NCBI RefSeq assembly: GCF_014836535.1
Contig: NZ_JACSQP010000004.1
Span: 309,715-373,714, forward strand
DNA length: 64,000 bases
Direction: 5' to 3'
Origin: Microbacterium pullorum
GTDB taxonomy: Bacteria > Actinomycetota > Actinomycetes > Actinomycetales > Microbacteriaceae
The notes below the pieces were generated by a model. The model did no database searches, had not been told where the DNA came from, and worked only from the letters and a program-made list of their open reading frames with translations. The position numbers and the translations under genes were made by a program. Below are positions 1-64,000 of the stretch, in pieces (within the stretch, counting starts at the first letter, position 1; every line of letters begins with the position of its first letter).

Positions 1-635
1 CCGAACGACCCGGTCTTGTGCAGGCCCTCGTGCGCGCCGCCTTCGAGCATGTGCGCGATGGGCTGGTCGACCTGCGTGAGCGGCACCGTGATGCCGGCCG
101 CGCGGGTGAGGCGGATCAGCTCGGCGAGGTAGGCCTTGTCGGAGCCGTACGCGCCGTACTCGTTCTCGATCTGCACCAGGATGACGCTGCCGCCCTGGTC
201 GATCTGACGCGGCGCGACGATCGCGTTGATGCGGTCGAGGAAGCTCGTCACGGCCGCGAGGTAGCGCGGGTCGGAGCTGCGCAACGTCATCTCGGTGTCG
301 GCGGTGAGCCAGGTGGGCAGCCCGCCGTTGTGCCACTCGGCGCAGATGTAGGGCCCCGGGCGCACGATGGCGTGCAGGCCCTCTTCGGCGACCAGATCGA
401 GGAAGCGGCCGAGGTCGAGCCCGCCGGAGGCATCCCATTGCCCCGGCACCGGCTCGTGCGCGTTCCAGGCGACGTAGGTCTCGATGGCGTTCAGCCCCAT
501 GAGCTTCGCCTTGCGCAGGCGGTCGCGCCAGAGGTCCGGGTGCACCCGGAAGTAGTGCATCGCGCCCGAGATGATGCGGTGGGGTTCGCCGTCGAGGAGG
601 AAGTCGGTCTCGCCGATCCGGAAGCGGGAGGTCAT
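1..635 (-). CDS. Beta-galactosidase, glycoside hydrolase family 35 (3' end outside window)
   Basis: The visible 211 N-terminal residues are the start of a GH35 TIM barrel. GH35 enzymes remove terminal beta-galactose from galactan or arabinogalactan oligosaccharides. Seen: an ISGAMHYFRV segment near residue 23, ETYVAWNAHEP near 52, RPGPYICAEW near 92, and IENEYG at 156-161, whose second Glu (E159) is the usual acid/base. The nucleophile region lies beyond the window edge. There is no signal peptide, so the enzyme should be cytoplasmic. The ATG at 633-635 is favoured because a TAGGCT -10 box lies 6 nt upstream, which implies a leaderless transcript. The gene follows the aldehyde dehydrogenase gene on the same strand, but its own promoter and operator suggest an independent unit. 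Confidence 0.9.
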   Translation of the reverse strand, partial: MTSRFRIGETDFLLDGEPHRIISGAMHYFRVHPDLWRDRLRKAKLMGLNAIETYVAWNAHEPVPGQWDASGGLDLGRFLDLVAEEGLHAIVRPGPYICAEWHNGGLPTWLTADTEMTLRSSDPRYLAAVTSFLDRINAIVAPRQIDQGGSVILVQIENEYGAYGSDKAYLAELIRLTRAAGITVPLTQVDQPIAHMLEGGAHEGLHKTGSF

Positions 636-641
636 CGCCCC

Positions 642-664
642 AGCCTAGCCAGCAAACGCTTTCC
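642..664 (-). promoter_or_regulatory. Promoter -10 box and LacI-type operator for the GH35 gene
   Basis: Read on the minus strand, a palindrome-like GGAAAGCGTTTGCT (651-664) is followed by TAGGCT (642-647), 6 nt before the ATG of the GH35 gene. The palindrome matches the GGAAANCGCTTTCC sites found elsewhere in the window. Its place between the expected -35 and the -10 fits repression. Function is inferred from pattern and position. Confidence 0.7.
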
Positions 665-693
665 CTCCCGACGGCGGCCGGGTGCCGCCCCGG

Positions 694-2142
694 CTACCGC
701 GAGGGCACCGTCAGCACGCCGTTGCGGCGGTGCGGCACGCCCGCCAGCGCCTCATCGCGCAGCGCCGGGGGGAGCAGCGGCGTCGGGGCGTCCTGGAAGG
801 CGATCGGCCGCAGGAACCGGCGGATCGAGGTCGCTCCCACCGACGTGTGCAGCGACGTCGTGGCCGGCCACGGGCCGCCGTGGTGCTGCGACCAGGTGAC
901 GGCGACACCGGTGGGCCAGCCCGCGAACAGCACCCGACCGGCGCGCTCCTGCAGCAGGGCGAGGGTCCGGGCGACGTCGTCGCCCGGCTCGGCGTGCAGC
1001 GTCGCGGTGAGCGCTCCCGGCACGGCGCGCAGCGCGCGGTGCAGATCGTCGGCGCCGTCGTAGCGCACCAGCAGCGTCACCGGTCCGAAGCACTCCTCCA
1101 GCAGCGTCTCGGGGCGCGCGGCGACGGCGTCGGCGTCGGTCGCCAGCACGATCGGCCGCGCCCCGTCGGGCGTCTCGGCGCCGGTCGCGACGACCTCGAC
1201 GGCGGGGTCGGCGGTGAGCGCCTCGACCCCGGACGGGAAGGCCTCGGTGATGCGGTCGGTCAGCAGCGGCCCGCCGGCGATGCCGGTGACGGCGGCTGCG
1301 GTGGCCGCTTCGAACCCGGCCCCGCGCGGCACGAACACCACGCCCGGTTTGGTGCAGAACTGGCCGACCCCCAGCGTGAACGAGCCGGCGAGGCCCGTGG
1401 CGAGCTGCTCCCCGCGTGCCGCAGCCGCGGCGGGCGTGATCACGACGGGGTTGGTGCTGCCGAGCTCACCGTAGAAGGGAATCGGGTCGGGCCGTGAGAC
1501 GGCGAGGTCGAACAGCGCCCGGCCGCCCGAGAGCGATCCGGTGAAGCCTGCGGCCTGCACGAGCGGATGCCGCACCAGCGCGTTGCCGGCCTCGCGACCC
1601 TCGACCAGTGCGAGCGAGCCGGCCGGTGCGCCGGCGGCCTCGAGGGCGGCGACCGCGATCTCGGCGGTGCGCCGGGACAGCTCGGGGTGACCGGAGTGGG
1701 CCTTCACGATCACCGGGTTGCCGGCGGCGAGAGCCGAGGCGGTGTCGCCGCCGCACACCGAGAACGCGAACGGGAAGTTCGAGGCCGCGAAGACCGCCAC
1801 CGGCCCGACGCCGGTGAGCATGCGGCGCAGCTCGGGGCGCGGCGGGGTGGCCGTGGCATCCGCGTCGTCGACGATCAGCTCCTGGTAGGACCCCTCTTCG
1901 ACCACGGCCGCGAACAGCCGCAGCTGGCCGGTGGTGCGGCCGACCTCGCCGGCGAGGCGCGTGGTGCCCAGGCGCGTCTCGCGGTCGGCGATCTCAACGA
2001 GTTCGTCGGATGCCGCATCGAGCGCGTCGGCGAGGGCGCAGAGCCACCCCGCACGCTCGGCGGCGGACGACGCACGCCACACCGGGGCGGCCGCGGCCGC
2101 GGCCGAGACGAGGGAGTCGAGCTGATCGGACGTGGTGGTCAT
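694..2142 (-). CDS. 2,5-dioxovalerate (2-oxoglutarate semialdehyde) dehydrogenase, NADP-type ALDH family
   Basis: This 482-residue aldehyde dehydrogenase should oxidise 2-oxoglutarate semialdehyde to 2-oxoglutarate, the last step of oxidative hexuronate/aldarate breakdown. Seen: the cofactor-region segment FAASNFPFAFS near residue 118, catalytic Glu in YGELGSTNP (E226) and catalytic Cys in GQFCTKPG (C263), a pattern typical of the KGSA dehydrogenase branch. The ATG at 2140-2142 has an AAAGG ribosome site and starts 46 nt after the enolase-type dehydratase gene. KdgD, whose product is this enzyme's substrate, is two genes upstream on the same strand. A related semialdehyde substrate cannot be excluded from sequence, but the context supports the assignment. 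Confidence 0.88.
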   Translation of the reverse strand: MTTTSDQLDSLVSAAAAAAPVWRASSAAERAGWLCALADALDAASDELVEIADRETRLGTTRLAGEVGRTTGQLRLFAAVVEEGSYQELIVDDADATATPPRPELRRMLTGVGPVAVFAASNFPFAFSVCGGDTASALAAGNPVIVKAHSGHPELSRRTAEIAVAALEAAGAPAGSLALVEGREAGNALVRHPLVQAAGFTGSLSGGRALFDLAVSRPDPIPFYGELGSTNPVVITPAAAAARGEQLATGLAGSFTLGVGQFCTKPGVVFVPRGAGFEAATAAAVTGIAGGPLLTDRITEAFPSGVEALTADPAVEVVATGAETPDGARPIVLATDADAVAARPETLLEECFGPVTLLVRYDGADDLHRALRAVPGALTATLHAEPGDDVARTLALLQERAGRVLFAGWPTGVAVTWSQHHGGPWPATTSLHTSVGATSIRRFLRPIAFQDAPTPLLPPALRDEALAGVPHRRNGVLTVPSR

Positions 2143-2188
2143 GGTGTGGCCTTTCGTCGGCGGGGACGGCGGATCGGGCGGGGTGCGT

Positions 2189-3277
2189 CTAGCGCAACCG
2201 CATCCCGAGTCCGGCGTGCGGGGTCTCGGTGAGGCGCCCGTCGGCGATGGCGACGGGGGAGGGATCGGACAGCGCGCCGAGGAAGCCGAACCCGGCATCC
2301 TCGACGTCTTCGACCAGCGGCGCGGGCACCCCGGGGGTCGCGGGAAGGCACAGCGCCAGCTGGCCCGAGAGCTCGGGGAGCAGGTGCGGATGCAGCGCCG
2401 CGCCGTGGTCGGCGGCACGCTCGGCGATGCGCAGGAAGGGGGTGATGCCTCCCACGCGCACGATGTTCGGCTGCACGATCTGGGCGGCATCGGCCCGCAG
2501 GAAGTCCGCGAACCGGTGCACCGTGTGCAGGTTCTCGCCCAGCGCGATGGGGATGGCGGACGAGGCGCGCAACCGGCGGGCGAGCTCGGTGTGCCCGGCG
2601 AGGTCGTCGGCGCGCAGCGGCTCCTCGATCCAGGCCGGGGAGACCTCGGCCAGCACCTCGAGGTGGCGCGTCGCGCGGTCGAGGTCCCACCGCTGGTTGG
2701 CGTCGATCATGAGCGCGCGGTCCGCTCCGATGACCTCGCGTACGGCGCGGAGGCGCTCGAGGTCTTCGGTGACGTCGGGCTTGCCGACCTTGACCTTGAC
2801 GGCGTCGAAGCCCGCCGCCGCCCAGCGCTCGGCCTGGGCGACGAGCTCGGGGAGCGGGTAGTGCAGGTTCACACCGCTGCCGTAGACCGCCACGCTCTCG
2901 CGGTGCCGCCCGACGAGCTGCGAGACCGAGCCACCGGCGGCGCGCGCCGCGGCATCCCACACCGCCAGATCGAGCCCGGCCAGGGCGATCGTGGTGATGC
3001 CGCCGCCCCCGGCCTCGTGCAGGTGCTCCCAGAGCCCCTGCCACGCCTCACCGGGGGCGGCCGAGCGCCCCACCGCGGCGGGGGCGAGGTCGTGCTGCAG
3101 CAGCGCCCGCACCGCTTCGGCGCCGATCTGAGGGGTCCACGAGAACCCCCAGCCCTCGGCGCCGTCGTCACGCACCAGGTGGGTCGCGATCACGCCCACG
3201 CTCGTCACATCGGCGCCCCACGGGCGCGTCAGCGGCACGCGCACCAGGCGCGCGTCGAGCGAGGCGATGGTGGTCAC
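2189..3277 (-). CDS. Enolase-superfamily sugar-acid dehydratase/cycloisomerase (mandelate racemase/muconate lactonizing family)
   Basis: A 362-residue enolase-superfamily protein. Visible active-site pattern: KVK (K161/K163), metal ligands D192 in MIDANQRWD, E218/E219 in WIEEPL and E248 in LGENLHT, and a His pair in HPHLLPE near 296-298. The family abstracts the proton alpha to a carboxylate. Beside KdgD and a semialdehyde dehydrogenase, the likely job is dehydration of an aldarate (galactarate/glucarate) or ring opening of galactarolactone to the keto-deoxy acid used by KdgD. Which of these it does cannot be read from sequence. The GTG start overlaps the kdgD stop in a GTGA, indicating translational coupling. 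Confidence 0.82.
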   Translation of the reverse strand: MTTIASLDARLVRVPLTRPWGADVTSVGVIATHLVRDDGAEGWGFSWTPQIGAEAVRALLQHDLAPAAVGRSAAPGEAWQGLWEHLHEAGGGGITTIALAGLDLAVWDAAARAAGGSVSQLVGRHRESVAVYGSGVNLHYPLPELVAQAERWAAAGFDAVKVKVGKPDVTEDLERLRAVREVIGADRALMIDANQRWDLDRATRHLEVLAEVSPAWIEEPLRADDLAGHTELARRLRASSAIPIALGENLHTVHRFADFLRADAAQIVQPNIVRVGGITPFLRIAERAADHGAALHPHLLPELSGQLALCLPATPGVPAPLVEDVEDAGFGFLGALSDPSPVAIADGRLTETPHAGLGMRLR

Positions 3278-4173
3278 AGCAGCGCCCGCCCGGCGTCGAG
3301 GATCGCGGCCAGGCGTGCCTCCTGCTCGGGCGTCGGGTCGACCAGCGGCGCACGGACGCTGCCGACCGGGAGCCCGCTGAGGCGGAGCCCGGCCTTGACG
3401 AGCGAGACGCCGAAGCCGGGGGTCTCGTCGCGCAGGGCCACGAGCGGTGCGTAGAACCCGTCGAGCAGGGCCAGGCGACGGGCTTCGTCGCCGTCGACGT
3501 AGGCGCGGTAGTGGGCGCCTGCCACCTCGGGGATCATCGCGAACGCCGCCGACGAGTACAGCGGCATGCCGATGCCGCGGTAGGCGGCCTGCGTGAGCTC
3601 GGCGGTGAGCAGCCCGTTGAACAGGGCGAAGTCGTCGCGGCCGGATTCGGCCACGGCGCGCACGATCAGCTGGGCGGTGCCGATGTCGCCCACGCCGTCC
3701 TTGAAGCCGACGACCTTGGGGTTCTCCAGCAGACGGCGCACCGAATCGGGCGTGAACTGCGCGTTCGCACGGTGGTAGACGATGACCGGCAGATCGGATG
3801 CCGCGGCCACCGCTTCGACGTACGCGACGAGCCCGGCCTGCGGCGCCCCCACGAGGTAGGGCGGCAGCACCAGCAGTGCGTCGGCGCCGGCATCGGCCGC
3901 GCCCCGCGCCACCTCGAGCGCGTGACCGAGGGGTCCGCCGGCGCCGGCGACGACCGGCACGGCGCCGGCCACCGCGGCGACGGCGGTGCGCACGACCGCG
4001 GTCGCCTCGGCCGACGTGAGCGCGTGGTACTCGCCCGTGCCGCAGGCGGGGAAGACGCCGCCGGCGCCGGCGGCGATGCCGGTGGCGACGTGCTCGGCGA
4101 GGAGGGTGTGTTCGATCGCGCCGGCGCGGTCGAACGGCGTGACGGGGAAGAAGAGGATGCCGTCGAATCTCAT
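3274..4173 (-). CDS. kdgD: 5-dehydro-4-deoxyglucarate dehydratase (KdgD-type, DHDPS superfamily)
   Basis: A 299-residue class I aldolase-fold enzyme. KdgD removes water and CO2 from 5-dehydro-4-deoxy-D-glucarate to give 2-oxoglutarate semialdehyde. The diagnostic GVFPACGTGEYHALT lies at residues 39-53, the family Tyr is in VIVYHR (Y133), and the Schiff-base Lys is in VVGFKDGVGD (K158). Length equals that of known KdgD proteins. The ATG overlaps the end of the SDR gene (ATGA), and the stop overlaps the next gene (GTGA). With the dehydratase and the ALDH it makes a complete aldarate-to-2-oxoglutarate route. Confidence 0.92.
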   Translation of the reverse strand: MRFDGILFFPVTPFDRAGAIEHTLLAEHVATGIAAGAGGVFPACGTGEYHALTSAEATAVVRTAVAAVAGAVPVVAGAGGPLGHALEVARGAADAGADALLVLPPYLVGAPQAGLVAYVEAVAAASDLPVIVYHRANAQFTPDSVRRLLENPKVVGFKDGVGDIGTAQLIVRAVAESGRDDFALFNGLLTAELTQAAYRGIGMPLYSSAAFAMIPEVAGAHYRAYVDGDEARRLALLDGFYAPLVALRDETPGFGVSLVKAGLRLSGLPVGSVRAPLVDPTPEQEARLAAILDAGRALL

Positions 4174-5150
4174 ACGGGCGCGTCCTTTCGGGCGGGGGTG
4201 GGAGGGAGGGTGGCGGTGGCGTGTGTCGGGACGTCTGCGTCGGTGGTCGCGCCGACATCGGCGAGTTCGGTGCGCCAGCTGTGGCGCGGCGCCCAGCCGA
4301 GCAGGCGGCGGGCTTTGGCGTTGGAGAAGGCGGGCAGGGTGCCGGTGAGGCCGGCAGCCAGCTCTGCTGAGCCCGGCACGAACAGGGGCAGCAGTTCGGC
4401 GAGCGGGCGGCGGGCGAGGGCATCGTCGGCGCCGACGAAGAACGTCTCGCCGTTCGGGATGTCGGGGAGGGCGGCCAGCAGGGTGTCGGTGAAGCGGGCG
4501 ACATCGCGCGCGTCGACGTAGTTGAACAGGGCCGGGGCCGCCAGTGCGGGGTCGTCGAGGCGTTCGCGCACGGTGTGGCCCTGCTGAGTGGGCTCGCCTG
4601 CCCATTCTTCGGGGGTCAGCACGTAACAGGGACGGAACGACGCGAACCGCACGGCGTCGCCCACCTGGCGGCGCAGCATGTCGACCGTCTGCTCGATCAC
4701 GAGCTTCGACAGGGCATAGGCGTTCCACGGACGCGGCGGGGTGCGCTCGTCGAGCGGGAAGCGCTCGGGAAGCCACCCGGCGGGGGCGTGGTACCCCAGC
4801 ACGGTGGGGCTGGATGCCGCGACCACCCGGGTGACGCCCGCGGCCACCGCGCCGCCGAGCACCGACATCGCCAGTGCGGCGTTCGTGCGCAGGATGACGT
4901 CTTCGGGGGCGCTGAAGGGCACCGCGATCGCGGCGAGGTGCACGACCGCCTCGGGGTGGGCGGCCTCGAGCGCGGCGCGGGTGGCCGGCGCGTCGCAGAG
5001 GTCGATCTCGCGCTGCGTGACGCCCGCCGACTCCAGCGCGGGCGAGGTGGCGCGGTCCAGCGACAGCACGTCGTGGCCGGCGGCCGCGAGCCCTGCGGCG
5101 AGGGTGCGCCCCAGCCGCCCGGCGCCTCCGGTGACGACGATGCGGCTCAC
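4170..5150 (-). CDS. NAD(P)-dependent extended SDR (epimerase/dehydratase fold), possible uronate/sugar dehydrogenase
   Basis: A 326-residue Rossmann-fold protein of the extended short-chain dehydrogenase type: TGGAGRLGR nucleotide loop at residues 7-15, HLAAI near 71, Ser pair near 113, and the catalytic Tyr and Lys in NAYALSKLVIEQ (Y145, K149). The operon makes aldarates from something upstream, so a uronate dehydrogenase role (hexuronate to aldarolactone) is attractive. However, the protein is longer than the roughly 265-residue uronate dehydrogenases, so an epimerase or another sugar dehydrogenase is also possible. The GTG start forms a GTGA overlap with the preceding gene. Confidence 0.75.
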   Translation of the reverse strand: MSRIVVTGGAGRLGRTLAAGLAAAGHDVLSLDRATSPALESAGVTQREIDLCDAPATRAALEAAHPEAVVHLAAIAVPFSAPEDVILRTNAALAMSVLGGAVAAGVTRVVAASSPTVLGYHAPAGWLPERFPLDERTPPRPWNAYALSKLVIEQTVDMLRRQVGDAVRFASFRPCYVLTPEEWAGEPTQQGHTVRERLDDPALAAPALFNYVDARDVARFTDTLLAALPDIPNGETFFVGADDALARRPLAELLPLFVPGSAELAAGLTGTLPAFSNAKARRLLGWAPRHSWRTELADVGATTDADVPTHATATLPPTPARKDAPV

Positions 5151-6484
5151 GCGGAGCCTCCCGACAGCAGCGGGATGCCGAGCTCTTCCACTCGCACCGG
5201 CAGGCCCGTCTGCAGCGAACGGTTGCCGGCGATGCCCACGGCGATCGAGCGCACCCCGTCGGTCCAGTCCGCCGGGCGGGACAGGGGATCGTCTCCCGGT
5301 CCGACGAACACGTCCGACAGCAGCAGCGCGTCACCGCCGCCGTGCCCGCCCGCTCCGGCGTGGATCGGCACCTCGACGGCCTCTTCCCAGTGGCGCTGCA
5401 CGAGCAGCCGCTCGCCCCGGGGACGCAGCGAAGCCGCATCGGCGGCGGCCACGGCGCTCGGGTCGAGCACGGGGTGCAGGCCCTCGTCGACGAGCACCGC
5501 GCCGCGCTCGACGACCTCGAGCTCCGCGCGGCCGAGGGTGCCGTTGACGGCCACCCGGTAGCCCTCCCACGGGGCGTGGGCGTTGAGGGAGTACGACAGT
5601 GTGGCGCCGCCGGAGTAGTCGACGACGAGGGCGAGGTTGTCTTCGATCGTGATGCCCGGACCGAACACGTCGCGGTCGCGGATGTACCCGTCGTGCTGTT
5701 CCGCCGCGAGGTAGAGGGCCTCCAGACGAGGGTCGTCGCGCAGGTCGAGCTCGAACGGGTCGTGGTCGCCGTCGTGGGTGCCGCGGGTCGGGCGCTCGCC
5801 CAGGCCGCGCGCGGCGGCGTTGGCGTCACCGTAGAAGCGCAGCCCGCCCGAGGCGTAGACCCGTCGAGGTTCCTGGCGCAGCCACCAGTTGACCAGGTCG
5901 AAGTGGTGGCTGGATTTGTGCACGAGCAGCCCGCCGGAGTGCTGCTTCTCGCGGTGCCAGCGGCGGAAGTAGTCCGCCCCGTGCTTGGTGTCGAGCATCC
6001 AGGAGAAATCGACCGAGGTGACCTCGCCGATGAGGCCGTCCTGGATGACCTGGCGCAGCGCGCTGTTGCGAGGCGAGTAGCGGTAGTTGAACGTCAGCAC
6101 GACGCTGCGCCCCGTGCGCTCGACGGCGCGCTCGATGGCGGCGGCGCTCGCCGCGTCGATCGTGAGGGGCTTTTCGACCACGACGTCTGCGCCCGCGTCG
6201 AGCGAGCGCACGATCAGCTCGGCGTGCAGGTCGTCGCGCGCGCAGACGATGACCCGATCGATGTGCTCGGCCCGGATCATCTCCTCGAGCCGGTCGGGCG
6301 TCCAGACCGTGGGGGCCTCGGCGCCGCGCTCTTGGGAGTAGGCGACGGTGCGGGCGGCACGCACCGGGTTGGGCTCGCAGACGGCCACCAGCGTCGCGCG
6401 GTCGGCGTATTGCTCGGTGAGGGCGTCGACGTACATCTGCGAGCGGTGGCCGGCGCCGAGGAGCGCGTAGCGGGTCTTCGTCAT
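5147..6484 (-). CDS. Gfo/Idh/MocA family oxidoreductase
   Basis: A 445-residue NAD(P)-dependent sugar oxidoreductase and first gene of the oxidative operon. Seen: N-terminal Rossmann loop LLGAGHRSQMY, the EKP signature in VVVEKPLTID, and a C-terminal substrate domain with HKSSHHFDLVNWW, in which the paired His is typical. A Gly/His-rich insert around GAGGHGGGD near the C-terminus is unusual. The substrate is unknown. It may oxidise a galacturonate, rhamnose or related sugar feeding the coupled SDR and KdgD genes. The ATG has an AAGAGAG ribosome site. A promoter with an operator lies about 30-50 nt upstream. Confidence 0.85.
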   Translation of the reverse strand: MTKTRYALLGAGHRSQMYVDALTEQYADRATLVAVCEPNPVRAARTVAYSQERGAEAPTVWTPDRLEEMIRAEHIDRVIVCARDDLHAELIVRSLDAGADVVVEKPLTIDAASAAAIERAVERTGRSVVLTFNYRYSPRNSALRQVIQDGLIGEVTSVDFSWMLDTKHGADYFRRWHREKQHSGGLLVHKSSHHFDLVNWWLRQEPRRVYASGGLRFYGDANAAARGLGERPTRGTHDGDHDPFELDLRDDPRLEALYLAAEQHDGYIRDRDVFGPGITIEDNLALVVDYSGGATLSYSLNAHAPWEGYRVAVNGTLGRAELEVVERGAVLVDEGLHPVLDPSAVAAADAASLRPRGERLLVQRHWEEAVEVPIHAGAGGHGGGDALLLSDVFVGPGDDPLSRPADWTDGVRSIAVGIAGNRSLQTGLPVRVEELGIPLLSGGSA

Positions 6485-6513
6485 GGGTCTCTCTTGTCGG
6501 ACATCATCGGCCA

Positions 6514-6533
6514 GGAAACGTTTTCTCACGATA
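6514..6533 (-). promoter_or_regulatory. -10 box and LacI-type operator of the oxidative uronate operon
   Basis: On the minus strand TATCGT (6528-6533) is followed directly by GAGAAAACGTTTCC (6514-6527), a member of the window's operator family with a CG centre. The operator covers the expected transcription start, a position where a bound repressor would block initiation. Confidence 0.65.
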
Positions 6534-6575
6534 GCACGCCGCAGATGCGGCTCGGCCCCCGCGGCGCGGGAGGCG

Positions 6576-7577
6576 TCAGGCCGGGGCGGGCCCGGTGCTG
6601 CCGCGCACCAGCAGCCGCGGGGTGAGCGCGACGGCGGCATCCGCCTCGCCCCCGGTCAGCTGCGCCTTCATCGCCGCCCACGCGCGTGCGCCGAGGTCGC
6701 CGCCGGGGACGGCGGAGGTCGTCAGCGGCGGTGTGGTGTACTGCGCGAAGGGGATGTCGTCGAAGCCGGCCACTGAGATGTCCTGCGGCACCCGGATGCC
6801 ACGATCGGCGAGTGCGGACAGCAGCCCCATCGCGACGAGGTCGTTGAAGGCGAGCGCTCCCGTCGCGCCGCTGGCGCTCACCGCGTCGGCGGCCCCCGAC
6901 CCGCTGTCGAAGTCCACGCCGCAGGGGATCTCATCGACCACCAGGTCGGCGTGCGCGGCGCGGGCATCGGCGAGCGCCGCCCGACGGGCCGCGTTCGAGG
7001 CACTGCGTTCGAGGCCGGCGAGGTAGATGAGGTGTCGGTGGCCCCGCCCGTACAGGTGGTCCACCACCGTGCGGAACGCCGTGCGGTAGTCGGCGCCGAC
7101 GACCGGTGCGCTCGCCTGCGCCGGGCGGTTGATGACGACGACGGGGGTGAGGGTCGGCAGGAGCGCTGCGAGGTCGTCGTCGGTCATGCGCGGCGCGCAG
7201 AGCACGACGCCGTCGGTGCGTCGGCGGGTCTCGGTCGCGAGCACCGGCTCTTCGGCGACCTGCTCGGCCGAGTCGGCGATGAGCACGTGGTAGCCGTCGG
7301 CGGCGGCGGCGCGGCTGAGTCCTCGCAGGATCTCCTGGAAGGTCGGGTTGGCGAGGTCGGGCACGACGACGGCGATGGTCTGGGTGCGGCCCAACACGAG
7401 GCTGCGCGCGAGCGGGTTGGCGGTGTAGCCGAGCTCGGAAGCGGCGGCGCGCACGCGCTCGGCCATCTCGGCGTCGACCGTGGCGTTGCCGTTCATGACG
7501 CGAGACACCGTCGACAGCGACACCCCGGCGCGGTGCGCGACGTCGGTGATGGTGGGCTTGCCCGGCGTTTTCGCCAT
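6576..7577 (-). CDS. LacI-family transcriptional regulator (A)
   Basis: A 333-residue LacI/GalR regulator. The N-terminal helix-turn-helix is ITDVAHRAGVSLSTVSRVMN (residues about 9-28), followed by a hinge with NPLARSLVLGRTQ and a periplasmic-binding-protein-like effector domain ending in the typical VAGFDDIPFAQYTTPPLTT block. It lies next to the oxidative operon it may control and has an operator-like site in its own promoter region, suggesting autoregulation. It and regulator B (35758) are both candidates for the GGAAANCGCTTTCC sites. The effector is unknown, possibly a uronate or rhamnogalacturonan-derived sugar. Confidence 0.92.
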   Translation of the reverse strand: MAKTPGKPTITDVAHRAGVSLSTVSRVMNGNATVDAEMAERVRAAASELGYTANPLARSLVLGRTQTIAVVVPDLANPTFQEILRGLSRAAAADGYHVLIADSAEQVAEEPVLATETRRRTDGVVLCAPRMTDDDLAALLPTLTPVVVINRPAQASAPVVGADYRTAFRTVVDHLYGRGHRHLIYLAGLERSASNAARRAALADARAAHADLVVDEIPCGVDFDSGSGAADAVSASGATGALAFNDLVAMGLLSALADRGIRVPQDISVAGFDDIPFAQYTTPPLTTSAVPGGDLGARAWAAMKAQLTGGEADAAVALTPRLLVRGSTGPAPA

Positions 7578-7627
7578 GTGCGGTGTTTCCGTCCCCGTTG
7601 CGTCCCAGCGGCCGGCGGCCGGATCCC

Positions 7628-7652
7628 ATAGTATCGCGAGAAATCGCTTTCC
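7628..7652 (-). promoter_or_regulatory. Promoter -10 and operator upstream of LacI regulator A
   Basis: On the minus strand GGAAAGCGATTTCT (7639-7652) precedes TACTAT (7628-7633), a good -10 box, 50 nt before the lacI ATG. The operator fills the -35 to -10 gap. It also lies 50 nt upstream of the divergent M24-fold gene and could serve both. Confidence 0.65.
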
Positions 7653-7701
7653 GCGCGGGTTCGCGCGTCGCTCCCCGCCACCCCTGACCAACGAGGTTCC
7701 C

Positions 7702-8745
7702 ATGCCGTCCATCGCCGACCGCCGCGTCAAGAGAGAACGCCTCGCACGAGTGCGCGCCCAGGCGGGCGGCCGCCCGCTGCTGCTGACTTCCCATGAGGCG
7801 GTGTCCTGGTACCTCGATGGCGTGCGCACCCACGTCTCGCTGGCGGGTCCGCCCGTGGTCGCGGTGCGGGTGGAAGACGACGGCGACGCCCTCTACGTCG
7901 CCGCCAACGAGGCGGAGCGGCTCGCGGCCGAGGAACTGCTCGCCGATGACGCCGCCCGCATCGTCACCGTGCCGTGGTGGACGCCGCCCGCCGTGGCGGC
8001 CGCTGCCGCGGGCGGCGCGATCGAGGAGGCCGCGGTGGCGGCGTCGCTGCGGGCGGCGCGCGCCTCGCTGCTGCCGCGCGAGCGGGAGCGCTACCGGGCG
8101 CTGGGGCGGGAGGCCGCCGAGGCGATGACCGATGCCGCCGGCTCCCTGTCGCCGGCGACCTCGGAGCACGGCGCGGCGGCGGCGCTCGCCGCGGCCCTCG
8201 TCGAGCGGGGGATCGAGCCGCTCGTGGTGCTCGTCGCCGGCCGATCGCGCCTGGTCCACCGGCATCCGCTCCCCACCGAAGCGCCGCTCGGCGACCGCGC
8301 CATGCTCGTGGCCTGCGGGCGCCGACACGGCCTGATCGCGAACCTGACGCGCTGGGTGGGCGAGTCCGGGGGCGATGACGAGCGGATCCTCGCCGTGGAG
8401 GCGGCGTTCCTGGCGGCGTCCCGACCGGGGGAGAAGCTCTCCGACGTCTTCGCCGCGGGGTGCGCCGGCTACGGTGCCCAGGGTTTCGCGATGGACGAGT
8501 GGACCCGCCACCACCAGGGTGGGCCCACCGGCTACGCCGGGCGCGACCCGCGGGCCACGGCGGAGACCGATGACGTCATCGCCTCGCACCAGGCGTTCGC
8601 GTGGAACCCCAGCGCCCCGGGCGCCAAGGTCGAGGACACCGTGATCGTCGGCGACGACGGCGTGGAGGTGCTGACGACCGACCCGCGCTGGCCGGCGGTC
8701 GCCCACGCCGGTCTGCTGCGGCCGACGGCGCTCGCGTTCTCCTGA
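7702..8745 (+). CDS. Peptidase M24 (pita-bread fold) family protein with missing metal ligands
   Basis: A 347-residue protein with the creatinase-like N-terminal half and the pita-bread C-terminal half of the M24 family (Xaa-Pro peptidase, creatinase). The expected metal-ligand positions can be followed: the first Asp is Ala (A204 in MLVACG), the second Asp is Asn (N214 in IANLTR), the central His remains (H270/H271), the first Glu is Asn (N302 in AWNP), and the last Glu remains (E311 in KVEDT). Three of five ligands are therefore lost, so a metal-dependent peptidase is unlikely. Creatinase is a metal-free precedent in this fold. There is no signal peptide. It is divergent from lacI A and convergent with the esterase gene (4-nt gap). 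The substrate is unknown. Confidence 0.82.
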   Translation: MPSIADRRVKRERLARVRAQAGGRPLLLTSHEAVSWYLDGVRTHVSLAGPPVVAVRVEDDGDALYVAANEAERLAAEELLADDAARIVTVPWWTPPAVAAAAAGGAIEEAAVAASLRAARASLLPRERERYRALGREAAEAMTDAAGSLSPATSEHGAAAALAAALVERGIEPLVVLVAGRSRLVHRHPLPTEAPLGDRAMLVACGRRHGLIANLTRWVGESGGDDERILAVEAAFLAASRPGEKLSDVFAAGCAGYGAQGFAMDEWTRHHQGGPTGYAGRDPRATAETDDVIASHQAFAWNPSAPGAKVEDTVIVGDDGVEVLTTDPRWPAVAHAGLLRPTALAFS

Positions 8746-8749
8746 CCGC

Positions 8750-9427
8750 TCAGGCGAGGTGCGGTGAGCCCAGCGCCGGTGCGTCGCCGTCGCGCCGCTC
8801 GATCGCCCGCAGCGAGCGCGCCACGAAGGCGGCGATGCGGCGGGCGCCCTCGAGGCGGAAGTGCGTGTCGTCGACCAGGCCCTCGGGCCACGCCGGCGCC
8901 TCGTCGGGCGCGAAGTGCGAGAAGAGTCCGGCCGATGCCACGGGCCCGAGGTCCTCGTAGAGCCACGTCGTGAACGCGGTCAGGTCGATGAGGGGCGCAC
9001 GCAGGTCGTCGGCCAGGTCGCGGACGGCGTTGGGATGCGCGCCGTGGGTGGGGGTGACGTGCCCGTCGTCGTCGAACCGACGGCGTTCGCAGGGCGTGCA
9101 CAGCACGGCGACGGCGCCGCGTTCGCGGGCCTCGAGCGCGAATCCCCGCAGTCGGCGGGTGTAGCCGCCCCGGGCGTCGAGCAGGGGATCCTTCTGGTCG
9201 TTGTGGCCGAACTGGATGACGACGGTGTCGCCCGGCCGCACCTCGGACAGCAGCCGCTGCCAGCATCCGGTGGACTCGAACGTCGCCGTCGTGGCGCCGC
9301 CGAACGCGAGGTTGCGCACCACCGCGCCCAGCTGCTCGCTGAGTGCCTCGCCCCAGCCGGCCATCGGCGACTCGGCCGGTTTCATCGGGGCGACCGTCGA
9401 GTCCCCTGCCAGAAGGTAAGTCGTCAT
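8750..9427 (-). CDS. Rhamnogalacturonan acetylesterase-like SGNH/GDSL hydrolase (CE12 type)
   Basis: A 225-residue SGNH hydrolase. Block I is GDST with nucleophile S10, the oxyanion block is GHND (N76), and block V is DDTHFRLEGA with D186 and H188. This set, together with FGHNDQKDP, is typical of rhamnogalacturonan acetylesterases (RhgT/YesT), which remove acetyl groups from galacturonate in rhamnogalacturonan-I. There is no signal peptide, so it should act on imported oligosaccharides. The ATG has a CGGAGGA ribosome site. It is divergent from the ABC exporter, whose operator region may control both. Another sugar-acetate substrate is possible. Confidence 0.86.
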   Translation of the reverse strand: MTTYLLAGDSTVAPMKPAESPMAGWGEALSEQLGAVVRNLAFGGATTATFESTGCWQRLLSEVRPGDTVVIQFGHNDQKDPLLDARGGYTRRLRGFALEARERGAVAVLCTPCERRRFDDDGHVTPTHGAHPNAVRDLADDLRAPLIDLTAFTTWLYEDLGPVASAGLFSHFAPDEAPAWPEGLVDDTHFRLEGARRIAAFVARSLRAIERRDGDAPALGSPHLA

Positions 9428-9480
9428 GGGTTCGTCCTCCGGACATCCGTGACGCACGTGCCTCTGCGGCGCGGCGTCGC

Positions 9481-9514
9481 TAGCATGGACATCGTGCCAC
9501 GGAAACCGCTTTCC
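9481..9514 (+). promoter_or_regulatory. Leaderless promoter with operator inside the start of the coding sequence
   Basis: TAGCAT (9481-9486) lies 7 nt before a GTG at 9494, the spacing seen at other leaderless genes here. A near-perfect operator GGAAACCGCTTTCC occupies 9501-9514, inside codons 3-7 of the gene. A bound repressor there would sit just downstream of the transcription start. Confidence 0.65.
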
Positions 9515-11269
9515 AGCTCACTGGACCTGATCGACGGTGCTCATCCGGCCCGATCGGTGCTGCGGCTGCTCGCGCGGCGCCCCGGTCGCATGGCCCTGGC
9601 CGTCGGTGCGTTCGCGGTCAAGGAGATCCCGATGTGGTTCCTCCCGGTGATCACCGCCGCGATCATCGACATCGTCGCCGGCGGCGGTGAGGTGACCGCC
9701 GTGCTGTGGTGGTTCGCCTTGGCGGTGGTGCTGCTCCTGCAGAACTATCCGAACCACATCCTGTACACGCGCAGCTTCATGACCGTCGTGCGCGACACCG
9801 GCGCCGACCTGCGCAACGCCCTCGCCGCACGCCTGCAGAGCCTGTCGATCGGCTACCACACCCGCATGAGCTCGTCGATCGTGCAGACGAAGGTCGTGCG
9901 TGACGTCGAGAACGTCGAGCTCATGCTGCAGCAGGTGACCCACCCGCTGCTGTCGGCCACGATGGTGATGGCCGGTGCCCTGTCGATGACGGCCATCGCG
10001 GTGCCGCAGTTCCTCCCGGTCTACGCGCTGGCGGTGCCGATCGCCATCGGCATCCGATGGGGCATGCGCAACCGCTCGCGCAGCCGCAACGAAGTGTTCC
10101 GCCGTGAGGTGGAGACCCTGTCGGCCCGCGTGGGGGAAATGGCCTCGCTCATCCCCGTGACCCGCGCCCACGGTCTGGAGCAGACCGCCGTCAGCCGCGT
10201 GAGCACCGGCGCCGAGGGGGTGCGCCGCGCCGGTCTGCACCTCGACATGCTCAACGGTCACGTCGCCTCGATCTCGTGGGTGGCGATGCAGCTGCTGGGG
10301 GTGGGGTGCCTCGTGCTCGCCGCCACGTTCTCGCTCACCGGCATCCTGCCGATCTCCCCGGGCGAGGTCGTACTGCTGTCGACGTACTTCACCCTGCTCA
10401 CCCAGGGGCTGACGCAGCTGCTGATGCTCATCCCCGTGGGTGCGCGCGGGCTCGAATCGGTGCGCTCCATCGCCGAGGTGCTGCAGGAGCCCGACCTCGA
10501 GCAGAACGAAGGCAAGCCCGCCGTCGCCTCGGTCACCGGCGACCTGCGGCTCGAACGCGCCTCGCACCGCTACCCCGGCGCCGACGACGACGCGCTGCAC
10601 GAGATCGAGCTGCACATCCCCACCGGGCGCACGTATGCGTTCGTGGGGTCGTCGGGTTCGGGTAAATCGACGCTGCTGAACCTGGTGCTCGGGTTCCTGC
10701 GCCCCACCGGCGGGCGCATCCTGCTCGACGGCGCCGACATGCAGCAGCTCGACCTGCGCACCGTGCGGCGCGCGGTGTCGGTGGTGCCGCAGGAATCGGT
10801 GCTGTTCGAGGGCACCGTGCGGGAGAACATCGCCTACGGCCTGCCCGATGTGTCGGACGAGCGCGTCGAGCAGGCGCTGCGCGACGCCAACGCGTGGGAG
10901 TTCGTCAGCGCTCACCCCGAGGGGTGGGATGCCGTCGTGGGCGAGCGCGGTGCGCGGCTGTCGGGTGGGCAGCGCCAGCGGCTGGCGATTGCGCGTGCCC
11001 TCGTGCGCGACCCCCGCATCCTGCTGCTGGACGAAGCCACGAGTGCCCTCGACCCCGAGTCGGAGGAGCTGGTCAAAGAGGCGCTCGGCCGCCTCATGCG
11101 CGGGCGTACGACGCTCGTCGTCGCCCATCGACTGTCCACGGTGCGCCAGGCCGACCGAATCGTCGTGCTCGAGCGCGGCCGCATCGTCGAGCAGGGCACG
11201 CATGACGAACTCCTCGCCGCCGATGGGCGCTACGCCCGGCTGCACCTCACCCAGACCGGCCTGGGCTGA
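9494..11269 (+). CDS. ABC transporter, fused membrane and ATPase domains (half-exporter type)
   Basis: A 591-residue type I exporter half-transporter: about six membrane helices (residues about 30-320) and a C-terminal ATPase with Walker A GSSGSGKST (about 386), signature LSGGQRQR (about 489) and Walker B ILLLDEATSALD. It should work as a homodimer. Starts considered: ATG 9485 and GTG 9494. GTG 9494 is preferred because TAGCAT 9481-9486 is then a -10 box at leaderless spacing. It is followed, after 40 nt, by a Gfo oxidoreductase, a PmoA-like protein and a cupin. An exporter heading a sugar-catabolic operon is unusual; export of a toxic intermediate or uptake by an exporter-fold pump are both possible. 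Confidence 0.87.
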   Translation: MPRKPLSSSLDLIDGAHPARSVLRLLARRPGRMALAVGAFAVKEIPMWFLPVITAAIIDIVAGGGEVTAVLWWFALAVVLLLQNYPNHILYTRSFMTVVRDTGADLRNALAARLQSLSIGYHTRMSSSIVQTKVVRDVENVELMLQQVTHPLLSATMVMAGALSMTAIAVPQFLPVYALAVPIAIGIRWGMRNRSRSRNEVFRREVETLSARVGEMASLIPVTRAHGLEQTAVSRVSTGAEGVRRAGLHLDMLNGHVASISWVAMQLLGVGCLVLAATFSLTGILPISPGEVVLLSTYFTLLTQGLTQLLMLIPVGARGLESVRSIAEVLQEPDLEQNEGKPAVASVTGDLRLERASHRYPGADDDALHEIELHIPTGRTYAFVGSSGSGKSTLLNLVLGFLRPTGGRILLDGADMQQLDLRTVRRAVSVVPQESVLFEGTVRENIAYGLPDVSDERVEQALRDANAWEFVSAHPEGWDAVVGERGARLSGGQRQRLAIARALVRDPRILLLDEATSALDPESEELVKEALGRLMRGRTTLVVAHRLSTVRQADRIVVLERGRIVEQGTHDELLAADGRYARLHLTQTGLG

Positions 11270-11309
11270 CCCCCACGACACCCGCAGAACGACGCGAAGG
11301 AGCGAACAC

Positions 11310-12434
11310 ATGACGGATGCCACCCCTGCGGCGCTGCGGTCGGCGATCATCGGCACGGGCGGTATCGCCCACGCCCACGCACAGGCGATCGCCGATCTCG
11401 CCCCGCGCATCGGCCTGGCGGCCGTGGTGGACATCGACGGCGACCGCGCCCGGGCGTTCGCCGAGCGGTTCGATGTGCCGGCGGTCTACGCCGACGTCGA
11501 CGCGCTGCTGGCGCAGGGCACGGCCGACCTCGTGCACATCTGCACGCCGCCGCAGACGCACGTGCCGCTGGCGATCGCGGCGCTGCGGGCCGGGATGCCT
11601 GCGCTCATCGAGAAACCGACGGCGCTGAGCCTGGCGGAGATGGACGAACTGGTCGCGGTGTCCCGCGAAACGGGTGTGCCGGCGCTCACGGTGTACCAGC
11701 ACCGCTTCGGTGCGGGTGCCCAGCGGCTCATGCGCCTCGTGCGCGAGGGTCTGCTCGGCCGCCCCCTCGTGGCCACCTGCGAGACGCTGTGGCACCGGGG
11801 TCCGGAGTACTTCGACCTGCCCTGGCGCGGGCGCTGGCACGTCGAGGGCGGCGGGCCCACCATGGGCCACGGCATCCATCAGTTCGACCTGCTGCTGGCC
11901 GTGCTCGGGCCCTGGGCCCGGCTCACCGCGTTCGCGGCGCGGCAGCAGCTGCCCACCGACACCGAAGACGTGTCGATGGCACTCGTCGAGTTCGACAACG
12001 GGGCGCTCGCGACGGTGGTCAACTCCCTCGTCTCGCCGCGGGAGACCTCGCGGCTGCGTGTCGATTTCGCCCACGCCACCGTCGAGGTCGAGCACCTCTA
12101 CGGCTACACCGACGCCGACTGGACGTTCACCCCGGCGCCCGGTCACGAGCACCTCGCCGAGCGGTGGGCGAGTGACCCGCACGAGCCGGTGAGCAGTCAC
12201 CGGGCGCAGCTCGCCGCGATCGTCGACGCCCTGCAGGCGGGGGCGGCGCCCGGGGTCGACGTCGACGATGGCCGCCGCACCCTCGAATTCGCCGCGGCGA
12301 CCTATGCCTCGGCGTTCCGCGGCACGCCCGTGCGCGCCGGCGAGATCGCCGGCGACGATCCGTTCCTGCGCTCCATGCACGGCGGCGCCGTGCCCTGGGC
12401 GCCGGTCAAACCCCCGATGGAGGACCCCCGATGA
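11310..12434 (+). CDS. Gfo/Idh/MocA family oxidoreductase
   Basis: A 374-residue NAD(P)-dependent sugar oxidoreductase. Rossmann loop IIGTGGIAHAHAQAI near the N-terminus, CTPPQTHVPLA, the EKP motif in ALIEKPTALS, and in the substrate domain GGGPTMGHGIHQFDLL with the His typical of the family. The ATG has a GAAGGAG ribosome site, and the stop overlaps the next gene by ATGA. It closely resembles the product of the gene at 14116 (shared TLW, PWRG and GHGIHQ segments), so the two are probably duplicates acting on related substrates. It may oxidise a hydroxyl of a pectin-derived sugar. Substrate unknown. Confidence 0.87.
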   Translation: MTDATPAALRSAIIGTGGIAHAHAQAIADLAPRIGLAAVVDIDGDRARAFAERFDVPAVYADVDALLAQGTADLVHICTPPQTHVPLAIAALRAGMPALIEKPTALSLAEMDELVAVSRETGVPALTVYQHRFGAGAQRLMRLVREGLLGRPLVATCETLWHRGPEYFDLPWRGRWHVEGGGPTMGHGIHQFDLLLAVLGPWARLTAFAARQQLPTDTEDVSMALVEFDNGALATVVNSLVSPRETSRLRVDFAHATVEVEHLYGYTDADWTFTPAPGHEHLAERWASDPHEPVSSHRAQLAAIVDALQAGAAPGVDVDDGRRTLEFAAATYASAFRGTPVRAGEIAGDDPFLRSMHGGAVPWAPVKPPMEDPR

Positions 12435-13342
12435 CGTTCGAGATCGACCACGACGACGCTGCGGCATTCACCGTGCGCGACGGCGACATCGAGCTGCTGC
12501 GCTACACGTACGCGCCCGATTCCCCGCAGCTGGAATCGCCGAAGCCCTACCTGCACCCGCTGCGCACGCGCGCGGGTCACCTCGTGAGCCTCTTCCGGCC
12601 GTGGGACCACGTGTGGCACAAGGGCATCGCATGGTCGCTGCCGGTGGTGGGGGAGGAGAACTTCTGGGGCGGGCCCACCTTCGTGCGGGACCGCGGCTAC
12701 GTGCAGCTGCCCAACGACGGCACGCAGGCCCACCGCGGCATCGACCGGCTGGGCGTCGACGACGACGGGGTCGTGCGGTTCGCGCACGAGCTCGACTGGG
12801 TGAGCGAGGGCGGCATCCATCTGTTCACCGAGCGGCGCGAGCTCACGGCACGCGTGCTGCACGCCACCGCCTGGGTGCTCACCGTCGACACCGCGATGAC
12901 GAACGTGTCGGGTGAACAGATCGCCCTCGGCTCGCCGACGACCCGGGGGCGCGACAACGCCGGCTACGGCGGCCTGTTCTGGCGAGGCCCCCGGTCGTTC
13001 ACCGGCGGCACCCTCGTGACGGCGGACGGCACCGGATCGGGCGACGACGTGCGCGGGCAGCGCCACGAGTGGATGGCGTTCGCCGGGCGGCACGACGAGG
13101 TCGACGCGCAGTCGCTGGTGGTCATGGTGGATGCCGTCGACAACCCGCACCACCCGCCGCAGTGGTTCGCCCGCTCCGAGGAGTTCGCGTGCCTGAACCC
13201 GGCACCGTTCTTCAGTGACGAGCTCGTGGTGCAGCCGGACGAGACGGTGGCGTTCCGCTACGGCGTGGGAATCGCCGACGGCGGGGCGGAAGCTGCCCGT
13301 GGTGTGGCCGACGCGGTGCGCGCCGTGATCGGTGGAGCGTGA
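12431..13342 (+). CDS. PmoA family protein (DUF6807)
   Basis: A 303-residue protein resembling the PmoA/DUF6807 family, with YLHPLRTRAGHLVSLFRPWD, HVWHKGIAWSLPVV and FWGGPTFVRDRGY near the N-terminus. Members are usually found in sugar-utilisation clusters beside Gfo/Idh oxidoreductases. No enzymatic role is established that I can name. The conserved His residues (DHVWHKG) suggest a metal site or acid/base chemistry. It starts inside the end of the oxidoreductase gene (ATGA) and ends at the cupin start (1-nt overlap), so the three are translated as a unit. Confidence 0.8.
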   Translation: MTFEIDHDDAAAFTVRDGDIELLRYTYAPDSPQLESPKPYLHPLRTRAGHLVSLFRPWDHVWHKGIAWSLPVVGEENFWGGPTFVRDRGYVQLPNDGTQAHRGIDRLGVDDDGVVRFAHELDWVSEGGIHLFTERRELTARVLHATAWVLTVDTAMTNVSGEQIALGSPTTRGRDNAGYGGLFWRGPRSFTGGTLVTADGTGSGDDVRGQRHEWMAFAGRHDEVDAQSLVVMVDAVDNPHHPPQWFARSEEFACLNPAPFFSDELVVQPDETVAFRYGVGIADGGAEAARGVADAVRAVIGGA

Positions 13343-14058
13343 TGGCCGCGCCCCTCTTCCCCGGCGGGGTCGCCGTGAGTGACCTGGCCGTGTACGACGG
13401 GGAGGGCGCCGACGGCAGGTGCGGCGGCTCGCCCCATCTGCACACCGCCTCGAGCGAGGGGTACGTGGTGGTCGGGGGATCCGGCGCGGTCGAGACCCTC
13501 TCGGCGCAGGGTGCCGAGGTGCACCCGCTCGCGACAGGCGACATCGTCTGGTTCTCGCCGGGCACCGTGCACCGGCTCGTCAACGACGGCGGGCTGCGTC
13601 TGCTCGTGGTGATGTCCAACGCGGGGCTCCCCGAAGCGGGCGATGCCGTGCTGACCTTTCCCGACGAGGTGCTGGCCGACCCCGCCGCCTATGCGACGGC
13701 GACCGCGCTTCCCGACGGCGAGGGACGGGCGGATGCCGCGCGCGCCCGGCGCGACCTGGCGCTGGCGGGATACGAGCGGCTGCGAGGGGAGGTCGCCCGC
13801 ACCGGTGGTGCGGCACTGGCCGCGCTGCACGCGCGTGCCGCGCGCCTGGTGCGCCACCGCGTCACCGGGTGGCAGGAGCACTGGGAGGCGACGGTCGCCG
13901 CTGAGGCGGAGCGCACCCGCGCCCAGTTGGCGGCGCTCGCCGCGGGAGAAGCGGGTGCCATGGCAGCGGCAGCCGTCGTGCGGGCAGACGCCGTGCCTGG
14001 CGAGCGCGGCTACGGGATGTGCGGGCGGCTGCGCACCTGGGAGTGGCCCACCGCCTGA
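13342..14058 (+). CDS. Cupin-domain protein with C-terminal helical extension
   Basis: A 238-residue protein. Residues about 10-100 form a cupin: PHLHTASSEGYVVVGGSG (metal-type His) and GDIVWFSPGTVHRL. Residues about 120-210 are Ala/Arg/Glu-rich and probably helical. The ATG at 13342 overlaps the previous stop by 1 nt; the GTG at 13339 is the alternative. Cupins in such operons often act as sugar isomerases, lyases or sensors; nothing in the sequence decides. It ends the exporter-Gfo-PmoA operon. Confidence 0.77.
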   Translation: MAAPLFPGGVAVSDLAVYDGEGADGRCGGSPHLHTASSEGYVVVGGSGAVETLSAQGAEVHPLATGDIVWFSPGTVHRLVNDGGLRLLVVMSNAGLPEAGDAVLTFPDEVLADPAAYATATALPDGEGRADAARARRDLALAGYERLRGEVARTGGAALAALHARAARLVRHRVTGWQEHWEATVAAEAERTRAQLAALAAGEAGAMAAAAVVRADAVPGERGYGMCGRLRTWEWPTA

Positions 14059-14076
14059 GTCCGCCGATGTCGGCTG

Positions 14077-14108
14077 GGATAGCGCTTTCCGCGTGTCGCT
14101 CGTAGGGT
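14077..14108 (+). promoter_or_regulatory. Operator and -10 box upstream of the second Gfo gene
   Basis: GGATAGCGCTTTCC (14077-14090) sits where the -35 would be, and TAGGGT (14103-14108) lies 7 nt before the GTG at 14116. This makes a leaderless start under the same operator family, separate from the preceding operon. Confidence 0.7.
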
Positions 14109-14115
14109 GGATCGT

Positions 14116-15210
14116 GTGACCTCCTCCCTCCGCTGCGTGATCGTCGGCACCGGCGCCGTCGCGCACTTCCACGCCCGGGCCGTCGCGGCCTATCCCCACG
14201 CCGAACTCGTCGCTGTGACGGACCTCAGCCGCACGGCGGCCGATGCGTTCGCCGCGCAGTGGGGCGAGCCTGCCGTGTACGACACCCTCGAGGAGATGCT
14301 CGCCGCCGAGCATCCCGACGTCGTGCTGATCTGCACGCCACCGGCCGTGCATGCCGCGCAGTCGCTCGCGGCGTTCGCGGCCGGCGCTCACGTGATCGTC
14401 GAGAAGCCGCCGGCGCCGTCGCTGGCGGAGCTCGACGAGATGCGTCGTGCGGCCGAGGACGCCGATCGCCAGTTGGCGGTGGTCTTCCAGCAGCGCACCG
14501 GTACCGCGGCCGCCCACGTGCGAGGGCTCCTCGGCAGCGGTGCGCTGGGCCGGCCGCTCATCGCGGTCTGCCAGACGCTGTGGTTCCGCGACCCGGCCTA
14601 CTTCGCCGTGCCGTGGCGGGGGGCGTGGGAGACCGAGGGCGGCGGGACGACGCTCGGTCACGGCATCCATCAGATCGACCTGCTCGCCTTCTTGCTCGGG
14701 GACTGGACGAGCGTGCAGGGCCGGCTGTGGCGCCTGGACCGCGAGACGCAGACCGAGGATGCCTCGACGGCCACGGTCACCTTCGCCGGCGGAGTGGTGG
14801 CGCAGGTGGTCACCAGCGCGGTGTCGCCGCGGGAGGTCAGTTCGATCCGCATCGACACGCAGAAGGCCACGGTGACGGTGGACCATGTCTACGGTCACGG
14901 CCATGAGAACTGGCGTATCACCCCGGCTCCCGGGTTCGAGGCCGAAGCCGACGCGTGGGCGCTGCCCGATGTGGAGGAGCGCAGCGACCACGCGCCGCTG
15001 CTGCGCGATGTGTTCGATGCCCTCCGCCACGGCACGCTGCTGCCGCCGACCGCCGATGCGCCGGCCCGCTCCCTCGAACTGGTGGCAGCGATCTACGCGT
15101 CGGCCGCCGCCGACGGGGCCGTGATCACCCCCGCGGACCTGGCGACGCACCCCACGCACCGCCAGGGGTTCGCGAGCCCCGTCGCCGACATGCGTGCGGT
15201 GGGCGGGTGA
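14116..15210 (+). CDS. Gfo/Idh/MocA family oxidoreductase, paralogue of the 11310 gene
   Basis: A 364-residue protein with Rossmann loop CVIVGTGAVAHFHARAV, CTPPAVHAAQS, EKP in VIVEKPPAPS and substrate-domain GGGTTLGHGIHQIDLL. The match to the neighbour at 11310 runs through most of the length. GTG 14116 is chosen over GTG 14107 because TAGGGT at 14103-14108 fits a leaderless start. It is coupled by a GTGA overlap to a GH43-like gene. Paired Gfo enzymes can oxidise and later re-reduce a sugar (3-keto intermediate), but this is inference. Confidence 0.86.
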   Translation: MTSSLRCVIVGTGAVAHFHARAVAAYPHAELVAVTDLSRTAADAFAAQWGEPAVYDTLEEMLAAEHPDVVLICTPPAVHAAQSLAAFAAGAHVIVEKPPAPSLAELDEMRRAAEDADRQLAVVFQQRTGTAAAHVRGLLGSGALGRPLIAVCQTLWFRDPAYFAVPWRGAWETEGGGTTLGHGIHQIDLLAFLLGDWTSVQGRLWRLDRETQTEDASTATVTFAGGVVAQVVTSAVSPREVSSIRIDTQKATVTVDHVYGHGHENWRITPAPGFEAEADAWALPDVEERSDHAPLLRDVFDALRHGTLLPPTADAPARSLELVAAIYASAAADGAVITPADLATHPTHRQGFASPVADMRAVGG

Positions 15211-16151
15211 CCGCGTCGGCGTCGGCGACGGGGGAGCTGTACCGCGACCCGGTCTACGACGGCGCGACCGACCCGACCGTGGTGATCGCCGCGCACGGGG
15301 ACTGGTGGATGTTCTACACCCAGCGCCGGGCGACCCACCCCGATCCCGGGCCGGGCGTCGCGTGGGTGCACGGCAGCCGCATCGGGGTCGCCCGCTCCGC
15401 CGACGGCGTGCGATGGGAGTATGCGGGGACGCTCGAACCGGATTCCACCGGGCAGGCGCTGTCGCTCGAGGCGGGTGCGCCCCCGGCCGAGGTCGCGGCC
15501 ACCCACTGGGCGCCGGAGGTGATTCGCGACGGTGGGCGCTGGCGCATGTACCTCACCGAGATCGACGGCGTCCCCGACCGGTGGCCGGGGCACGCGCGGT
15601 CGATCGTCGAGTACGTCTCCGACGACCTCGTCGACTGGCGGCGGCGCGGGCCGCTCGCGCTCGCGAGTGATCGGGTGATCGACGCCGCCGTCGCGCGCAC
15701 CCCCGACGACCGGTGGCGGCTCTGGTACAAGGACGAGGCCGCCCACAGCGTGACGAGGGTCGCCGTGTCGGACGACCTCGCCGACTGGCGTGATGAGGGC
15801 GTCGCGATCGGCGGCGACCCGCACGAGGGCCCGCACGCCTTCGAGCTCGGCGGATGGTGGTGGATGATCGTCGACGAGTGGCGCGGCATGGGCGTCTACC
15901 GGTCGACCGATGCCGTGGCGTGGGAGCGCCAGGGCGGACCGGATGCCGTGATCCTCGGTGCCGGCGAGGTGCCGGGTGAGGAGTTCGGTCACCACGGCGC
16001 CGCCGTGCGCGAGGGCGACGTGCTCTGGTACTACTACTTCGGGCATCCCGCCCGGGCTTCGGCACCCGAGAGCGTCGATGACCGTCGGTGCGCCGTCTAC
16101 CGCGCGCGGCTGCGGGTGCGCGACGGGGTGCTGGTCGCCACCGCCGACTGA
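15207..16151 (+). CDS. Glycoside hydrolase family 43-like five-bladed propeller protein
   Basis: A 314-residue beta-propeller protein of the GH43/GH32/levanase-like type: an N-terminal Asp block YRDPVYDGATDPTVV, then HWAPEVIRDGGRWRMYL, VIDAAVARTPDD and EGPHAFELGGWWWMI, giving the usual Asp, Asp, Glu spread. GH43 enzymes release arabinose, xylose or galactose from hemicellulose and pectin side chains. No signal peptide is present, so a cytoplasmic role on imported oligosaccharides is likely. Substrate not assignable. It is translationally coupled (GTGA) to the Gfo oxidoreductase and is followed by a convergent HNH gene 32 nt away. Confidence 0.77.
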   Translation: MTASASATGELYRDPVYDGATDPTVVIAAHGDWWMFYTQRRATHPDPGPGVAWVHGSRIGVARSADGVRWEYAGTLEPDSTGQALSLEAGAPPAEVAATHWAPEVIRDGGRWRMYLTEIDGVPDRWPGHARSIVEYVSDDLVDWRRRGPLALASDRVIDAAVARTPDDRWRLWYKDEAAHSVTRVAVSDDLADWRDEGVAIGGDPHEGPHAFELGGWWWMIVDEWRGMGVYRSTDAVAWERQGGPDAVILGAGEVPGEEFGHHGAAVREGDVLWYYYFGHPARASAPESVDDRRCAVYRARLRVRDGVLVATAD

Positions 16152-16183
16152 CGCCGACCGCAGCCGCGGCTGACGCCGGCGGT

Positions 16184-17578
16184 CTAGAACGGTGCGGGTT
16201 CTGCGGCGGTGGTGAGGGCCATGAACTCGAGCACGCGGCGCGGGATGTCGAGGTAGACCCGTCCGGTGGGGCTGGTCCATTGGAGGATGCCGTCGGGTTT
16301 CTGCTCGACGCTCCACGCGGTGCCGTGTTTGACGGGGTGATGTCGGCCGGGACAGAGGTTGGCGAGATTGGTGACGTGGGTGGGTCCGCCGAATGCGGCG
16401 TCGACGGTGTGGTCGTCGTCGCAGTGCCGTGCGGGTCTTCGACAGCCGGGGAATCGGCAGTGCTCGTCGCGGGCGTCGAGGAATCGGCGCATCTGCACGC
16501 TGGGTCGGTAGGTGTCCACGTGCACGACGGCTCCGGTGGCGGGGGAGGTGAACAGGCGTTCCCAGATGTCGGCGGTGGCGGCGAGGCGTCGGGCGGTGTC
16601 GGGGTCGATGGGTCCGTAGCCGACGAGTTCGGCGGGTTCGGTGCTGTGGCCGGTGAGGGTGTCGGCGGGGATCGTGATCTGCACGTGCGCGGTGATCGCG
16701 CGGCCCTCGGGGATGCTGCCGGACGATACGGGTGCGGTGGCGTGTCCGGTGAGGAGCAGGTCGGTGAGAACGTCGGCGCGGACCTGATCGGTGGTGCGGC
16801 AGTCGGTCGCCACGATCTCGACGACGTCGAGGGCATCAGTCGTGTCGGTGTCGGTGTCCAGGGCAGAGCCGGCAGCGGCGGCCCGTGCGGCGCGCGCGGC
16901 CGCGACGATCTCGCGTGCGTGGGCGCTGAGTCGGTCTCTGATCGCGTATGCCAGTGGTGCGGGGAGGACGGCGGCGAGTTCGGCCATGCCGTCGTCGAGG
17001 TCCTGCACCCACACCCGCCGGCCCGCTGTCGCTTCGGCGTGGCGTTCCTCCAGCGGCACGGGGTCGAGTTTCTGGGCGAGCATCAGGATGATCGGCCGCG
17101 CCCGCCCCGGGGTCTCCCGTTCGGCGACGACCAGCGCGGCCTGCTCGAACCGGCACCGGGCGTCGGGGTCGGTGATGCGTGCGCCGGCATCGTGAATCAC
17201 CCGCACATGCGCCACGTCGATGCGCCCGTGCTCCAACGCGCGCACGGTCGCGGGGAACCCGTCGACCAGCACGGCGGCGTCCCGCATCCGCTGCTGCATG
17301 CCCCGATCCGACCGACGCAGCACCGCGGCGACTTCGGCGGCCATCCCCCGCCGGGGCATCTCCCGCTCCCGGCTCTCACTCGACGGGATGCGAGCCGTCT
17401 CCGCCGCCGCGAGAGCCTCCGCCCGCGCCAGCCACTGCAGTTCCTGCGCCTGCAGCGCCGCGATCGCCCGGCGGGTGTGCTCCACACCGGTGATCACCGC
17501 GCCGTGCGAGGCGGTCGCGATCGACCCCGCACCGCGCGACGGTGCGGCGACCGAGACGGTGATCGGGGAACTGTTCAT
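16184..17578 (-). CDS. DUF222/HNH endonuclease-domain protein (13E12 repeat family)
   Basis: A 464-residue protein with an N-terminal DUF222 region and a C-terminal HNH nuclease domain: CRFPGCRRPARHCDDDHTVD followed by GGPTHVTNLANLCPGRHH, containing the two Cys pairs and the catalytic His expected. These genes are multicopy in many Actinobacteria. Their role is unproven, with mobile or DNA-repair functions proposed. It is the only gene between 0 and 38 kb without an evident sugar link, and it separates the GH43 and PL26 units. ATG 17576-17578. Confidence 0.88.
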   Translation of the reverse strand: MNSSPITVSVAAPSRGAGSIATASHGAVITGVEHTRRAIAALQAQELQWLARAEALAAAETARIPSSESREREMPRRGMAAEVAAVLRRSDRGMQQRMRDAAVLVDGFPATVRALEHGRIDVAHVRVIHDAGARITDPDARCRFEQAALVVAERETPGRARPIILMLAQKLDPVPLEERHAEATAGRRVWVQDLDDGMAELAAVLPAPLAYAIRDRLSAHAREIVAAARAARAAAAGSALDTDTDTTDALDVVEIVATDCRTTDQVRADVLTDLLLTGHATAPVSSGSIPEGRAITAHVQITIPADTLTGHSTEPAELVGYGPIDPDTARRLAATADIWERLFTSPATGAVVHVDTYRPSVQMRRFLDARDEHCRFPGCRRPARHCDDDHTVDAAFGGPTHVTNLANLCPGRHHPVKHGTAWSVEQKPDGILQWTSPTGRVYLDIPRRVLEFMALTTAAEPAPF

Positions 17579-17767
17579 GCCCCAATTCTGTCGACCCCCC
17601 CCGACATCCCAGACAGGCAAACCCCAGGCCATCGTGGGATTGTGGAAAACTCACGAAAGGCCGGACTGGGGAGAAGGCGGCAACGCCCGAGCGGCCCGAG
17701 CGCCCGAGTGCCCGAGCCAGCGGCCCGACAGCCCGCCGCGCCGGCAGCCCCGCTCCTACCCCCGCCC
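17579..17767. other. Non-coding gap with repeated CCCGAG-type motifs
   Basis: The 189 nt between the HNH start and the PL26 stop contain several near-copies of a CCCGAG hexamer (about 17689-17720) in a GC-rich stretch. I see no gene. It probably holds the HNH promoter and the end of the pectin operon transcript. Confidence 0.4.
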
Positions 17768-20419
17768 CTACCCCCGCGGCAGCCGATCGCCGATGAGCGC
17801 CAGATTCTGGATCGCGGCGAGGCCGTACTGCGCGGCATCGTTGGTCGACACGCTCGGCACCTCGTCGACGGGGTTGAGCACGTGCGGCGCCTCGATCCGC
17901 TGCGCCGCGAAGTCGCGCCGGTGCACCAGCCACTCGCCCATGCCCTCGAAGGCTCGCCACGCCAGCTGCGCCAGCTCGTCGTCGTCGGCGTGGCGGGCGG
18001 CCCAGGCAGCCAGGCGACTGTGCGCCTGCTCCAGGTGGATGCCGCTCAGCGGTGCGCCCACGGCCTGTTCCTGTTCGGCGGGCGAGGCGAGGTACAGCCG
18101 GCAGTACTCGTGCCAGGCCTCGGCGAAGCCGGGCACATCGACGAGCGAGATCAGCTCGCTGCACACCTCGACCAGTCCGAACACGGCGCTCAGGTGCGAG
18201 ACCGACACGCGGTCGCGCGTGGTGTCGAACCGGCCGGTCTCGAGGTCGTACAGTGCCTCGCCGGTGAGGAATCCGCGCGGCATCGCGGCGATGTCGGCCA
18301 TGGTGCCCAGCAGTCGGTCGCGCGAGCGCTCGTTGCCGGTGCGCTCCCAATCGGCCAGCCAGGTCGCCGCCAGCGCGCCCCAGTCGGTGCCGAGTCCCAC
18401 GGCCAGCGCCGCCGGGTCGGGCCGGTAGGTCGCGGCATCCGTGCGCACCTTGCGGGTCGGGTCGGTGTCGAGGAAGCGCTCGTCGCTGTCGCGCAGCTCG
18501 GTCAGCAGGTCGCCGACGCGCTCATCGGCGGTGAGGTAGTGGAAGAACCGGCGGTACACGGGGCTGCTGATGCGCAGCTGCTTGGCGCTGCATCCCCAGT
18601 GCTGCACGTTGTGGCGCGAGCCCAGACCCTTCCAGCGGCCGAGGTGGTAGACATCGACCTCGCCGGTGTGGCGGGTCATGGCCTCGGCGAGGCGGAAGAC
18701 ATCGGCCCGGCCGGTGCGCAGGTAGGAGTACCAGAGCCACAGGTCGGGGGAGAGTTCGCTGTTGTCCCACGCGTAGCCGCCCACGTCGTACCGCCAGACG
18801 TGGCGGTCGAGGTCGTAGGCGTGCATGACGTCGCCGTAGTTCCAGAACCCGTACCAGCGGCGCTGGTCGATCTGCTCCAGGTAGTACGCCAGCAAGAAGT
18901 CGATGCTGTCCTCGATCTCGGCGCGCAGCGGCGTGCTGCGATCCACCGGCGCCCAGTCGCCGAACACGCCCACGGCGTGCAGATGCTCCGGCGTGGGCTG
19001 CAGCAGCGGTGGGGTCTGCAGCTGCGCGACATCGAGGGCGAGCTGTTCGATCGGCGGCGTCGCGTCGTACGCGAACAGCGTCACCTCGTGGGTGCGGGCG
19101 ACACCGTGGGCGTCACCGAACCCGGGCTCGTAGTCCTCGTAGGTGATCTCCAGCGCGTCGAGCTGGCTGGCGTAGTCGTCCTGGCCGAGCCCGTCGTGGT
19201 AGAACCGCATGTCCATCGGCGGTGCCTCGGGAGAGTGCAGCCAGGCCGTCACCGTGGCCCGCTCGCCGGCCAGGCCGCGCACATCGAGCTGGCCGGGGTG
19301 CGACTGCCAGAACGCGCGCACTCCCATGCCGAAGCCGCCCTCGGGATCGCTCACCGAGACGAAGCCCTCCGCGCGCGTGCCGGCGCCGGCATCGATCCAG
19401 GCGTGACCGGGCGCGGTGCGCTTGCGGATGCCGAACCCGTCGGCGCTCAGCTGGGTGAGGGTCACATCGTTCCACGCGGGGATGAGGTGCAGTCGCGTCG
19501 ACACCTGCGGGCTCCAGGTCTCCACCGCCGGCGTCGGGCGGCCCGCGACCTGCGCCGCGCGCACCTCGGCGCCCGGGTCGCGGCGCAGACCGGTGAGGCC
19601 GCGCACCGCCTCGGCGAAGAATCCGCCGTCAGCCCCGGCGATGCGCACGTGCCGGTCGTGCGGCTGCGCACGCAGCGGCACCTCGGCGCGCACGCCGAGT
19701 CCGGCGACGAAGTCGGTGGCGGCATCGCCGTTCCAGATCACGGTGTGCACCACCCGCACGCGCTCCGAGCCGGCGATCACCGCGAGGCGCACCGTGAACG
19801 GCAGCCACTCGCGCCCGCCGTCGACGGCGCGATGCACGCCCTCGACGCGCACCACTGCGCGCACCGGGCCGCGCTGCTCGACCGTCACGGCGGTGATCCG
19901 CGAGCGGAACGGATGCCGCGTTCCCGTGCTGCCGTCGTCGGCCACCTCGTGCTGCAGCAGGCTCACCAGGTGCGCGTTCTCGGCGACGACGACCGCGCCG
20001 CGCCGGAGCCGACGGAAGAGGGTGTCGACGGGCTCGGCGTCGCCGCCCCGGGGGAGGTCGAGCTCGAGGGCGAGCAGACCGTTGTCGATGACGACGGCAT
20101 CCGCACTCTCGGTCACGACGACCCGGTGCACCGGCTCGGTCGGCGCGGCCCCGTCGGCGACGATCTCGTAGTCGCCCGGCTGCTCGGTGGCGCCGAGGGC
20201 GGCGCCTGCCCACTTGAGCGACCCGTCGGGCCAGGTCGCCAGCGACCAGAACTGCGCGGGAACGGCGTCACCGCCCACCCGGCGCAGCCGCAGCTCGTCG
20301 GGCGAGGCCACCGTGCCACGGGGGAGGGGCGCTCCCCACACGGTGCCGCCGGGCAGGTGCGCGGGCGCGGTGTCGTCGAGCCAGCGCAGCGGAACGGTGA
20401 GGGTGGGGGAGCCGGTCAC
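17768..20419 (-). CDS. Exo-rhamnogalacturonan lyase family protein (PL26, YetA/PcRGLX-like)
   Basis: An 883-residue protein resembling PL26 exo-lyases and B. subtilis YetA: an N-terminal RIFT-barrel-like part (TLTVPLRWLDD to about residue 100), a middle beta-rich part and a C-terminal helical barrel (about 480-880) with RRWYGFWNYGDVMHAYD, WDNSELSPDLWLWYSYLRTG and HNVQHWGCSAKQLRIS, motifs rich in aromatic and acidic residues as in family catalytic clefts. PL26 enzymes cleave the unsaturated end of rhamnogalacturonan-I chains. No signal peptide. The GTG start overlaps the YesU-like gene stop (GTGA). Last gene of the yesL-sbp-lplB-lplC-yesU operon, which supports rhamnogalacturonan breakdown. 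Confidence 0.82.
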   Translation of the reverse strand: MTGSPTLTVPLRWLDDTAPAHLPGGTVWGAPLPRGTVASPDELRLRRVGGDAVPAQFWSLATWPDGSLKWAGAALGATEQPGDYEIVADGAAPTEPVHRVVVTESADAVVIDNGLLALELDLPRGGDAEPVDTLFRRLRRGAVVVAENAHLVSLLQHEVADDGSTGTRHPFRSRITAVTVEQRGPVRAVVRVEGVHRAVDGGREWLPFTVRLAVIAGSERVRVVHTVIWNGDAATDFVAGLGVRAEVPLRAQPHDRHVRIAGADGGFFAEAVRGLTGLRRDPGAEVRAAQVAGRPTPAVETWSPQVSTRLHLIPAWNDVTLTQLSADGFGIRKRTAPGHAWIDAGAGTRAEGFVSVSDPEGGFGMGVRAFWQSHPGQLDVRGLAGERATVTAWLHSPEAPPMDMRFYHDGLGQDDYASQLDALEITYEDYEPGFGDAHGVARTHEVTLFAYDATPPIEQLALDVAQLQTPPLLQPTPEHLHAVGVFGDWAPVDRSTPLRAEIEDSIDFLLAYYLEQIDQRRWYGFWNYGDVMHAYDLDRHVWRYDVGGYAWDNSELSPDLWLWYSYLRTGRADVFRLAEAMTRHTGEVDVYHLGRWKGLGSRHNVQHWGCSAKQLRISSPVYRRFFHYLTADERVGDLLTELRDSDERFLDTDPTRKVRTDAATYRPDPAALAVGLGTDWGALAATWLADWERTGNERSRDRLLGTMADIAAMPRGFLTGEALYDLETGRFDTTRDRVSVSHLSAVFGLVEVCSELISLVDVPGFAEAWHEYCRLYLASPAEQEQAVGAPLSGIHLEQAHSRLAAWAARHADDDELAQLAWRAFEGMGEWLVHRRDFAAQRIEAPHVLNPVDEVPSVSTNDAAQYGLAAIQNLALIGDRLPRG

Positions 20420-21066
20420 AGCGAATGAACCTCCAGGTTGCGGTAGCAGGCCACGAGCGGCGACATCTGGCGGAAGCCGATGCGCCCGTCCCGCACCCGT
20501 GGGCCGGTGGACTCGTCGTCGGTCCACGCGAACAGCGGCAGACCGTCGATCGAGAAGGCGACGTCGGCGCCGTCCTTCACGACCTCGATGCGGTAGAACG
20601 CGCCCCGGGCGTCGACCACGGGCGGCAGCGGATCGGCGCCCTGCGCGACGAGGTGGAACCCGGGCGACTTGCGCAGGTTGCAGGTGTGGAACGCGCGCTC
20701 GTCCTCCCAGCGCCGCCGGAAGTACGACACGTGGAGCGTGCGGATGTCGCCGGAGTGGTACTGCGGGTAGACGCCCGAGCGGGGTGCCAGCGCGTCGTCG
20801 AAGATGCCACCGCCCGCCGCGCCCGCCGCACCGAAGAACAGCATCGCAAGGCCCGGCTCCTCCCGCGGGGAGAAGTCCCAGCTCACCCGGATGCGGTCCC
20901 CGAACACCTCGGGGCACCACAGCGTCCAGTGGTCGTCGCGGCCGCCCGCCGACGACAGCAGCACGCCGTCGGCATCCGGTGTGACCGCCACGGGTCCTTC
21001 GCGGACCCAGTCATCGAGGTCGGCGGGGCGCGTCAGGGCGTTGCGGTAGAGAAGTTCGCCACTCAT
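20416..21066 (-). CDS. YesU-like DUF1961 family protein
   Basis: A 216-residue protein similar to the DUF1961 family (B. subtilis YesU of the rhamnogalacturonan locus). Recognisable stretches are LYRNALTRPADLDDW at the N-terminus, GVYPQYHSGDIRTLHVSYFRR in the middle and GRIGFRQMSPLVACYRNLEV at the end. A concanavalin-like beta-sandwich is expected. Enzymatic role unproven; perhaps a lyase or carbohydrate-binding partner. Coupled on both sides (ATGA with the permease, GTGA with the PL26 gene). Confidence 0.8.
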   Translation of the reverse strand: MSGELLYRNALTRPADLDDWVREGPVAVTPDADGVLLSSAGGRDDHWTLWCPEVFGDRIRVSWDFSPREEPGLAMLFFGAAGAAGGGIFDDALAPRSGVYPQYHSGDIRTLHVSYFRRRWEDERAFHTCNLRKSPGFHLVAQGADPLPPVVDARGAFYRIEVVKDGADVAFSIDGLPLFAWTDDESTGPRVRDGRIGFRQMSPLVACYRNLEVHSL

Positions 21067-21944
21067 CCCTTGACCGAGCCGATCAGCATGCCCTTGGCGA
21101 AGTGCTTCTGCAGGAACGGGTAGAACAGCAGGATCGGCAGGGTCGCCACGACGATCACGGCGAACTTGATCCCCTGCGCGGGCGGCATCTGGCTCGGGTC
21201 GGCCTCGACGATCGACAGGTCGGTGGCGACCGTCACCTGACGCAGGAACATCTGCAGCGTCCACATCGAGTTGTCGTTGAGGTACAGCAGCGGCGACATG
21301 AAGTCGTTCCAGATGCCGACCGCGTAGAACAGCGCGAACGTCGCGAGCACGGGCTTGGACAACGGCAGGATGACGCGCCACAGCGTCTGCATCTCGTTGG
21401 CGCCGTCGATCTTCGCCGACTCCTCGAGCTCTGCGGGCAGCTGCTGGAAGAAGTTCTTGATGATGATGAGGCTGAACGGGTTGATCGCGGCGGGGAGGAT
21501 CAGCGCCCAGTACGTGTCGAGCAGCCCGAGGTCCCTCACCATGAGGAACGTCGGGATCATGCCGCCCGAGAACACCATCGTGAACACCACGAGTGAGAGG
21601 ATCAGCCGGCGTCCGGGGAGGTTGCCCTTGGACAGCGGATAGGCCATGGATGCCGTCAGCACCAGCTGCACGACGGTGCCGACCGCCGTGACGGCGATGG
21701 TCGTGATCATCGCCCGCACGAACGCGGGGCTCGTGAGGATCGACTCGTAGGCGCGCAGGCTGAACGTCTCGGGCCAGAGGAAGAACGACCGCGTGGCCAG
21801 TTCGGACTCGGTCGCGAACGAGCCGGCCGTCACGTAGATGAACGGCAGGATCGCCACGGCGCCGAGGACCACCAGCAGGGCGACGTTGAAGACGTCGAAC
21901 ACACGGCCCGCCGGGGTGTTGAAGCGGTACTTCTCGCGTGCCAT
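21063..21944 (-). CDS. Sugar ABC transporter permease, LplC/YtcP type
   Basis: A 293-residue inner-membrane permease with six predicted helices and the permease EAA loop EESAKIDGANEMQTLWRVIL, which docks the ATPase. It belongs to the CUT1 subgroup that imports pectin-derived oligosaccharides (YtcP/LplC). It ends in GMLIGSVKG, typical of the group. The start overlaps the stop of the partner permease by 1 nt. No ATPase gene lies nearby, so a shared ATPase elsewhere is likely. Confidence 0.93.
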   Translation of the reverse strand: MAREKYRFNTPAGRVFDVFNVALLVVLGAVAILPFIYVTAGSFATESELATRSFFLWPETFSLRAYESILTSPAFVRAMITTIAVTAVGTVVQLVLTASMAYPLSKGNLPGRRLILSLVVFTMVFSGGMIPTFLMVRDLGLLDTYWALILPAAINPFSLIIIKNFFQQLPAELEESAKIDGANEMQTLWRVILPLSKPVLATFALFYAVGIWNDFMSPLLYLNDNSMWTLQMFLRQVTVATDLSIVEADPSQMPPAQGIKFAVIVVATLPILLFYPFLQKHFAKGMLIGSVKG

Positions 21945-22912
21945 CAGAAGATCCCCGTCTGGTTGAAGCGGCGGGCCAGCCAGTTGGCGCCGAAGATCAG
22001 CACCACCCCGACGATCGCCTTGAACAGGCCGACCGCCGTGCTGTAGCTGTAGCTGCCCTGGGTGATGCCCATGAAGTAGACGTAGGTGTCGAACACATCG
22101 GCCACCTGACGGTTGAGCGAGTTGGTCATGAGGTAGATCTGCTCGAATCCGGTGTTGAGCACCTGCCCCATCTGCAGCACGAGCATGACCACCACGGTCG
22201 GCATGATCGACGGCAGCGTGATGTGCCACACCCGCTGGAACCGTCCCGCGCCGTCGATGATGGCGGCCTCGTACTGCTCCTGGTCGACGCTCGCCAGCGC
22301 GGCGAGGAAGATGATCGTGCCCCAGCCGGTGTTCTTCCAGATGTCCTGCAGCACGATGATCGGCCGGAACCAGGCGGGGTCGGTGAGGAAGTTGATGTCG
22401 GTGCCGAGCACCGTGTTGATCACCTGGAACAGCGGACCGACGTCGAGGGCGAACAGCAGGTAGGTCAGCGACGCCACCACCGTCCACGACAGGAAGTGCG
22501 GGATGTAGACGAGGGTCTGCACCGATCGCTTCAGCAGGTTGATGCGCAGCTCGTTCAGCAGCAGCGCCATCACGATCGTCAGCGGGAACGCGATCACGAG
22601 GCTCAGCAGCGCAAGGATCAGCGTGTTGGCCAGCAGCCGCGGGAAGTCGGGGCTGGCGAAGAAGTCCTCGAAGTGAGCGAACCCGACCCACGGGCTGTCC
22701 TGGATGCCGAGGAACGGCACGTAGTCCTTGAACGCGATGATCGCGCCGTACATCGGGCCGTAGCGGAACGTCGCGAAGTAGATGATGCCGGGCAGCAGCA
22801 GCAGATACAGCCACTTGAACTGGGTGAAGTGCACGCGTGCGCCGACCCGCCGCTTGCGCGGCGGCACCACCAGCGCTTCGGTGGCGGCGACCGTCCTGTC
22901 GAGAACAACCAT
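21944..22912 (-). CDS. Sugar ABC transporter permease, LplB type
   Basis: A 322-residue CUT1 permease with six helices. FTQFKWLYLLLLPGIIYF begins the first helix, and the EAA loop is YEAAIIDGAGRFQRVWHITL. Its partner is the LplC-like permease. The ATG at 22910-22912 is preceded by a run of ten C on the coding strand that separates an AGGA ribosome site from the start codon. Slippage in this tract would alter the spacing and translation level. Confidence 0.93.
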   Translation of the reverse strand: MVVLDRTVAATEALVVPPRKRRVGARVHFTQFKWLYLLLLPGIIYFATFRYGPMYGAIIAFKDYVPFLGIQDSPWVGFAHFEDFFASPDFPRLLANTLILALLSLVIAFPLTIVMALLLNELRINLLKRSVQTLVYIPHFLSWTVVASLTYLLFALDVGPLFQVINTVLGTDINFLTDPAWFRPIIVLQDIWKNTGWGTIIFLAALASVDQEQYEAAIIDGAGRFQRVWHITLPSIMPTVVVMLVLQMGQVLNTGFEQIYLMTNSLNRQVADVFDTYVYFMGITQGSYSYSTAVGLFKAIVGVVLIFGANWLARRFNQTGIF

Positions 22913-22922
22913 GGGGGGGGGG
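22913..22922 (-). repeat. Homopolymer C10 between ribosome site and start codon of lplB
   Basis: Ten consecutive G on the plus strand (C on the coding strand) lie exactly between AGGA and the ATG of the LplB-type permease. Such a run is prone to length change, either in nature or as a sequencing artefact. Confidence 0.85.
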
Positions 22923-22934
22923 TCCTGTCTGAAG

Positions 22935-22964
22935 GAGGGGCGGATGCCGTGGCATCCGCCCCTC
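22935..22964 (-). repeat. Intercistronic hairpin after the solute-binding protein gene
   Basis: Perfect 14-nt inverted repeats (22935-22948 and 22951-22964) separated by GT form a strong stem 6 nt after the solute-binding protein stop. There is no T run, so transcript protection or partial attenuation is more likely than full termination, which would keep binding-protein mRNA in excess over permease mRNA. Confidence 0.75.
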
Positions 22965-22970
22965 TCGGCG

Positions 22971-24500
22971 TCAGCCGGCCTGGGCGGCCAGTTCGTTGAT
23001 CTCGGCGGTGACGGTGTCGCCGCCGCTGGTGCGCCACAGCTCGATCGCGGCGATGAGTCCGTTGCGGTCGATCTGGCCGGCGATGTACTGGATGCGGGCA
23101 TCCGACACGATCGTGTCCAGCTGTGCGCCCTTGGCGATGTAGGTCTCCGAGACGAAGGCCGCGGCCGGGTCATAGGTCGCCGACTCGAGGTCGGAGGCTT
23201 CGATGGCCTTGCGCTTGTCGTACATCTCCTGCTCGTAATCGGTGCTCTGCTTGGGCAGGTAGCCCTGGAAGCCGGTGACGTTCATCCCCAGCTGCGAGTA
23301 GCTGAGCACCGCGTCCTTCAGCGTCTGCGGGGCGTCGGCGACGGGAACGGCGAGGTCGCCTTCGAGCGTGTACGTGGTCCCCTCGATGCCGTGGTTGAGC
23401 AGCGGCCCGGCCTCGGCGGAGTTGAGCTTGTCGAGGACCTCGAGCACGGCACGCAGCTGCTCCTCGGTGCGCACCTTCGACTTGGGGATCGCCAGGAACC
23501 CGCTGTAGCCGGTGGTCGGGTGGGCGTACAGCTCTCCGTCGGGGCCGACGAGGTTGCCGCTGACGTCGACGTAGTCGGCGAAGTCGTCGGGGTTGGACTC
23601 CTTCAGCAGGTTGATCAGCACGCCGGCGCGCGAGTGCACGTCGATGATGATGCCGCCCTTGCCGTTGAGGAACGGCTCGTTCCAGTTCGCCGAATCGAAC
23701 GTGGCGTAGTCGGGGTTGACCAGGCCCTCGTCGACCAGGCGCTTCTCATACTCGACGGCCTCGAGCCATTCGTCGGTCGTGAAGCTCGGCACGAGCTCAC
23801 CGTCGCGCTCGGTCCAGCGGTTGCCGGCACCGTGCCACGTCTCGATGACGTCGTACGGGCTGTTGCTGCCGATGGCGCCGGGCCACTTGGGGATGATGAG
23901 GCCGTAGGTGTCGTCGACACCGTTGCCGTCGGGGTCCTGCTCGGTGAACGCCTTCGCGACGTTGTAGAGGTCGTCGGTGGTGGTCGGCGTCTCCAGGCCC
24001 ACAGCGGCGAGCCAGTCCTTGCGCACGATGACGGCGGCACGCATCACGTCGCGCGAGCGGAAGATGCCGTACACGGTCCCGTTGACGCTCGAGGCCTGCT
24101 GCACCTCGGGCATGGTGGTGTCGAGGTTCGGGTAGTCGGGGAGGTAATCGGTGAGATCCCAGAACGCACCGGCCTCGGCGTTGCGCACGAACCCGGGGTC
24201 CTTGCCCTGGATGACCATGACGTGAGGGATGTCGTCGCCGGCGAGGGTGATGTTCGTCTTGTCGCCGTAGGAAGAGTTCGGCACCCAGTTGATGTCGAGG
24301 TCGACCCCGGCGATCTCCTCGATCGCCTGCTCGATCTCGTTGTCGGCGGTGGGGGCGTTCGTCACGAGGTAGGGCGCCATGATCGACAGGCTCTCGAGCT
24401 CGGCGGATTCGGGCGCGTCCCCGCCGCCGGTGCATCCGGCGAGGGTGATCGCGCCGACGGCGACGAGGGCGACGCCGGCGATTCGTTTGCTGTGGTTCAT
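22971..24500 (-). CDS. Extracellular solute-binding lipoprotein, LplA/YtcQ type
   Basis: A 509-residue sugar-binding protein. A positively charged N-terminus (MNHSKR), a hydrophobic stretch and the lipobox TLAGC (Cys 22) indicate a membrane-anchored lipoprotein. The length and internal segments (DPDGNGVDDTYGL, GKGGIIIDVHSRAGVL) resemble the large YtcQ/LplA-like receptors for pectin oligosaccharides. AAGGAG lies 10 nt before the ATG. It is the receptor for the LplB/LplC permeases downstream and follows the YesL gene. Confidence 0.92.
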   Translation of the reverse strand: MNHSKRIAGVALVAVGAITLAGCTGGGDAPESAELESLSIMAPYLVTNAPTADNEIEQAIEEIAGVDLDINWVPNSSYGDKTNITLAGDDIPHVMVIQGKDPGFVRNAEAGAFWDLTDYLPDYPNLDTTMPEVQQASSVNGTVYGIFRSRDVMRAAVIVRKDWLAAVGLETPTTTDDLYNVAKAFTEQDPDGNGVDDTYGLIIPKWPGAIGSNSPYDVIETWHGAGNRWTERDGELVPSFTTDEWLEAVEYEKRLVDEGLVNPDYATFDSANWNEPFLNGKGGIIIDVHSRAGVLINLLKESNPDDFADYVDVSGNLVGPDGELYAHPTTGYSGFLAIPKSKVRTEEQLRAVLEVLDKLNSAEAGPLLNHGIEGTTYTLEGDLAVPVADAPQTLKDAVLSYSQLGMNVTGFQGYLPKQSTDYEQEMYDKRKAIEASDLESATYDPAAAFVSETYIAKGAQLDTIVSDARIQYIAGQIDRNGLIAAIELWRTSGGDTVTAEINELAAQAG

Positions 24501-24559
24501 GGGGATGAACTCCTTCGTTCTGGTGGGGGTCTGCGGCGCGCCGATGCGGCGGGCCGGAG

Positions 24560-25198
24560 TCAGGGGGCGGGAGACGCGACGAGGCGGTCGTTCGCGGTGA
24601 ACAGCCCGATCGCGAGAGCGGTGCTGATGGTGAGCCATGCGCCCACCGACACGAAGGGGACGAGGCCCGGGATGAGGGCGCTGATGCCGATGACCCCGGC
24701 CGCAGCGACCGCCAGCAGCAGGACCGGTGCGGCGTTGCGCAGCATCCACCGCGACGCGGTGGGGAGGTAGGCGCGCAGTGGCAGGTCGTAATGCGTGTAC
24801 AGCGGTGTCACGACGGCTGTCACCAGGAACGCCAGCACTGCGGCCACACACAGTGCGACTCCCGATGCAGTTCCCAAGGTGCCGCCCGAGGCGGAACCGG
24901 CGACCTGCAGCGTCAGCAGCGCCGTCACCGCCAGCGGTGGCCCGACCACGGCGTTGGCACGCCAGAACTCGTCGCGCCACGTGCCGGCGAAGGTGCGGAT
25001 GACGGGGAAGGCCTCACCGCGCAGGCGTCGGCGGGTGAGGGCGGTGGCCGTCACGACGGCCGGTGCGGTCCCGAGCACGATGCCGCCGGCGAGTGCGGAC
25101 GCGATGACCAGCGCATTGACGGTCATGGTCCACATCACCCAGTCGCAGGCAGCGTGGACACGCAGTGCCCATGTGCCGGCAGGGATGGGTGTGGTCAT
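24560..25198 (-). CDS. YesL-like DUF624 membrane protein
   Basis: A 212-residue protein with about five hydrophobic helices, resembling the DUF624 family (YesL) that accompanies LplA/B/C-type transporters. Visible parts: an N-terminal helix after WALRVHAACDWVMWTMTVN, then a TALTRRRLRGE cytoplasmic loop and further helices. Function is unknown, probably a transporter accessory. First gene of the operon, with GGAG before the ATG and an operator directly downstream of the -10 box. Confidence 0.82.
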   Translation of the reverse strand: MTTPIPAGTWALRVHAACDWVMWTMTVNALVIASALAGGIVLGTAPAVVTATALTRRRLRGEAFPVIRTFAGTWRDEFWRANAVVGPPLAVTALLTLQVAGSASGGTLGTASGVALCVAAVLAFLVTAVVTPLYTHYDLPLRAYLPTASRWMLRNAAPVLLLAVAAAGVIGISALIPGLVPFVSVGAWLTISTALAIGLFTANDRLVASPAP

Positions 25199-25223
25199 GG
25201 GAATCTCCGTCGATCACCAGCTT

Positions 25224-25247
25224 GGAATACGCTTTCCGGGGAGCGTA
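25224..25247 (-). promoter_or_regulatory. -10 box and operator of the yesL-PL26 operon
   Basis: On the minus strand TACGCT (25242-25247) precedes GGAAAGCGTATTCC (25224-25237), placing the operator across or just after the transcription start. Confidence 0.68.
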
Positions 25248-25359
25248 GCGGGCCGAAGTGAAACGTGTCAAACGAAGCGCTCGGCCCGACCGGGGTGCAC
25301 CGAGCCCGTACGATGGGAGGCCCCTGTGAGCGGTTACAGGCGCGAGGGGCGACCCGCCC

Positions 25360-25373
25360 GGAAAGCGCGTTCC
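25360..25373. promoter_or_regulatory. LacI-type operator, upstream copy
   Basis: GGAAAGCGCGTTCC is a near-perfect palindrome just upstream of the -35 of the rightward promoter and about 113 nt from the yesL -10 box. It may be an auxiliary site for looping. Confidence 0.65.
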
Positions 25374-25380
25374 GAACTTC

Positions 25381-25427
25381 TTGCCAATCGATTCGGGGCG
25401 TAGTACCGTGATCGGCAAGCGCTTTCC
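25381..25427 (+). promoter_or_regulatory. Promoter and operator of the GH51/sugar importer operon
   Basis: TTGCCA (25381-25386), a 17-nt spacer and TACCGT (25404-25409) form a good sigma-70-like promoter. GGCAAGCGCTTTCC (25414-25427) follows 4 nt after the -10. The resulting leader before the ATG is about 100 nt. Confidence 0.72.
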
Positions 25428-25521
25428 CGACGCACAGCACGCGGGGAGCGTCACACCGCACCCACGGACAACGAACGTCCGGCGGACCAAGACGAACACG
25501 GACGTTCCAGGAAGGACAAAG

Positions 25522-26814
25522 ATGTTCAGCACCAAGCGGGCACTCGCCGCCGTCGCCCTCGCGACCGGCGCAGCCCTGGCCCTCGCCGGCTGCGCCGGCG
25601 GCACCTCTGACGAGGCGGCCACCTACGACCCCGACGAGAAGGTCACTCTCGACCTCGCGTTCTGGGGCAACGACGTGCGCGCCGGGCTCTACAACGAGGC
25701 CATCGACGCCTTCAACGAGGAATACCCGAACATCACGGTGAACGCCACGTTCCTCACCTTCCCCGAGTTCTGGGAGAAGCGTCAGACCGAAGCCGCCGGC
25801 GGTGGCCTGCCCGACGTCATGCAGTTCGACTACTCGTACCTGCGTCAGTACGCCGAGAACGGCCTGCTCCTCGACCTCGACCCGTACCTGGGTGAAATCA
25901 TCGAGACCGAGCCGCTGCCCCAGAACATCCTGGACATCGGCGTCGTGAACGACACCACCTACGCCATCCCCACCTCCACGAACGCGTGGGGCCTGTTCAC
26001 CAACCCCGTCGTGCTCGAGACCGTCGGCGTCGAGCAGTTCGCCGGCGGCTCGTGGGAGGACTACGCCGACTGGATGGGCGAGGTCACCGCCGCCGGTGGC
26101 GGCGAGCTCTACGGCGGTGGCGACTACACCGGCCGCATCCAGAACTTCGAGCTGCAGCTGCGCGCCGAAGGCTCCCAGCTTTTCGATGAGAACGGCGAGC
26201 CCGGCTTCGACGAAGAGCGCCTGACCGAGTTCTGGGAGTCGGGCGCCGTGCTGCGTGACGGCGTCGCCTTCCCCCAGCAGCTGGTGGAGGAGCTCTCCCC
26301 GCTCGGCCCGTTCGACACCGGCCTGGCTGCGAGCGAGATGACGTGGGACAACTTCGGTGCCGGCTACCTCGGCAACCTCGGCGAGGGCTACACCGAGCTC
26401 GGGCTGATCGAGCCTCCCGTCACCGAGGAGGGCGCGAAGGACCTCTACCTGAAGCCGTCCATGCTGCACGCCGTCTCGGCCAAGACCGAGCACCCCGAAG
26501 CCGCGGCGACGCTGGTGGACTTCCTCATCAACTCGCCCCAGTCGGGTGAGATCTTCGGCACCAACCGTGGCCTCCCCGCCTCGGAGACCGCCCTCGAGGC
26601 CGCCGAGCTCGACCCGCTCAGCCAGCAGGTCGCCGACTACGAGGCATCCATCGCCGATCGCCTCGGCGACGCCCCGCCGGTCCCGATCGTGGGCTACGGC
26701 ACGCTCGAGGAGAAGTTCCGGGTGCTCGGCACCGAGCTGAACTTCGGCACCATGTCGGTGCAGGACGCCGTCTCGCAGTTCTTCAACGAACTGGACCTCG
26801 TCCTCAACCAGTAA
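25522..26814 (+). CDS. Extracellular sugar-binding lipoprotein of an ABC importer
   Basis: A 430-residue CUT1 solute-binding protein with a charged N-terminus (MFSTKR), a hydrophobic segment and the lipobox LAGC near residue 24. The region LDLAFWGNDVRAGLYNEAID resembles extracellular family 1 binding proteins. It shares the 17-residue string FWEKRQTEAAGGGLPDV with the second binding protein at 29503. AGGAAGGA precedes the ATG. It leads the operon that also encodes two permeases, a DUF624-like protein and a GH51 arabinofuranosidase, so arabino-oligosaccharides are likely ligands. Confidence 0.93.
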   Translation: MFSTKRALAAVALATGAALALAGCAGGTSDEAATYDPDEKVTLDLAFWGNDVRAGLYNEAIDAFNEEYPNITVNATFLTFPEFWEKRQTEAAGGGLPDVMQFDYSYLRQYAENGLLLDLDPYLGEIIETEPLPQNILDIGVVNDTTYAIPTSTNAWGLFTNPVVLETVGVEQFAGGSWEDYADWMGEVTAAGGGELYGGGDYTGRIQNFELQLRAEGSQLFDENGEPGFDEERLTEFWESGAVLRDGVAFPQQLVEELSPLGPFDTGLAASEMTWDNFGAGYLGNLGEGYTELGLIEPPVTEEGAKDLYLKPSMLHAVSAKTEHPEAAATLVDFLINSPQSGEIFGTNRGLPASETALEAAELDPLSQQVADYEASIADRLGDAPPVPIVGYGTLEEKFRVLGTELNFGTMSVQDAVSQFFNELDLVLNQ

Positions 26815-26822
26815 GGCCTGCC

Positions 26823-26852
26823 GGGGGTCCGGGCGTCGTCGTCCGGACCCCC
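26823..26852 (+). repeat. Intercistronic hairpin after the binding-protein gene
   Basis: Inverted repeats of 10 nt (26823-26832 and 26843-26852) with a 10-nt loop lie 9 nt after the binding-protein stop and 36 nt before the permease start. No T run follows. The placement is like the hairpin at 22935 in the neighbouring importer operon. Confidence 0.7.
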
Positions 26853-26888
26853 GTCGCATGCACTCGCCTCACCATTTCAGGAGCACCC

Positions 26889-27884
26889 GTGAGCACGACC
26901 GCGACCAGGGTCATCGTCACCAAGCAGGAGCCGTCCAAGCGGCGACTGGTGCGCAAGCAGCGCCCCGAACATCTCGCCCGCCCGGGGCAGCGCCAGCGGG
27001 CACGCCGCGAGACCGCCGCCGGCTACGCGTTCCTCGTGCCGTGGCTCGTCGGGTTCTTCGGGCTGACGCTGTTGCCCATGGGCTACTCGCTGTACCTGTC
27101 GTTCACGAGCTACAACATCTTCTCGCCGCCCAAGTGGATCGGTCTGGACAACTACATCCGGCTGTTCACGAATGACCCGAACTTCCTGCAGTCCGCGCAG
27201 ATCACGCTCATCTACGTGCTCGTCGGCACCCCGATCACACTGCTGGCGGCGCTCGCGGTGGCCATTCTGCTGAACTACCGCGACAAGGGTGCGGCTTTCT
27301 TCCGCTCCGCCTTCTACGCCCCCTCACTCATCGGCGGCTCGGTGTCGGTCGCCATCGTCTGGCGGGCGATGTTCTCCACCGACGGACCCGTCGACAACGG
27401 GCTCAGTCTCTTCGGGATCGACCTCGGCGGCTGGATCGGGCAGCCTTCGCTGATCCTCCCGATGATGATCCTGCTGTCGGTGTGGCAGTTCGGTGCGACG
27501 ATGGTGATCTTCCTCGCCGGGCTCAAGCAGGTTCCCAAGGAGCTCTACGAAGCCGCCGAGATGGACGGGGCGAATGCCTGGCGTCGCTTCCGCGCGGTGA
27601 CCATCCCCATGCTCTCGCCGGTCATCTTCTTCAACCTGCTGCTGGGCCTCATCGGCGCCTTCCAGGTCTTCGCCTCGGCCTACATCATCTCCAACGGCAC
27701 CGGCGGACCCGCCGGCATGACCAACTTCATCACCGTCTACCTCTACAAGACGGGCTTCTCCGACGGCCGCATGGGGTACGCCGCCGCGATCGCCTGGGTG
27801 CTGCTGATCGTCGTCGCGATCATCGCCTTCATCCTCTTCCGCACCCAGAAGTCGTGGGTGCACTACTCGGGAGACAACCGATGA
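26889..27884 (+). CDS. Sugar ABC transporter permease (MalF type)
   Basis: A 331-residue CUT1 permease with a basic cytoplasmic N-terminus of about 45 residues, six helices and the EAA loop YEAAEMDGANAWRRFRAVTI. GTG start with AGGAG 6 nt upstream. Overlaps the next permease by ATGA. Works with the binding proteins at 25522 and/or 29503. Confidence 0.94.
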   Translation: MSTTATRVIVTKQEPSKRRLVRKQRPEHLARPGQRQRARRETAAGYAFLVPWLVGFFGLTLLPMGYSLYLSFTSYNIFSPPKWIGLDNYIRLFTNDPNFLQSAQITLIYVLVGTPITLLAALAVAILLNYRDKGAAFFRSAFYAPSLIGGSVSVAIVWRAMFSTDGPVDNGLSLFGIDLGGWIGQPSLILPMMILLSVWQFGATMVIFLAGLKQVPKELYEAAEMDGANAWRRFRAVTIPMLSPVIFFNLLLGLIGAFQVFASAYIISNGTGGPAGMTNFITVYLYKTGFSDGRMGYAAAIAWVLLIVVAIIAFILFRTQKSWVHYSGDNR

Positions 27885-28804
27885 CCATTTCCTCCACCCC
27901 GAACGCGCTCGCCCAGATCGAGAACCAGGTCGACCCCGACCCGAAGACCGTGCCGCGGCGTCGCATCAAACGCAAGACGTGGCAGACCGTCGTCTGGATC
28001 GTCGCGCTGCTGGTCATCACCGCGGTCGTGCTCTACCCGCTGGTCTGGCTCTTGGTGTCGACCTTCAAGCCCAACTCCGAGTTCGGTCAGAACCAGGGCC
28101 TCATCCCGCAGAGCCCCACGCTCGACAACTACACCAAGGTGATGGAGGGCATCGCGGGCGTGCCCATGGGGCAGTTCTTCTGGAACTCGTTCGTGCTGGC
28201 CGCGCTGTCGGTCATCGGCACCGTCATGTCCTCGGCGCTGGCCGCCTATGCGTTCGCGCGCCTGCAGTTCAAGGGCCTCGGCGTCCTGTTCGCCGCGATG
28301 ATCGGCACGCTCCTGCTGCCGTTCCACGTCGTGATCATCCCGCAGTACATCCTGTTCAACAATCTGGGGCTGGTCGACACCTTCGTGCCGCTGATCCTGC
28401 CGAAGTTCCTCGCCACCGAGGCGTTCTTCGTGTTCCTGCTGGTGCAGTTCATCCGCCAGATGCCGCGCGACATGGACGAGGCGGCCAAGATCGACGGCGC
28501 CGGTCACCTGCGCGTGTTCTGGTCGATCATCCTGCCGCTGATCAGGCCCGCGCTCATCACCTGCGCGATCTTCTCGTTCATCTGGGCGTGGAACGACTTC
28601 CTCGGGCCGCTGCTGTATCTGACCAGCCCCGAGAACTATCCGCTCCCCATCGCCCTGCGCCTGTACAACGACCAGACCTCCACGAGCGACTACGGGGCGA
28701 CCGTGACGGCATCGTTCCTGGCGCTGCTGCCGATCCTGCTGTTCTTCATCGTCTTCCAGCGATTCCTGGTCGACGGCGTGGCCACGCAGGGACTCAAGGG
28801 CTGA
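27881..28804 (+). CDS. Sugar ABC transporter permease (MalG type)
   Basis: A 307-residue CUT1 permease with six helices, the loop DEAAKIDGAGHLRVFWSIIL and the family C-terminus RFLVDGVATQGLKG. It is coupled to the preceding permease by an ATGA overlap. It partners the 26889 product; an ATPase must come from elsewhere in the genome. Confidence 0.94.
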   Translation: MTISSTPNALAQIENQVDPDPKTVPRRRIKRKTWQTVVWIVALLVITAVVLYPLVWLLVSTFKPNSEFGQNQGLIPQSPTLDNYTKVMEGIAGVPMGQFFWNSFVLAALSVIGTVMSSALAAYAFARLQFKGLGVLFAAMIGTLLLPFHVVIIPQYILFNNLGLVDTFVPLILPKFLATEAFFVFLLVQFIRQMPRDMDEAAKIDGAGHLRVFWSIILPLIRPALITCAIFSFIWAWNDFLGPLLYLTSPENYPLPIALRLYNDQTSTSDYGATVTASFLALLPILLFFIVFQRFLVDGVATQGLKG

Positions 28805-28808
28805 GCGG

Positions 28809-29471
28809 ATGCCGGCGATGACGAGCCGCCGCGCCGAGCGCGCCGCCCACCGGGCGGAGCTCTCGGGCGCGGGCCCGGTGCGCGAGGAGCGCGCTCCGGC
28901 GCCGTTCCCGGGCGCCTCGGCGCGCTTCGCGCTGTTCGGCGAGGTGCTGCTGACGGGCCTGCTCGTCACCGTCGTCGGCCTGCTCGTGGTGACGCTACCG
29001 GCGGGGCTGGCCGCCGGCATCCGGCACATGCGCCGTCACGTGGCCGCAGAGGACTCGCGTCTGCAGCTGTTCTGGGCCGACGTGCGCCGCGCGCTGCTGC
29101 CGGGCGCGGTGGTGGGGGCGGTGGCCCTGGCCGCCACGCTCGTGCTGCTGCTGGACATCGACCTCGCCCGCTCCGGCATGCTGCCCGGTGGCCCCGTCAT
29201 CGAGGTCGTCGGATGGGTCGGTCTCGCCGTGGTCGCCCTCGTCCTCCTCAGCGCCGCCGGAGCATGGACGCCCGAGTCCGGCTGGCGTGCGGCGCTGCGC
29301 GCGGTGCCGGGCGGCGTCGTGGCCGACCCCGCCGGTGCGCTGTATCTCGTGGCCACCGCCGGCTTCGTCGGCGTGGCCACCTGGGCCCTCGTCCCCCTCT
29401 TCCTCCCCGCCGTCGGCTGTGCCGCACTGGCGGTCGTGGCAATCCCCGTCCGCCGTCGCGGCCGGGCCTGA
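28809..29471 (+). CDS. Small membrane protein, DUF624/YesL-like
   Basis: A 220-residue protein: an Arg/Ala-rich N-terminus of about 35 residues, then roughly four to five hydrophobic helices with an intervening GIRHMRRHVAAEDSRLQLFW loop resembling the DUF624 loop region of YesL. It sits between the permeases and the second binding protein and starts 4 nt after the permease stop. Starts at ATG 28809 or 28818 are both possible. Probably an accessory of the importer. The DUF624 assignment is by resemblance and position. Confidence 0.68.
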   Translation: MPAMTSRRAERAAHRAELSGAGPVREERAPAPFPGASARFALFGEVLLTGLLVTVVGLLVVTLPAGLAAGIRHMRRHVAAEDSRLQLFWADVRRALLPGAVVGAVALAATLVLLLDIDLARSGMLPGGPVIEVVGWVGLAVVALVLLSAAGAWTPESGWRAALRAVPGGVVADPAGALYLVATAGFVGVATWALVPLFLPAVGCAALAVVAIPVRRRGRA

Positions 29472-29502
29472 CAGACGACATCCGTTCTTTTCAAGGAGCA
29501 TC

Positions 29503-30801
29503 ATGACGAAGAAGACCTCTCTGCGGCGCGCGCGCGTGCAGGCCACGATCGGTGCGGCCGCCACCGCAGCCCTGCTGCTCGCGGGATGCGCCGCGACACC
29601 GGCATCCGACGGATCGGGTTACGACGGCGAGCAGGAGGTGAGCATCGACTTCGCCTTCTGGGGAAACGATGACCGCGCGGACCGCTACACCCGGCTCATC
29701 GAGGCGTTCAACGAGGAACACCCCAACATCACGGTCAAGATGTCCTTCAGCGACTTCCCCTCCTTCTGGGAGAAGCGACAGACCGAGGCCGCCGGCGGTG
29801 GCCTGCCCGACGTCTTCCAGTTCTCCGACAGCTACCTGCGGCAGTACGGCGAAACCGGCCGACTGCTGGACCTTGCGACGGTGTCCGACTACGTGACCAC
29901 GGACACGTTCGACGACGCGCTGCTGGGCACCGGGGCGCTCGACGGTGTGCAGTACTCCCTCCCCACCGGCTACAGCCTGTGGGCGAACTTCATCAACCAG
30001 GACCTGCTCGATGCGGCAGGCCTGGAGGCACCCGAGCCGAACAGCGATTTCGGCGCGCTCGACTCGTGGATGGCGGAGGTCACCGACGCCACCGGCGGCG
30101 CCGTGTACGGCGGGACCGACTACACCCAGCGCATCCAGTCCTTCGAACTGGTCCTCCGCGCCCACGGCTCGAACCTCTTCACCGACGACGGTGAGCTCGC
30201 CTTCACCGAAGACGAGCTGCGCGACTTCTGGAACTCCGGCGCCGATCTGCGCGACGGGGCTGCCGTGCCGCAGCAGCGACTCGAAGAGCTCTCGCCGATG
30301 TCGGGGTTCGGTGCCCAGATGACCGCCAGCGAGATGAGCTGGAGCAACTTCCTCGGTGGCTACCTGGCTGATTCCGGCGCCACCGGCATCTCGGTGATCG
30401 CGCCGCCCACCGCCGTGGCGGGCTCGAAGGACCTGTACCGGCAGGCCGGACTGCAGATGGCGATCAGCGAGAACACCGATCAGCCCGAGGCTGCGGCCAT
30501 CTTCCTCGACTTCGTGGTCAACAGCGAAGCCGCCGGTGAGATCTTCGGCACGACCCTGGGCTTCCCGGCGTCGTCCTCCAAGCTCGCCGGAGCGACGCTC
30601 GAGGGTCCCGACAAGCAGGTGGCGGACTACATCGAGTCGGCCGCCGCCCGCATCGGCGACGCGCCGCCGGTCCCCGTGGTCGGCTACGGTTCGATCGAGC
30701 AGACGTTCTGGGAGCTCGGCAAGTCCATCGGGCTCGGCGCGATCAGCGTCGACGATGCGGTGAAGTCCTTCTTCTCCGAGGCCGACGCCCTCCTCAGCTG
30801 A
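29503..30801 (+). CDS. Second sugar-binding lipoprotein, paralogue of the 25522 gene
   Basis: A 432-residue lipoprotein with the lipobox LLAGC near residue 28. It shares order and many blocks with the first binding protein (FWEKRQTEAAGGGLPDV, TDYTQRIQSFEL compared with GDYTGRIQNFEL, IGDAPPVPVVGYGS compared with LGDAPPVPIVGYGT). AAGGAG precedes the ATG. Two receptors apparently feed one permease pair and may widen the ligand range. It is followed after 46 nt by the arabinofuranosidase gene. Confidence 0.92.
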   Translation: MTKKTSLRRARVQATIGAAATAALLLAGCAATPASDGSGYDGEQEVSIDFAFWGNDDRADRYTRLIEAFNEEHPNITVKMSFSDFPSFWEKRQTEAAGGGLPDVFQFSDSYLRQYGETGRLLDLATVSDYVTTDTFDDALLGTGALDGVQYSLPTGYSLWANFINQDLLDAAGLEAPEPNSDFGALDSWMAEVTDATGGAVYGGTDYTQRIQSFELVLRAHGSNLFTDDGELAFTEDELRDFWNSGADLRDGAAVPQQRLEELSPMSGFGAQMTASEMSWSNFLGGYLADSGATGISVIAPPTAVAGSKDLYRQAGLQMAISENTDQPEAAAIFLDFVVNSEAAGEIFGTTLGFPASSSKLAGATLEGPDKQVADYIESAAARIGDAPPVPVVGYGSIEQTFWELGKSIGLGAISVDDAVKSFFSEADALLS

Positions 30802-30847
30802 CAGCCCGCCGCGCCCGCTCAGACCGAATCCATCGGAAGGATCACCT

Positions 30848-32371
30848 GTGACGTCCGCCTTCGGGTACATCGACCCGCACCTCGAGATCTCCGACATCGA
30901 CCGGCGCCTGTTCGGTGGGTTCGTGGAGCACCTCGGCCGTCACATCTACGACGGCATCCACGAGCCCGGTCACCCCACCGCTGACGCCGACGGGTTCCGT
31001 GCCGACGTCATCGAGCTGGTCAAGGAACTCGGGGTGTCGACCATCCGCTACCCGGGCGGCAACTTCGTCTCGGGCTACCGCTGGGAAGACGGCGTGGGGC
31101 CGGTGGCGGAGCGACCCCGCCGGCTCGACCTCGCGTGGCACTCCACCGAGACCAACCAGGTCGGGCTGCACGAGTTCGCGCGCTGGCTCGACAAGGTCGG
31201 CAGCGACCTGATGCTCGCGGTCAACCTCGGCACGCGCGGCACGGGGGAGGCCATCGACCTGCTGGAGTACGCCAACGCGGATGCCGACACCGACTGGACC
31301 CGCCGGCGTGCCGAGAACGGTCGCGACGAGCCGTTCGGTGTGACCATGTGGTGCCTGGGCAACGAGATGGACGGCCCGTGGCAGTTGGGCCACCGCAACG
31401 CCGACGACTACGGCAAGCTCGCCTCGCGCACCGCCAAGGCCATGCGCATGCTCGACCCGGGCGTCGAACTCGTGGTCTGCGGATCCTCCAGCAGCGGCAT
31501 GCCCACGTTCGGATCGTGGGAGCGCACGGTGCTCGAGCACACGTTCGACGACGTCGACTTCATCTCGTGCCACTCGTACTACCAGGAGATGGGCGGCAAC
31601 GCGCAGGAGTTCCTCGCCTCGGGGGTCGACATGGCGCGCTTCATCGAGTCGGTCGTGTCGATCGCCGACGCGGTCGCTGCGACGAAGAAGAGCGACAAGC
31701 GCATCATGATCTCGTTCGACGAGTGGAACGTCTGGTACCTCCACGATGACGGGGGCGGCCAGAACGACAAGCCGAAGGAGACCGGCTGGCCGGTGGCGCC
31801 GCGGCTGCTCGAAGATCAGTACCACGCACTGGATGCCGTCGTCTTCGGTGATCTGCTGATCACGCTGCTGCAGCACGCCGACCGCGTGCGCTCGGCCTCG
31901 CTCGCGCAACTGGTGAACGTCATCGCGCCGATCATGACCGAGCCCGGTGGCATCGCCTGGCGGCAGACGACCTTCTTCCCGTTCTCGATCACCTCGCGCC
32001 TGGCGGGGGAGCGGGTCGTGCGGGTGCCGGTGACGACCGGCACGTTCACGAGCGAGCGGTTCGGCGAGGTGGCATCGGTCAACGCCGTCGCGACCGTCGA
32101 CGATCAGGGCGTGAGCGTGTTCGTCGTCAACCGCTCCACCACCGACACCGCGGACCTGAGGGTGGACCTCGCCGCGATCGCCGCGCAGTTCGGCCGCGAC
32201 CTCACGATCGCCGAGTCGCACCTGCTGCACGACGATGACCTCTACGCCGCGAACTCTCTCGAAGACCCCGAACGGGTGGGCGTGCGACCGCTGGACGGAG
32301 CCCGGGTGGCGGACGGGGCGCTGGTGGCATCCCTCCCGCCCGTGTCGTGGGTCGCCGTGCGCCTGAACTGA
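30848..32371 (+). CDS. abfA: Alpha-L-arabinofuranosidase, GH51
   Basis: A 507-residue intracellular GH51 enzyme that releases L-arabinofuranose from arabinan, arabinogalactan or arabinoxylan oligosaccharides. Acid/base Glu is in WCLGNEMDGPW (E173) and the nucleophile in SFDEWNVWY (E292). FGGFVEHLGRHIYDGIHEPG and RYPGGNFVSGYRWEDGVGP are family hallmarks. A C-terminal beta domain follows from about residue 400. No signal peptide. The GTG start has a GGAAGGA ribosome site. It closes the importer operon, consistent with uptake of arabino-oligosaccharides and cleavage inside the cell. Confidence 0.95.
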   Translation: MTSAFGYIDPHLEISDIDRRLFGGFVEHLGRHIYDGIHEPGHPTADADGFRADVIELVKELGVSTIRYPGGNFVSGYRWEDGVGPVAERPRRLDLAWHSTETNQVGLHEFARWLDKVGSDLMLAVNLGTRGTGEAIDLLEYANADADTDWTRRRAENGRDEPFGVTMWCLGNEMDGPWQLGHRNADDYGKLASRTAKAMRMLDPGVELVVCGSSSSGMPTFGSWERTVLEHTFDDVDFISCHSYYQEMGGNAQEFLASGVDMARFIESVVSIADAVAATKKSDKRIMISFDEWNVWYLHDDGGGQNDKPKETGWPVAPRLLEDQYHALDAVVFGDLLITLLQHADRVRSASLAQLVNVIAPIMTEPGGIAWRQTTFFPFSITSRLAGERVVRVPVTTGTFTSERFGEVASVNAVATVDDQGVSVFVVNRSTTDTADLRVDLAAIAAQFGRDLTIAESHLLHDDDLYAANSLEDPERVGVRPLDGARVADGALVASLPPVSWVAVRLN

Positions 32372-32394
32372 CCCGCGCGATCGGGCGGAGACGC

Positions 32395-32448
32395 TTGCGG
32401 AAAGCGTTTTCAGGTGTCAGGATGAGTACGTATCGGAAAGCGCTTACC
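32395..32448 (+). promoter_or_regulatory. Promoter region with two LacI-type operators
   Basis: GGAAAGCGTTTTCA (32399-32412) and GGAAAGCGCTTACC (32435-32448) flank a possible -10 box CAGGAT (32418-32423), with TTGCGG (32395-32400) 17 nt upstream. Operator centres are 36 nt apart. This should control the following Gfo/DUF993 operon. Confidence 0.65.
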
Positions 32449-32478
32449 AGACGGAAGCGCCGAGCAGAAGGAACCACC

Positions 32479-33678
32479 GTGTCAGAGACGACCACCCTGG
32501 ACGCCCCCGCCGCCGCAGCCGCCCCTCCCGTGCGCGAGATCGGCATCATCATGAACGGCGTGTCCGGCCGCATGGGCTACCGACAGCACCTCGTGCGCTC
32601 GATCCTCGCGATCCGCGAGCAGGGCGGTATCGAGCTGCCCGACGGCTCCAAGGTCACGGTGAAGCCGCTGCTGGTCGGCCGCAGCGAGGCCAAGCTCGCC
32701 GAGCTCGCCGCCCGCCACGGCATCGAGGACTACACGACCGACCTCGACGCCGCCCTCGCCGACCCGCGCTGGGAGATCTACGCCGACTTCCTGGTCACCA
32801 AGGCCCGCGCCACGGCGCTGCGCAAGGCCATCGCCGCCGGCAAGACGATCTACACCGAGAAGCCCACCGCCGAATCGGCGGAGGAAGCGCTGGAGCTGGC
32901 GAAGCTCGCGGCCGAGGCAGGAGTGAAGACCGGTGTCGTGCACGACAAGCTGTACCTGCCGGGCCTGCAGAAGCTCAAGCGCCTCATCGACTCCGGGTTC
33001 TTCGGGCGCATCCTGTCCGTGCGCGGCGAGTTCGGGTACTGGGTCTTCGAGGGGGACTGGCAGCCCGCGCAGCGGCCCAGCTGGAACTACCGCGCCGAAG
33101 ACGGCGGCGGCATCATCGTCGACATGTTCCCGCACTGGAACTACGTGCTCGAGAACCTGTTCGGGCAGGTCAAGACCGTCTACGCCCAGGCCGCCGTGCA
33201 CATCGCCGACCGCTGGGATGAGAACGGCGAGCACTACACCGCCACGGCCGAGGACGCCGCCTACGGCATCTTCGAGCTCGAAGGCGATGTCGTCGCGCAG
33301 ATCAACTCCAGCTGGACGGTGCGGGTCAACCGCGACGAGCTGGTGGAGTTCCACGTCGACGGCACGCACGGCTCCGCCGTGGTCGGCCTCTTCGGCGCCA
33401 AGATCCAGTCGCGCAACGCCACCCCGAAGCCGGTGTGGAACCCCGACCTCGCCGACGACCACGACTACGACGCCGACTGGGCGGGTGTCCCCACCAACGA
33501 CGTCTTCCAGAACGGCTTCAAGCAGCAGTGGGAGGAGTTCCTCGTCTCCTACATCACCGGCACCGACTATGAGTTCGACCTGCTCGCGGGTGCGCGCGGT
33601 GTGCTGCTGGCCGAAGCGGGGCTGCGCTCCAGCCGTGACGGGTGCAAGGTGTCGCTGCCCGCCCTCACCCTGGACTGA
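32479..33678 (+). CDS. Gfo/Idh/MocA family oxidoreductase
   Basis: A 399-residue oxidoreductase, distinct from the other three in the window. The N-terminal loop reads IGIIMNGVSGRMGYRQHL, similar to dihydrodipicolinate-reductase-like loops. EKP is in TIYTEKPTAES, and the substrate domain has VVHDKLYLPGLQKLKRL and GGIIVDMFPHWNYVLE. The GTG start is preceded by AAGGA. It is followed by DUF993 and a TIM-barrel isomerase, so it probably oxidises an unusual sugar as the first step of a pathway that ends in glycerate. Substrate unknown. Confidence 0.87.
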   Translation: MSETTTLDAPAAAAAPPVREIGIIMNGVSGRMGYRQHLVRSILAIREQGGIELPDGSKVTVKPLLVGRSEAKLAELAARHGIEDYTTDLDAALADPRWEIYADFLVTKARATALRKAIAAGKTIYTEKPTAESAEEALELAKLAAEAGVKTGVVHDKLYLPGLQKLKRLIDSGFFGRILSVRGEFGYWVFEGDWQPAQRPSWNYRAEDGGGIIVDMFPHWNYVLENLFGQVKTVYAQAAVHIADRWDENGEHYTATAEDAAYGIFELEGDVVAQINSSWTVRVNRDELVEFHVDGTHGSAVVGLFGAKIQSRNATPKPVWNPDLADDHDYDADWAGVPTNDVFQNGFKQQWEEFLVSYITGTDYEFDLLAGARGVLLAEAGLRSSRDGCKVSLPALTLD

Positions 33679-33680
33679 TC

Positions 33681-34880
33681 GTGCGGCTCACTCTCCTGGG
33701 CGCCGACGGCGCCGCGACCACCGATGAGCTGAACCCGGCGGCCGGCTACGCCAAGCCGACCGGGCCGCTGCAGAGCCGCGTCGCGTACGCCGCTGCGCAC
33801 GTCGTGCCGGTGACGTGGGGGGACAACACCCCCGGTCAGCCGGCGGAGATCGACTGGGATGCCACGCTGGCGTTCCGTCGCAGCGTGTACTCGTGGGGCC
33901 TGGGCGTGGCCGACGCGATGGACACCGCCCAGCGCAACATGGGGCTGGATGCCGCGGCGACCCGCGAGCTCATCGCCCGCTCCGCCGAGGTCGCCCGTGA
34001 AGAGGGCGGTTCGGTCGTGGTCGGGGTCAACACCGACCACGTCGAGGCGGAGCACCTCTCGATCGACGAGATCATCTCGGCCTACATCGAGCAGCTGCAC
34101 TTCACCGAAGAACAGGGCGCCGGTCCCGTGCTCATGGCCAGCCGTCACCTCGCCCGCGCGGCGGAGTCGGCCGACGACTACCGCCGGGTGTACCGCGCGG
34201 TGCTGCAGGCGGCGACCACCCCGGTCGTGCTGCACTGGCTCGGCACCGCGTTCGATCCGCAGCTGGCCGGCTATTTCGGTTCGAGCGACTGGCGGGCGGC
34301 ATCCGATGTGCTGCTGGAGATCATCCAGGACAACGCCGACCGTGTCGCCGGGGTGAAGATGAGCCTGCTGGATGCCGCGTCCGAGGTGTCGGTGCGCGAG
34401 CGCCTGCCCGAGGGCGTGCGCATGTTCACCGGTGACGACTTCAACTACGTGGGACTCATCGGCGGTGCCGATGTGCCCGAAGCGACTCAGCCCGACCGCG
34501 ACCCGGCGAGCCCGCGACAGCACTCCGATGCGCTGCTGGGCGCATTCGCGGCGCTGACGCCGGTGGCATCCGCCGCGATCCAGGCGCTCGACGCCGGCGA
34601 TCCCGCCCGCTACCTCGAGATCCTCGCACCCACCGAGGCGCTCAGCCGGCAGGTCTTCGCCGCGCCGACGTTCTACTACAAGACCGGTGTCGCGTTCCTG
34701 TCGTGGCTGAACGGTCACCAGGGCGCGTTCCAGATGGTCGGAGGGCTGCACGCGGCGCGCAGCCTGCCGCACCTGTCGCGCATCGTCGAACTCGCCAATG
34801 CCGCGTACGCGTTGGAGCACCCGGAACTCGCCGCCGAGCGCTGGCACGGCATGCTGCGCCTGAACGGGGTGGATGCATGA
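33681..34880 (+). CDS. Dihydrodipicolinate synthase-like protein, DUF993 family
   Basis: A 399-residue protein of the DUF993 group, distantly related to class I aldolases of the DHDPS superfamily. VVPVTWGDNTPGQPAEIDWDATLAF lies near the N-terminus, and a candidate Schiff-base Lys is in VAGVKMSLLD. The GTG start lies 2 nt after the oxidoreductase stop, and the stop overlaps the isomerase start (ATGA). The family has no settled function known to me. The genomic setting suggests cleavage of a keto sugar or sugar acid to a three-carbon acid that the later glycerate kinase could use. Confidence 0.8.
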   Translation: MRLTLLGADGAATTDELNPAAGYAKPTGPLQSRVAYAAAHVVPVTWGDNTPGQPAEIDWDATLAFRRSVYSWGLGVADAMDTAQRNMGLDAAATRELIARSAEVAREEGGSVVVGVNTDHVEAEHLSIDEIISAYIEQLHFTEEQGAGPVLMASRHLARAAESADDYRRVYRAVLQAATTPVVLHWLGTAFDPQLAGYFGSSDWRAASDVLLEIIQDNADRVAGVKMSLLDAASEVSVRERLPEGVRMFTGDDFNYVGLIGGADVPEATQPDRDPASPRQHSDALLGAFAALTPVASAAIQALDAGDPARYLEILAPTEALSRQVFAAPTFYYKTGVAFLSWLNGHQGAFQMVGGLHAARSLPHLSRIVELANAAYALEHPELAAERWHGMLRLNGVDA

Positions 34881-35761
34881 GCGTCGACCCGCGCCTGTCG
34901 ATCAACCAGGCGACCATCAAGTACGCCGACCTCGCCACGGCGCTGCGGGTCACCGTCGAGGCAGGGGTGCCGGCGATCGGCCTCTGGCGCGAGCCGGTGG
35001 CCGACGTCGGCCTCGCCACCGCATCGCGCATGCTCACCGACTCGGGCCTGCGGTTCACCACCCACTGCCGCGGCGGGTTCTTCACCCTCCCCGAGGGACC
35101 GGCCCGGCGCGCGTCGATCGATGACAACCGCGTCGCGATCGACGAGGCGGCCACGCTCGCCGCGGCGGGAGCCGCAGGGTCGACCGCGATCCTCGTGCTC
35201 GTCGCAGGCGGTCTGCCCGAGGGCTCCCGCGACCTCGTCGGGGCGCGCGAGCGGGTGCGTGACGCGATCGGCGAACTCGCCCCGCACGCGGCGGCGGCCG
35301 GGGTGACGCTGGCCATCGAGCCGCTGCATCCGATGTACGCCACCGACCGCTGCGTCGTGTCGACGCTCGGGCAGGCCCTGGACATCGCCGCCGACTTCGA
35401 GCCCGCGGTCGTGGGCGTCACCGTCGACACGTTCCACATCTTCTGGGACCCCGACGTGGAGGCATCCATCGCCCGCGCCGGCCGCGAGGGTCGCATCGCC
35501 ACCTATCAGGTGTGCGACTGGAAGACCCCGCTGCCCGCGGACGTGCTGCTCGGGCGGCACTATCCGGGCGACGGCGTGATCGATCTGGGCGCGCTGACCC
35601 GCGCCGTGAGCGAGACCGGATACGACCGGGACATCGAAGTGGAGATCTTCAACGAGCAGGTCTGGGCGACCGACCCGCTCGTGGCGGTGCAGCGCACCGC
35701 GGCCGCGTTCGGCGGGGCGGTCTCGCCCCACCTGAGCGCACCTCTAGAATCACGATCGTGA
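34877..35761 (+). CDS. Sugar phosphate isomerase/epimerase family TIM-barrel protein
   Basis: A 294-residue protein of the xylose-isomerase-like/AP endonuclease 2 family. Metal-site features: a Glu in LAIEPLHPMYA, an Asp and His in VTVDTFHIFWDPDVE, a Trp/Asp in QVCDWKTPLP, and the last Glu in DIEVEIFNEQVW. These match the metal-dependent isomerase/epimerase pattern (IolE/IolI-like). Coupled to DUF993 by an ATGA overlap. It may epimerise or isomerise the keto product of the upstream oxidoreductase. Confidence 0.85.
   Translation: MSVDPRLSINQATIKYADLATALRVTVEAGVPAIGLWREPVADVGLATASRMLTDSGLRFTTHCRGGFFTLPEGPARRASIDDNRVAIDEAATLAAAGAAGSTAILVLVAGGLPEGSRDLVGARERVRDAIGELAPHAAAAGVTLAIEPLHPMYATDRCVVSTLGQALDIAADFEPAVVGVTVDTFHIFWDPDVEASIARAGREGRIATYQVCDWKTPLPADVLLGRHYPGDGVIDLGALTRAVSETGYDRDIEVEIFNEQVWATDPLVAVQRTAAAFGGAVSPHLSAPLESRS
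35745..35750 (+). promoter_or_regulatory. -10 box of LacI regulator B (inside the previous gene)
   Basis: TAGAAT lies 7 nt before the GTG at 35758 and inside the last codons of the isomerase gene. A leaderless transcript for the regulator is implied, in addition to readthrough from the operon. Confidence 0.62.
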
Positions 35762-36789
35762 CCGAAGCCAACGAACGCCTGCGGTCCGGCTCCGCCACGC
35801 TCCACGACGTCGCGCGTGAGGCGGGGGTGTCGCTGGCGACCGCGTCGCGCGTGCTCAACGGCTCGAGCCGAAAGGTCGCGGAGTCGTACCGGGAGCGTGT
35901 GCAGGCCGCCGCCGACCGCCTGGGCTACAGTGCCAACCTCTCCGCGCAGGCCACCGCGCGCGGCACGTCGGCGATCATCGCACTGCTCGTCGCCGACATC
36001 GCCGACCCGTACTTCGGTGAGATCGCCTCGGGGGTCGCCCAGGGCGCCGACGAGGCCGGCCTCGTCGTGACCATCGCCATCACCGAGCGCGACACCGACC
36101 GCGAAGTGCGTCTGGTGCGGGCGCTGCGCGGTCAGCGGCCGCGCGGAGTCATCCTCGCGGCATCGCGCACCGCGCCCGAGATCGCCCCGCAGCTCGTGGC
36201 CGAACTCGACCTCGTCACCGCGGCGGGCGGGCGGGTCGTGGCGCTCGGCGCCGGCACCGACACGGTGCGCTCGGTCATCATCGACAACCGCGGCGGCGCC
36301 CGCGCGCTCGGCACGGCCCTCGCCGAGCGCGGGTACCGGAGCGCGGTCGTGCTGGCCGCCGCCGAGGGCGTGCTCACCAGCGACAACCGCGTCGCCGGGT
36401 TCACAGAGGGATTCACCACGGCGGGCGGCGAGGCAGCCCGCGTCTACCGCGGTGCGTTCACCCGTGAGTCGGGTGCCGAGATCATGGCCGCAGCCCTCGC
36501 CGACGGTGTCGAGCCGCAGACCCTCGTCTTCGCCGTCAGCGACGTCGTCGCAATCGGGGCGATGTCGGCGCTGCGTGCTGCGGGACGCGAGCCCGGCACC
36601 GACGTCGCCGTCGCGGGCTTCGACGACATCGCCACGAGCCGCGACGTCACGCCCGCGCTGACCACGGTGCGAGTGCCGCTCAGCGACGTGGGCCTCGAGA
36701 CCTTCCGCGCCGCGACCGACCCCGACTGGACGCCGCAGCAGCTGCATGTGGAAGTGCAGCTGCGAGACAGCACGCCGCCGCTGTCGTGA
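35758..36789 (+). CDS. LacI-family transcriptional regulator (B)
   Basis: A 343-residue LacI/GalR protein. Helix-turn-helix LHDVAREAGVSLATASRVLN (residues about 15-34), hinge NLSAQATARGTSAII, and an effector domain with VAGFDDIATSRDVTPALTTV. It overlaps the isomerase stop by GTGA and the glycerate kinase start by GTGA. As part of the operon with two operators at 32399 and 32435 it is a candidate local repressor, and possibly the master regulator of the other GGAAANCGCTTTCC sites. Confidence 0.92.
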   Translation: MTEANERLRSGSATLHDVAREAGVSLATASRVLNGSSRKVAESYRERVQAAADRLGYSANLSAQATARGTSAIIALLVADIADPYFGEIASGVAQGADEAGLVVTIAITERDTDREVRLVRALRGQRPRGVILAASRTAPEIAPQLVAELDLVTAAGGRVVALGAGTDTVRSVIIDNRGGARALGTALAERGYRSAVVLAAAEGVLTSDNRVAGFTEGFTTAGGEAARVYRGAFTRESGAEIMAAALADGVEPQTLVFAVSDVVAIGAMSALRAAGREPGTDVAVAGFDDIATSRDVTPALTTVRVPLSDVGLETFRAATDPDWTPQQLHVEVQLRDSTPPLS

Positions 36790-37913
36790 AGGTCGTCGTC
36801 GCGCTGGACAGCTTCAAGGGGTCGATCGGCGCCGCCGCGGCATCCCTCGCCTTCGCCGACGGCTGGCGCGACGCGGCACCCGATGCCGCAGTGGAACTTC
36901 GGCCCATGGCCGACGGGGGAGAGGGCACGCTCGAGGCCTTCGCCGCCGCCGTACCGGGGGCCCGGCGCATGCCGGTGCGGGTGACAGGGCCTGACGGCGC
37001 ACTCGTCGACGCCGCGTGGCTGCTGCTGCCGCCGACCCCCGACGCCCCCGCCGGCACCGGCGTGGTCGAGCTGGCATCCACCTCGGGCATCGAACTGCTC
37101 GGCGAGCGACGCGCGCCGTGGCGTGCCGACACCACCGGGTTCGGGCAGGCCATCGCGGCGGCGCTGGATCACGGCGTCTCGCGGCTCGTGCTCGGCATCG
37201 GCTCGAGCGCGTCGACCGACGGTGGGCTCGGCATGCTGCGCGCGCTCGGCGCGGACGTGACGGATGCCGACGGCGCGGCCGTCGCTCCGGGCGCCCGTGG
37301 CCTCGCCGCCGCCGCTGCCGTGGACGTCGCTTCCCTTCGCCGGCCGCCGGCCGCGGGCGCGGTCGTGCTCACCGACGTCACCAATCCGCTCTGCGGACCG
37401 GCCGGTGCCGCGGCGGTGTTCGGACCGCAGAAGGGTCTCGACGCCGACGGCGTCGCCCGCGCGGACGCCGCCCTCACCCACTGGGCGTCGCTCTTCGCCG
37501 GCGACCCCGAGCTTGCGGATGCCGCCGCGCTCCCCGGCGCCGGCGCCGCCGGCGGGACCGGCTTCGGCCTCGTCGCCTGGGGTGCGCGGCTCGTTCCCGG
37601 GGCGCCCGAGGTGGCGGCGCTCATCGGGCTGCGGGATGCGGTGGCCGGCGCCGACCTGGTCGTCACCGGCGAGGGATCGTTCGACGGCCAGTCGGCCGCC
37701 GGCAAGGTGCCCGCCTTCGTCGCGGGCCTCGCCGCCGAGGCGGGAGTGCCCGTGGCGCTCGTCGCGGGGCGCATCGCCGACGATGCCGACACCTCGGGCT
37801 TCACGGCATCCGTCTCGCTCACCGCCCTCGCCGGCAGCCCCGCCGCGTCACTGGCCGCGCCCGCGCAGCACCTCCGCGCCGCCGGCGCCGCCCTGGCCCG
37901 CCCCCCGCGCTGA
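36786..37913 (+). CDS. Glycerate kinase (GarK/GlxK type)
   Basis: A 375-residue type I glycerate kinase phosphorylating D-glycerate. Seen: VVALDSFKGS at the N-terminus, MADGGEGTLEA, LGIGSSASTDGGLGML, DVTNPLCGPAGAAAVFGPQKG and VVTGEGSFDGQSAAGKVP, all family landmarks. The GTG start overlaps the regulator stop. It would feed a glycerate product of the upstream pathway, or of aldarate cleavage, into glycolysis. Confidence 0.93.
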   Translation: MKVVVALDSFKGSIGAAAASLAFADGWRDAAPDAAVELRPMADGGEGTLEAFAAAVPGARRMPVRVTGPDGALVDAAWLLLPPTPDAPAGTGVVELASTSGIELLGERRAPWRADTTGFGQAIAAALDHGVSRLVLGIGSSASTDGGLGMLRALGADVTDADGAAVAPGARGLAAAAAVDVASLRRPPAAGAVVLTDVTNPLCGPAGAAAVFGPQKGLDADGVARADAALTHWASLFAGDPELADAAALPGAGAAGGTGFGLVAWGARLVPGAPEVAALIGLRDAVAGADLVVTGEGSFDGQSAAGKVPAFVAGLAAEAGVPVALVAGRIADDADTSGFTASVSLTALAGSPAASLAAPAQHLRAAGAALARPPR

Positions 37914-37943
37914 CCCCGCCCGCGCACCCCGGCGGGGCCGCGC

Positions 37944-38010
37944 TGAGACGAATGTGGGTGGACGAGGCGGTGGGTGTCACCCGCGGTCTCGGCCGTCGGT
38001 ATTCGTCTCA
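37944..38010. repeat. Inverted-repeat element between convergent glycerate kinase and corA genes
   Basis: The ends are perfect 10-nt inverted repeats (TGAGACGAAT at 37944-37953 and its complement at 38001-38010), with partial pairing inside. The outer sequence matches the element at 39146-39212. Being between convergent genes, it may act as a two-way terminator, although no T run is present. Confidence 0.65.
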
Positions 38011-38053
38011 CCGGTCGGCGGGGTGTGGGCGGGCGGGCGCGAGGGCGGGCGGG

Positions 38054-39052
38054 TCACATCCAGTGGCGGGCCTTGAAGACGAGCCACAGCGCGACGGAGG
38101 TCGCAGCCATGGCGGCCAGGGCCAGCGGATATCCCCACGGCGAGGCCAGCTCGGGCATGTACTCGAAGTTCATGCCGTAGATCGTGCCGACCAGTGTGGG
38201 GCCGAAGAGGATCGCCGCCCACCCCGAGATCTTCTTCACCTGCTCGCTCTGCACGAGGGCGGTCTCGGTCTGGCGATGCGTGACGAGGGTGGCGTTGACA
38301 GTGAGGGCGTTCTCGAGGATCGACCGCATCGCGGCGAGCCTGTCGGTCACGCGGATGACGTGGTCGAGCACGTTGCGCAGCGATCGCTGCAGCTCGATGT
38401 CGGCGCGCTCCGAGTCGTCGCCCTGCAGCAGCTGCTCCAGCATGTCGGTGAGCGGCTCGGCCGCGCGCTGGAAGTGGATGACCTCACGGGACAGGTCGTA
38501 GATGCGGCGGGTGAGTTCGGTGCCGGTGCCACCGAACAGCGCGTCCTCGATCTCGTCGACGTCGGTCAGCAGCCCTTCCACGACCGGCGCGTACTCGTCG
38601 ATGACCTCATCGAGGATGGCTGCGAGCACCGCTTCGGGGCCCTTGGCGAGCAGCTCCGGATGCTGTTCGAGTCGCCGGCGCACCGTCGCGAGGTCGGGCA
38701 CTTCGGCGTGTCGGATCGTGACGACGAAGTCCGGACCGACGAACACGTGCAGCTCGCCGAACTCCACCGTCTCGGTCGCATCGTTGTAGCGCGCGGGCCG
38801 CAGCACCGCGAACAGGGTGCCCCCGTAGCGCTCGATCTTCGCGCGCTGGTGGCCCGACAGGGCGTCCTCCACGGCGAGTGGATGCAGCCCGAACTCGGCC
38901 GCGACCTGCTGGATCTCCTCCGCCGTGGGTCGCAGCAGACCGATCCACGCCATCCCGTGGTTGTCCCGCATGTGTTCGAAGGTCTGCTCGAGGCTCTCGG
39001 GGTTGCGGATGCGGCCGCCGTCCACGTACACGGCGTTGTCGATGATCGGCAT
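38054..39052 (-). CDS. corA: CorA-family magnesium/cobalt transporter
   Basis: A 332-residue CorA-type channel: a long cytoplasmic N-terminal domain with alternating acidic helices, then two C-terminal membrane helices flanking the signature YGMNFEYMPEL. The end ARHWM is short. Start chosen at ATG 39050-39052; upstream codons are only low-complexity Arg/Pro-rich reading. It is flanked on both sides by inverted-repeat elements of one family. Confidence 0.93.
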   Translation of the reverse strand: MPIIDNAVYVDGGRIRNPESLEQTFEHMRDNHGMAWIGLLRPTAEEIQQVAAEFGLHPLAVEDALSGHQRAKIERYGGTLFAVLRPARYNDATETVEFGELHVFVGPDFVVTIRHAEVPDLATVRRRLEQHPELLAKGPEAVLAAILDEVIDEYAPVVEGLLTDVDEIEDALFGGTGTELTRRIYDLSREVIHFQRAAEPLTDMLEQLLQGDDSERADIELQRSLRNVLDHVIRVTDRLAAMRSILENALTVNATLVTHRQTETALVQSEQVKKISGWAAILFGPTLVGTIYGMNFEYMPELASPWGYPLALAAMAATSVALWLVFKARHWM

Positions 39053-39145
39053 TCCGCCAGTCTGCCGCTCCCCGCGCCGGCCGCCCGCCACCGCCGCGCG
39101 CCGCCACCGCCCGCCGCCCGCCGCCGCCGCGAACCCTTCCACCGG

Positions 39146-39212
39146 TGAAACGAATACTGGCGGCCGAGACAATGGGTGTTAACCACTGTCTCGGCCGCCA
39201 GTATTCGTCTCA
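39146..39212. repeat. Long inverted-repeat hairpin between pgm and corA
   Basis: Two 30-nt arms (39146-39175 and 39183-39212) pair with only two mismatches around a 7-nt loop. The arm ends resemble those at 37944-38010. It lies downstream of pgm and upstream of corA on the same strand, so it may end the pgm transcript. The near-perfect stem and a second copy 1.2 kb away suggest a dispersed repeat family. Confidence 0.75.
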
Positions 39213-39249
39213 CGGTCTGGGGTGCGCGGCCGACGGCCGCCCCCGCGGG

Positions 39250-40890
39250 TCAGGCGCCGAGGGCGGCGGCGACCACGGCGCGGGCCTCGGCCTGCACCTC
39301 GGCGAGATGCTCGGGGCCGCGCAGCGACTCGGCGTAGAGCTTGTAGACGTCTTCGGTGCCCGACGGGCGGGCGGCGAACCACGCGTGCTCGGTCTGCACC
39401 TTCAGGCCGCCGATCGCGGCGCCGTTGCCGGGCGCGTGCGACAGCTTCGCGGTGATGGGCTCGCCGGCGAGCTCGGTGGCGGTCACGGCATCCGGCGAGA
39501 GCTTCGCCAGCGTCGCCTTCTGTGCCGGCGTCGCGGGCGCATCGACCCGCTGGTACGCCGACGACCCGAACTCGGCCTCGAGCTCCGCATAGCGCTGCGA
39601 CGGCGTCTTGCCGGTGACGGCGAGCATCTCGGCCGCCAGCAGGCACAGCAGGATGCCGTCCTTGTCGGTCGTCCAGACGGTGCCGTCCTTGCGCAGGAAC
39701 GACGCCCCCGCCGACTCCTCGCCGCCGAAGGCGACCGAGCCGTCGAGCAGGCCCGGCACGAACCACTTGAACCCGACGGGGACCTCCAGCAGGCGCCGGC
39801 CGAGCGACTCGGCGACGCGATCGATGATCATCGACGACACCAGTGTCTTGCCCACGGCGGCATCCGCCGGCCACCCCTCGCGGTGGCGGAAGAGGTAATC
39901 GATCGCGACGGCCAGGTAGTGGTTGGGGTTCATCAGCCCCGCGTCGGGGGTGACGATGCCGTGCCGGTCGGCGTCGGCGTCGTTGCCGGTGAGGATGTCG
40001 TACTGGTCGCGGCGGGCGACGAGCGCGGCCATCGCCGACGGCGACGACGGATCCATGCGGATCTTCTCGTCCCAGTCCAGCGTCATGAACCGCCAGGTCG
40101 GGTCGACGTCGGGGTTGACGACGGTGAGGTCGAGCCCGTACACCTCGGCGATGAGCGCCCAGTACTCCACCGATGCCCCGCCGAGCGGGTCGGCGCCGAT
40201 GCGCACACCGGCGGAGCGGATCGCGTCGATGTCGATGATCGAGGCGAGGTCGCGCACGTACGCGTCACGGAAGTCGTAGCTGCCCAGCCGTGTGGTGTCG
40301 ATGTCGGCGAAGCGGGTGCGCGTGACGCCCTCGAGTCCCGCGGCGATGAGCGCGTTGGCACGATCGGCGATCCACCCGGTGGCGTCGGTGTCGGCCGGTC
40401 CGCCGTGCGGCGGGTTGTACTTGAACCCGCCGTCGCGCGGCGGGTTGTGCGACGGGGTGACGACGATGCCGTCGGCACGGCCGGGGTCTGCGGCATCCAT
40501 CCCGCGGTTGTGGGTGAGGATCGCGAGGCTCAGCGCCGGCGTCGGCACCCACGCGTCGCGGGAGTCGACGCGCACGTCCACGCCGTTGCCGACGAGCACC
40601 TCGATGGCGCTGCGCTCGGCGGGACGCGACAGGCCATGGGTGTCGCGTCCGAGGAAGATCGGACCGGTGATGCCCTGTTCGGTGCGGTAATCCACGATCG
40701 CCTGGGTGGTGGCGAGGATGTGGTCCTCGTTGAAACTGGTCGACAGCGACGAGCCGCGATGACCGCTCGTGCCGAAGGCCACGCGCTGCTCGGGCGCCGA
40801 GGCGTCGGGCTTGCGGTCGTAATAGGCGTTGACGAGTTCGTCGATGTCGACGAGGTCGGAGGCTTCGGCGGGCTGTCCTGCGCGGCTCAT
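39250..40890 (-). CDS. pgm: Phosphoglucomutase, alpha-D-glucose phosphate-specific
   Basis: A 546-residue phosphohexomutase that interconverts glucose 1-phosphate and glucose 6-phosphate. Active-site Ser is in [14 protein letters not shown], the metal loop is [10 protein letters not shown], the sugar-binding loop is [11 protein letters not shown], and the phosphate site is [16 protein letters not shown]. Length matches the bacterial PGM family. ATG 40888-40890. It is divergent from pheA. Not evidently part of the sugar regulon, as no operator lies upstream. Confidence 0.95.
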
Positions 40891-40929
40891 CCCCTCAGTC
40901 TGCCACCCGGGCCGCCGACGTGCGCGGAC

Positions 40930-40935
40930 TAGGCT
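40930..40935 (+). promoter_or_regulatory. -10 box of pheA
   Basis: TAGGCT lies 8 nt before the GTG start of pheA, as at the other leaderless genes of the window. Confidence 0.55.
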
Positions 40936-40943
40936 TGCTCCCT

Positions 40944-41903
40944 GTGAGCACCGCGCCCGACTCTGCTGCCCGACGTACCTACAGTTATCTGGGTCCGGCA
41001 GGCACCTTCACCGAGGCGGCGCTCGCGCAGGTCGCCGAGGCCCGCGACCAGCAGTGGCGCTCCGTGCGCAACGTCGGCGAAGCGCTCGCGGATGTCGTGG
41101 AGGGGCGGTCGGATGCCGCCATGATCGCCATCGAGAACTCGATCGACGGCGGCGTGTCCACCGCGCAGGACGCGCTGGCGACCATGCCGGGCCTGCAGAT
41201 CGTGGGCGAATACCTCGTGCCGGTGAACTTCGTGCTGGTGGGTCGCCCCGGCACGACGCTCGCCGACGTGTCGCTGGTCGCCGCGCACCCCGTCGCGTAC
41301 GCCCAGTGCCTGCACTGGCTCTCCGCCCACCTACCCGCGCACGCCCACCTGCCGGCGGCCAGCAACGTCGCGGCGGCGCTGGACATGCTCGACGGATCGA
41401 GCAATGCGGATGCCGCGATCGCGCCTCCCGGCATCCTGGAGCACCACGACCTGGAGCCCCTGGCCGAGGCGATCGGCGACAACCCGAACGCCGTGACGCG
41501 CTTCGTGCTCGTGAGCCGCCCGGGGGCGCTGCCCGCACCCACCGGCGCCGACAAGACCTCGATCATCGCCGAGTTGCCCGACGACCACCCGGGCGCCCTG
41601 CTGGAGCTGCTGGAGCAGTTCTCGACCCGCGGCATCAACCTGTCGCTGATCGAATCGCGCCCCATCGGCGACGCGCTCGGGCGCTACCGCTTCGTCATCG
41701 ACGCCGACGGGCACATCGAGAACGAGCGCATGGCCGACGCACTGCTGGGCTTGCGTCGCTTCAGCCCGCGCGTGCTGTTCCTCGGCTCGTACCCGCGCGC
41801 CGACCGTTCGATCGTGCACTACCCCGACCGCTACGCCGACGAGGTGTTCGTCGAGGCGCGCGACTGGCTGCGCGGACTGCTGGCGGGCGAGCCGGCCGAC
41901 TGA
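40944..41903 (+). CDS. pheA: Prephenate dehydratase
   Basis: A 319-residue enzyme converting prephenate to phenylpyruvate in phenylalanine synthesis. The N-terminal dehydratase domain starts at [15 protein letters not shown] and includes [13 protein letters not shown] and the catalytic-region motif [11 protein letters not shown] (T-R-F). An ACT regulatory domain follows from about residue 205, with [27 protein letters not shown], the phenylalanine-binding signature. GTG start with TAGGCT upstream. Confidence 0.95.
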
Positions 41904-41928
41904 CGGCCCGCCCGCCCCGCCGGGGGCG

Positions 41929-42987
41929 TCAGCCCGCGAGGGCGGCGGTGAGCAGCTCGAGCGTGCGGGCCCGGCCGGGCGCGGCATCCATCGGCTCGCC
42001 CTCGCGCGCGGCGGCGATGGGCGAGACCATGATCTCGTCGACGCCGTGGGTGCGGGCGAGTTCGCGCAGCTCGGATGCCGCCTTGTCGCCGGCGCCGATG
42101 ATCCAGCGCTCCCGCATCGCCTCGACGAGCGGGGTCATCGCGTCGTCGGGAGCGGCGGACTGCGCGGCCTCGACGGTCTCCATCGCACCCATCGGCCGGT
42201 TCAGGCGCAGGCGGGCCATGGCGCGCATCTGGGGGAGCGCCCGCGCGTCGGCCTCGTCGGCGGTGTCGGCGGCGACGACGTTGGCGGTGAGGAAGGTCAC
42301 GGGCTCGGGGTGCGCCTCGCTCGGCCGGTACTGCCCGCGGTAGAGCCCCAGCGCCCGCTCGAGCCCCTCGCCGGAGAAGTGGTTCGCGAAGACGTAGGGC
42401 AGCCCGAGCGATGCCGCCAGCTGCGCGGAGTAATCGCTCGACCCCAGCAGCCACACCTGCGGTGTGCCGGTGGCCGCGGGCGTCGCGTGCACGTCGTATG
42501 TTCCGCCCGAGGTGAACTGCAGCGTCGCGCCCTCGGGGGAGACGAGAGCGAGGATGTCCTGCACATGCTGCGGGAACCGCTCGACGTCGCTGGAGGTGCC
42601 CGACATGCGCAGCAGCTGCGTGATGACCGGGTCGCTGCCGGGGGCGCGGCCGATGCCGAGATCGATGCGGCCCGGCGCCAGCGCCTCGAGGGCGGCGAAC
42701 TGCTCGGCGACGACCAGCGGGGCGTGGTTGGGGAGCATCACGCCGCCGGAGCCGACACGGATGCGCGAGGTGCGCGCGGCGGCGGCGGCGATGAGCACGG
42801 GCGGCGTGGTCGACCCCACCGAGGACATGTTGTGGTGCTCGGCGAACCAGTAGCGGCGCAGACCCAGCCGGTCGGCGGTCTCGGCCAGCGCGAGCGCGGC
42901 GGTGACGGCTTGGGAACTGGTCTGGCCGGTGCGCACCGGAACGAGGTCGAGGACGGACAGGGCCGGGGCGGGGGCGGTGGTGCTCAT
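41929..42987 (-). CDS. LLM-class flavin-dependent oxidoreductase
   Basis: A 352-residue luciferase-like TIM-barrel monooxygenase homologue of the MsnO8-type group: SVLDLVPVRTGQTSSQAV at the N-terminus, RYWFAEHHNMSSVGSTTP, VGSGGVMLPNHAPLVVAEQF and DLGIGRAPGSDP. It uses FMN or F420-like cofactors in the family; the substrate is unknown. ATG 42985-42987 preferred; GTG 42988-42990 is an alternative. Convergent with pheA, 25 nt apart. Confidence 0.9.
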   Translation of the reverse strand: MSTTAPAPALSVLDLVPVRTGQTSSQAVTAALALAETADRLGLRRYWFAEHHNMSSVGSTTPPVLIAAAAARTSRIRVGSGGVMLPNHAPLVVAEQFAALEALAPGRIDLGIGRAPGSDPVITQLLRMSGTSSDVERFPQHVQDILALVSPEGATLQFTSGGTYDVHATPAATGTPQVWLLGSSDYSAQLAASLGLPYVFANHFSGEGLERALGLYRGQYRPSEAHPEPVTFLTANVVAADTADEADARALPQMRAMARLRLNRPMGAMETVEAAQSAAPDDAMTPLVEAMRERWIIGAGDKAASELRELARTHGVDEIMVSPIAAAREGEPMDAAPGRARTLELLTAALAG

Positions 42988-43067
42988 CACGAGAGCCCAA
43001 CCCCCCGCCCCGCCCGGTCATTCCCGGCTGGCGTGGCGGCGTCGGCGCCGAGGCGGCGGCCGGCGGC

Positions 43068-45599
43068 TCACCTCAGCACGAGCAGCGCCGACACCGAGGA
43101 CGAAGAGGCGAAGCCCGTTCCGGTGAACTCGGCCCGCAGCACATGGATGCCGCGCGCGAGCCGGGGCAGGGTGATCGTCGCCGTGCCGCCGGCGTCGGCC
43201 GCGAGCTCGATCGTCGCCACCGGGCGGCCGTTGTCGGTCACCGCGACCGTGCCGACCGGTGCGGCGCCGTCTTTCGCGGTCACCGACACCGTGTACGTCA
43301 CGGGGGTGTTGCCCGAGACCACGAGCCGGCTCGTGCTCGCTCGGGTGACCGTCGCCGTCGGCCGCAGCTGCGCCGTCGTCGTCGAGGCGACCGGGCTGAT
43401 GTTGCCGGCCGCGTCGGTCGCCCGGTACGACAGGGTCGACGCCCCGTCCAGGCGCACCGGGGCGCGGTAAGGCGTCCAGTCCACGACGGTGCGGCCGTGC
43501 TTGGTCACGAGGTACTCGATCTCCGCCACACCGGAGGTCTCATCCGTGGCGGTGAGCACCACCCGCTGCCGCTGGTCGAGGGCTGCCGCCGCGCTCGGGG
43601 CGGTCGCGTCGATGCGGCCCGACCAGGCGACCGACTCGCTGACGTTGCCCGCCGCGTCGGTGGCGCGCACCGTCACGGTGCGCTCGCCGTCGCCGGCGAC
43701 CTCGATCGGTCCGCTCACCGCGGCCCAGTCGCCGCCGTCGCGCTGCGCCTCGATGAGGGGCGCCTCGTCACGGTCGTCGGTCGCCGTGGCGGTCAGGGTG
43801 ACGGGGCCGCGGTACCAGAGGTCGGCGCCGTCGGGGGAGGCGGGCGCGGCGTCGAGGGTGAGGGTGGGTGCGACGGTGTCCGCGTCGAGCCCGGCGGCGC
43901 GGAAGTGGTCGGAGTGCACCGTGAACGAGTCACCCAGATGCGGCAGCCAGCAGGCGTCGTTGTGTCGCCCCTCGGGGTAGACCGCCCACGTGTGCGCCAC
44001 GCCCTTGCCGGTGAGCAGGGCGCTCATCGCCCGCGCGGCGTCGTCGAACCGGTACTCGTCGTACTCGCACGCGTCGAAGTACAGGTCGTACTGCGACAGC
44101 TGCTCGGCGGTCATCGCCTCGGCCTGGGCCAGCGGCGTCGGCAGGCTCGAGCCCGAGAAGCTCAGCGAGCCGATGTGGGAGGCCAGCGAGGAGAACAGCT
44201 CCGGGTGCGACAGGCCGAGCGAGTACGCCCCGAAACCGCCCATGGACACTCCGGTCAGCGCCCGGAACGCGGGGTCGTCGAGGGTGCGGTACTCGGCATC
44301 CACCAGCGGCACCATCTCGGTGAGGAACATGCTGCGCCAGGGCGTGCCGCCCGGCTGATCGGCGTACCAGAGCGACTCGCCGTCGGGCATGATGACGATC
44401 GATTCGGCCAAGCCCTGCGCCCACAGGTCGTCGAACACCCGGTCGATCTCGCGCGGCTCCCACTCCCGGCTGCCGCCGTTGATGCCGTGCAGCAGGTACA
44501 CCACCGGGTAGTCACGGTCGGGGTCGGTCAGGTACGACGGCGGCAGGTAGGTGACGAACTCGCGCGTCTGACCTTCGAGCCGCGAATCCACCGTCTCGCG
44601 GAAGAAGCGCGAGCTGTTGCCGGTCTCGCGCAGCGTCTCGGCGGAGAACTGCAGAAACTGCTGCGCCGCCGGCTGGAACACGTGCGCCGCGCCGTCGCGG
44701 GTGCCCACGATGGCGCGGTTGGTGTCGACGATGAGCGCGCCGTCGGCGCCCTGCACGACCTCCACCTCGCCGTCGGTGAGGGTGAGGGTGCCGGAGTCGG
44801 CGACCCAGTCGCGCAGTTCGCGCTCGCGCCGCTCCTTCGTGCGCCCGTCGTGGAAGTACGTCTCGTCGAGCGACGCGAGGTACGCGTCGACGTCGCCGGC
44901 AGCCAGCGCGGCGCGCTGCGTCTCGAGCACGGCTGCCACCGCCGCGGACGTCGCCGCATCGGCGGGCGGGCCGGTGATGCCGTAGACGTTCTCGCGCACG
45001 GCATCCTTCGAGAAGATGCCGACGGGGCCCTCGTACCAGCCGCCGCCGCCGTTCATGTCGTACAGGCGCACGGCAAGGGTGTTCTCGCCGCCGAAGTTCG
45101 GGGCGGCGGCGGGCACCGGGTAGAGCCGCTTCTCGAACCACTGGCTGCTCGCGGCGGGCGGCAGGGTGCCCGACCCGCCGATGCGCACGCCGTTGAGGAA
45201 CGCCTCATCGACGTCGTCGAGGAATCCGAGCGAGGCGACCAGGTTGCTGCCGGCCGCCCCGGCGGGCAGCGTGAAGTCCAGGCGGTACCAGGCGAATCCG
45301 TCGTAGTCGTCGAAGGGCGACCCGTCGCCGGGCACCTGGATGCTCTCCCATGCGGAGTCGTCGAAGGCGGGGTCGGCGTACGCCGGGTCGTCGCCGAGCG
45401 TGAACTGCCACGCCCCTTCGAGGTCGATCGAGACGGTGTCGGTCGTGGCGGTGTCGATCGAGACGGTGTCGGTCGTGGCGGCGATCTGCGCGGATGGCTG
45501 CGCGGACGCCGTCGGGGCGAACAGAAGGGAGGCGGCGACCAGCGCCACCGTCCCGGTGGCGATGCCGGCGCGCCGGCGGGTGGGGGTGAGGGTGTTCAC
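43068..45599 (-). CDS. Secreted multidomain esterase (alpha/beta hydrolase with sandwich, NTF2-like and Ig-like domains)
   Basis: An 843-residue exported protein. A signal peptide (about 1-33, ending ASA) is followed by a duplicated 10-residue segment, a GH2-like beta-sandwich (about 60-200, WQFTLGDDPAYADPAFDD and FAWYRLDFTLPAG), a SnoaL/NTF2-like domain (about 218-330), then an esterase-D/CE1-like hydrolase with LLHGINGGSREWE, nucleophile Ser in GVSMGGFGAY and a likely catalytic His in EGRHNDACW. The C-terminal 270 residues are beta-rich Ig-like repeats with VTVRATDAAGNVSES. Probably removes acyl or feruloyl groups from polysaccharide outside the cell. Two operators lie upstream. Confidence 0.87.
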   Translation of the reverse strand: MNTLTPTRRRAGIATGTVALVAASLLFAPTASAQPSAQIAATTDTVSIDTATTDTVSIDLEGAWQFTLGDDPAYADPAFDDSAWESIQVPGDGSPFDDYDGFAWYRLDFTLPAGAAGSNLVASLGFLDDVDEAFLNGVRIGGSGTLPPAASSQWFEKRLYPVPAAAPNFGGENTLAVRLYDMNGGGGWYEGPVGIFSKDAVRENVYGITGPPADAATSAAVAAVLETQRAALAAGDVDAYLASLDETYFHDGRTKERRERELRDWVADSGTLTLTDGEVEVVQGADGALIVDTNRAIVGTRDGAAHVFQPAAQQFLQFSAETLRETGNSSRFFRETVDSRLEGQTREFVTYLPPSYLTDPDRDYPVVYLLHGINGGSREWEPREIDRVFDDLWAQGLAESIVIMPDGESLWYADQPGGTPWRSMFLTEMVPLVDAEYRTLDDPAFRALTGVSMGGFGAYSLGLSHPELFSSLASHIGSLSFSGSSLPTPLAQAEAMTAEQLSQYDLYFDACEYDEYRFDDAARAMSALLTGKGVAHTWAVYPEGRHNDACWLPHLGDSFTVHSDHFRAAGLDADTVAPTLTLDAAPASPDGADLWYRGPVTLTATATDDRDEAPLIEAQRDGGDWAAVSGPIEVAGDGERTVTVRATDAAGNVSESVAWSGRIDATAPSAAAALDQRQRVVLTATDETSGVAEIEYLVTKHGRTVVDWTPYRAPVRLDGASTLSYRATDAAGNISPVASTTTAQLRPTATVTRASTSRLVVSGNTPVTYTVSVTAKDGAAPVGTVAVTDNGRPVATIELAADAGGTATITLPRLARGIHVLRAEFTGTGFASSSSVSALLVLR
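45423..45480 (-). repeat. In-frame 30-nt tandem duplication in the esterase gene
   Basis: A 28-nt block is repeated exactly at 45423-45450 and 45453-45480 (period 30). It encodes TDTVSID twice, just after the signal peptide. Being 10 codons long, it keeps the frame and may be a recent duplication. Confidence 0.9.
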
Positions 45600-45652
45600 G
45601 AGCTCCTACTTCGTCGTCGAGCCGTCCGTCGCGGCGGCTGCGCCCGACGGTC

Positions 45653-45729
45653 TGTGCACGTTCACAGACGCGATCAAGAGGCACCTGTGAACGTACACAG
45701 AGGGTGCCAGTCGTGCGAGGCCGTGTCAA
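45653..45729 (-). promoter_or_regulatory. Promoter and two operators of the esterase gene
   Basis: On the minus strand TTGACA (45724-45729), 17 nt, then CACCCT (45701-45706) form a promoter. TGTGTACGTTCACA (45686-45699) follows at once, and TGAACGTGCACA (within 45653-45666) lies 33 nt further. The palindromes match those before the GH42 gene and are probably bound by LacI regulator C. Confidence 0.75.
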
Positions 45730-45787
45730 TCGCCTCGGCGGGCGGCCGGCGCACCGATTGTGGAGAGCAACCGTGGCGCCGGTCGGA

Positions 45788-46804
45788 CTACGCCGATCCG
45801 CGCCAGATGATCGGGCACTCCAGCAGATGCGGCCCGCCGGCGCCTTCGCCGCGCAGCTGCCGCAGCACGGCTTCGGCGGCCGCGCGTCCGAGCTCGGTCG
45901 CGGGCTGGTGCACCGTCGACAGCGGTGGGTCGCAGCGCAGCGCCCATGAGCTGTCGTCGAACCCGACGATGCCGACCTGCTCCGGCACGGATCGCCCGGC
46001 CGCGTGCAGCACGTCCAGTGCGCCCGCCGCGACCGCATCGCTCGAGGCGAAGACGCCGTCGATGTCGGGTTCGCGCTCGAGCAGCGCCCGCATGCCTTCC
46101 TGCCCGCACGAGAACGAGTACAGCGGCACGCTCTGCACCAGCTGCGGATCGAAGCGATGCCCGAGTGCGTCGACGAAACCCGCCAGGCGGTCCGACCCCG
46201 AATCGCGGTCGAGGGCGGCGGCGATCATGCCGATGCGCCGGCGGCCGGTGCCGACCAGGCGCGTGGTGACCTCGCGCGCCGCGGCGCGGTTGTCGATCGC
46301 GACATACGCCGCATCGCCGATGTCGCGGGGGTGGCCGACGAATGCCGCGGGCAGCCCCAGGTGTGCCACGGCCTGGGTGATCGGGTCTCCGACGCGCGCC
46401 GAGACGATGATCACGCCGTCGATGAGACCGGCGCCGAGGAAGTGGGAGAGGCGTTGCACGTCGCGCGGTGAATCCGCGATGAGGCTCGCCATCTGGTATT
46501 CCGCCTCGGACAGCGCGGCGTTGGCGCCGAGCAGGATCGACCCGATGTTGGGGTCCTCCACGAAGAGCGAGTGCGGCTCGTGCACGATGAGTCCGATCGC
46601 CTGCGAACTCTGCATGACGAGGCTGCGTGCGGCCCGATTGGGAACGAACCCCACCTTGGCGATCGCCGCGTCGATCGCGGCGCGAGCCTCGTCCGACACA
46701 TAGGGCTGGCCGTTGAGCACCCGGCTCACCGTGCCGCGGGAGACCCCGGCCTCCAGCGCCACATCCTTGACTGTTGCCCGTCGTCGTCGCCCCGTCGCTT
46801 CCAC
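45788..46804 (-). CDS. LacI-family transcriptional regulator (C)
   Basis: A 338-residue LacI/GalR regulator. Helix-turn-helix VKDVALEAGVSRGTVSRVLN near residues 9-28, hinge NRAARSLVMQSSQAIGL, and an effector domain with VGIVGFDDSSWALRCDPPLSTV. GTG 46802-46804 is chosen because TACGAT (46811-46816) lies 6 nt upstream; an upstream ATG (46829) would add nine residues. It sits between the esterase and the GH42 operon, whose promoters carry paired TGTGNACGTTCACA-like sites, so it is the likely repressor of both. Confidence 0.92.
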   Translation of the reverse strand: MEATGRRRRATVKDVALEAGVSRGTVSRVLNGQPYVSDEARAAIDAAIAKVGFVPNRAARSLVMQSSQAIGLIVHEPHSLFVEDPNIGSILLGANAALSEAEYQMASLIADSPRDVQRLSHFLGAGLIDGVIIVSARVGDPITQAVAHLGLPAAFVGHPRDIGDAAYVAIDNRAAAREVTTRLVGTGRRRIGMIAAALDRDSGSDRLAGFVDALGHRFDPQLVQSVPLYSFSCGQEGMRALLEREPDIDGVFASSDAVAAGALDVLHAAGRSVPEQVGIVGFDDSSWALRCDPPLSTVHQPATELGRAAAEAVLRQLRGEGAGGPHLLECPIIWRGSA

Positions 46805-46810
46805 GGTCAC

Positions 46811-46816
46811 ATCGTA
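46811..46816 (-). promoter_or_regulatory. -10 box of LacI regulator C
   Basis: TACGAT on the minus strand, 6 nt before the preferred GTG. It fits the leaderless pattern of other genes in the window. Confidence 0.5.
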
Positions 46817-46846
46817 TGTGCACGAGCACATGTGTCGCCGCACGTG

Positions 46847-46934
46847 TTGACAGGTCAGGGTGTCGCTCGTACTCTGTTCACGTTCACAGACTCTCAGCGC
46901 GGAGAATCCTCGCCTCGGCCTGTGCACGTTCACA
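46847..46934 (+). promoter_or_regulatory. Promoter and two operators of the GH42 operon
   Basis: TTGACA (46847-46852), 17-nt spacer and TACTCT (46870-46875) make a near-ideal promoter. Operators TGTTCACGTTCACA (46875-46888) and TGTGCACGTTCACA (46921-46934) lie 46 nt apart between the centres, the second 14 nt before the start codon. The layout mirrors the esterase promoter and argues for one regulator. Confidence 0.8.
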
Positions 46935-46948
46935 GATCCGAGGAGACA

Positions 46949-48967
46949 ATGACGCCCCCCGCCCGCCGCCCTTTCGCGCACGACGGCATCGCGTTCGGTT
47001 GCGATTACAACCCCGAGCAGTGGACCCCTGAGGTGTGGGACGAGGACATCGCCCTCATGACCGAGGCGAAGGTCGACCTCGTGGCGATCAACATCTTTGG
47101 GTGGTCGCACATCGAGCCGAAGCCGGGGGAGTACGACTTCGCCCGCCTCGACGACATCGTCGGTCGGCTGCACGCCGCCGGCATCCGCATCAACCTCGGC
47201 ACCGGCACCGCGTCGCCGCCCGCATGGCTCGCCCGCCGCCACCCCGAGATGCTGCCGATGGCCGCCGACGGCACCCGGCGTTACCCCGGCGGGCGGCAGG
47301 CGTTCTGCCCCAGCTCACCGGTGTTCCGCGACGCGGCGGTGCGGCTCGCATCCGAGGTGGCCCGTCGCTACGGCGACCACCCCGCCGTGGCACTCTGGCA
47401 CGTCTCCAACGAACTCGGATGCCACAATGCGCTGTGCTACTGCGACGTCAGCGCCGCAGCCTTCCGCACCTGGCTGCGCGACCGCTACGCCACGATCGAC
47501 GCGCTCAACGCCGCGTGGGGCACCGCCTTCTGGAGCCAGACCTACGGCGACTGGGACGAGATCCTGCCGCCGCGCACGACCCTGTCGACGTCGAACCCGT
47601 CGCAGACGCTGGATTTCCACCGGTTCAGTTCTGACGAGCTGCGCTGCCTGTACCGGGCCGAAGCCGAGGCGATCCGCCCGCTCAGCGACCGGCCCATCAC
47701 GACGAACTTCATGGTCACCGCCCACATCGAGAACATGGACTACTGGTCGTGGGCTGCCGACATGGACGTCATCGCCAACGATCACTACCTCGACGGGCGC
47801 CTCGCCGACCCCGTCGCCGAGCTCGCCTTCGCCGCCGACCTCTCCCGCGGTCTCGGGGACGGGGCGCCGTGGCTGCTGATGGAGCACTCCACCGGAGCGG
47901 TCAACTGGCAGCCGTTGAACACACCGAAGGCGCCGGGCCAGATCATCCGCAACTCCCTCACGCACGTCGCCCGCGGCGCCGACGGCGTGTGCTTCTTCCA
48001 GTGGCGCGCCTCGGTGCAGGGCAGCGAGAAGTTCCACTCCGCGATGCTGCCGCACGCCGGCACCGACTCCGCCCTGTGGCGCGAAGTGACGGAGCTGGGG
48101 GCGATCGTCGATCGCATCGCCGAGGTCGCAGGCTCCCGGGTCGACGCCGACGTCGCGGTGGTGTTCTCGTGGGAGTCGTGGTGGGCGACCCAGACCGAAT
48201 CGCGCCCCAGTCAGTCGCTCGGCTACCTCGACCAGGTGCACGCCGCCTACACCGCCGTGCACAGCCTCGGTCTCACCGTCGACGTGGTGCGACCGGGCGC
48301 CGATCTGTCGGGCTACCGGCTGGTCGTCGTACCGGGTCTGCACCTCGTGCGGGCCGACGAGGCCGCCGCGATCACCGACTGGGTGGCCGCAGGCGGCAGC
48401 GCGCTCATCACCTTCAACAGCGGCATCGTCGACGCCGAGGACCGGGTGTGGACGGGCGGCTACACGGGACCCTTCCGCGATGCGCTCGGCGTGCGCATCG
48501 AGGAGTTCGCCCCGGTCGCCGCCGACGAGGTCGTGCACCTCACCGACGGCACCACCGCCCGCCTGTGGAGCGAGCGGGGACGGGCGACCACGGCCGAGGT
48601 CGTGGCATCGTTCGCCGACGGGCCCGCCGTCGGGCACCCCGCCCTCACCCGCAACGCGTGGGGCGAGGGCGCCGCCTGGTACCTGGCGACGCTCCCCGAT
48701 GCGACCGCCTACCGCGACCTCATCGCCCGCCTCGCCGCCGAGGCGGGGGTGCGCCCGCCCGCCCCCGTGCAGGGTGACATCGCCGCGCTCGAGCTCGTGC
48801 GCCGACGTGGCCTCGACGCGTCGTACCTGTTCATCGTCAACCACGCCCCGCATGCCGCGACCGTCACGGCATCCGGTGTCGAACTCGTCACCGGTGCCGT
48901 GGTGCCAGGGAGCATCGAGGTTCCCGGCGGTGCCGTGCGCATCGTCAGAGAGGAGGCGGCAGCATGA
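46949..48967 (+). CDS. Beta-galactosidase, GH42
   Basis: A 672-residue GH42 enzyme: acid/base Glu in WHVSNELGC (E155), nucleophile in LLMEHSTGAVNW (E312). C120, C158, C163 and C165 match the zinc cluster of the family. A trimerisation domain (about 400-610) and a small C-terminal beta domain follow. No signal peptide, so it acts inside the cell on galacto-oligosaccharides. AGGAG precedes the ATG. The stop overlaps the first permease gene (ATGA), which ties it to the importer downstream. Confidence 0.95.
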   Translation: MTPPARRPFAHDGIAFGCDYNPEQWTPEVWDEDIALMTEAKVDLVAINIFGWSHIEPKPGEYDFARLDDIVGRLHAAGIRINLGTGTASPPAWLARRHPEMLPMAADGTRRYPGGRQAFCPSSPVFRDAAVRLASEVARRYGDHPAVALWHVSNELGCHNALCYCDVSAAAFRTWLRDRYATIDALNAAWGTAFWSQTYGDWDEILPPRTTLSTSNPSQTLDFHRFSSDELRCLYRAEAEAIRPLSDRPITTNFMVTAHIENMDYWSWAADMDVIANDHYLDGRLADPVAELAFAADLSRGLGDGAPWLLMEHSTGAVNWQPLNTPKAPGQIIRNSLTHVARGADGVCFFQWRASVQGSEKFHSAMLPHAGTDSALWREVTELGAIVDRIAEVAGSRVDADVAVVFSWESWWATQTESRPSQSLGYLDQVHAAYTAVHSLGLTVDVVRPGADLSGYRLVVVPGLHLVRADEAAAITDWVAAGGSALITFNSGIVDAEDRVWTGGYTGPFRDALGVRIEEFAPVAADEVVHLTDGTTARLWSERGRATTAEVVASFADGPAVGHPALTRNAWGEGAAWYLATLPDATAYRDLIARLAAEAGVRPPAPVQGDIAALELVRRRGLDASYLFIVNHAPHAATVTASGVELVTGAVVPGSIEVPGGAVRIVREEAAA

Positions 48968-49899
48968 CCGTCACAGAGGCCATCACGCGCGCTCCGGATG
49001 CCGGGCGGTCGCGGCGGCGCCGCGGCGAGCGTCGCAAGGTGCAGCACAAGAGCGCCATCGCGATCTTCACCGGTCCGTTCGGGGTGCTGTTCCTGCTCTT
49101 CTATCTGATCCCCATCGGCTACGCCGTGTGGAAGTCGCTTCAGGTGGTCGAGCGCGAGGGCACGTACGGGGCGCCGCAGGAGGTGTTCGGCGGACTCGCG
49201 CAGTACGTGCTGGTGTTCCAGAACGCGCCGTTCTGGGAGTCGGTAGGCCGGGTGCTGCTGTTCGGCATCGTGCAGGTGCCGGTCATGCTCGGGCTCGCGC
49301 TGCTGTTCGCGCTGCTGCTGGATTCGCCGGCGCTGAAGGGCAAGCGCTTCTTCCGGCTCGCGTTCTTCGCCCCCTATGCCGTCCCCGGTGTGATCGCGGC
49401 GATCATGTGGGGCTTCCTCTACTCCCCGAACCTGTCCCCGTTCACCGATGTGACGCGGACGATCGACTTCCTGTCGCCCGAGATGGTGCTGTGGTCGATC
49501 GCCAACGTGGTCACCTGGGTGTTCGTCGGCTACAACATGCTCATCATCTACTCCGCTCTGCTGGCGATCCCCTCGGAGGTCTACGAGGCGGCACGGCTGG
49601 ACGGTGCCGGGCAGATCCGCATCGCGTGGTCGATCAAGATCCCCATGGTCGCCCCGGCCATCGTGCTCACGGCGGTGTTCTCCATCATCGGCACGCTGCA
49701 GCTGCTGGCCGAGCCCCAGGTGTTCCGCTCGTTCAGCTCGGCCGTCTCGTCCGGATTCACGCCCAACATGCTCATCTACGCCACCAGCTCCGTGCCCAAC
49801 ACCCAGCTGGCGGCGGCGTTCTCGGTCGTGCTGGCGCTGGCGACCTTCGCCCTGTCGTTCACGTTCCTCAAGTCCACCCAGCGGAAGGCCGCGCAATGA
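48964..49899 (+). CDS. Sugar ABC transporter permease (MalF type)
   Basis: A 311-residue CUT1 permease with a basic N-terminus, six helices and the EAA loop YEAARLDGAGQIRIAWSIKI. Coupled to GH42 (ATGA) and to the next permease (ATGA). Part of a galactoside/galacto-oligosaccharide importer by context. Confidence 0.94.
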   Translation: MTVTEAITRAPDAGRSRRRRGERRKVQHKSAIAIFTGPFGVLFLLFYLIPIGYAVWKSLQVVEREGTYGAPQEVFGGLAQYVLVFQNAPFWESVGRVLLFGIVQVPVMLGLALLFALLLDSPALKGKRFFRLAFFAPYAVPGVIAAIMWGFLYSPNLSPFTDVTRTIDFLSPEMVLWSIANVVTWVFVGYNMLIIYSALLAIPSEVYEAARLDGAGQIRIAWSIKIPMVAPAIVLTAVFSIIGTLQLLAEPQVFRSFSSAVSSGFTPNMLIYATSSVPNTQLAAAFSVVLALATFALSFTFLKSTQRKAAQ

Positions 49900-50801
49900 G
49901 CATGCTCACCCGTACCCGCGGGGCCACCGCGGACGACCTCGCCCCCGCCCGCTCGAGGGGCGCGCGCGAGAGCGTGCTGTCGCGCGGCGCCGCCCTGCTG
50001 GTGATGGGGGTGTTCACCCTCTACTTCCTCGTGCCGATCTGGTGGCTGTTCATCGCCTCGACCAAGGACCGTGGCGACCTGCTGACGACGCCGGCGCTGT
50101 GGTTCGCAGACTGGAACTTCTTCACCAACGTCGGCGACCTCATCTCCTACGGCGACGGCATCTACTTCCGCTGGCTGCTCAACAGCCTCGGATACGCCGT
50201 CGTCGGTGCGCTGCTGGCGACGGTGTTCGCCGGCATGTGCGGCTATGCGCTGGCGAAGTACCGCTTCCCCGGGCGGGAGCTGTTCTTCAACGTCGTGCTC
50301 GGCGGCGTGCTGGTGCCGGCGACCGCGCTCGCCCTGCCGCTGTTCCTGCTGTTCAGCCAGGTGAACCTCACCAACACGTTCTGGGCGGTGCTGCTGCCGA
50401 GCATCGTCAGCCCGTTCGGGGTGTACCTCAGCCGCATCTATGCCGCCTCGTCGGTGCCCGATGAGCTGATCGAGGCGGGTCGCATCGACGGGGCCGGTGA
50501 GGTGCGCACGTTCTTCACCGTGTCGGTGCGGCTCATGACCCCCGCGCTGGTGACGGTGTTCCTGTTCCAGTTCGTGTCGATCTGGAACAACTTCTTCCTG
50601 CCGCTGATCATGCTGCGCAGCGAGGAGCTGTTCCCCATCACCTACGGCCTGTACGCGTGGAACACCCAGCTCAACCAGATCCCCGAGCTGCGCACCTACG
50701 TGCTCACCGGCTCGTTCCTGTCGATCCTGCCGCTCATCATCGCATTCCTGCTGCTCCAGCGGTTCTGGCGCAACGGACTGGGCAGCGGCTCGGTCAAATG
50801 A
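49896..50801 (+). CDS. Sugar ABC transporter permease (MalG type)
   Basis: A 301-residue CUT1 permease with six helices and the loop DELIEAGRIDGAGEVRTFFT. It ends RFWRNGLGSGSVK, typical of the group. It pairs with the 48964 product. The binding-protein gene follows 59 nt later, after an AAGGAAG ribosome site. Confidence 0.94.
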   Translation: MSMLTRTRGATADDLAPARSRGARESVLSRGAALLVMGVFTLYFLVPIWWLFIASTKDRGDLLTTPALWFADWNFFTNVGDLISYGDGIYFRWLLNSLGYAVVGALLATVFAGMCGYALAKYRFPGRELFFNVVLGGVLVPATALALPLFLLFSQVNLTNTFWAVLLPSIVSPFGVYLSRIYAASSVPDELIEAGRIDGAGEVRTFFTVSVRLMTPALVTVFLFQFVSIWNNFFLPLIMLRSEELFPITYGLYAWNTQLNQIPELRTYVLTGSFLSILPLIIAFLLLQRFWRNGLGSGSVK

Positions 50802-50860
50802 CCCCCGGAGGGCTGCTGCCCGCCGGTTCCCTGTAACACCACCACCGAGTAAGGAAGATC

Positions 50861-52192
50861 ATGCAGCACACCAAGAGGGCAGTCGCCACCGGCGTCGTAC
50901 TGCTCAGCGCGATCGCGCTGGGCGGGTGCTCGACCGGAGGCACAACGGACACCGGCACGGATGCCGCCGCCTGCGCGCCGTCGGAGGGCGACGTGACGCT
51001 GGAGTTCACGTCGTGGATCCCCGGCATCGAAGACATCGTCGCCGTGTGGAACGAGGAGAACCCCGACATCCAGGTCGAGGTCCAGACCGGACCCAACGGC
51101 AACTCCGGCACCTACAAGAGCTTCTTCAGCCAGCTCGAGGCGGGCAACGCCCCCGACCTCGGCCAGATCGAATACGACGCGCTGTCGAGCTTCCGGGTGC
51201 AGGACGGCCTCGAGAACCTCGCCGCGTGCGAGGACGTCGTCGCCGCCGAGGCGGACTTCATCCCGTGGACCTGGGGCCAGGTGACCCTCGGCACCTCCGA
51301 CGGCGTCTTCGGTGTGCCACAGGACTCCGGACCCATGGCGCTGTTCTACCGCTCCGACCTGTTCGAACAGAACGGCATCGAGGTTCCGACCACGTGGGAG
51401 GAGTTCAAGGAAGCGGCCGTGAAGGTACGCGAGGCCGGCGGCTACATCACCAACTTCTCCACCGGTGACATCAACCAGTTCGCCGGGTTCGTCTGGCAGG
51501 CCAACGGTGACTGGTTCACCAACGACGGCGACGCGTGGACCGTCGACCTCACCGGCGATGCGTCGACACAGGTCGCCGACTACTGGCAGGAGCTGCTGGA
51601 CGAAGACCTCGTGGCGACGTACCCGGCGTGGACCGAGGAATGGAACAACGCCTACAACTCCGGTGCCGTGTGGGCCTGGAACTCCGCCGTCTGGGGCGCG
51701 AACTCGATCTCCAGCGGCGCCCCCGACACGGCGGGCAAGTGGTCGGTCGCGCCCGCCCCGCAGTGGGAGGCCGGCGGCCAGAGCTCGGGCAACTGGGGCG
51801 GCTCGTCGATCGCGGTGTTCAAGGGCACCGACCACCTCTACGAGGCGTCGAAGTTCGCGCTGTGGCTGAACACGTCGGAAGAGGCGCTGACGGCGCTGAA
51901 CACGTCGGCGAACATCTACCCCGCCACCCTCGAGGGGCTGACCCTGCCGACGCTGCAGGAGGGTGTGGAGTTCTACGGTGGGCAGAAGATCTACGACGTC
52001 TTCGCCGAGGCGGCCGAGCAGGTCAACCCCGACTTCGTGTGGGGTCCGACCATGACGCAGACCTACGCCGACGTCTCCGACGGCTTCCAGAAGGCCGTGA
52101 CCGGTCAGGGCACCCTGCTCGAAGCCCTCGAGAGTGCGCAGGAGTCGACCATCTCGACGCTGAAGGCGCAGTCCATCCCCGTCGCAGAGTGA
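50861..52192 (+). CDS. Sugar-binding lipoprotein of the GH42 importer
   Basis: A 443-residue CUT1 binding protein. Lipobox ALGGC at Cys 23 after a hydrophobic segment, then VTLEFTSWIPGIEDIVAVWN and typical Trp-rich ligand-cleft segments (TWGQVTLG, AWNSAVWGANSISSG). It differs from the other two binding proteins in sequence and in operon place (last gene here). Galactoside ligands are likely from the neighbouring GH42. A strong hairpin follows the stop. Confidence 0.93.
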   Translation: MQHTKRAVATGVVLLSAIALGGCSTGGTTDTGTDAAACAPSEGDVTLEFTSWIPGIEDIVAVWNEENPDIQVEVQTGPNGNSGTYKSFFSQLEAGNAPDLGQIEYDALSSFRVQDGLENLAACEDVVAAEADFIPWTWGQVTLGTSDGVFGVPQDSGPMALFYRSDLFEQNGIEVPTTWEEFKEAAVKVREAGGYITNFSTGDINQFAGFVWQANGDWFTNDGDAWTVDLTGDASTQVADYWQELLDEDLVATYPAWTEEWNNAYNSGAVWAWNSAVWGANSISSGAPDTAGKWSVAPAPQWEAGGQSSGNWGGSSIAVFKGTDHLYEASKFALWLNTSEEALTALNTSANIYPATLEGLTLPTLQEGVEFYGGQKIYDVFAEAAEQVNPDFVWGPTMTQTYADVSDGFQKAVTGQGTLLEALESAQESTISTLKAQSIPVAE

Positions 52193-52206
52193 CCGCGGCG
52201 TGACCC

Positions 52207-52239
52207 GGTGACCCCGTGCGGCTGACGCACGGGGTCACC
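52207..52239. terminator. Bidirectional hairpin between the importer operon and phr
   Basis: Perfect 13-nt inverted repeats (52207-52219 and 52227-52239) with a 7-nt loop lie between convergent genes. The right arm includes the phr stop codon. No T run, but placement and stability fit an actinobacterial terminator. Confidence 0.72.
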
Positions 52240-53572
52240 GCTCGCGTTTGACCACCTCGTAGGCCGCCAGCGCCGCCTTGCGGGTCGCGGCGAGGTCCAC
52301 GAGCGGCTCCCGCTCCTCGGCATCCGGAGCCCACCGCGTCGTATATGCGCCGTCGGCGTCGAACTTGGTGCGCTGCAGCTCGGGGTTGAACACACGGAAA
52401 TAGGGGGCCGCATCGGCGCCGGAGCCGGCGACCCACTGCCAGTTGAACGGGTTGCTGGCGTCGTCGGCGTCGACGAGGGTGTCCCAGAACCACTGCTCGC
52501 CGTGCCGCCAGTCGATCAGCAGGTTCTTCACGAGGAACGACGCCGTGACCATCCGCACCCGGTTGTGCATGTAGCCGGTGCGCCAGAGTTCGGCCATGCC
52601 GGCGTCGACGAGTGGGATGCCGGTGCGACCGCGCTGCCACGCCTCGAGGTGGTCGCGGTCGAGCGGCGGCCACGGGAATGCGTCGAACTGCGCCCGCAGG
52701 TTCTTGGTCGCCAGATCGGGGAAGTGGTGGAGGGTGTGCCACGCGAATTCGCGCCACCCGAGCTCCGACAGGAACCGCCCCGCGCCAGGCGTGCCGGCGG
52801 CGGCATGCCACACCGTGAACGGGCTCAGCTCTCCCCACCGAAGGCGCGGCGACAGCAGCGACGTCGCGCCCGCCGCCGGCGAATCGCGTGCCCGGTCATA
52901 GCGCGCGAGGTCGTCGGTGAGGAACTCGCGCAATCGTGCCCGGGCGGCCGGTTCGCCCGGTTCCCACGTCTCGCGCAGGCCCTCGGCCCAGTCGGGCCGA
53001 GTGGGGAGCAGCTCCCAGTCGCCGAGGGCAGCCGAGGCCGGTACGCGCGAGGGAGCCGCGATGGTGCGGGGTTCGGGCAGTGGCGCGCGCGGTGCCGGGA
53101 GCGATAGGCATGCCCGCCAGAACGGCGTGAACACCGAGAACGGGGTGCCGCCACCGGTGCGCACCGTCCACGGTTCGAACAAGACGGAGCCTGCGAACGA
53201 AGCCACGGTGACACCGTCGCCGCGCAGACCCGTCTTCAGCCGCGCGTCGACCTCGCGCGCCGCGCCGTAGCGACGGTTCCAGAACACCGCTCCCGCTCCG
53301 GCATCGGCCACCGCTTCGCGCACGACCCGCTCGGCGGGGCCGCGGCGCAGCACCAGGGCGCCGCCACGCTCGGCCAGCCGCTCGGCGAGCGAGGCGAGGC
53401 TGTGGTGCAGCCACCAGCGCGCCGCACCCCCGAGGGGGCGGATGCCGGGGGACTGCTGGTCGAGCACGTAGAGGCCGATGATCGGCTCGCCGCGGTCGAT
53501 CGCCGCGCGCAGCGCCGGGTTGTCGGCCAGGCGCAGGTCGTCGCGGAACCACACGATCGAGGGGGAGGGCAT
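52235..53572 (-). CDS. phr: Deoxyribodipyrimidine photolyase
   Basis: A 445-residue photolyase/cryptochrome-family flavoprotein that repairs UV-made pyrimidine dimers with light. N-terminal photolyase domain IVWFRDDLRLADNPAL, then the FAD-binding part with GELSPFTVW, LGWREFAWHTLHHFP, GRTGIPLVDAGMAELWRTGYMHNR and SNPFNWQWVAGSGADAAPYF. Start at ATG 53570-53572; a GTG at 53588-53590 would add six residues. Convergent with the GH42 importer operon. Confidence 0.95.
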   Translation of the reverse strand: MPSPSIVWFRDDLRLADNPALRAAIDRGEPIIGLYVLDQQSPGIRPLGGAARWWLHHSLASLAERLAERGGALVLRRGPAERVVREAVADAGAGAVFWNRRYGAAREVDARLKTGLRGDGVTVASFAGSVLFEPWTVRTGGGTPFSVFTPFWRACLSLPAPRAPLPEPRTIAAPSRVPASAALGDWELLPTRPDWAEGLRETWEPGEPAARARLREFLTDDLARYDRARDSPAAGATSLLSPRLRWGELSPFTVWHAAAGTPGAGRFLSELGWREFAWHTLHHFPDLATKNLRAQFDAFPWPPLDRDHLEAWQRGRTGIPLVDAGMAELWRTGYMHNRVRMVTASFLVKNLLIDWRHGEQWFWDTLVDADDASNPFNWQWVAGSGADAAPYFRVFNPELQRTKFDADGAYTTRWAPDAEEREPLVDLAATRKAALAAYEVVKRER

Positions 53573-53628
53573 GCCCCCATGTTCGCGCACCCGTGTCGGG
53601 GTCGTGGCGGGGTTGACGCGGCGGCGCC

Positions 53629-54660
53629 TCAGAGGCTGCGGTCGTCGCCCACCCGGGCAGCCGGGCGGCCCGCGGCGGAGAAGGCGTGACCGGCGGGCAC
53701 CGTCACCCGCAGGGCGCCCGGCTCCACGCGGGCGCGCACATGCACCGCCTCGCCGAATTCGTCACCGTCGAGCTGCACCGGCTGCGCGCCCGCCGGGGCG
53801 AGGTCGAGCCCCGGGCCACGGGCGTAGCGCACCGCGGTGTCTTCGGTGCGCAGCGCCAGCGCCCGTCTGCCCGCGCGGAAGCGGCGCAGCACGCTGTTGT
53901 CCCAGGCGACGCGTCGCCACACGAACAGCCAGCCGAAGGGTCCCGCGGGCTGGAAGACCACGACGTCCAGTTCGCCGTCGATCATCGAGGCCTCCGGGAT
54001 CAGTTCGAGCCCGGCGGGCAGCGACCCGCAGTTGGCGAACAGCACGCTGTGCACCTTGGCCGAATGCATGCGGTGACTGTCGACCTGGTAGACGACGCGG
54101 AACGGCTGGGCGTTCACGAGCGACCGCGCGGCGCCGCCGACATAGGCGACCCAGCCGACCGTCTTCTTCAGCTGCGGGTTGGTGTTCGCGATCATCGCGG
54201 CATCGAGCCCGATGCCGCCCATCACGACGAAGGCGTGCTCGTCCACTCGACCGTCGGGACGGCGGAGGGTGGCGAAGCCGATGTCGATGTCCTGGGTGTG
54301 CCCCTGAAAGGTCGCCCGGATCATCGTCTCGGCGTCACCGAGCGGCAGCCGCAGGTTGCGCGCGAGCAGGTTGCCGGTGCCGCTCGGCACGATCGTGAGG
54401 GGGATGCCGGTGCCGCTGACCGCGCCCGCGACGGCCCGCACGGTGCCGTCGCCGCCGGCCACGAGCACAGCGGCGACCCCCTGGGCGAGCGCGTTGCGGG
54501 TGGCGCCGTCGCCCAGATCGTCCACCGTGGTGCCGAACATCAGCGGGGGAGCCCATCCCGCCGCGTGCGACAGACGCTCCGCGGCGGCGCAGAGCGTCGC
54601 GGCATCCACCTTGATCGGGTTGTAGACCAGCGCGGCGCGAGGGGCGGCGGGCACGGTCAT
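53629..54660 (-). CDS. Diacylglycerol kinase/sphingosine kinase-like lipid kinase
   Basis: A 343-residue protein with the catalytic glycine-rich motif GGDGTVRAVAG (residues 69-79), preceded by LVYNPIK, and IVPSGTGNLLARNL. A C-terminal beta domain carries VVMGGIGLDAAMI and SMIDGELDVVVF, as in the DagK/YegS/BmrU family. It probably phosphorylates diacylglycerol or another lipid in phospholipid turnover. ATG 54658-54660, 6 nt after a TATCGT box, divergent from serS. Confidence 0.9.
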   Translation of the reverse strand: MTVPAAPRAALVYNPIKVDAATLCAAAERLSHAAGWAPPLMFGTTVDDLGDGATRNALAQGVAAVLVAGGDGTVRAVAGAVSGTGIPLTIVPSGTGNLLARNLRLPLGDAETMIRATFQGHTQDIDIGFATLRRPDGRVDEHAFVVMGGIGLDAAMIANTNPQLKKTVGWVAYVGGAARSLVNAQPFRVVYQVDSHRMHSAKVHSVLFANCGSLPAGLELIPEASMIDGELDVVVFQPAGPFGWLFVWRRVAWDNSVLRRFRAGRRALALRTEDTAVRYARGPGLDLAPAGAQPVQLDGDEFGEAVHVRARVEPGALRVTVPAGHAFSAAGRPAARVGDDRSL

Positions 54661-54666
54661 GCAGTC

Positions 54667-54672
54667 ACGATA
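54667..54672 (-). promoter_or_regulatory. -10 box of the lipid kinase gene
   Basis: TATCGT on the minus strand lies 6 nt before the ATG, giving a leaderless start like others in the window. Confidence 0.5.
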
Positions 54673-54712
54673 GCCCCGGCTGTGGGGGCGGGGCCTGTGC
54701 GAGGATTGTCGG

Positions 54713-55978
54713 ATGATCGATCCCGCTCTGCTCCGCGACCAGCCGGACCTCGTCAAGCGCTCGCAGCAGGCCCGCGGTCAGTCGCCCGAGACCGTCGATG
54801 AGGCAGTGGCGGCCGACCGGGCCCGCCGTCAGGCGATCACCGCGTTCGAAGAGCTGCGCGCCGCCCAGAACGCCCACGGCAAGCGTGTCGCGCAGGCGCC
54901 GAAGGACGAGAAGGCGGCGCTGGTGGCTGAAGCCAAGGACCTCAGCGACCGGGTCAAGCGCGCGCAGGCCGCCGTCGCCGAGGCCGAGGCCGCTGCCGAT
55001 GCCGCGTTCGCCAAGCTCGAGAACATCGTGATCGACGGCGTCCCTGCCGGCGGCGAAGACGACTTCGTCACCCTGCGCACCCACGGTGAGCCGCTCGAAT
55101 TCGACTTCGAACCGCTGGATCACCTCGCCCTCGGCGAGAAGCTCGGTGCGATCGACATGGAGCGCGGCACCAAGGTGTCGGGCTCGCGCTTCTACTTCCT
55201 CACCGGCATCGGCGCCCGCCTGGAGCTGGCCCTCATGAGCCTCGGGCTCGACCGCGCGCTGCAGCACGGGTTCACCCCCATCATCCCGCCGACGCTCGTG
55301 CGCCCCGAGGTCATGCGCGGCACCGGGTTCCTCGGGCAGCACGCCGACGAGGTCTACCACCTCGCCGACGAAGACCTCTACCTCGTCGGCACGAGCGAAG
55401 TGCCCCTCGCCGGCTACCACATGGACGAGATCCTCGACCTCTCGGCCGGGCCCAAGCGCTACGCCGGCTGGTCGACCTGCTATCGCAGCGAAGCCGGCTC
55501 GTACGGCAAGGACACCCGCGGCATCATCCGGGTGCACCAGTTCAACAAGCTGGAGATGTTCGTCTACACGACCCCGGAAGACGCCGAGGCGGAGCACGAG
55601 CGGCTCGTGGCCGTGCAGGAGCAGCTGCTGCAGGACCTCGGCCTGAGCTACCGCGTCATCGACGTCGCCGCCGGCGACCTGGGCTCCTCGGCCGCCCGCA
55701 AGTACGACATCGAGGCGTGGGTCCCCACGCAGGGTGCGTACCGGGAGCTCACCAGCACGAGCAACTGCACCACCTACCAGGCCCGGCGCCTGGACATCCG
55801 CTTCCGTCCCGACGGCGGCAAGACGTCGCCGGTCGCAACCCTCAACGGCACGCTCGCCACGACGCGCTGGATCGTGGCGCTGCTGGAGACCCACCAGCGC
55901 GCCGACGGTTCGGTGACGGTTCCCGAGGTGCTGCGTCCCTACCTCGGCGGGCTCGAAGTCATGGAGCCGATCGCATGA
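54713..55978 (+). CDS. serS: Seryl-tRNA synthetase
   Basis: A 421-residue class II synthetase. The N-terminal coiled-coil arm (about 30-105) holds the long extra arm of tRNA-Ser. Motif 2 is [20 protein letters not shown] followed by [10 protein letters not shown]; motif 3 lies in [28 protein letters not shown] is a serine-binding stretch. Length is standard. The stop overlaps the HAD gene by ATGA. It lies 1 to 4 kb from both tRNA-Ser genes in the window. Confidence 0.97.
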
Positions 55979-56883
55979 GTCAGGCTCACCTCCCCGCCAC
56001 CGGCGGCGTCGAGATCACCCGGCCCGGTGACGCGGCGGAGATCGTCGAGGAGATCGCGGCGGACACCGAGAATCCGCTCGTCCCCACCGAGCGCCTGCTC
56101 ATCGTGCTCGACATCGACGGCACGATCCTGCTCGAGGACGAATCTCTCAGCCCCGGGATCGTGGAGGCCGTCGCGCACGCGCACCGCGCGGGACACGAGG
56201 TGATGCTCGCGACCGGCCGCAGCTGGGAGAGCACCCGCGGCATCATGCGCGTGCTCGAGATCGCCCCCGAATACGTCGTCTGCTCCAACGGTGCGGTCGT
56301 GATGCGGCGTGTCGAAGGCGACGAGGTGCGCTACGAGCGGTTCCACACCGAGACCTTCGACCCCACCGAGGTGCTGACGCTGCTGCGCGAGCACCTGCCG
56401 CACGCACGGTACATGGTGGAGCTGCCCGACGGTCGGCGCCTGTACACCGAGGAACTCGACGACTGGAACCTGCAGGGCGCCAAGCGGGTGTCGTTCGAGG
56501 AGCTCTCCGCGCAGCCGGCATCGCGTGTCGTGGTCGTCTCGCCCGATGAGACCGAGCAGGATTTCGTCGACCTCGTCGCGCGCATCGGTCTGAACGAGGT
56601 GTCGTACGCGGTCGGCTGGACCGCCTGGCTCGACATCGCTCCGCGCGGGGTGGACAAATCCTCGGCGCTGCAGCTGGTCTGCGACTGGCTGGGTGTGGAC
56701 CCCGCCCATGTGCTCGTGATCGGCGACGGCCGCAACGACATCGGCATGTTCCGCTGGGCGCGCGAGCACGGCGGCCGCGCGGTGGCGATGGCCCAGGGTG
56801 TGGCAGAAGTGCGCGCCGTGGCGGGGGAGACCACCGGTTCGGTCGAAGCAGGCGGCGTCGCCGACGTGCTGCGCGGGCTCTGA
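55975..56883 (+). CDS. HAD-superfamily hydrolase, Cof-type phosphatase
   Basis: A 302-residue HAD phosphatase: catalytic Asp pair in [13 protein letters not shown] (D46, D48), motif [11 protein letters not shown], a cap domain, Lys in DKSSALQLV, and motif [12 protein letters not shown]. Cof-type enzymes dephosphorylate sugar phosphates or cofactors such as FMN and PLP. A 40-residue N-terminal extension precedes the domain. Translationally coupled to serS (ATGA), an arrangement common in actinobacteria. Confidence 0.9.
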
Positions 56884-57006
56884 GCCGCCGCGCGCGGGCG
56901 CTCCGCGCGTCATTCAGCGGCCGCACAGCAGCCCCCGGGACAATGGGACACGATGCCGTCGACTAGACTCGTGGCCTGTTCGACGGATGCCGCGTGGCTT
57001 CCGCCG

Positions 57007-57094
57007 GGAGGGTTGTCCGAGCGGCCGATGGACCTGGTCTTGAAAACCAGTGGGCAGCAATGTCCCGTGGGTTCGAATCCCACACCCTCCGCCA
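57007..57094 (+). tRNA. tRNA-Ser(UGA)
   Basis: GGAGGGT pairs with ACCCTCC at the acceptor; the anticodon stem-loop is CTGGT-CTTGAAA-ACCAG with anticodon TGA. There is a long variable arm as in serine tRNAs, a TTCGAAT T-loop and an encoded CCA at 57092-57094. Confidence 0.96.
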
Positions 57095-57143
57095 TGGCAC
57101 TCGGGTGTGACGATGAGGGCCCGTCCCACCCGAGAGGACCCGC

Positions 57144-58427
57144 GTGAGCACACCCGAACCCAGCGGCGCACCCACCGGCGCTGCGCGCGCCGGCCGGCGC
57201 CCGCTGGCGCGGCACGGAGCCCATCGCTCGCCCGGGCCGCTCGCCCAGCTCCTCAAGTTCGTCGGCATCGCCCTCGCCGTCGTGCTCGTCGCGGCGGGCG
57301 GCGTCGCCGCCTACACCGCGTACGACCTGGCATCCAGCTTCGCCGACGGCTCCGTCGACCTCGAAGGCCAGGAGGCCGTGCCGCCGGACATCGGCGAGAT
57401 CGAGGGGGGAGTGAACCTCTTCCTCGCCGGCACCGACGCCTGTGAGCCCGAGTACGCCGCCTTCTTCGGCGATCGCTGCTCGGGAGCCGACGCCGAGGGC
57501 GAACTCAACGACGTCAACATGCTCGTGCACATCTCCGACGCCCCCCGCCGGGTGACCGTGATCTCGTTCCCCCGCGACCTCATGCTGCCGATCCCCGCGT
57601 GCACCGAGCCAGGCGGTTACGCCAGTTCGGCCATGAGCAAGCAGCCGTTGAACTCGGCGTACTCGTACGGTGGCCTCGGGTGCGTCGTGTCGACGATCTC
57701 CGAGCTCACCGGGCAGGAGATCCCCTTCGCGGCGAAGATCACCTGGGGTGGGGTGATCGAGATCACCGACGCCATCGGCGGCGTCGAAGTGTGCATCGCC
57801 AATGGCATCCGCGATCCCCATACCGGCATCGACTGGGAGGCGGGCAACCGCACCATCGCCGGCCTCGAAGCGCTGCAGTTCCTGCGCACCCGGCACGGCG
57901 TCGGCAACGGCGGCGACCTCGGCCGCATCAGCAACCAGCAGCAGTACATGTCGCGGCTGGCGCGCAAGCTCATCAGCGACGAAGTGCTCTCGAACCCGGC
58001 GACCCTGTACTCGCTGGCATCCACCGCCGTGAAGAACGTCACTCCCAGCAAGACGCTCACGAACCCCGTCACGCTCATGCAGATCGCCCTCGCGGTCAAG
58101 AACGTGCCGTTCGAGGAGATCGTCTTCGTGCAGTACCCGGTGCTCGAAGACCCCGACGACCCCAACAAGGTCGTGCCCGACTATGACGCCGCCGACCAGC
58201 TCTGGGCGGCGCTGGCGGCCAACCAGCCGATCGTGCTGAGCGGCGAGGCCAGCCAGGGCGACGGTGTGGTCGTCGTCGAGTCGGAGAACCCCGAGGCGAC
58301 CGATCCCGCCACCGACGCCGGCGCAGAGGCGACAGAGGCAGCCGCTCCGGGTGTTACTCTGCCATCGTCCATCGCTGGCCAGACCGCCGCGCAGGAGACC
58401 TGTTCGAACGGAAATGTGAGCGAATGA
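57144..58427 (+). CDS. LytR-CpsA-Psr (LCP) family protein, first copy
   Basis: A 427-residue membrane-anchored protein: an Arg/Pro-rich cytoplasmic N-terminus (about 35 residues), one helix (about 38-60), then the LCP domain with an Asp in LFLAGTDACEP, ELNDVNMLVHI, VISFPRDLMLPIPAC, and RTRHGVGNGGDLGRISNQQQ (conserved Arg and Asp). LCP enzymes attach glycopolymers to peptidoglycan outside the membrane. Cys residues in the ectodomain may form disulfides. GTG start; the stop overlaps the second copy. Confidence 0.92.
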   Translation: MSTPEPSGAPTGAARAGRRPLARHGAHRSPGPLAQLLKFVGIALAVVLVAAGGVAAYTAYDLASSFADGSVDLEGQEAVPPDIGEIEGGVNLFLAGTDACEPEYAAFFGDRCSGADAEGELNDVNMLVHISDAPRRVTVISFPRDLMLPIPACTEPGGYASSAMSKQPLNSAYSYGGLGCVVSTISELTGQEIPFAAKITWGGVIEITDAIGGVEVCIANGIRDPHTGIDWEAGNRTIAGLEALQFLRTRHGVGNGGDLGRISNQQQYMSRLARKLISDEVLSNPATLYSLASTAVKNVTPSKTLTNPVTLMQIALAVKNVPFEEIVFVQYPVLEDPDDPNKVVPDYDAADQLWAALAANQPIVLSGEASQGDGVVVVESENPEATDPATDAGAEATEAAAPGVTLPSSIAGQTAAQETCSNGNVSE

Positions 58428-59692
58428 CCCCACGCAGCGCCCGAGGGCGACCGCTTCCGGTCGCCCGGCACGGCCTGCTGCGTTCCCCGAACCCGCTGCT
58501 GCAGATGCTCACCGTCTTCGGTGTCATCGTCGCGGTCGTGGTGGTCTCGGGGGTCAGTGTCGCCGGCTACGCGGCCGTCGGCCTGGTGTCGGACTTCGCC
58601 GAGAACGCCGTCGAGCTCGAAGACGCGCCTGCCGAGCCGCCGAGTCTCGGGCCGATCGAGGGGCCGATCACGATGGTCGTCACCGGCACCGACGAGTGCG
58701 AAGACGAGATCGCCGGCCTCTTCGGTGGCAGGTGCACCGGCTCGGATGCCGGCGGTCAGCTCAACGACGTCAACCTGCTCGTGCACATCTCCGATGCGCC
58801 GCGGCGTGTGACCGTCGTGTCGTTCCCTCGTGACCTCATGCTGCCGATCCCCTCGTGCACCCAGGAGGACGGCACGCAGACCGCCGCGATGCGCAAGCAG
58901 CCGCTGAACTCGGCCTACTCCTACGGCGGCCTCGGCTGCGTCGTGAACACCCTGTCGAGCCTCAGCGGGCTGAGCGTGCCGTACGCCGCCAAGGTCAGCT
59001 TCGGCAACGTCATCAGCATCACCGACGCCATCGGCGGCGTCGAGGTCTGCATCGCCGGCGGCGGCATACGCGACCGCCACACCGGCATCGACTGGCCGGC
59101 CGGCATGCGCACCGTGTCGGGATACGACGCGCTGCAGTTCCTGCGCACGCGTCACGGGGTGGGAGACGGCTCGGACCTCGGGCGCATCAGCAATCAGCAG
59201 CAGTACATGTCGCGTCTCGTGCGCAAGCTCGTCAGCGACGAGGTGCTGAGCGACGTCGGCACCCTCGGCGCGCTCGCCGGCACCGCGGTGAAGAACGTCA
59301 CCCCGAGCGACAGCCTGGCCAACCCGCTGCGGCTCGTGCAGATCGCCCTCGCCGCGAAGGACGTGCCGTTCGAGGACATCACGTTCTTGCAGTACCCCAC
59401 CTACGACGATCCCGCCGACGGCAACAAGGTCGTTCCCGACTACGCCGCCGCCGAGCAGCTGTGGGCCGCGTTGATCGCGAACCAGCCGCTGCAGCTGAGC
59501 GGCGAGGCGGGCAAGAACGACGCCGTGGTCGTGGTCGAGCCTCCCGCGGGCGAGGCTCCGGCGGACCCGGCCGTGGGCGAGACGCCGACGGAGACTCCTG
59601 CCGTGGTCGACGGCACCGTGGTGCTGCCGCAGTCGATCACCGGCTCGACCGCCGCACAGGAGACGTGCTCGGTGGGTAACGTCCGGGGGTGA
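58424..59692 (+). CDS. LytR-CpsA-Psr (LCP) family protein, second copy
   Basis: A 422-residue paralogue of the preceding protein: one N-terminal helix (about 25-47), VVTGTDECED, QLNDVNLLVHI, VVSFPRDLMLPIPSC, RTRHGVGDGSDLGRISNQQQ. The C-termini of both end in similar segments (PQSITGSTAAQETC compared with PSSIAGQTAAQETC). A tandem duplication is evident. The ATGA overlap suggests equal translation. Role as above. Confidence 0.92.
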   Translation: MTPRSARGRPLPVARHGLLRSPNPLLQMLTVFGVIVAVVVVSGVSVAGYAAVGLVSDFAENAVELEDAPAEPPSLGPIEGPITMVVTGTDECEDEIAGLFGGRCTGSDAGGQLNDVNLLVHISDAPRRVTVVSFPRDLMLPIPSCTQEDGTQTAAMRKQPLNSAYSYGGLGCVVNTLSSLSGLSVPYAAKVSFGNVISITDAIGGVEVCIAGGGIRDRHTGIDWPAGMRTVSGYDALQFLRTRHGVGDGSDLGRISNQQQYMSRLVRKLVSDEVLSDVGTLGALAGTAVKNVTPSDSLANPLRLVQIALAAKDVPFEDITFLQYPTYDDPADGNKVVPDYAAAEQLWAALIANQPLQLSGEAGKNDAVVVVEPPAGEAPADPAVGETPTETPAVVDGTVVLPQSITGSTAAQETCSVGNVRG

Positions 59693-59763
59693 CCCGTGTT
59701 CGTCGAGGGGCGCGCGACCAGGTTATGATGGCTGAGTGCGTCCGCCGATTCGGTCGGGCGCCT

Positions 59764-59855
59764 GGAGACGTCGCATAGTCAGGCCTAGTGCACCACCCTG
59801 CTAAGGTGGAGTCCCCTTATGGGGACCGAGGGTTCAAATCCCTCCGTCTCCGCCA
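59764..59855 (+). tRNA. tRNA-Ser(GCU)
   Basis: GGAGACG pairs with CGTCTCC. The anticodon stem-loop is CCACC-CTGCTAA-GGTGG with anticodon GCT. A long variable arm, TTCAAAT T-loop and encoded CCA (59853-59855) are present. The 3' 58 nt are repeated at 61539-61596, so it is the integration target of the following island. Confidence 0.96.
59796..59853 (+). repeat. attL: 3' part of tRNA-Ser(GCU)
   Basis: The 58 nt from CCCTGCTAAGG in the anticodon loop to the first C of the CCA end are identical to 61539-61596. They define the left attachment site. The tRNA gene remains whole at this end. Confidence 0.85.
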
Positions 59856-60377
59856 TTGATTCCCTGATCGGTCATACTTTTTTCTCGTATCTCGGAGACC
59901 AATGCCGATCTGAATGGCATCTTTTGGCGCATAGGGGTCCCCCAGCGGGACCCGTGGGGGACCCCTGGAAAACAGATCTCCGCTCGGCTGCCTGAGCTGA
60001 TTCGTCGAGTTCCGCGTGTTTCCGCGGCGGGCTGGGGACCGATAGTGGGGGAGTGCACCGCTCCGCGAGGGTGGAGCACCTCACGGGCTTTGGCACGTGT
60101 GGTGCCCGCACGATTGGGCGGCGGCTAACGCGATTGTTCTCGGGCCGGTCATCCGAACGGTCGAGGCCCACGCTTGGCAAGGGGAACGCGATCGTGTCGG
60201 GATCGAGCGTTGACGGACAGAAATCGTGATGTCGGTCGATCGCTCCTGGTAGCCCGGCCCTCTCCGTCCAACCGATGCGCGCGTCTCAACCCGTCCTCAC
60301 CGTCCGTCATTCGGGCACTGCGCGGATAGGGAGCCACTGCGAGCAGCACCGCAGCGTTGAGCGTCCGCGCAATCGGT
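59856..60377. other. Island left end, no gene recognised
   Basis: About 520 nt contain a T-rich stretch just after the tRNA (about 59874-59884, possible terminator of tRNA transcription), an 11-nt inverted repeat at 59933-59966, and no reading frame that resembles a protein I know. Short frames here have no ribosome site and are not annotated. Confidence 0.6.
59933..59966. repeat. Inverted AGGGGTCCCCC repeats in the island left end
   Basis: AGGGGTCCCCC (59933-59943) and its exact complement GGGGGACCCCT (59956-59966) are separated by 12 nt. Each arm is itself nearly palindromic and matches the unit tandemly repeated at 61344-61376 near the other end. Confidence 0.8.
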
Positions 60378-60390
60378 TACCGTGGAAGCG

Positions 60391-61236
60391 GTGAGCAGAA
60401 GCCGCGAAGTGACGGCGTGGGTATCGGCGACGTTCCCTCGTCGCTCCTGGACAAATCTTTCGGTCGTCTCCGGCGCGTTCCACGACGTGGTGATGACAGG
60501 CGAGGTGGTCGCTCGCGTGAGCTCGGGTCGCGGTCACTTCGAGCGCTCGACGCGGGAGTGGCAGATCGCACAGCAGGTAGACAACCTGTTCGTCGACACT
60601 GCGGTGCCCCGTGTGCTGACCGACATGCACACAAGCGCCAACCACAGCGGATTCTTGCTCTCCCGCCTGCCAGATAGCGACGACGCACCCGCTGAGTGGA
60701 GCGAGGTTCGGTCCACCTACGCAGAGTTGCTGGAGGCGCTGGCACTCGCTCCAACGACGCTGGACCTGCCGCCGGCGCGGACCTGGTGCGGTGGCGACCG
60801 TTTCCTGGAGACTGTTCAGGAGGCCTTAACCCCGTTGCTCGGCGACGATGCTCCGGCGGCGGTCCGGGCGGTCGAATCCGTTATGGAGCTTCCGAATCGC
60901 AGCCCAACCCTTGTGCACGGTGACTTCGGCGCCCACAACATAATCTGGCGGCAAGGTCGAGCACATGGCGTGATCGATTGGGACCATGCCTGCGTTGACG
61001 ATCCTGCTATCGACATTGCGCCGCTGGTGGGAATGTATGGGGCAGCCAGCGTTCGACAGATCGCACCGGCCGAAACGGTTTCGCGCGCCATGGTGCATCG
61101 CGCGACACTGCCTCTGCAAGTCGCAGCCGCAGCACACAGCATCGGCCACGCCGCACTTCGCGACCACGCACTAGGCAACTTCAGAACGCGCCTACACTCC
61201 GGACTGTTGTACGCCGCTGATGGCGCCCACCCCTGA
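60391..61236 (+). CDS. Aminoglycoside phosphotransferase-family kinase
   Basis: A 281-residue APH/choline-kinase-fold protein: the catalytic loop HGDFGAHNIIW (H176, D178, N183) and the metal-binding GVIDWDHACVDDPAID (D196) are clear. It could phosphorylate an aminoglycoside, macrolide, sugar or other small alcohol; the sequence does not decide. GTG 60391 is chosen because TACCGT (60378-60383) lies 7 nt upstream. Codon use is less GC-biased than in neighbouring genes, consistent with transfer within the island. Confidence 0.8.
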   Translation: MSRSREVTAWVSATFPRRSWTNLSVVSGAFHDVVMTGEVVARVSSGRGHFERSTREWQIAQQVDNLFVDTAVPRVLTDMHTSANHSGFLLSRLPDSDDAPAEWSEVRSTYAELLEALALAPTTLDLPPARTWCGGDRFLETVQEALTPLLGDDAPAAVRAVESVMELPNRSPTLVHGDFGAHNIIWRQGRAHGVIDWDHACVDDPAIDIAPLVGMYGAASVRQIAPAETVSRAMVHRATLPLQVAAAAHSIGHAALRDHALGNFRTRLHSGLLYAADGAHP

Positions 61237-61538
61237 TCCGGAACGCTCAGGGATCCCCTGCGCGCGCGATCGGCCACGCCGCGCTATTTGCCGCGGTCGT
61301 GCCGGTCGTGGCCGTCGGCGGACGCGGACTCGCGGTCCAAGCTCAGGGGTCCCCCAGGGGTCCCCCAGGGGTCCCCGAGGCTGCCGATAGTCCGGATTGT
61401 CCTGGTGTGTGAGGGTTGCATAGAGTGCGACATGAGGCGGCCGACGGTCGTTCGAATATGCCCGGTGAGGTGCGGAATTTGCGGGGCCGCGCGGGTCAGG
61501 GCGGTGATGGGCAGCGCAGCCGGATTCGGCTCGTTTCC
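61237..61538. other. Island right end, no gene recognised
   Basis: The 302 nt after the kinase gene contain three tandem 11-nt repeats (61344-61376) and no supported gene. Confidence 0.6.
61344..61376 (+). repeat. Three tandem copies of an 11-nt repeat
   Basis: CAGGGGTCCCC occurs three times in perfect tandem (61344, 61355, 61366). The same core occurs as an inverted pair at the left end of the island. The arrangement resembles protein-binding iterons or recombinase arm sites. Confidence 0.85.
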
Positions 61539-61596
61539 CCCTGCTAAGGTGGAGTCCCCTTATGGGGACCGAGGGTTCAAATCCCTCCGTCTCCGC
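61539..61596 (+). repeat. attR: duplicated 3' part of tRNA-Ser(GCU)
   Basis: Exact copy of 59796-59853. It lacks the 5' part of the tRNA and the complete CCA, so it is not a functional tRNA gene. Confidence 0.88.
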
Positions 61597-62044
61597 TCTG
61601 AAAATTCCTGATCAGCATCTATTTTCTTCCGCTTCCGCCACGAAGTGTGCCATTTCTGCCGCGTTCTTGGTGCGGTCAGCGGTGAGCAGATCGGCATCCA
61701 GGCCTTGCGTCCTTGCAGTCTTCTCCTTTGGAAATCGCCTGGGTTGCCCTTTCCGGGTGTGAGGCGGGAGCGCAAATCCCTCCATGACCGGGATCGGCGT
61801 GTCCGCGAGCTCGTAAAGAGCGGGTACGTCTCGATGGGGCGTCAACGAGTCCAGGTTCGTTCTGAGTCGAGTGAGCAGCCGAGCGCCCGAGGGCTTCGTC
61901 TCTTGCTCAAGCAGAGCGGATCCACCTCCTCCAGCCACGAGTCACCGGAGCGTGTACTGCCGCCTAGCCGGACGGTTGTCGCTTCGAACAGAACCGTCGC
62001 AATGAGATGGTTACACCAGGCTCCGCAAACATCCGACCTCTTGC
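61597..62044. other. Region right of attR with no supported gene
   Basis: About 450 nt before the FadR-type gene. There are open frames on both strands, but none has recognisable motifs or a ribosome site. It may be the decayed end of an older element or plain intergenic DNA. Confidence 0.5.
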
Positions 62045-62050
62045 TAGGGT
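62045..62050 (+). promoter_or_regulatory. -10 box of the FadR-type regulator gene
   Basis: TAGGGT lies 7 nt before the ATG at 62058, the leaderless spacing seen elsewhere in the window. Confidence 0.6.
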
Positions 62051-62057
62051 GTCTCGC

Positions 62058-62729
62058 ATGGCTGTCACCGACGAAGCGATCCTGAAGATCAAGGAAATGA
62101 TCGTCTCGGGAGCACTCGGGCCGGGCAGCCGACTTCCACCCGAGAAGGAGCTCAGCGAGCGCCTCGGCCTCTCGCGCAGTTCCCTCCGTGAAGCGGTGAA
62201 GGCGCTCGAGGTCATCCGGGTGCTCGACGTCCGCCGAGGCGACGGCACCTACGTCACCAGCCTGCAGTCCGACCTCCTCCTCGAGGCGATGTCGTTTGTC
62301 GTCGACCTGCACCAAAACGACTCGATCCTCGAGATCCTCGCTGTCCGGCGTATCCTCGAGCCGAAGGCGACGGCGATCGCGAGCGGCGTGATCACCGACG
62401 AGCAGCTCGACGAGATCGCGGGGCTCATCGAGACCATCGCGAACGACACCGACATCGAACATCTCGTCGTGCACGACATCGACTTCCACAGCCGGATCGC
62501 GGGTGCTTCGGGCAACGCCTATCTCGCGCACCTCATCGATTCCCTCTCCAGTCAGACCGTCCGCGCGCGCGTCTGGCGCGGCATCACCGAGGGTGGCTCT
62601 GTCGCCCGGACGATCGACGAGCACCGCGCCATCCTCGCGGCGCTGAAGCAGCGTGACGGCGAGCTCGCTGAGGCGTTGATGATCGCCCACGTGTCGGGCG
62701 TCGAGCAGTGGCTGCGGAAGGCGCGCTAA
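62058..62729 (+). CDS. GntR-family regulator, FadR subfamily
   Basis: A 223-residue regulator. Winged helix: RLPPEKELSERLGLSRSSLR then EAVKALEVIRVLDVRRGDGTYV (residues about 24-66). The C-terminal FCD helical domain carries ILEVRR-like LAVRRILEPKATAIA, a DIDFHSRIAGASGN metal-site motif and DEHRAILAALKQRD (His). FCD proteins bind carboxylates or sugar acids. It overlaps the mutarotase start by 1 nt (TAATG) and likely controls the deoxysugar genes that follow. Confidence 0.93.
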   Translation: MAVTDEAILKIKEMIVSGALGPGSRLPPEKELSERLGLSRSSLREAVKALEVIRVLDVRRGDGTYVTSLQSDLLLEAMSFVVDLHQNDSILEILAVRRILEPKATAIASGVITDEQLDEIAGLIETIANDTDIEHLVVHDIDFHSRIAGASGNAYLAHLIDSLSSQTVRARVWRGITEGGSVARTIDEHRAILAALKQRDGELAEALMIAHVSGVEQWLRKAR

Positions 62730-63073
62730 TGCGCATCGCACTGCACTCCGAGATTAAGCCTGGCCTTATCGATGGCTACGTCACTAACCACGATACGATC
62801 CCCGACGACCTCGTCGAGACCTTCGCGCGGGTCGGCATCCGCTCCTGGACCATCTGGCGCTCCGATCACCGACTCTTCCATCTCGTCGAGTGCGACGACT
62901 GGGATACCGCGCGCGCAGCGCTCGCGACCGACAGCGCGGACGCCCGGTGGCAGGCGACGATCGGCCCGTACGTCCGGTTCTTCCTCGACGCGGAGGGCGG
63001 CCAGGACACCGCGCCGCTCCATGAGGTGTGGGACCTCGCAACCCAGCGCGACCGGAGCCGAGAAGAGGTGTAG
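62729..63073 (+). CDS. L-rhamnose/L-fucose mutarotase family protein
   Basis: A 114-residue protein of the RhaM/FucU-like group (DUF718 type): MRIALHSEIKPGLIDGYVTNHDTIPDDL at the start (residues 1-28, His near 6 and 21), SWTIWRSDHRLFHLVECDD in the middle and RWQATIGPYVRFFLD near the end. It interconverts alpha and beta anomers of a deoxysugar. The start overlaps the regulator stop and a lactonase gene follows 6 nt later, which suggests non-phosphorylative L-fucose or L-rhamnose use. Confidence 0.85.
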   Translation: MRIALHSEIKPGLIDGYVTNHDTIPDDLVETFARVGIRSWTIWRSDHRLFHLVECDDWDTARAALATDSADARWQATIGPYVRFFLDAEGGQDTAPLHEVWDLATQRDRSREEV

Positions 63074-63079
63074 CGACAC

Positions 63080-63904
63080 ATGCCCGTCGCGGTCATCGAC
63101 GCCCACGTCCATATCTGGGACCCCGCGGTCCTCCCGGTCCCCTGGGTCGAGGGCAGCCCGCTCGCGGGTCCACGCCTCCCGCGCGACCTGGACGGCGATG
63201 ACCGCATCTCGGCCCGCGTGTTCGTCGAAGCCGACATGGCCGCCACCCCGCTCGCGGAGGTCGACTGGGCCACCTCGCTCGGTTGGGACGGCCTCATCGG
63301 CATCGTCGCTGACGTCGACCTGACCGCTGGCACGCTCCCTTCAGATCTCGCTGAACTTCGCCTCCGCCCGCTCGTGCGCGGTGTGCGCGACTTGCTGCAG
63401 AACCGAACGGATGCCGCGATCGCGGCGTGCGCACCCGGTCTCGGGTTGCTCGGCGACGTGACGTTTGACGCCTGCGTGACCTGGCAGCAGCTTCCGGCCG
63501 TCGCGGCGCTGGCCACCGTCGCCCCCGAGACCGCGATAGTGCTCGACCACTGCGGCAAGCCGCCCGTCACCGATGGGCTCGACTCGGCGGCGGGGAAGAG
63601 GTGGCTCCGCGGCATCCGTTCGGTCGCTGCATGCGACAACGTGACGGTGAAGCTCTCCGGGCTCCGCGCCGAGGCCGCGGACGCGGCATCCTTCACCGCG
63701 CATGCACCCGCGTTCCTCGAAGCGACGCTGGAAGCCTTTGGCACGGAGCGCGCCATGTTCGGCAGCGACTGGCCCGTCAGCACCGGTGCCGACGCCGGTG
63801 TCTCGACAGCCCAGTGGATCGACCTCGTGCGAGTAGCGGCCGGAACCGGCTGGCCCCAGGTCGCCGCCGGGACGGCGAGCCGCGTCTATCGACTCAGGGG
63901 ATGA
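63080..63904 (+). CDS. Amidohydrolase-family sugar lactonase (L-fuconolactonase-like)
   Basis: A 274-residue TIM-barrel hydrolase of the COG3618 type: IDAHVHIWDP at residues 5-14 (metal His pair), LDHCGKPP in the middle and MFGSDWPVS near 232-240 (catalytic Asp). Relatives hydrolyse fucono- or rhamnono-lactones, or 2-pyrone-4,6-dicarboxylate. With a mutarotase before it and an aldo/keto reductase after it, lactone opening after sugar oxidation is the best guess. The stop lies inside the convergent reductase gene (11-nt overlap). Confidence 0.85.
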   Translation: MPVAVIDAHVHIWDPAVLPVPWVEGSPLAGPRLPRDLDGDDRISARVFVEADMAATPLAEVDWATSLGWDGLIGIVADVDLTAGTLPSDLAELRLRPLVRGVRDLLQNRTDAAIAACAPGLGLLGDVTFDACVTWQQLPAVAALATVAPETAIVLDHCGKPPVTDGLDSAAGKRWLRGIRSVAACDNVTVKLSGLRAEAADAASFTAHAPAFLEATLEAFGTERAMFGSDWPVSTGADAGVSTAQWIDLVRVAAGTGWPQVAAGTASRVYRLRG

Positions 63905-64000
63905 GGCCCTCCGCTGCGAGGTCGTCCCATAGCGCGGACGGGATCGGCGTGCGCAGATGCTCGACGTTCGCCTGCAGCGACGAGACGCGCGCGGTCCCGA
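63894..64000 (-). CDS. Aldo/keto reductase C-terminus (5' end outside window)
   Basis: The visible 34 residues end in ANVEHLRTPIPSALWDDLAA then EGLIP, a pattern typical of the C-terminus of D-threo-aldose 1-dehydrogenase/L-fucose dehydrogenase-type aldo/keto reductases. Such an enzyme would make the lactone used by the neighbouring lactonase. The N-terminal part with the catalytic Tyr is outside the window. It is convergent with the lactonase gene and overlaps its end by 11 nt. Confidence 0.7.
   Translation of the reverse strand, partial: GTARVSSLQANVEHLRTPIPSALWDDLAAEGLIP

Follow-up and report, generated by a model that had tools for sequence, protein, structure and literature searches.

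In this study, we describe an unrecognised, old and widespread family of proteins with the M24 "pita-bread" fold of prolidases which probably act as metal-free aldose 1-epimerases (mutarotases) in sugar catabolism. The member from which the analysis started is encoded in the window, by which we mean the whole stretch of 64,000 nucleotides that was analysed, in an open reading frame on the + strand at 7702-8745 that begins with ATG and yields a product of 347 amino acids. We infer the activity of the family, its sugar and the catalytic roles of its residues from conservation, gene context and distribution. Homology and context indicate that the sugar of the window protein is probably D-galacturonate or D-glucuronate from pectin. 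A wider reading, which we regard as evenly balanced between true and false, is that annotated peptidases across several phyla and the haloarchaea make up an M24-fold mutarotase superfamily with galactose, xylose, fucose-type and uronate sub-clades, which fills Leloir operons lacking galM and supplies the oxidative galacturonate pathway.

Members of this family are recorded in databases as "M24 metallopeptidase", some with the GO term proteolysis, and the window protein matches PF00557 (M24) at 26.7 bits, barely above the cut-off of 23. In the NCBIfam scan nothing was listed for it up to an E of 1, and neither Pfam nor NCBIfam holds a model specific to its family. No match to PF01263, the GalM family, was listed at E up to 10, and the FucU/RbsD, RhaM and NanM mutarotase families were unmatched in the Pfam scan. 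Searching the PDB sequences with the single protein gave chance matches only; relatives were detectable only with an alignment profile, by which the ectoine hydrolase DoeA was matched at an E of only 0.008. The AlphaFold2 model, built on an alignment of 44 sequences (mean pLDDT 95.4), shows the full two-domain pita-bread fold, and the reading frame, the Pfam match and the model all agree with the preliminary description of an M24-fold protein at this place. The model is closest in structure to prolidases and aminopeptidases (Z up to 30.1). DoeA (6yo9, Z 29.2) and creatinase (7yto, Z 28.8; 1chm, Z 28.4) are matched about as well as prolidase, with Z values of 28.2-29.2 overall, and the DMSP lyase DddP (Z 26.8) is also among the structural matches.

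The metal ligands were mapped by aligning the family to nine true prolidases, taken from the window's genome and three other genomes, with hhalign (probability 99.7) and MAFFT. Both programs place the second metal Asp at N214, the metal His at G274 and the last Glu at E311; the first metal Asp falls on V203 in MAFFT or inside a two-residue deletion in hhalign, and the first metal Glu on N302 in hhalign or opposite a gap in MAFFT. Two of three HMMER profile alignments also set the metal His at G274, while the third (5cdl) sets it at H271, and H188 aligns with the active-site His of the prolidases. Given the agreement of the two aligners and two of the three HMMER alignments, the sequences suggest that probably four of the five ligands are gone, with E311 as the sole survivor. 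The preliminary description had counted three lost ligands: the loss itself stands, as do N214 for the second Asp and the retained last Glu, but the number is probably four. Its first Asp at A204 was misplaced, its reading of N302 as one Glu is shared by hhalign and not by MAFFT, and the metal His that it took to be retained is kept in the 5cdl alignment only.

None of the 77 aligned members, the window's own copy included, has Asp, Glu or His at columns 203, 204, 205, 214, 274 or 302; the substitutions are thus conserved, and no member restores the ligands. Invariant in 77 of 77 are E70, W92, H188, R217, H271, Q272, G274, R281, N302, P303, K309, E311 and T313. An intact dinuclear site hidden by misalignment is rejected on the prolidase alignments together with the columns of the 77 members. 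A lone degenerate gene or pseudogene is likewise rejected, because the residue pattern is fixed across 77 sequences. The ligand loss across the family supports the earlier opinion that peptidase activity with two metals is improbable. The alternative of a still active peptidase whose metal site is rearranged could draw on the invariant H271 and E311 and on the one HMMER alignment that puts H271 at the metal His. However, six lost-ligand columns without Asp, Glu or His in 77 sequences, and a placement in sugar operons that such a peptidase leaves unexplained, make it very improbable.

The relatives comprise 53 loci of named genomes and, among 148 related genomes, 19 that carry a member (own genome included; three weaker matches, with E of 3.6e-4 to 9e-4, were left out of this count). 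Plasmid-borne relatives occur in Thermus, Deinococcus, cyanobacteria, haloarchaea and Pantoea, and the plasmid contexts given below come from 8 of the 37 plasmid records with a match. The 77 aligned members span bacteria and haloarchaea; alignment A1 omits ten of the 53 loci (L023, L028, L029, L033, L035, L048, L056 and L071-L073), the 69-row alignment omits L020 and L071-L073, and the family tree omits L035. In this tree, made by a quick method, the members group largely by sugar context, several inner branches being weak and six rows long, and the galK-linked members take three separate positions (Firmicutes, Massilia and L040). Frondihabitans sucicola (L034, L035) carries the M24/uronate locus twice, at 99.9% identity and near both ends of the chromosome record, and the best aligned stretch of the L035 protein starts only at residue 87. 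A contig titled Vibrio cholerae strain 35D (L033) holds an M24 copy of actinobacterial type at 68% GC and is therefore probably a contaminant.

In the window, an oxidative uronate operon stands opposite the M24 gene. The features are as follows:

694-2142, - strand: aldehyde dehydrogenase, probably acting on ketoglutaric semialdehyde (no listed model reached its cut-off)
2189-3277, - strand: enolase-superfamily dehydratase/cycloisomerase (closest NCBIfam model, talarate/galactarate dehydratase, not reaching its cut-off)
3274-4173, - strand: 5-dehydro-4-deoxyglucarate dehydratase, KdgD (passes the cut-off of the subfamily model NF002958 but not that of the equivalog model TIGR03249)
4170-5150, - strand: NAD-dependent protein of the epimerase family, taken from its context as uronate dehydrogenase, Udh (no NCBIfam match above cut-off)
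5147-6484, - strand: Gfo/Idh/MocA oxidoreductase, conserved partner (Pfam, locus comparison)
6576-7577, - strand: LacI-family regulator, divergent from the M24 gene (Pfam, locus comparison)
7627-7634, + strand: CATAGTAT, a possible -10 element beside the operator, a lead only (CATACT or CATATT in 16 of 20 relatives)
7638-7649, no strand assigned: putative LacI-type site GAGAAATCGCTT, 64 bases 5' of the M24 ATG (motif conservation)
7702-8745, + strand: protein of the M24 fold that lacks a metal site; candidate (uronate) mutarotase of 347 amino acids (Pfam, model, alignments)
8750-9427, - strand: GDSL esterase that converges on the M24 gene and weakly resembles the pectin acetylesterase PaeY

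The epimerase-family protein is read as uronate dehydrogenase from the adjoining KdgD, which scores above its subfamily cut-off. Of 16 loci from the window's clade, 13 bring M24 and Udh together within about 10-13 kb; one genome contributes two of these 13 as near-identical copies. The Gfo/Idh/MocA gene is present in all 13 of these Udh-bearing loci, and on the Udh strand in 12 of them. A putative LacI-type site, mostly GAGAAAnCGTTT, lies 24-50 bases 5' of the M24 start in 19 of 20 close relatives, and together with the site in the window this supports the operator region that had been proposed to be common to the M24 gene and the neighbouring lacI gene.

Outside the window's relatives, the family is found in other sugar operons. 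The Firmicutes loci are mostly galT-galK-galE-M24-ROK or galT-galK-M24-ROK, with varying gene orders and some overlapping genes; galT or ROK stands elsewhere in the run in two of them, a phosphoglucomutase-like gene (named by eye) separates galE and M24 in another, and in G180 a long galT-like gene (also named by eye) does so. One close ortholog (G263, L170) has no adjoining gal genes. Massilia has galT-M24-galK in 3 of 3 loci. The two Thermus plasmids opened both carry a sugar ABC transporter, ROK, xylA, xylB, M24 and Gfo/Idh; on one of them, pVV8 (L074, 610-12650), the xylose operon with M24 lies between two copies of ISTth4 and may therefore be mobile as a unit. Fucose-isomerase-like genes cluster across nine M24 loci (seven of Acidobacteria, one of a Chloroflexi MAG and one of Deinococcus). 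The one Acidobacteria protein of this kind that was tested matches Pfam Fucose_iso_C, its best NCBIfam model being sulfoquinovose isomerase, far below cut-off, and the Deinococcus gene annotated as L-fucose isomerase has no Pfam match and lies on the strand opposite to M24. A Pantoea plasmid has GMC oxidoreductase-M24-SDR, and Haloprofundus has arabinofuranosidase genes near M24; the Natrinema neighbourhood was uninformative, and those of cyanobacteria hint only at glucan enzymes. In a candidate-division B38 genome (L040, 7099-8076), M24 is followed by a gene with a weak match to DUF5107 and none to a mutarotase family. No creatine or ectoine genes were seen in the M24 loci opened or compared, which were mostly sugar loci.

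These contexts bear on the main rival to the mutarotase reading, namely that the family consists of metal-free hydrolases of the creatinase or ectoine-hydrolase type, or of lactonases, and that the window protein opens the aldarolactone made by Udh. This would suit the structural matches to creatinase and DoeA, which are about equal to those of prolidase, and oxidoreductases or an aldehyde dehydrogenase are among the neighbours in Thermus, Pantoea and Deinococcus. Moreover, the oxidative uronate pathway yields a lactone intermediate which, according to an excerpt of PMC12076931, is possibly opened by a lactonase. However, members in galT-galK-galE-M24 operons, which produce neither a lactone nor an amide, carry the same invariant residues, and in the class of Aneurinibacillus the distribution of the family is complementary to that of PF01263, so that we consider this explanation unlikely. 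A creatinase-like hydrolase is not our main reading because the galactose, xylose and fucose-type loci need no C-N bond to be cut. The preliminary description had proposed a metal-free enzyme of the pectin locus, with creatinase as its model; the frame of a conserved sugar-locus enzyme working without metal is supported, whereas a hydrolase private to the pectin locus is not, since the family also stands in galactose, xylose and fucose-type loci.

It could also be supposed that the protein is a catalytically dead sugar-binding partner or sensor, acting for example with the adjoining ROK or LacI regulator. Most gal operons retrieved from Firmicutes have a ROK gene before or after M24, a LacI gene adjoins M24 in the window, and other M24-fold proteins such as the Spt16 domain, which are not known to be peptidases, are among the structural matches of the model. 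Yet the polar residues fixed in 77 of 77 members across bacteria and archaea go beyond what binding only would lead one to expect, no ROK gene is matched in the three Massilia loci, and the missing PF01263 would be left unexplained. We find this decidedly improbable.

If M24 is the mutarotase of galactose operons, it should replace galM, and this premise was followed in 200 genomes of the class of Aneurinibacillus, with family members called at E <= 1e-20 and close orthologs defined by 47% identity or more. A family member is present in 24 of these genomes, clear galK in 99 and PF01263 in 110 (the raw galK tally was 101, with 100 above cut-off, before the weak matches of G333 and G343 were removed); the 14 named control genomes have galK in 10 and PF01263 in 10. 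Of the galK-positive genomes, 12 have a close M24 ortholog, and PF01263 is found in 1 of these versus 84 of the 87 others (p 3e-11 by Fisher's test, without regard to kinship); when all family members are taken, it is found in 8 of 20 with versus 77 of 79 without (p 1e-8, kinship again ignored). All 12 close orthologs in galK-positive genomes start 2.2-5.9 kb from galK, and PF01263 lies within 15 kb of galK at 24 of 58 places (23 genomes), these being the first 58 among the matches listed. Distant members in the class, with 31-41% identity and including a fragment of 61% in G167, do not lie near galK; eight galK-positive genomes have such members only, and PF01263 is also present in seven of these. 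The genome G180 has both M24 and PF01263; its M24 gene is intact, and a TAG stands just before the ATG.

With regard to kinship, a quick rpoB tree held 80 of the 99 galK-positive genomes, the 19 left out being all M24-negative and PF01263-positive. On this tree the close-ortholog trait changes seven times, and in six supported independent pairs PF01263 differs in the opposite direction in 4-5, in the same direction in none, and not at all in 1-2 (sign test p 0.0625-0.125, not significant). The all-member trait gives eight pairs, with averages of 4.2 opposite, 0.5 same and 3.3 without difference, with as many as two pairs running against the expectation (median p 0.22, range 0.0625-0.688). The phylogeny-controlled evidence thus runs in the same direction and is underpowered; because the small p values are blind to kinship and the pair test is not significant, these data no more than suggest a displacement of galM.

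In the Desulfosporosinus family, a member of the M24 family is found in 12 of 12 galK-positive versus 1 of 33 galK-negative genomes (p 4.5e-10), and PF01263 in 2 of 45 genomes, both galK-positive. The member is close (71% or more) and on the galK contig in 9 of the 12, in G380 as two overlapping pieces, and distant (35-38%) in the other three. Of 19 chosen non-actinobacterial genomes with an M24 gene, 12 lack PF01263; the seven that carry both are three Massilia (3 of 3), Anoxybacillus, Cytobacillus (L048, with galK near M24), one Desulfosporosinus and Pullulanibacillus. In the window's own relatives (genus and order, own included), PF01263 is present in 92 of 98 genomes, and in 57 of 59 of its own genus; the window's genome has two copies, neither on the window's contig. 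As PF01263 is nearly universal in this genus, the displacement test is uninformative there, and homology and context carry the case for the window protein.

It may be argued that the distribution is a lineage effect, M24 having another role in galactose metabolism in lineages that lost galM for unrelated reasons. In agreement with this, the independent pairs reach p 0.0625-0.125 only, and PF01263 is rare in the Desulfosporosinus family with or without galK (2 of 45). Mutarotation, moreover, also proceeds unaided, so that galM could vanish without a replacement, which is a point against our reading. Nevertheless, the trait changes seven times across the rpoB tree, galM never changes the same way for close orthologs, and the complete operons leave no other Leloir step open; we therefore think a lineage effect rather unlikely. 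Replacement of galM would indicate mutarotation, and the mutarotase reading remains the one that we prefer.

According to this reading, the protein would take the ring form of a sugar as it comes from transport or glycosidases and convert it to the anomer used by the next enzyme, which would be galactokinase in the galactose operons and xylose or fucose-type isomerases in others. In the window, the anomer would probably be supplied to the uronate dehydrogenase acting on D-galacturonate or D-glucuronate. Galactokinase, xylose isomerase and uronate dehydrogenase all have anomer preferences. The emptied metal pocket would keep an acid-base pair, E311 and H188, of which one may remove the O1 proton while the other protonates the ring oxygen, so that the ring opens to the aldehyde, C1-C2 rotates and the ring closes again; R281, K309, N302, H271 and E70/R73 may bind the sugar hydroxyls. 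We propose these roles because of the conservation of the residues and of the roles of the His in aminopeptidase P and creatinase and of the Glu and His in GalM. We take H188 to occupy the position of the active-site, presumably catalytic, His in aminopeptidase P and creatinase, and the proposed pair resembles the catalytic Glu/His pair of GalM. In the entry to the Leloir pathway, a mutarotase converts beta-galactose to alpha-galactose, as stated in a portion of PMC12455998. That a mutarotase gene can be recognised by its operon has a precedent in the sulfoquinovose mutarotase (PMC5902678). Among the papers listed from the open-licence literature, as covered by titles, the starts of abstracts and term counts, no link between an M24-fold protein and mutarotation was found.

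If the reading is true, genes named "M24 family metallopeptidase" are sugar enzymes, and a missing step in the galactose pathway of many Firmicutes is accounted for. It would also add metal-free isomerase chemistry to a peptidase fold, and Microbacterium and its relatives would gain a candidate mutarotase for the uronate oxidation pathway.

Compared with prolidase PepQ and aminopeptidase P, the family shares the two-domain pita-bread fold, the order of motifs, E311, the place of H188 and the TR motif. It differs from them in the probable loss of four of the five ligands, in the fixed G274, N302, K309 and R281, and in its sugar loci. With creatinase and the ectoine hydrolase DoeA/EutD it has in common the fold, a metal site that is not conserved and, probably, a chemistry other than that of peptidases; creatinase is metal-free and retains the active-site His. 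Unlike these hydrolases, the family stands in a context of sugar catabolism and not of creatine or ectoine. The DMSP lyase DddP is a further case of the M24 fold recruited for non-peptidase chemistry, but in contrast to the window's family it keeps the metal ligands and binds iron, as reported in a section of PMC4108388. The likeness to GalM/YihR (PF01263) lies in the proposed reaction, the place in galactose operons and the complementary distribution in one class, whereas the window protein belongs to a different sequence family, with no PF01263 match. The fold of GalM/YihR also differs from the M24 fold. A precedent for such a difference is given by FucU/RbsD, RhaM and NanM, which are unrelated folds that serve as the mutarotases of single pathways.
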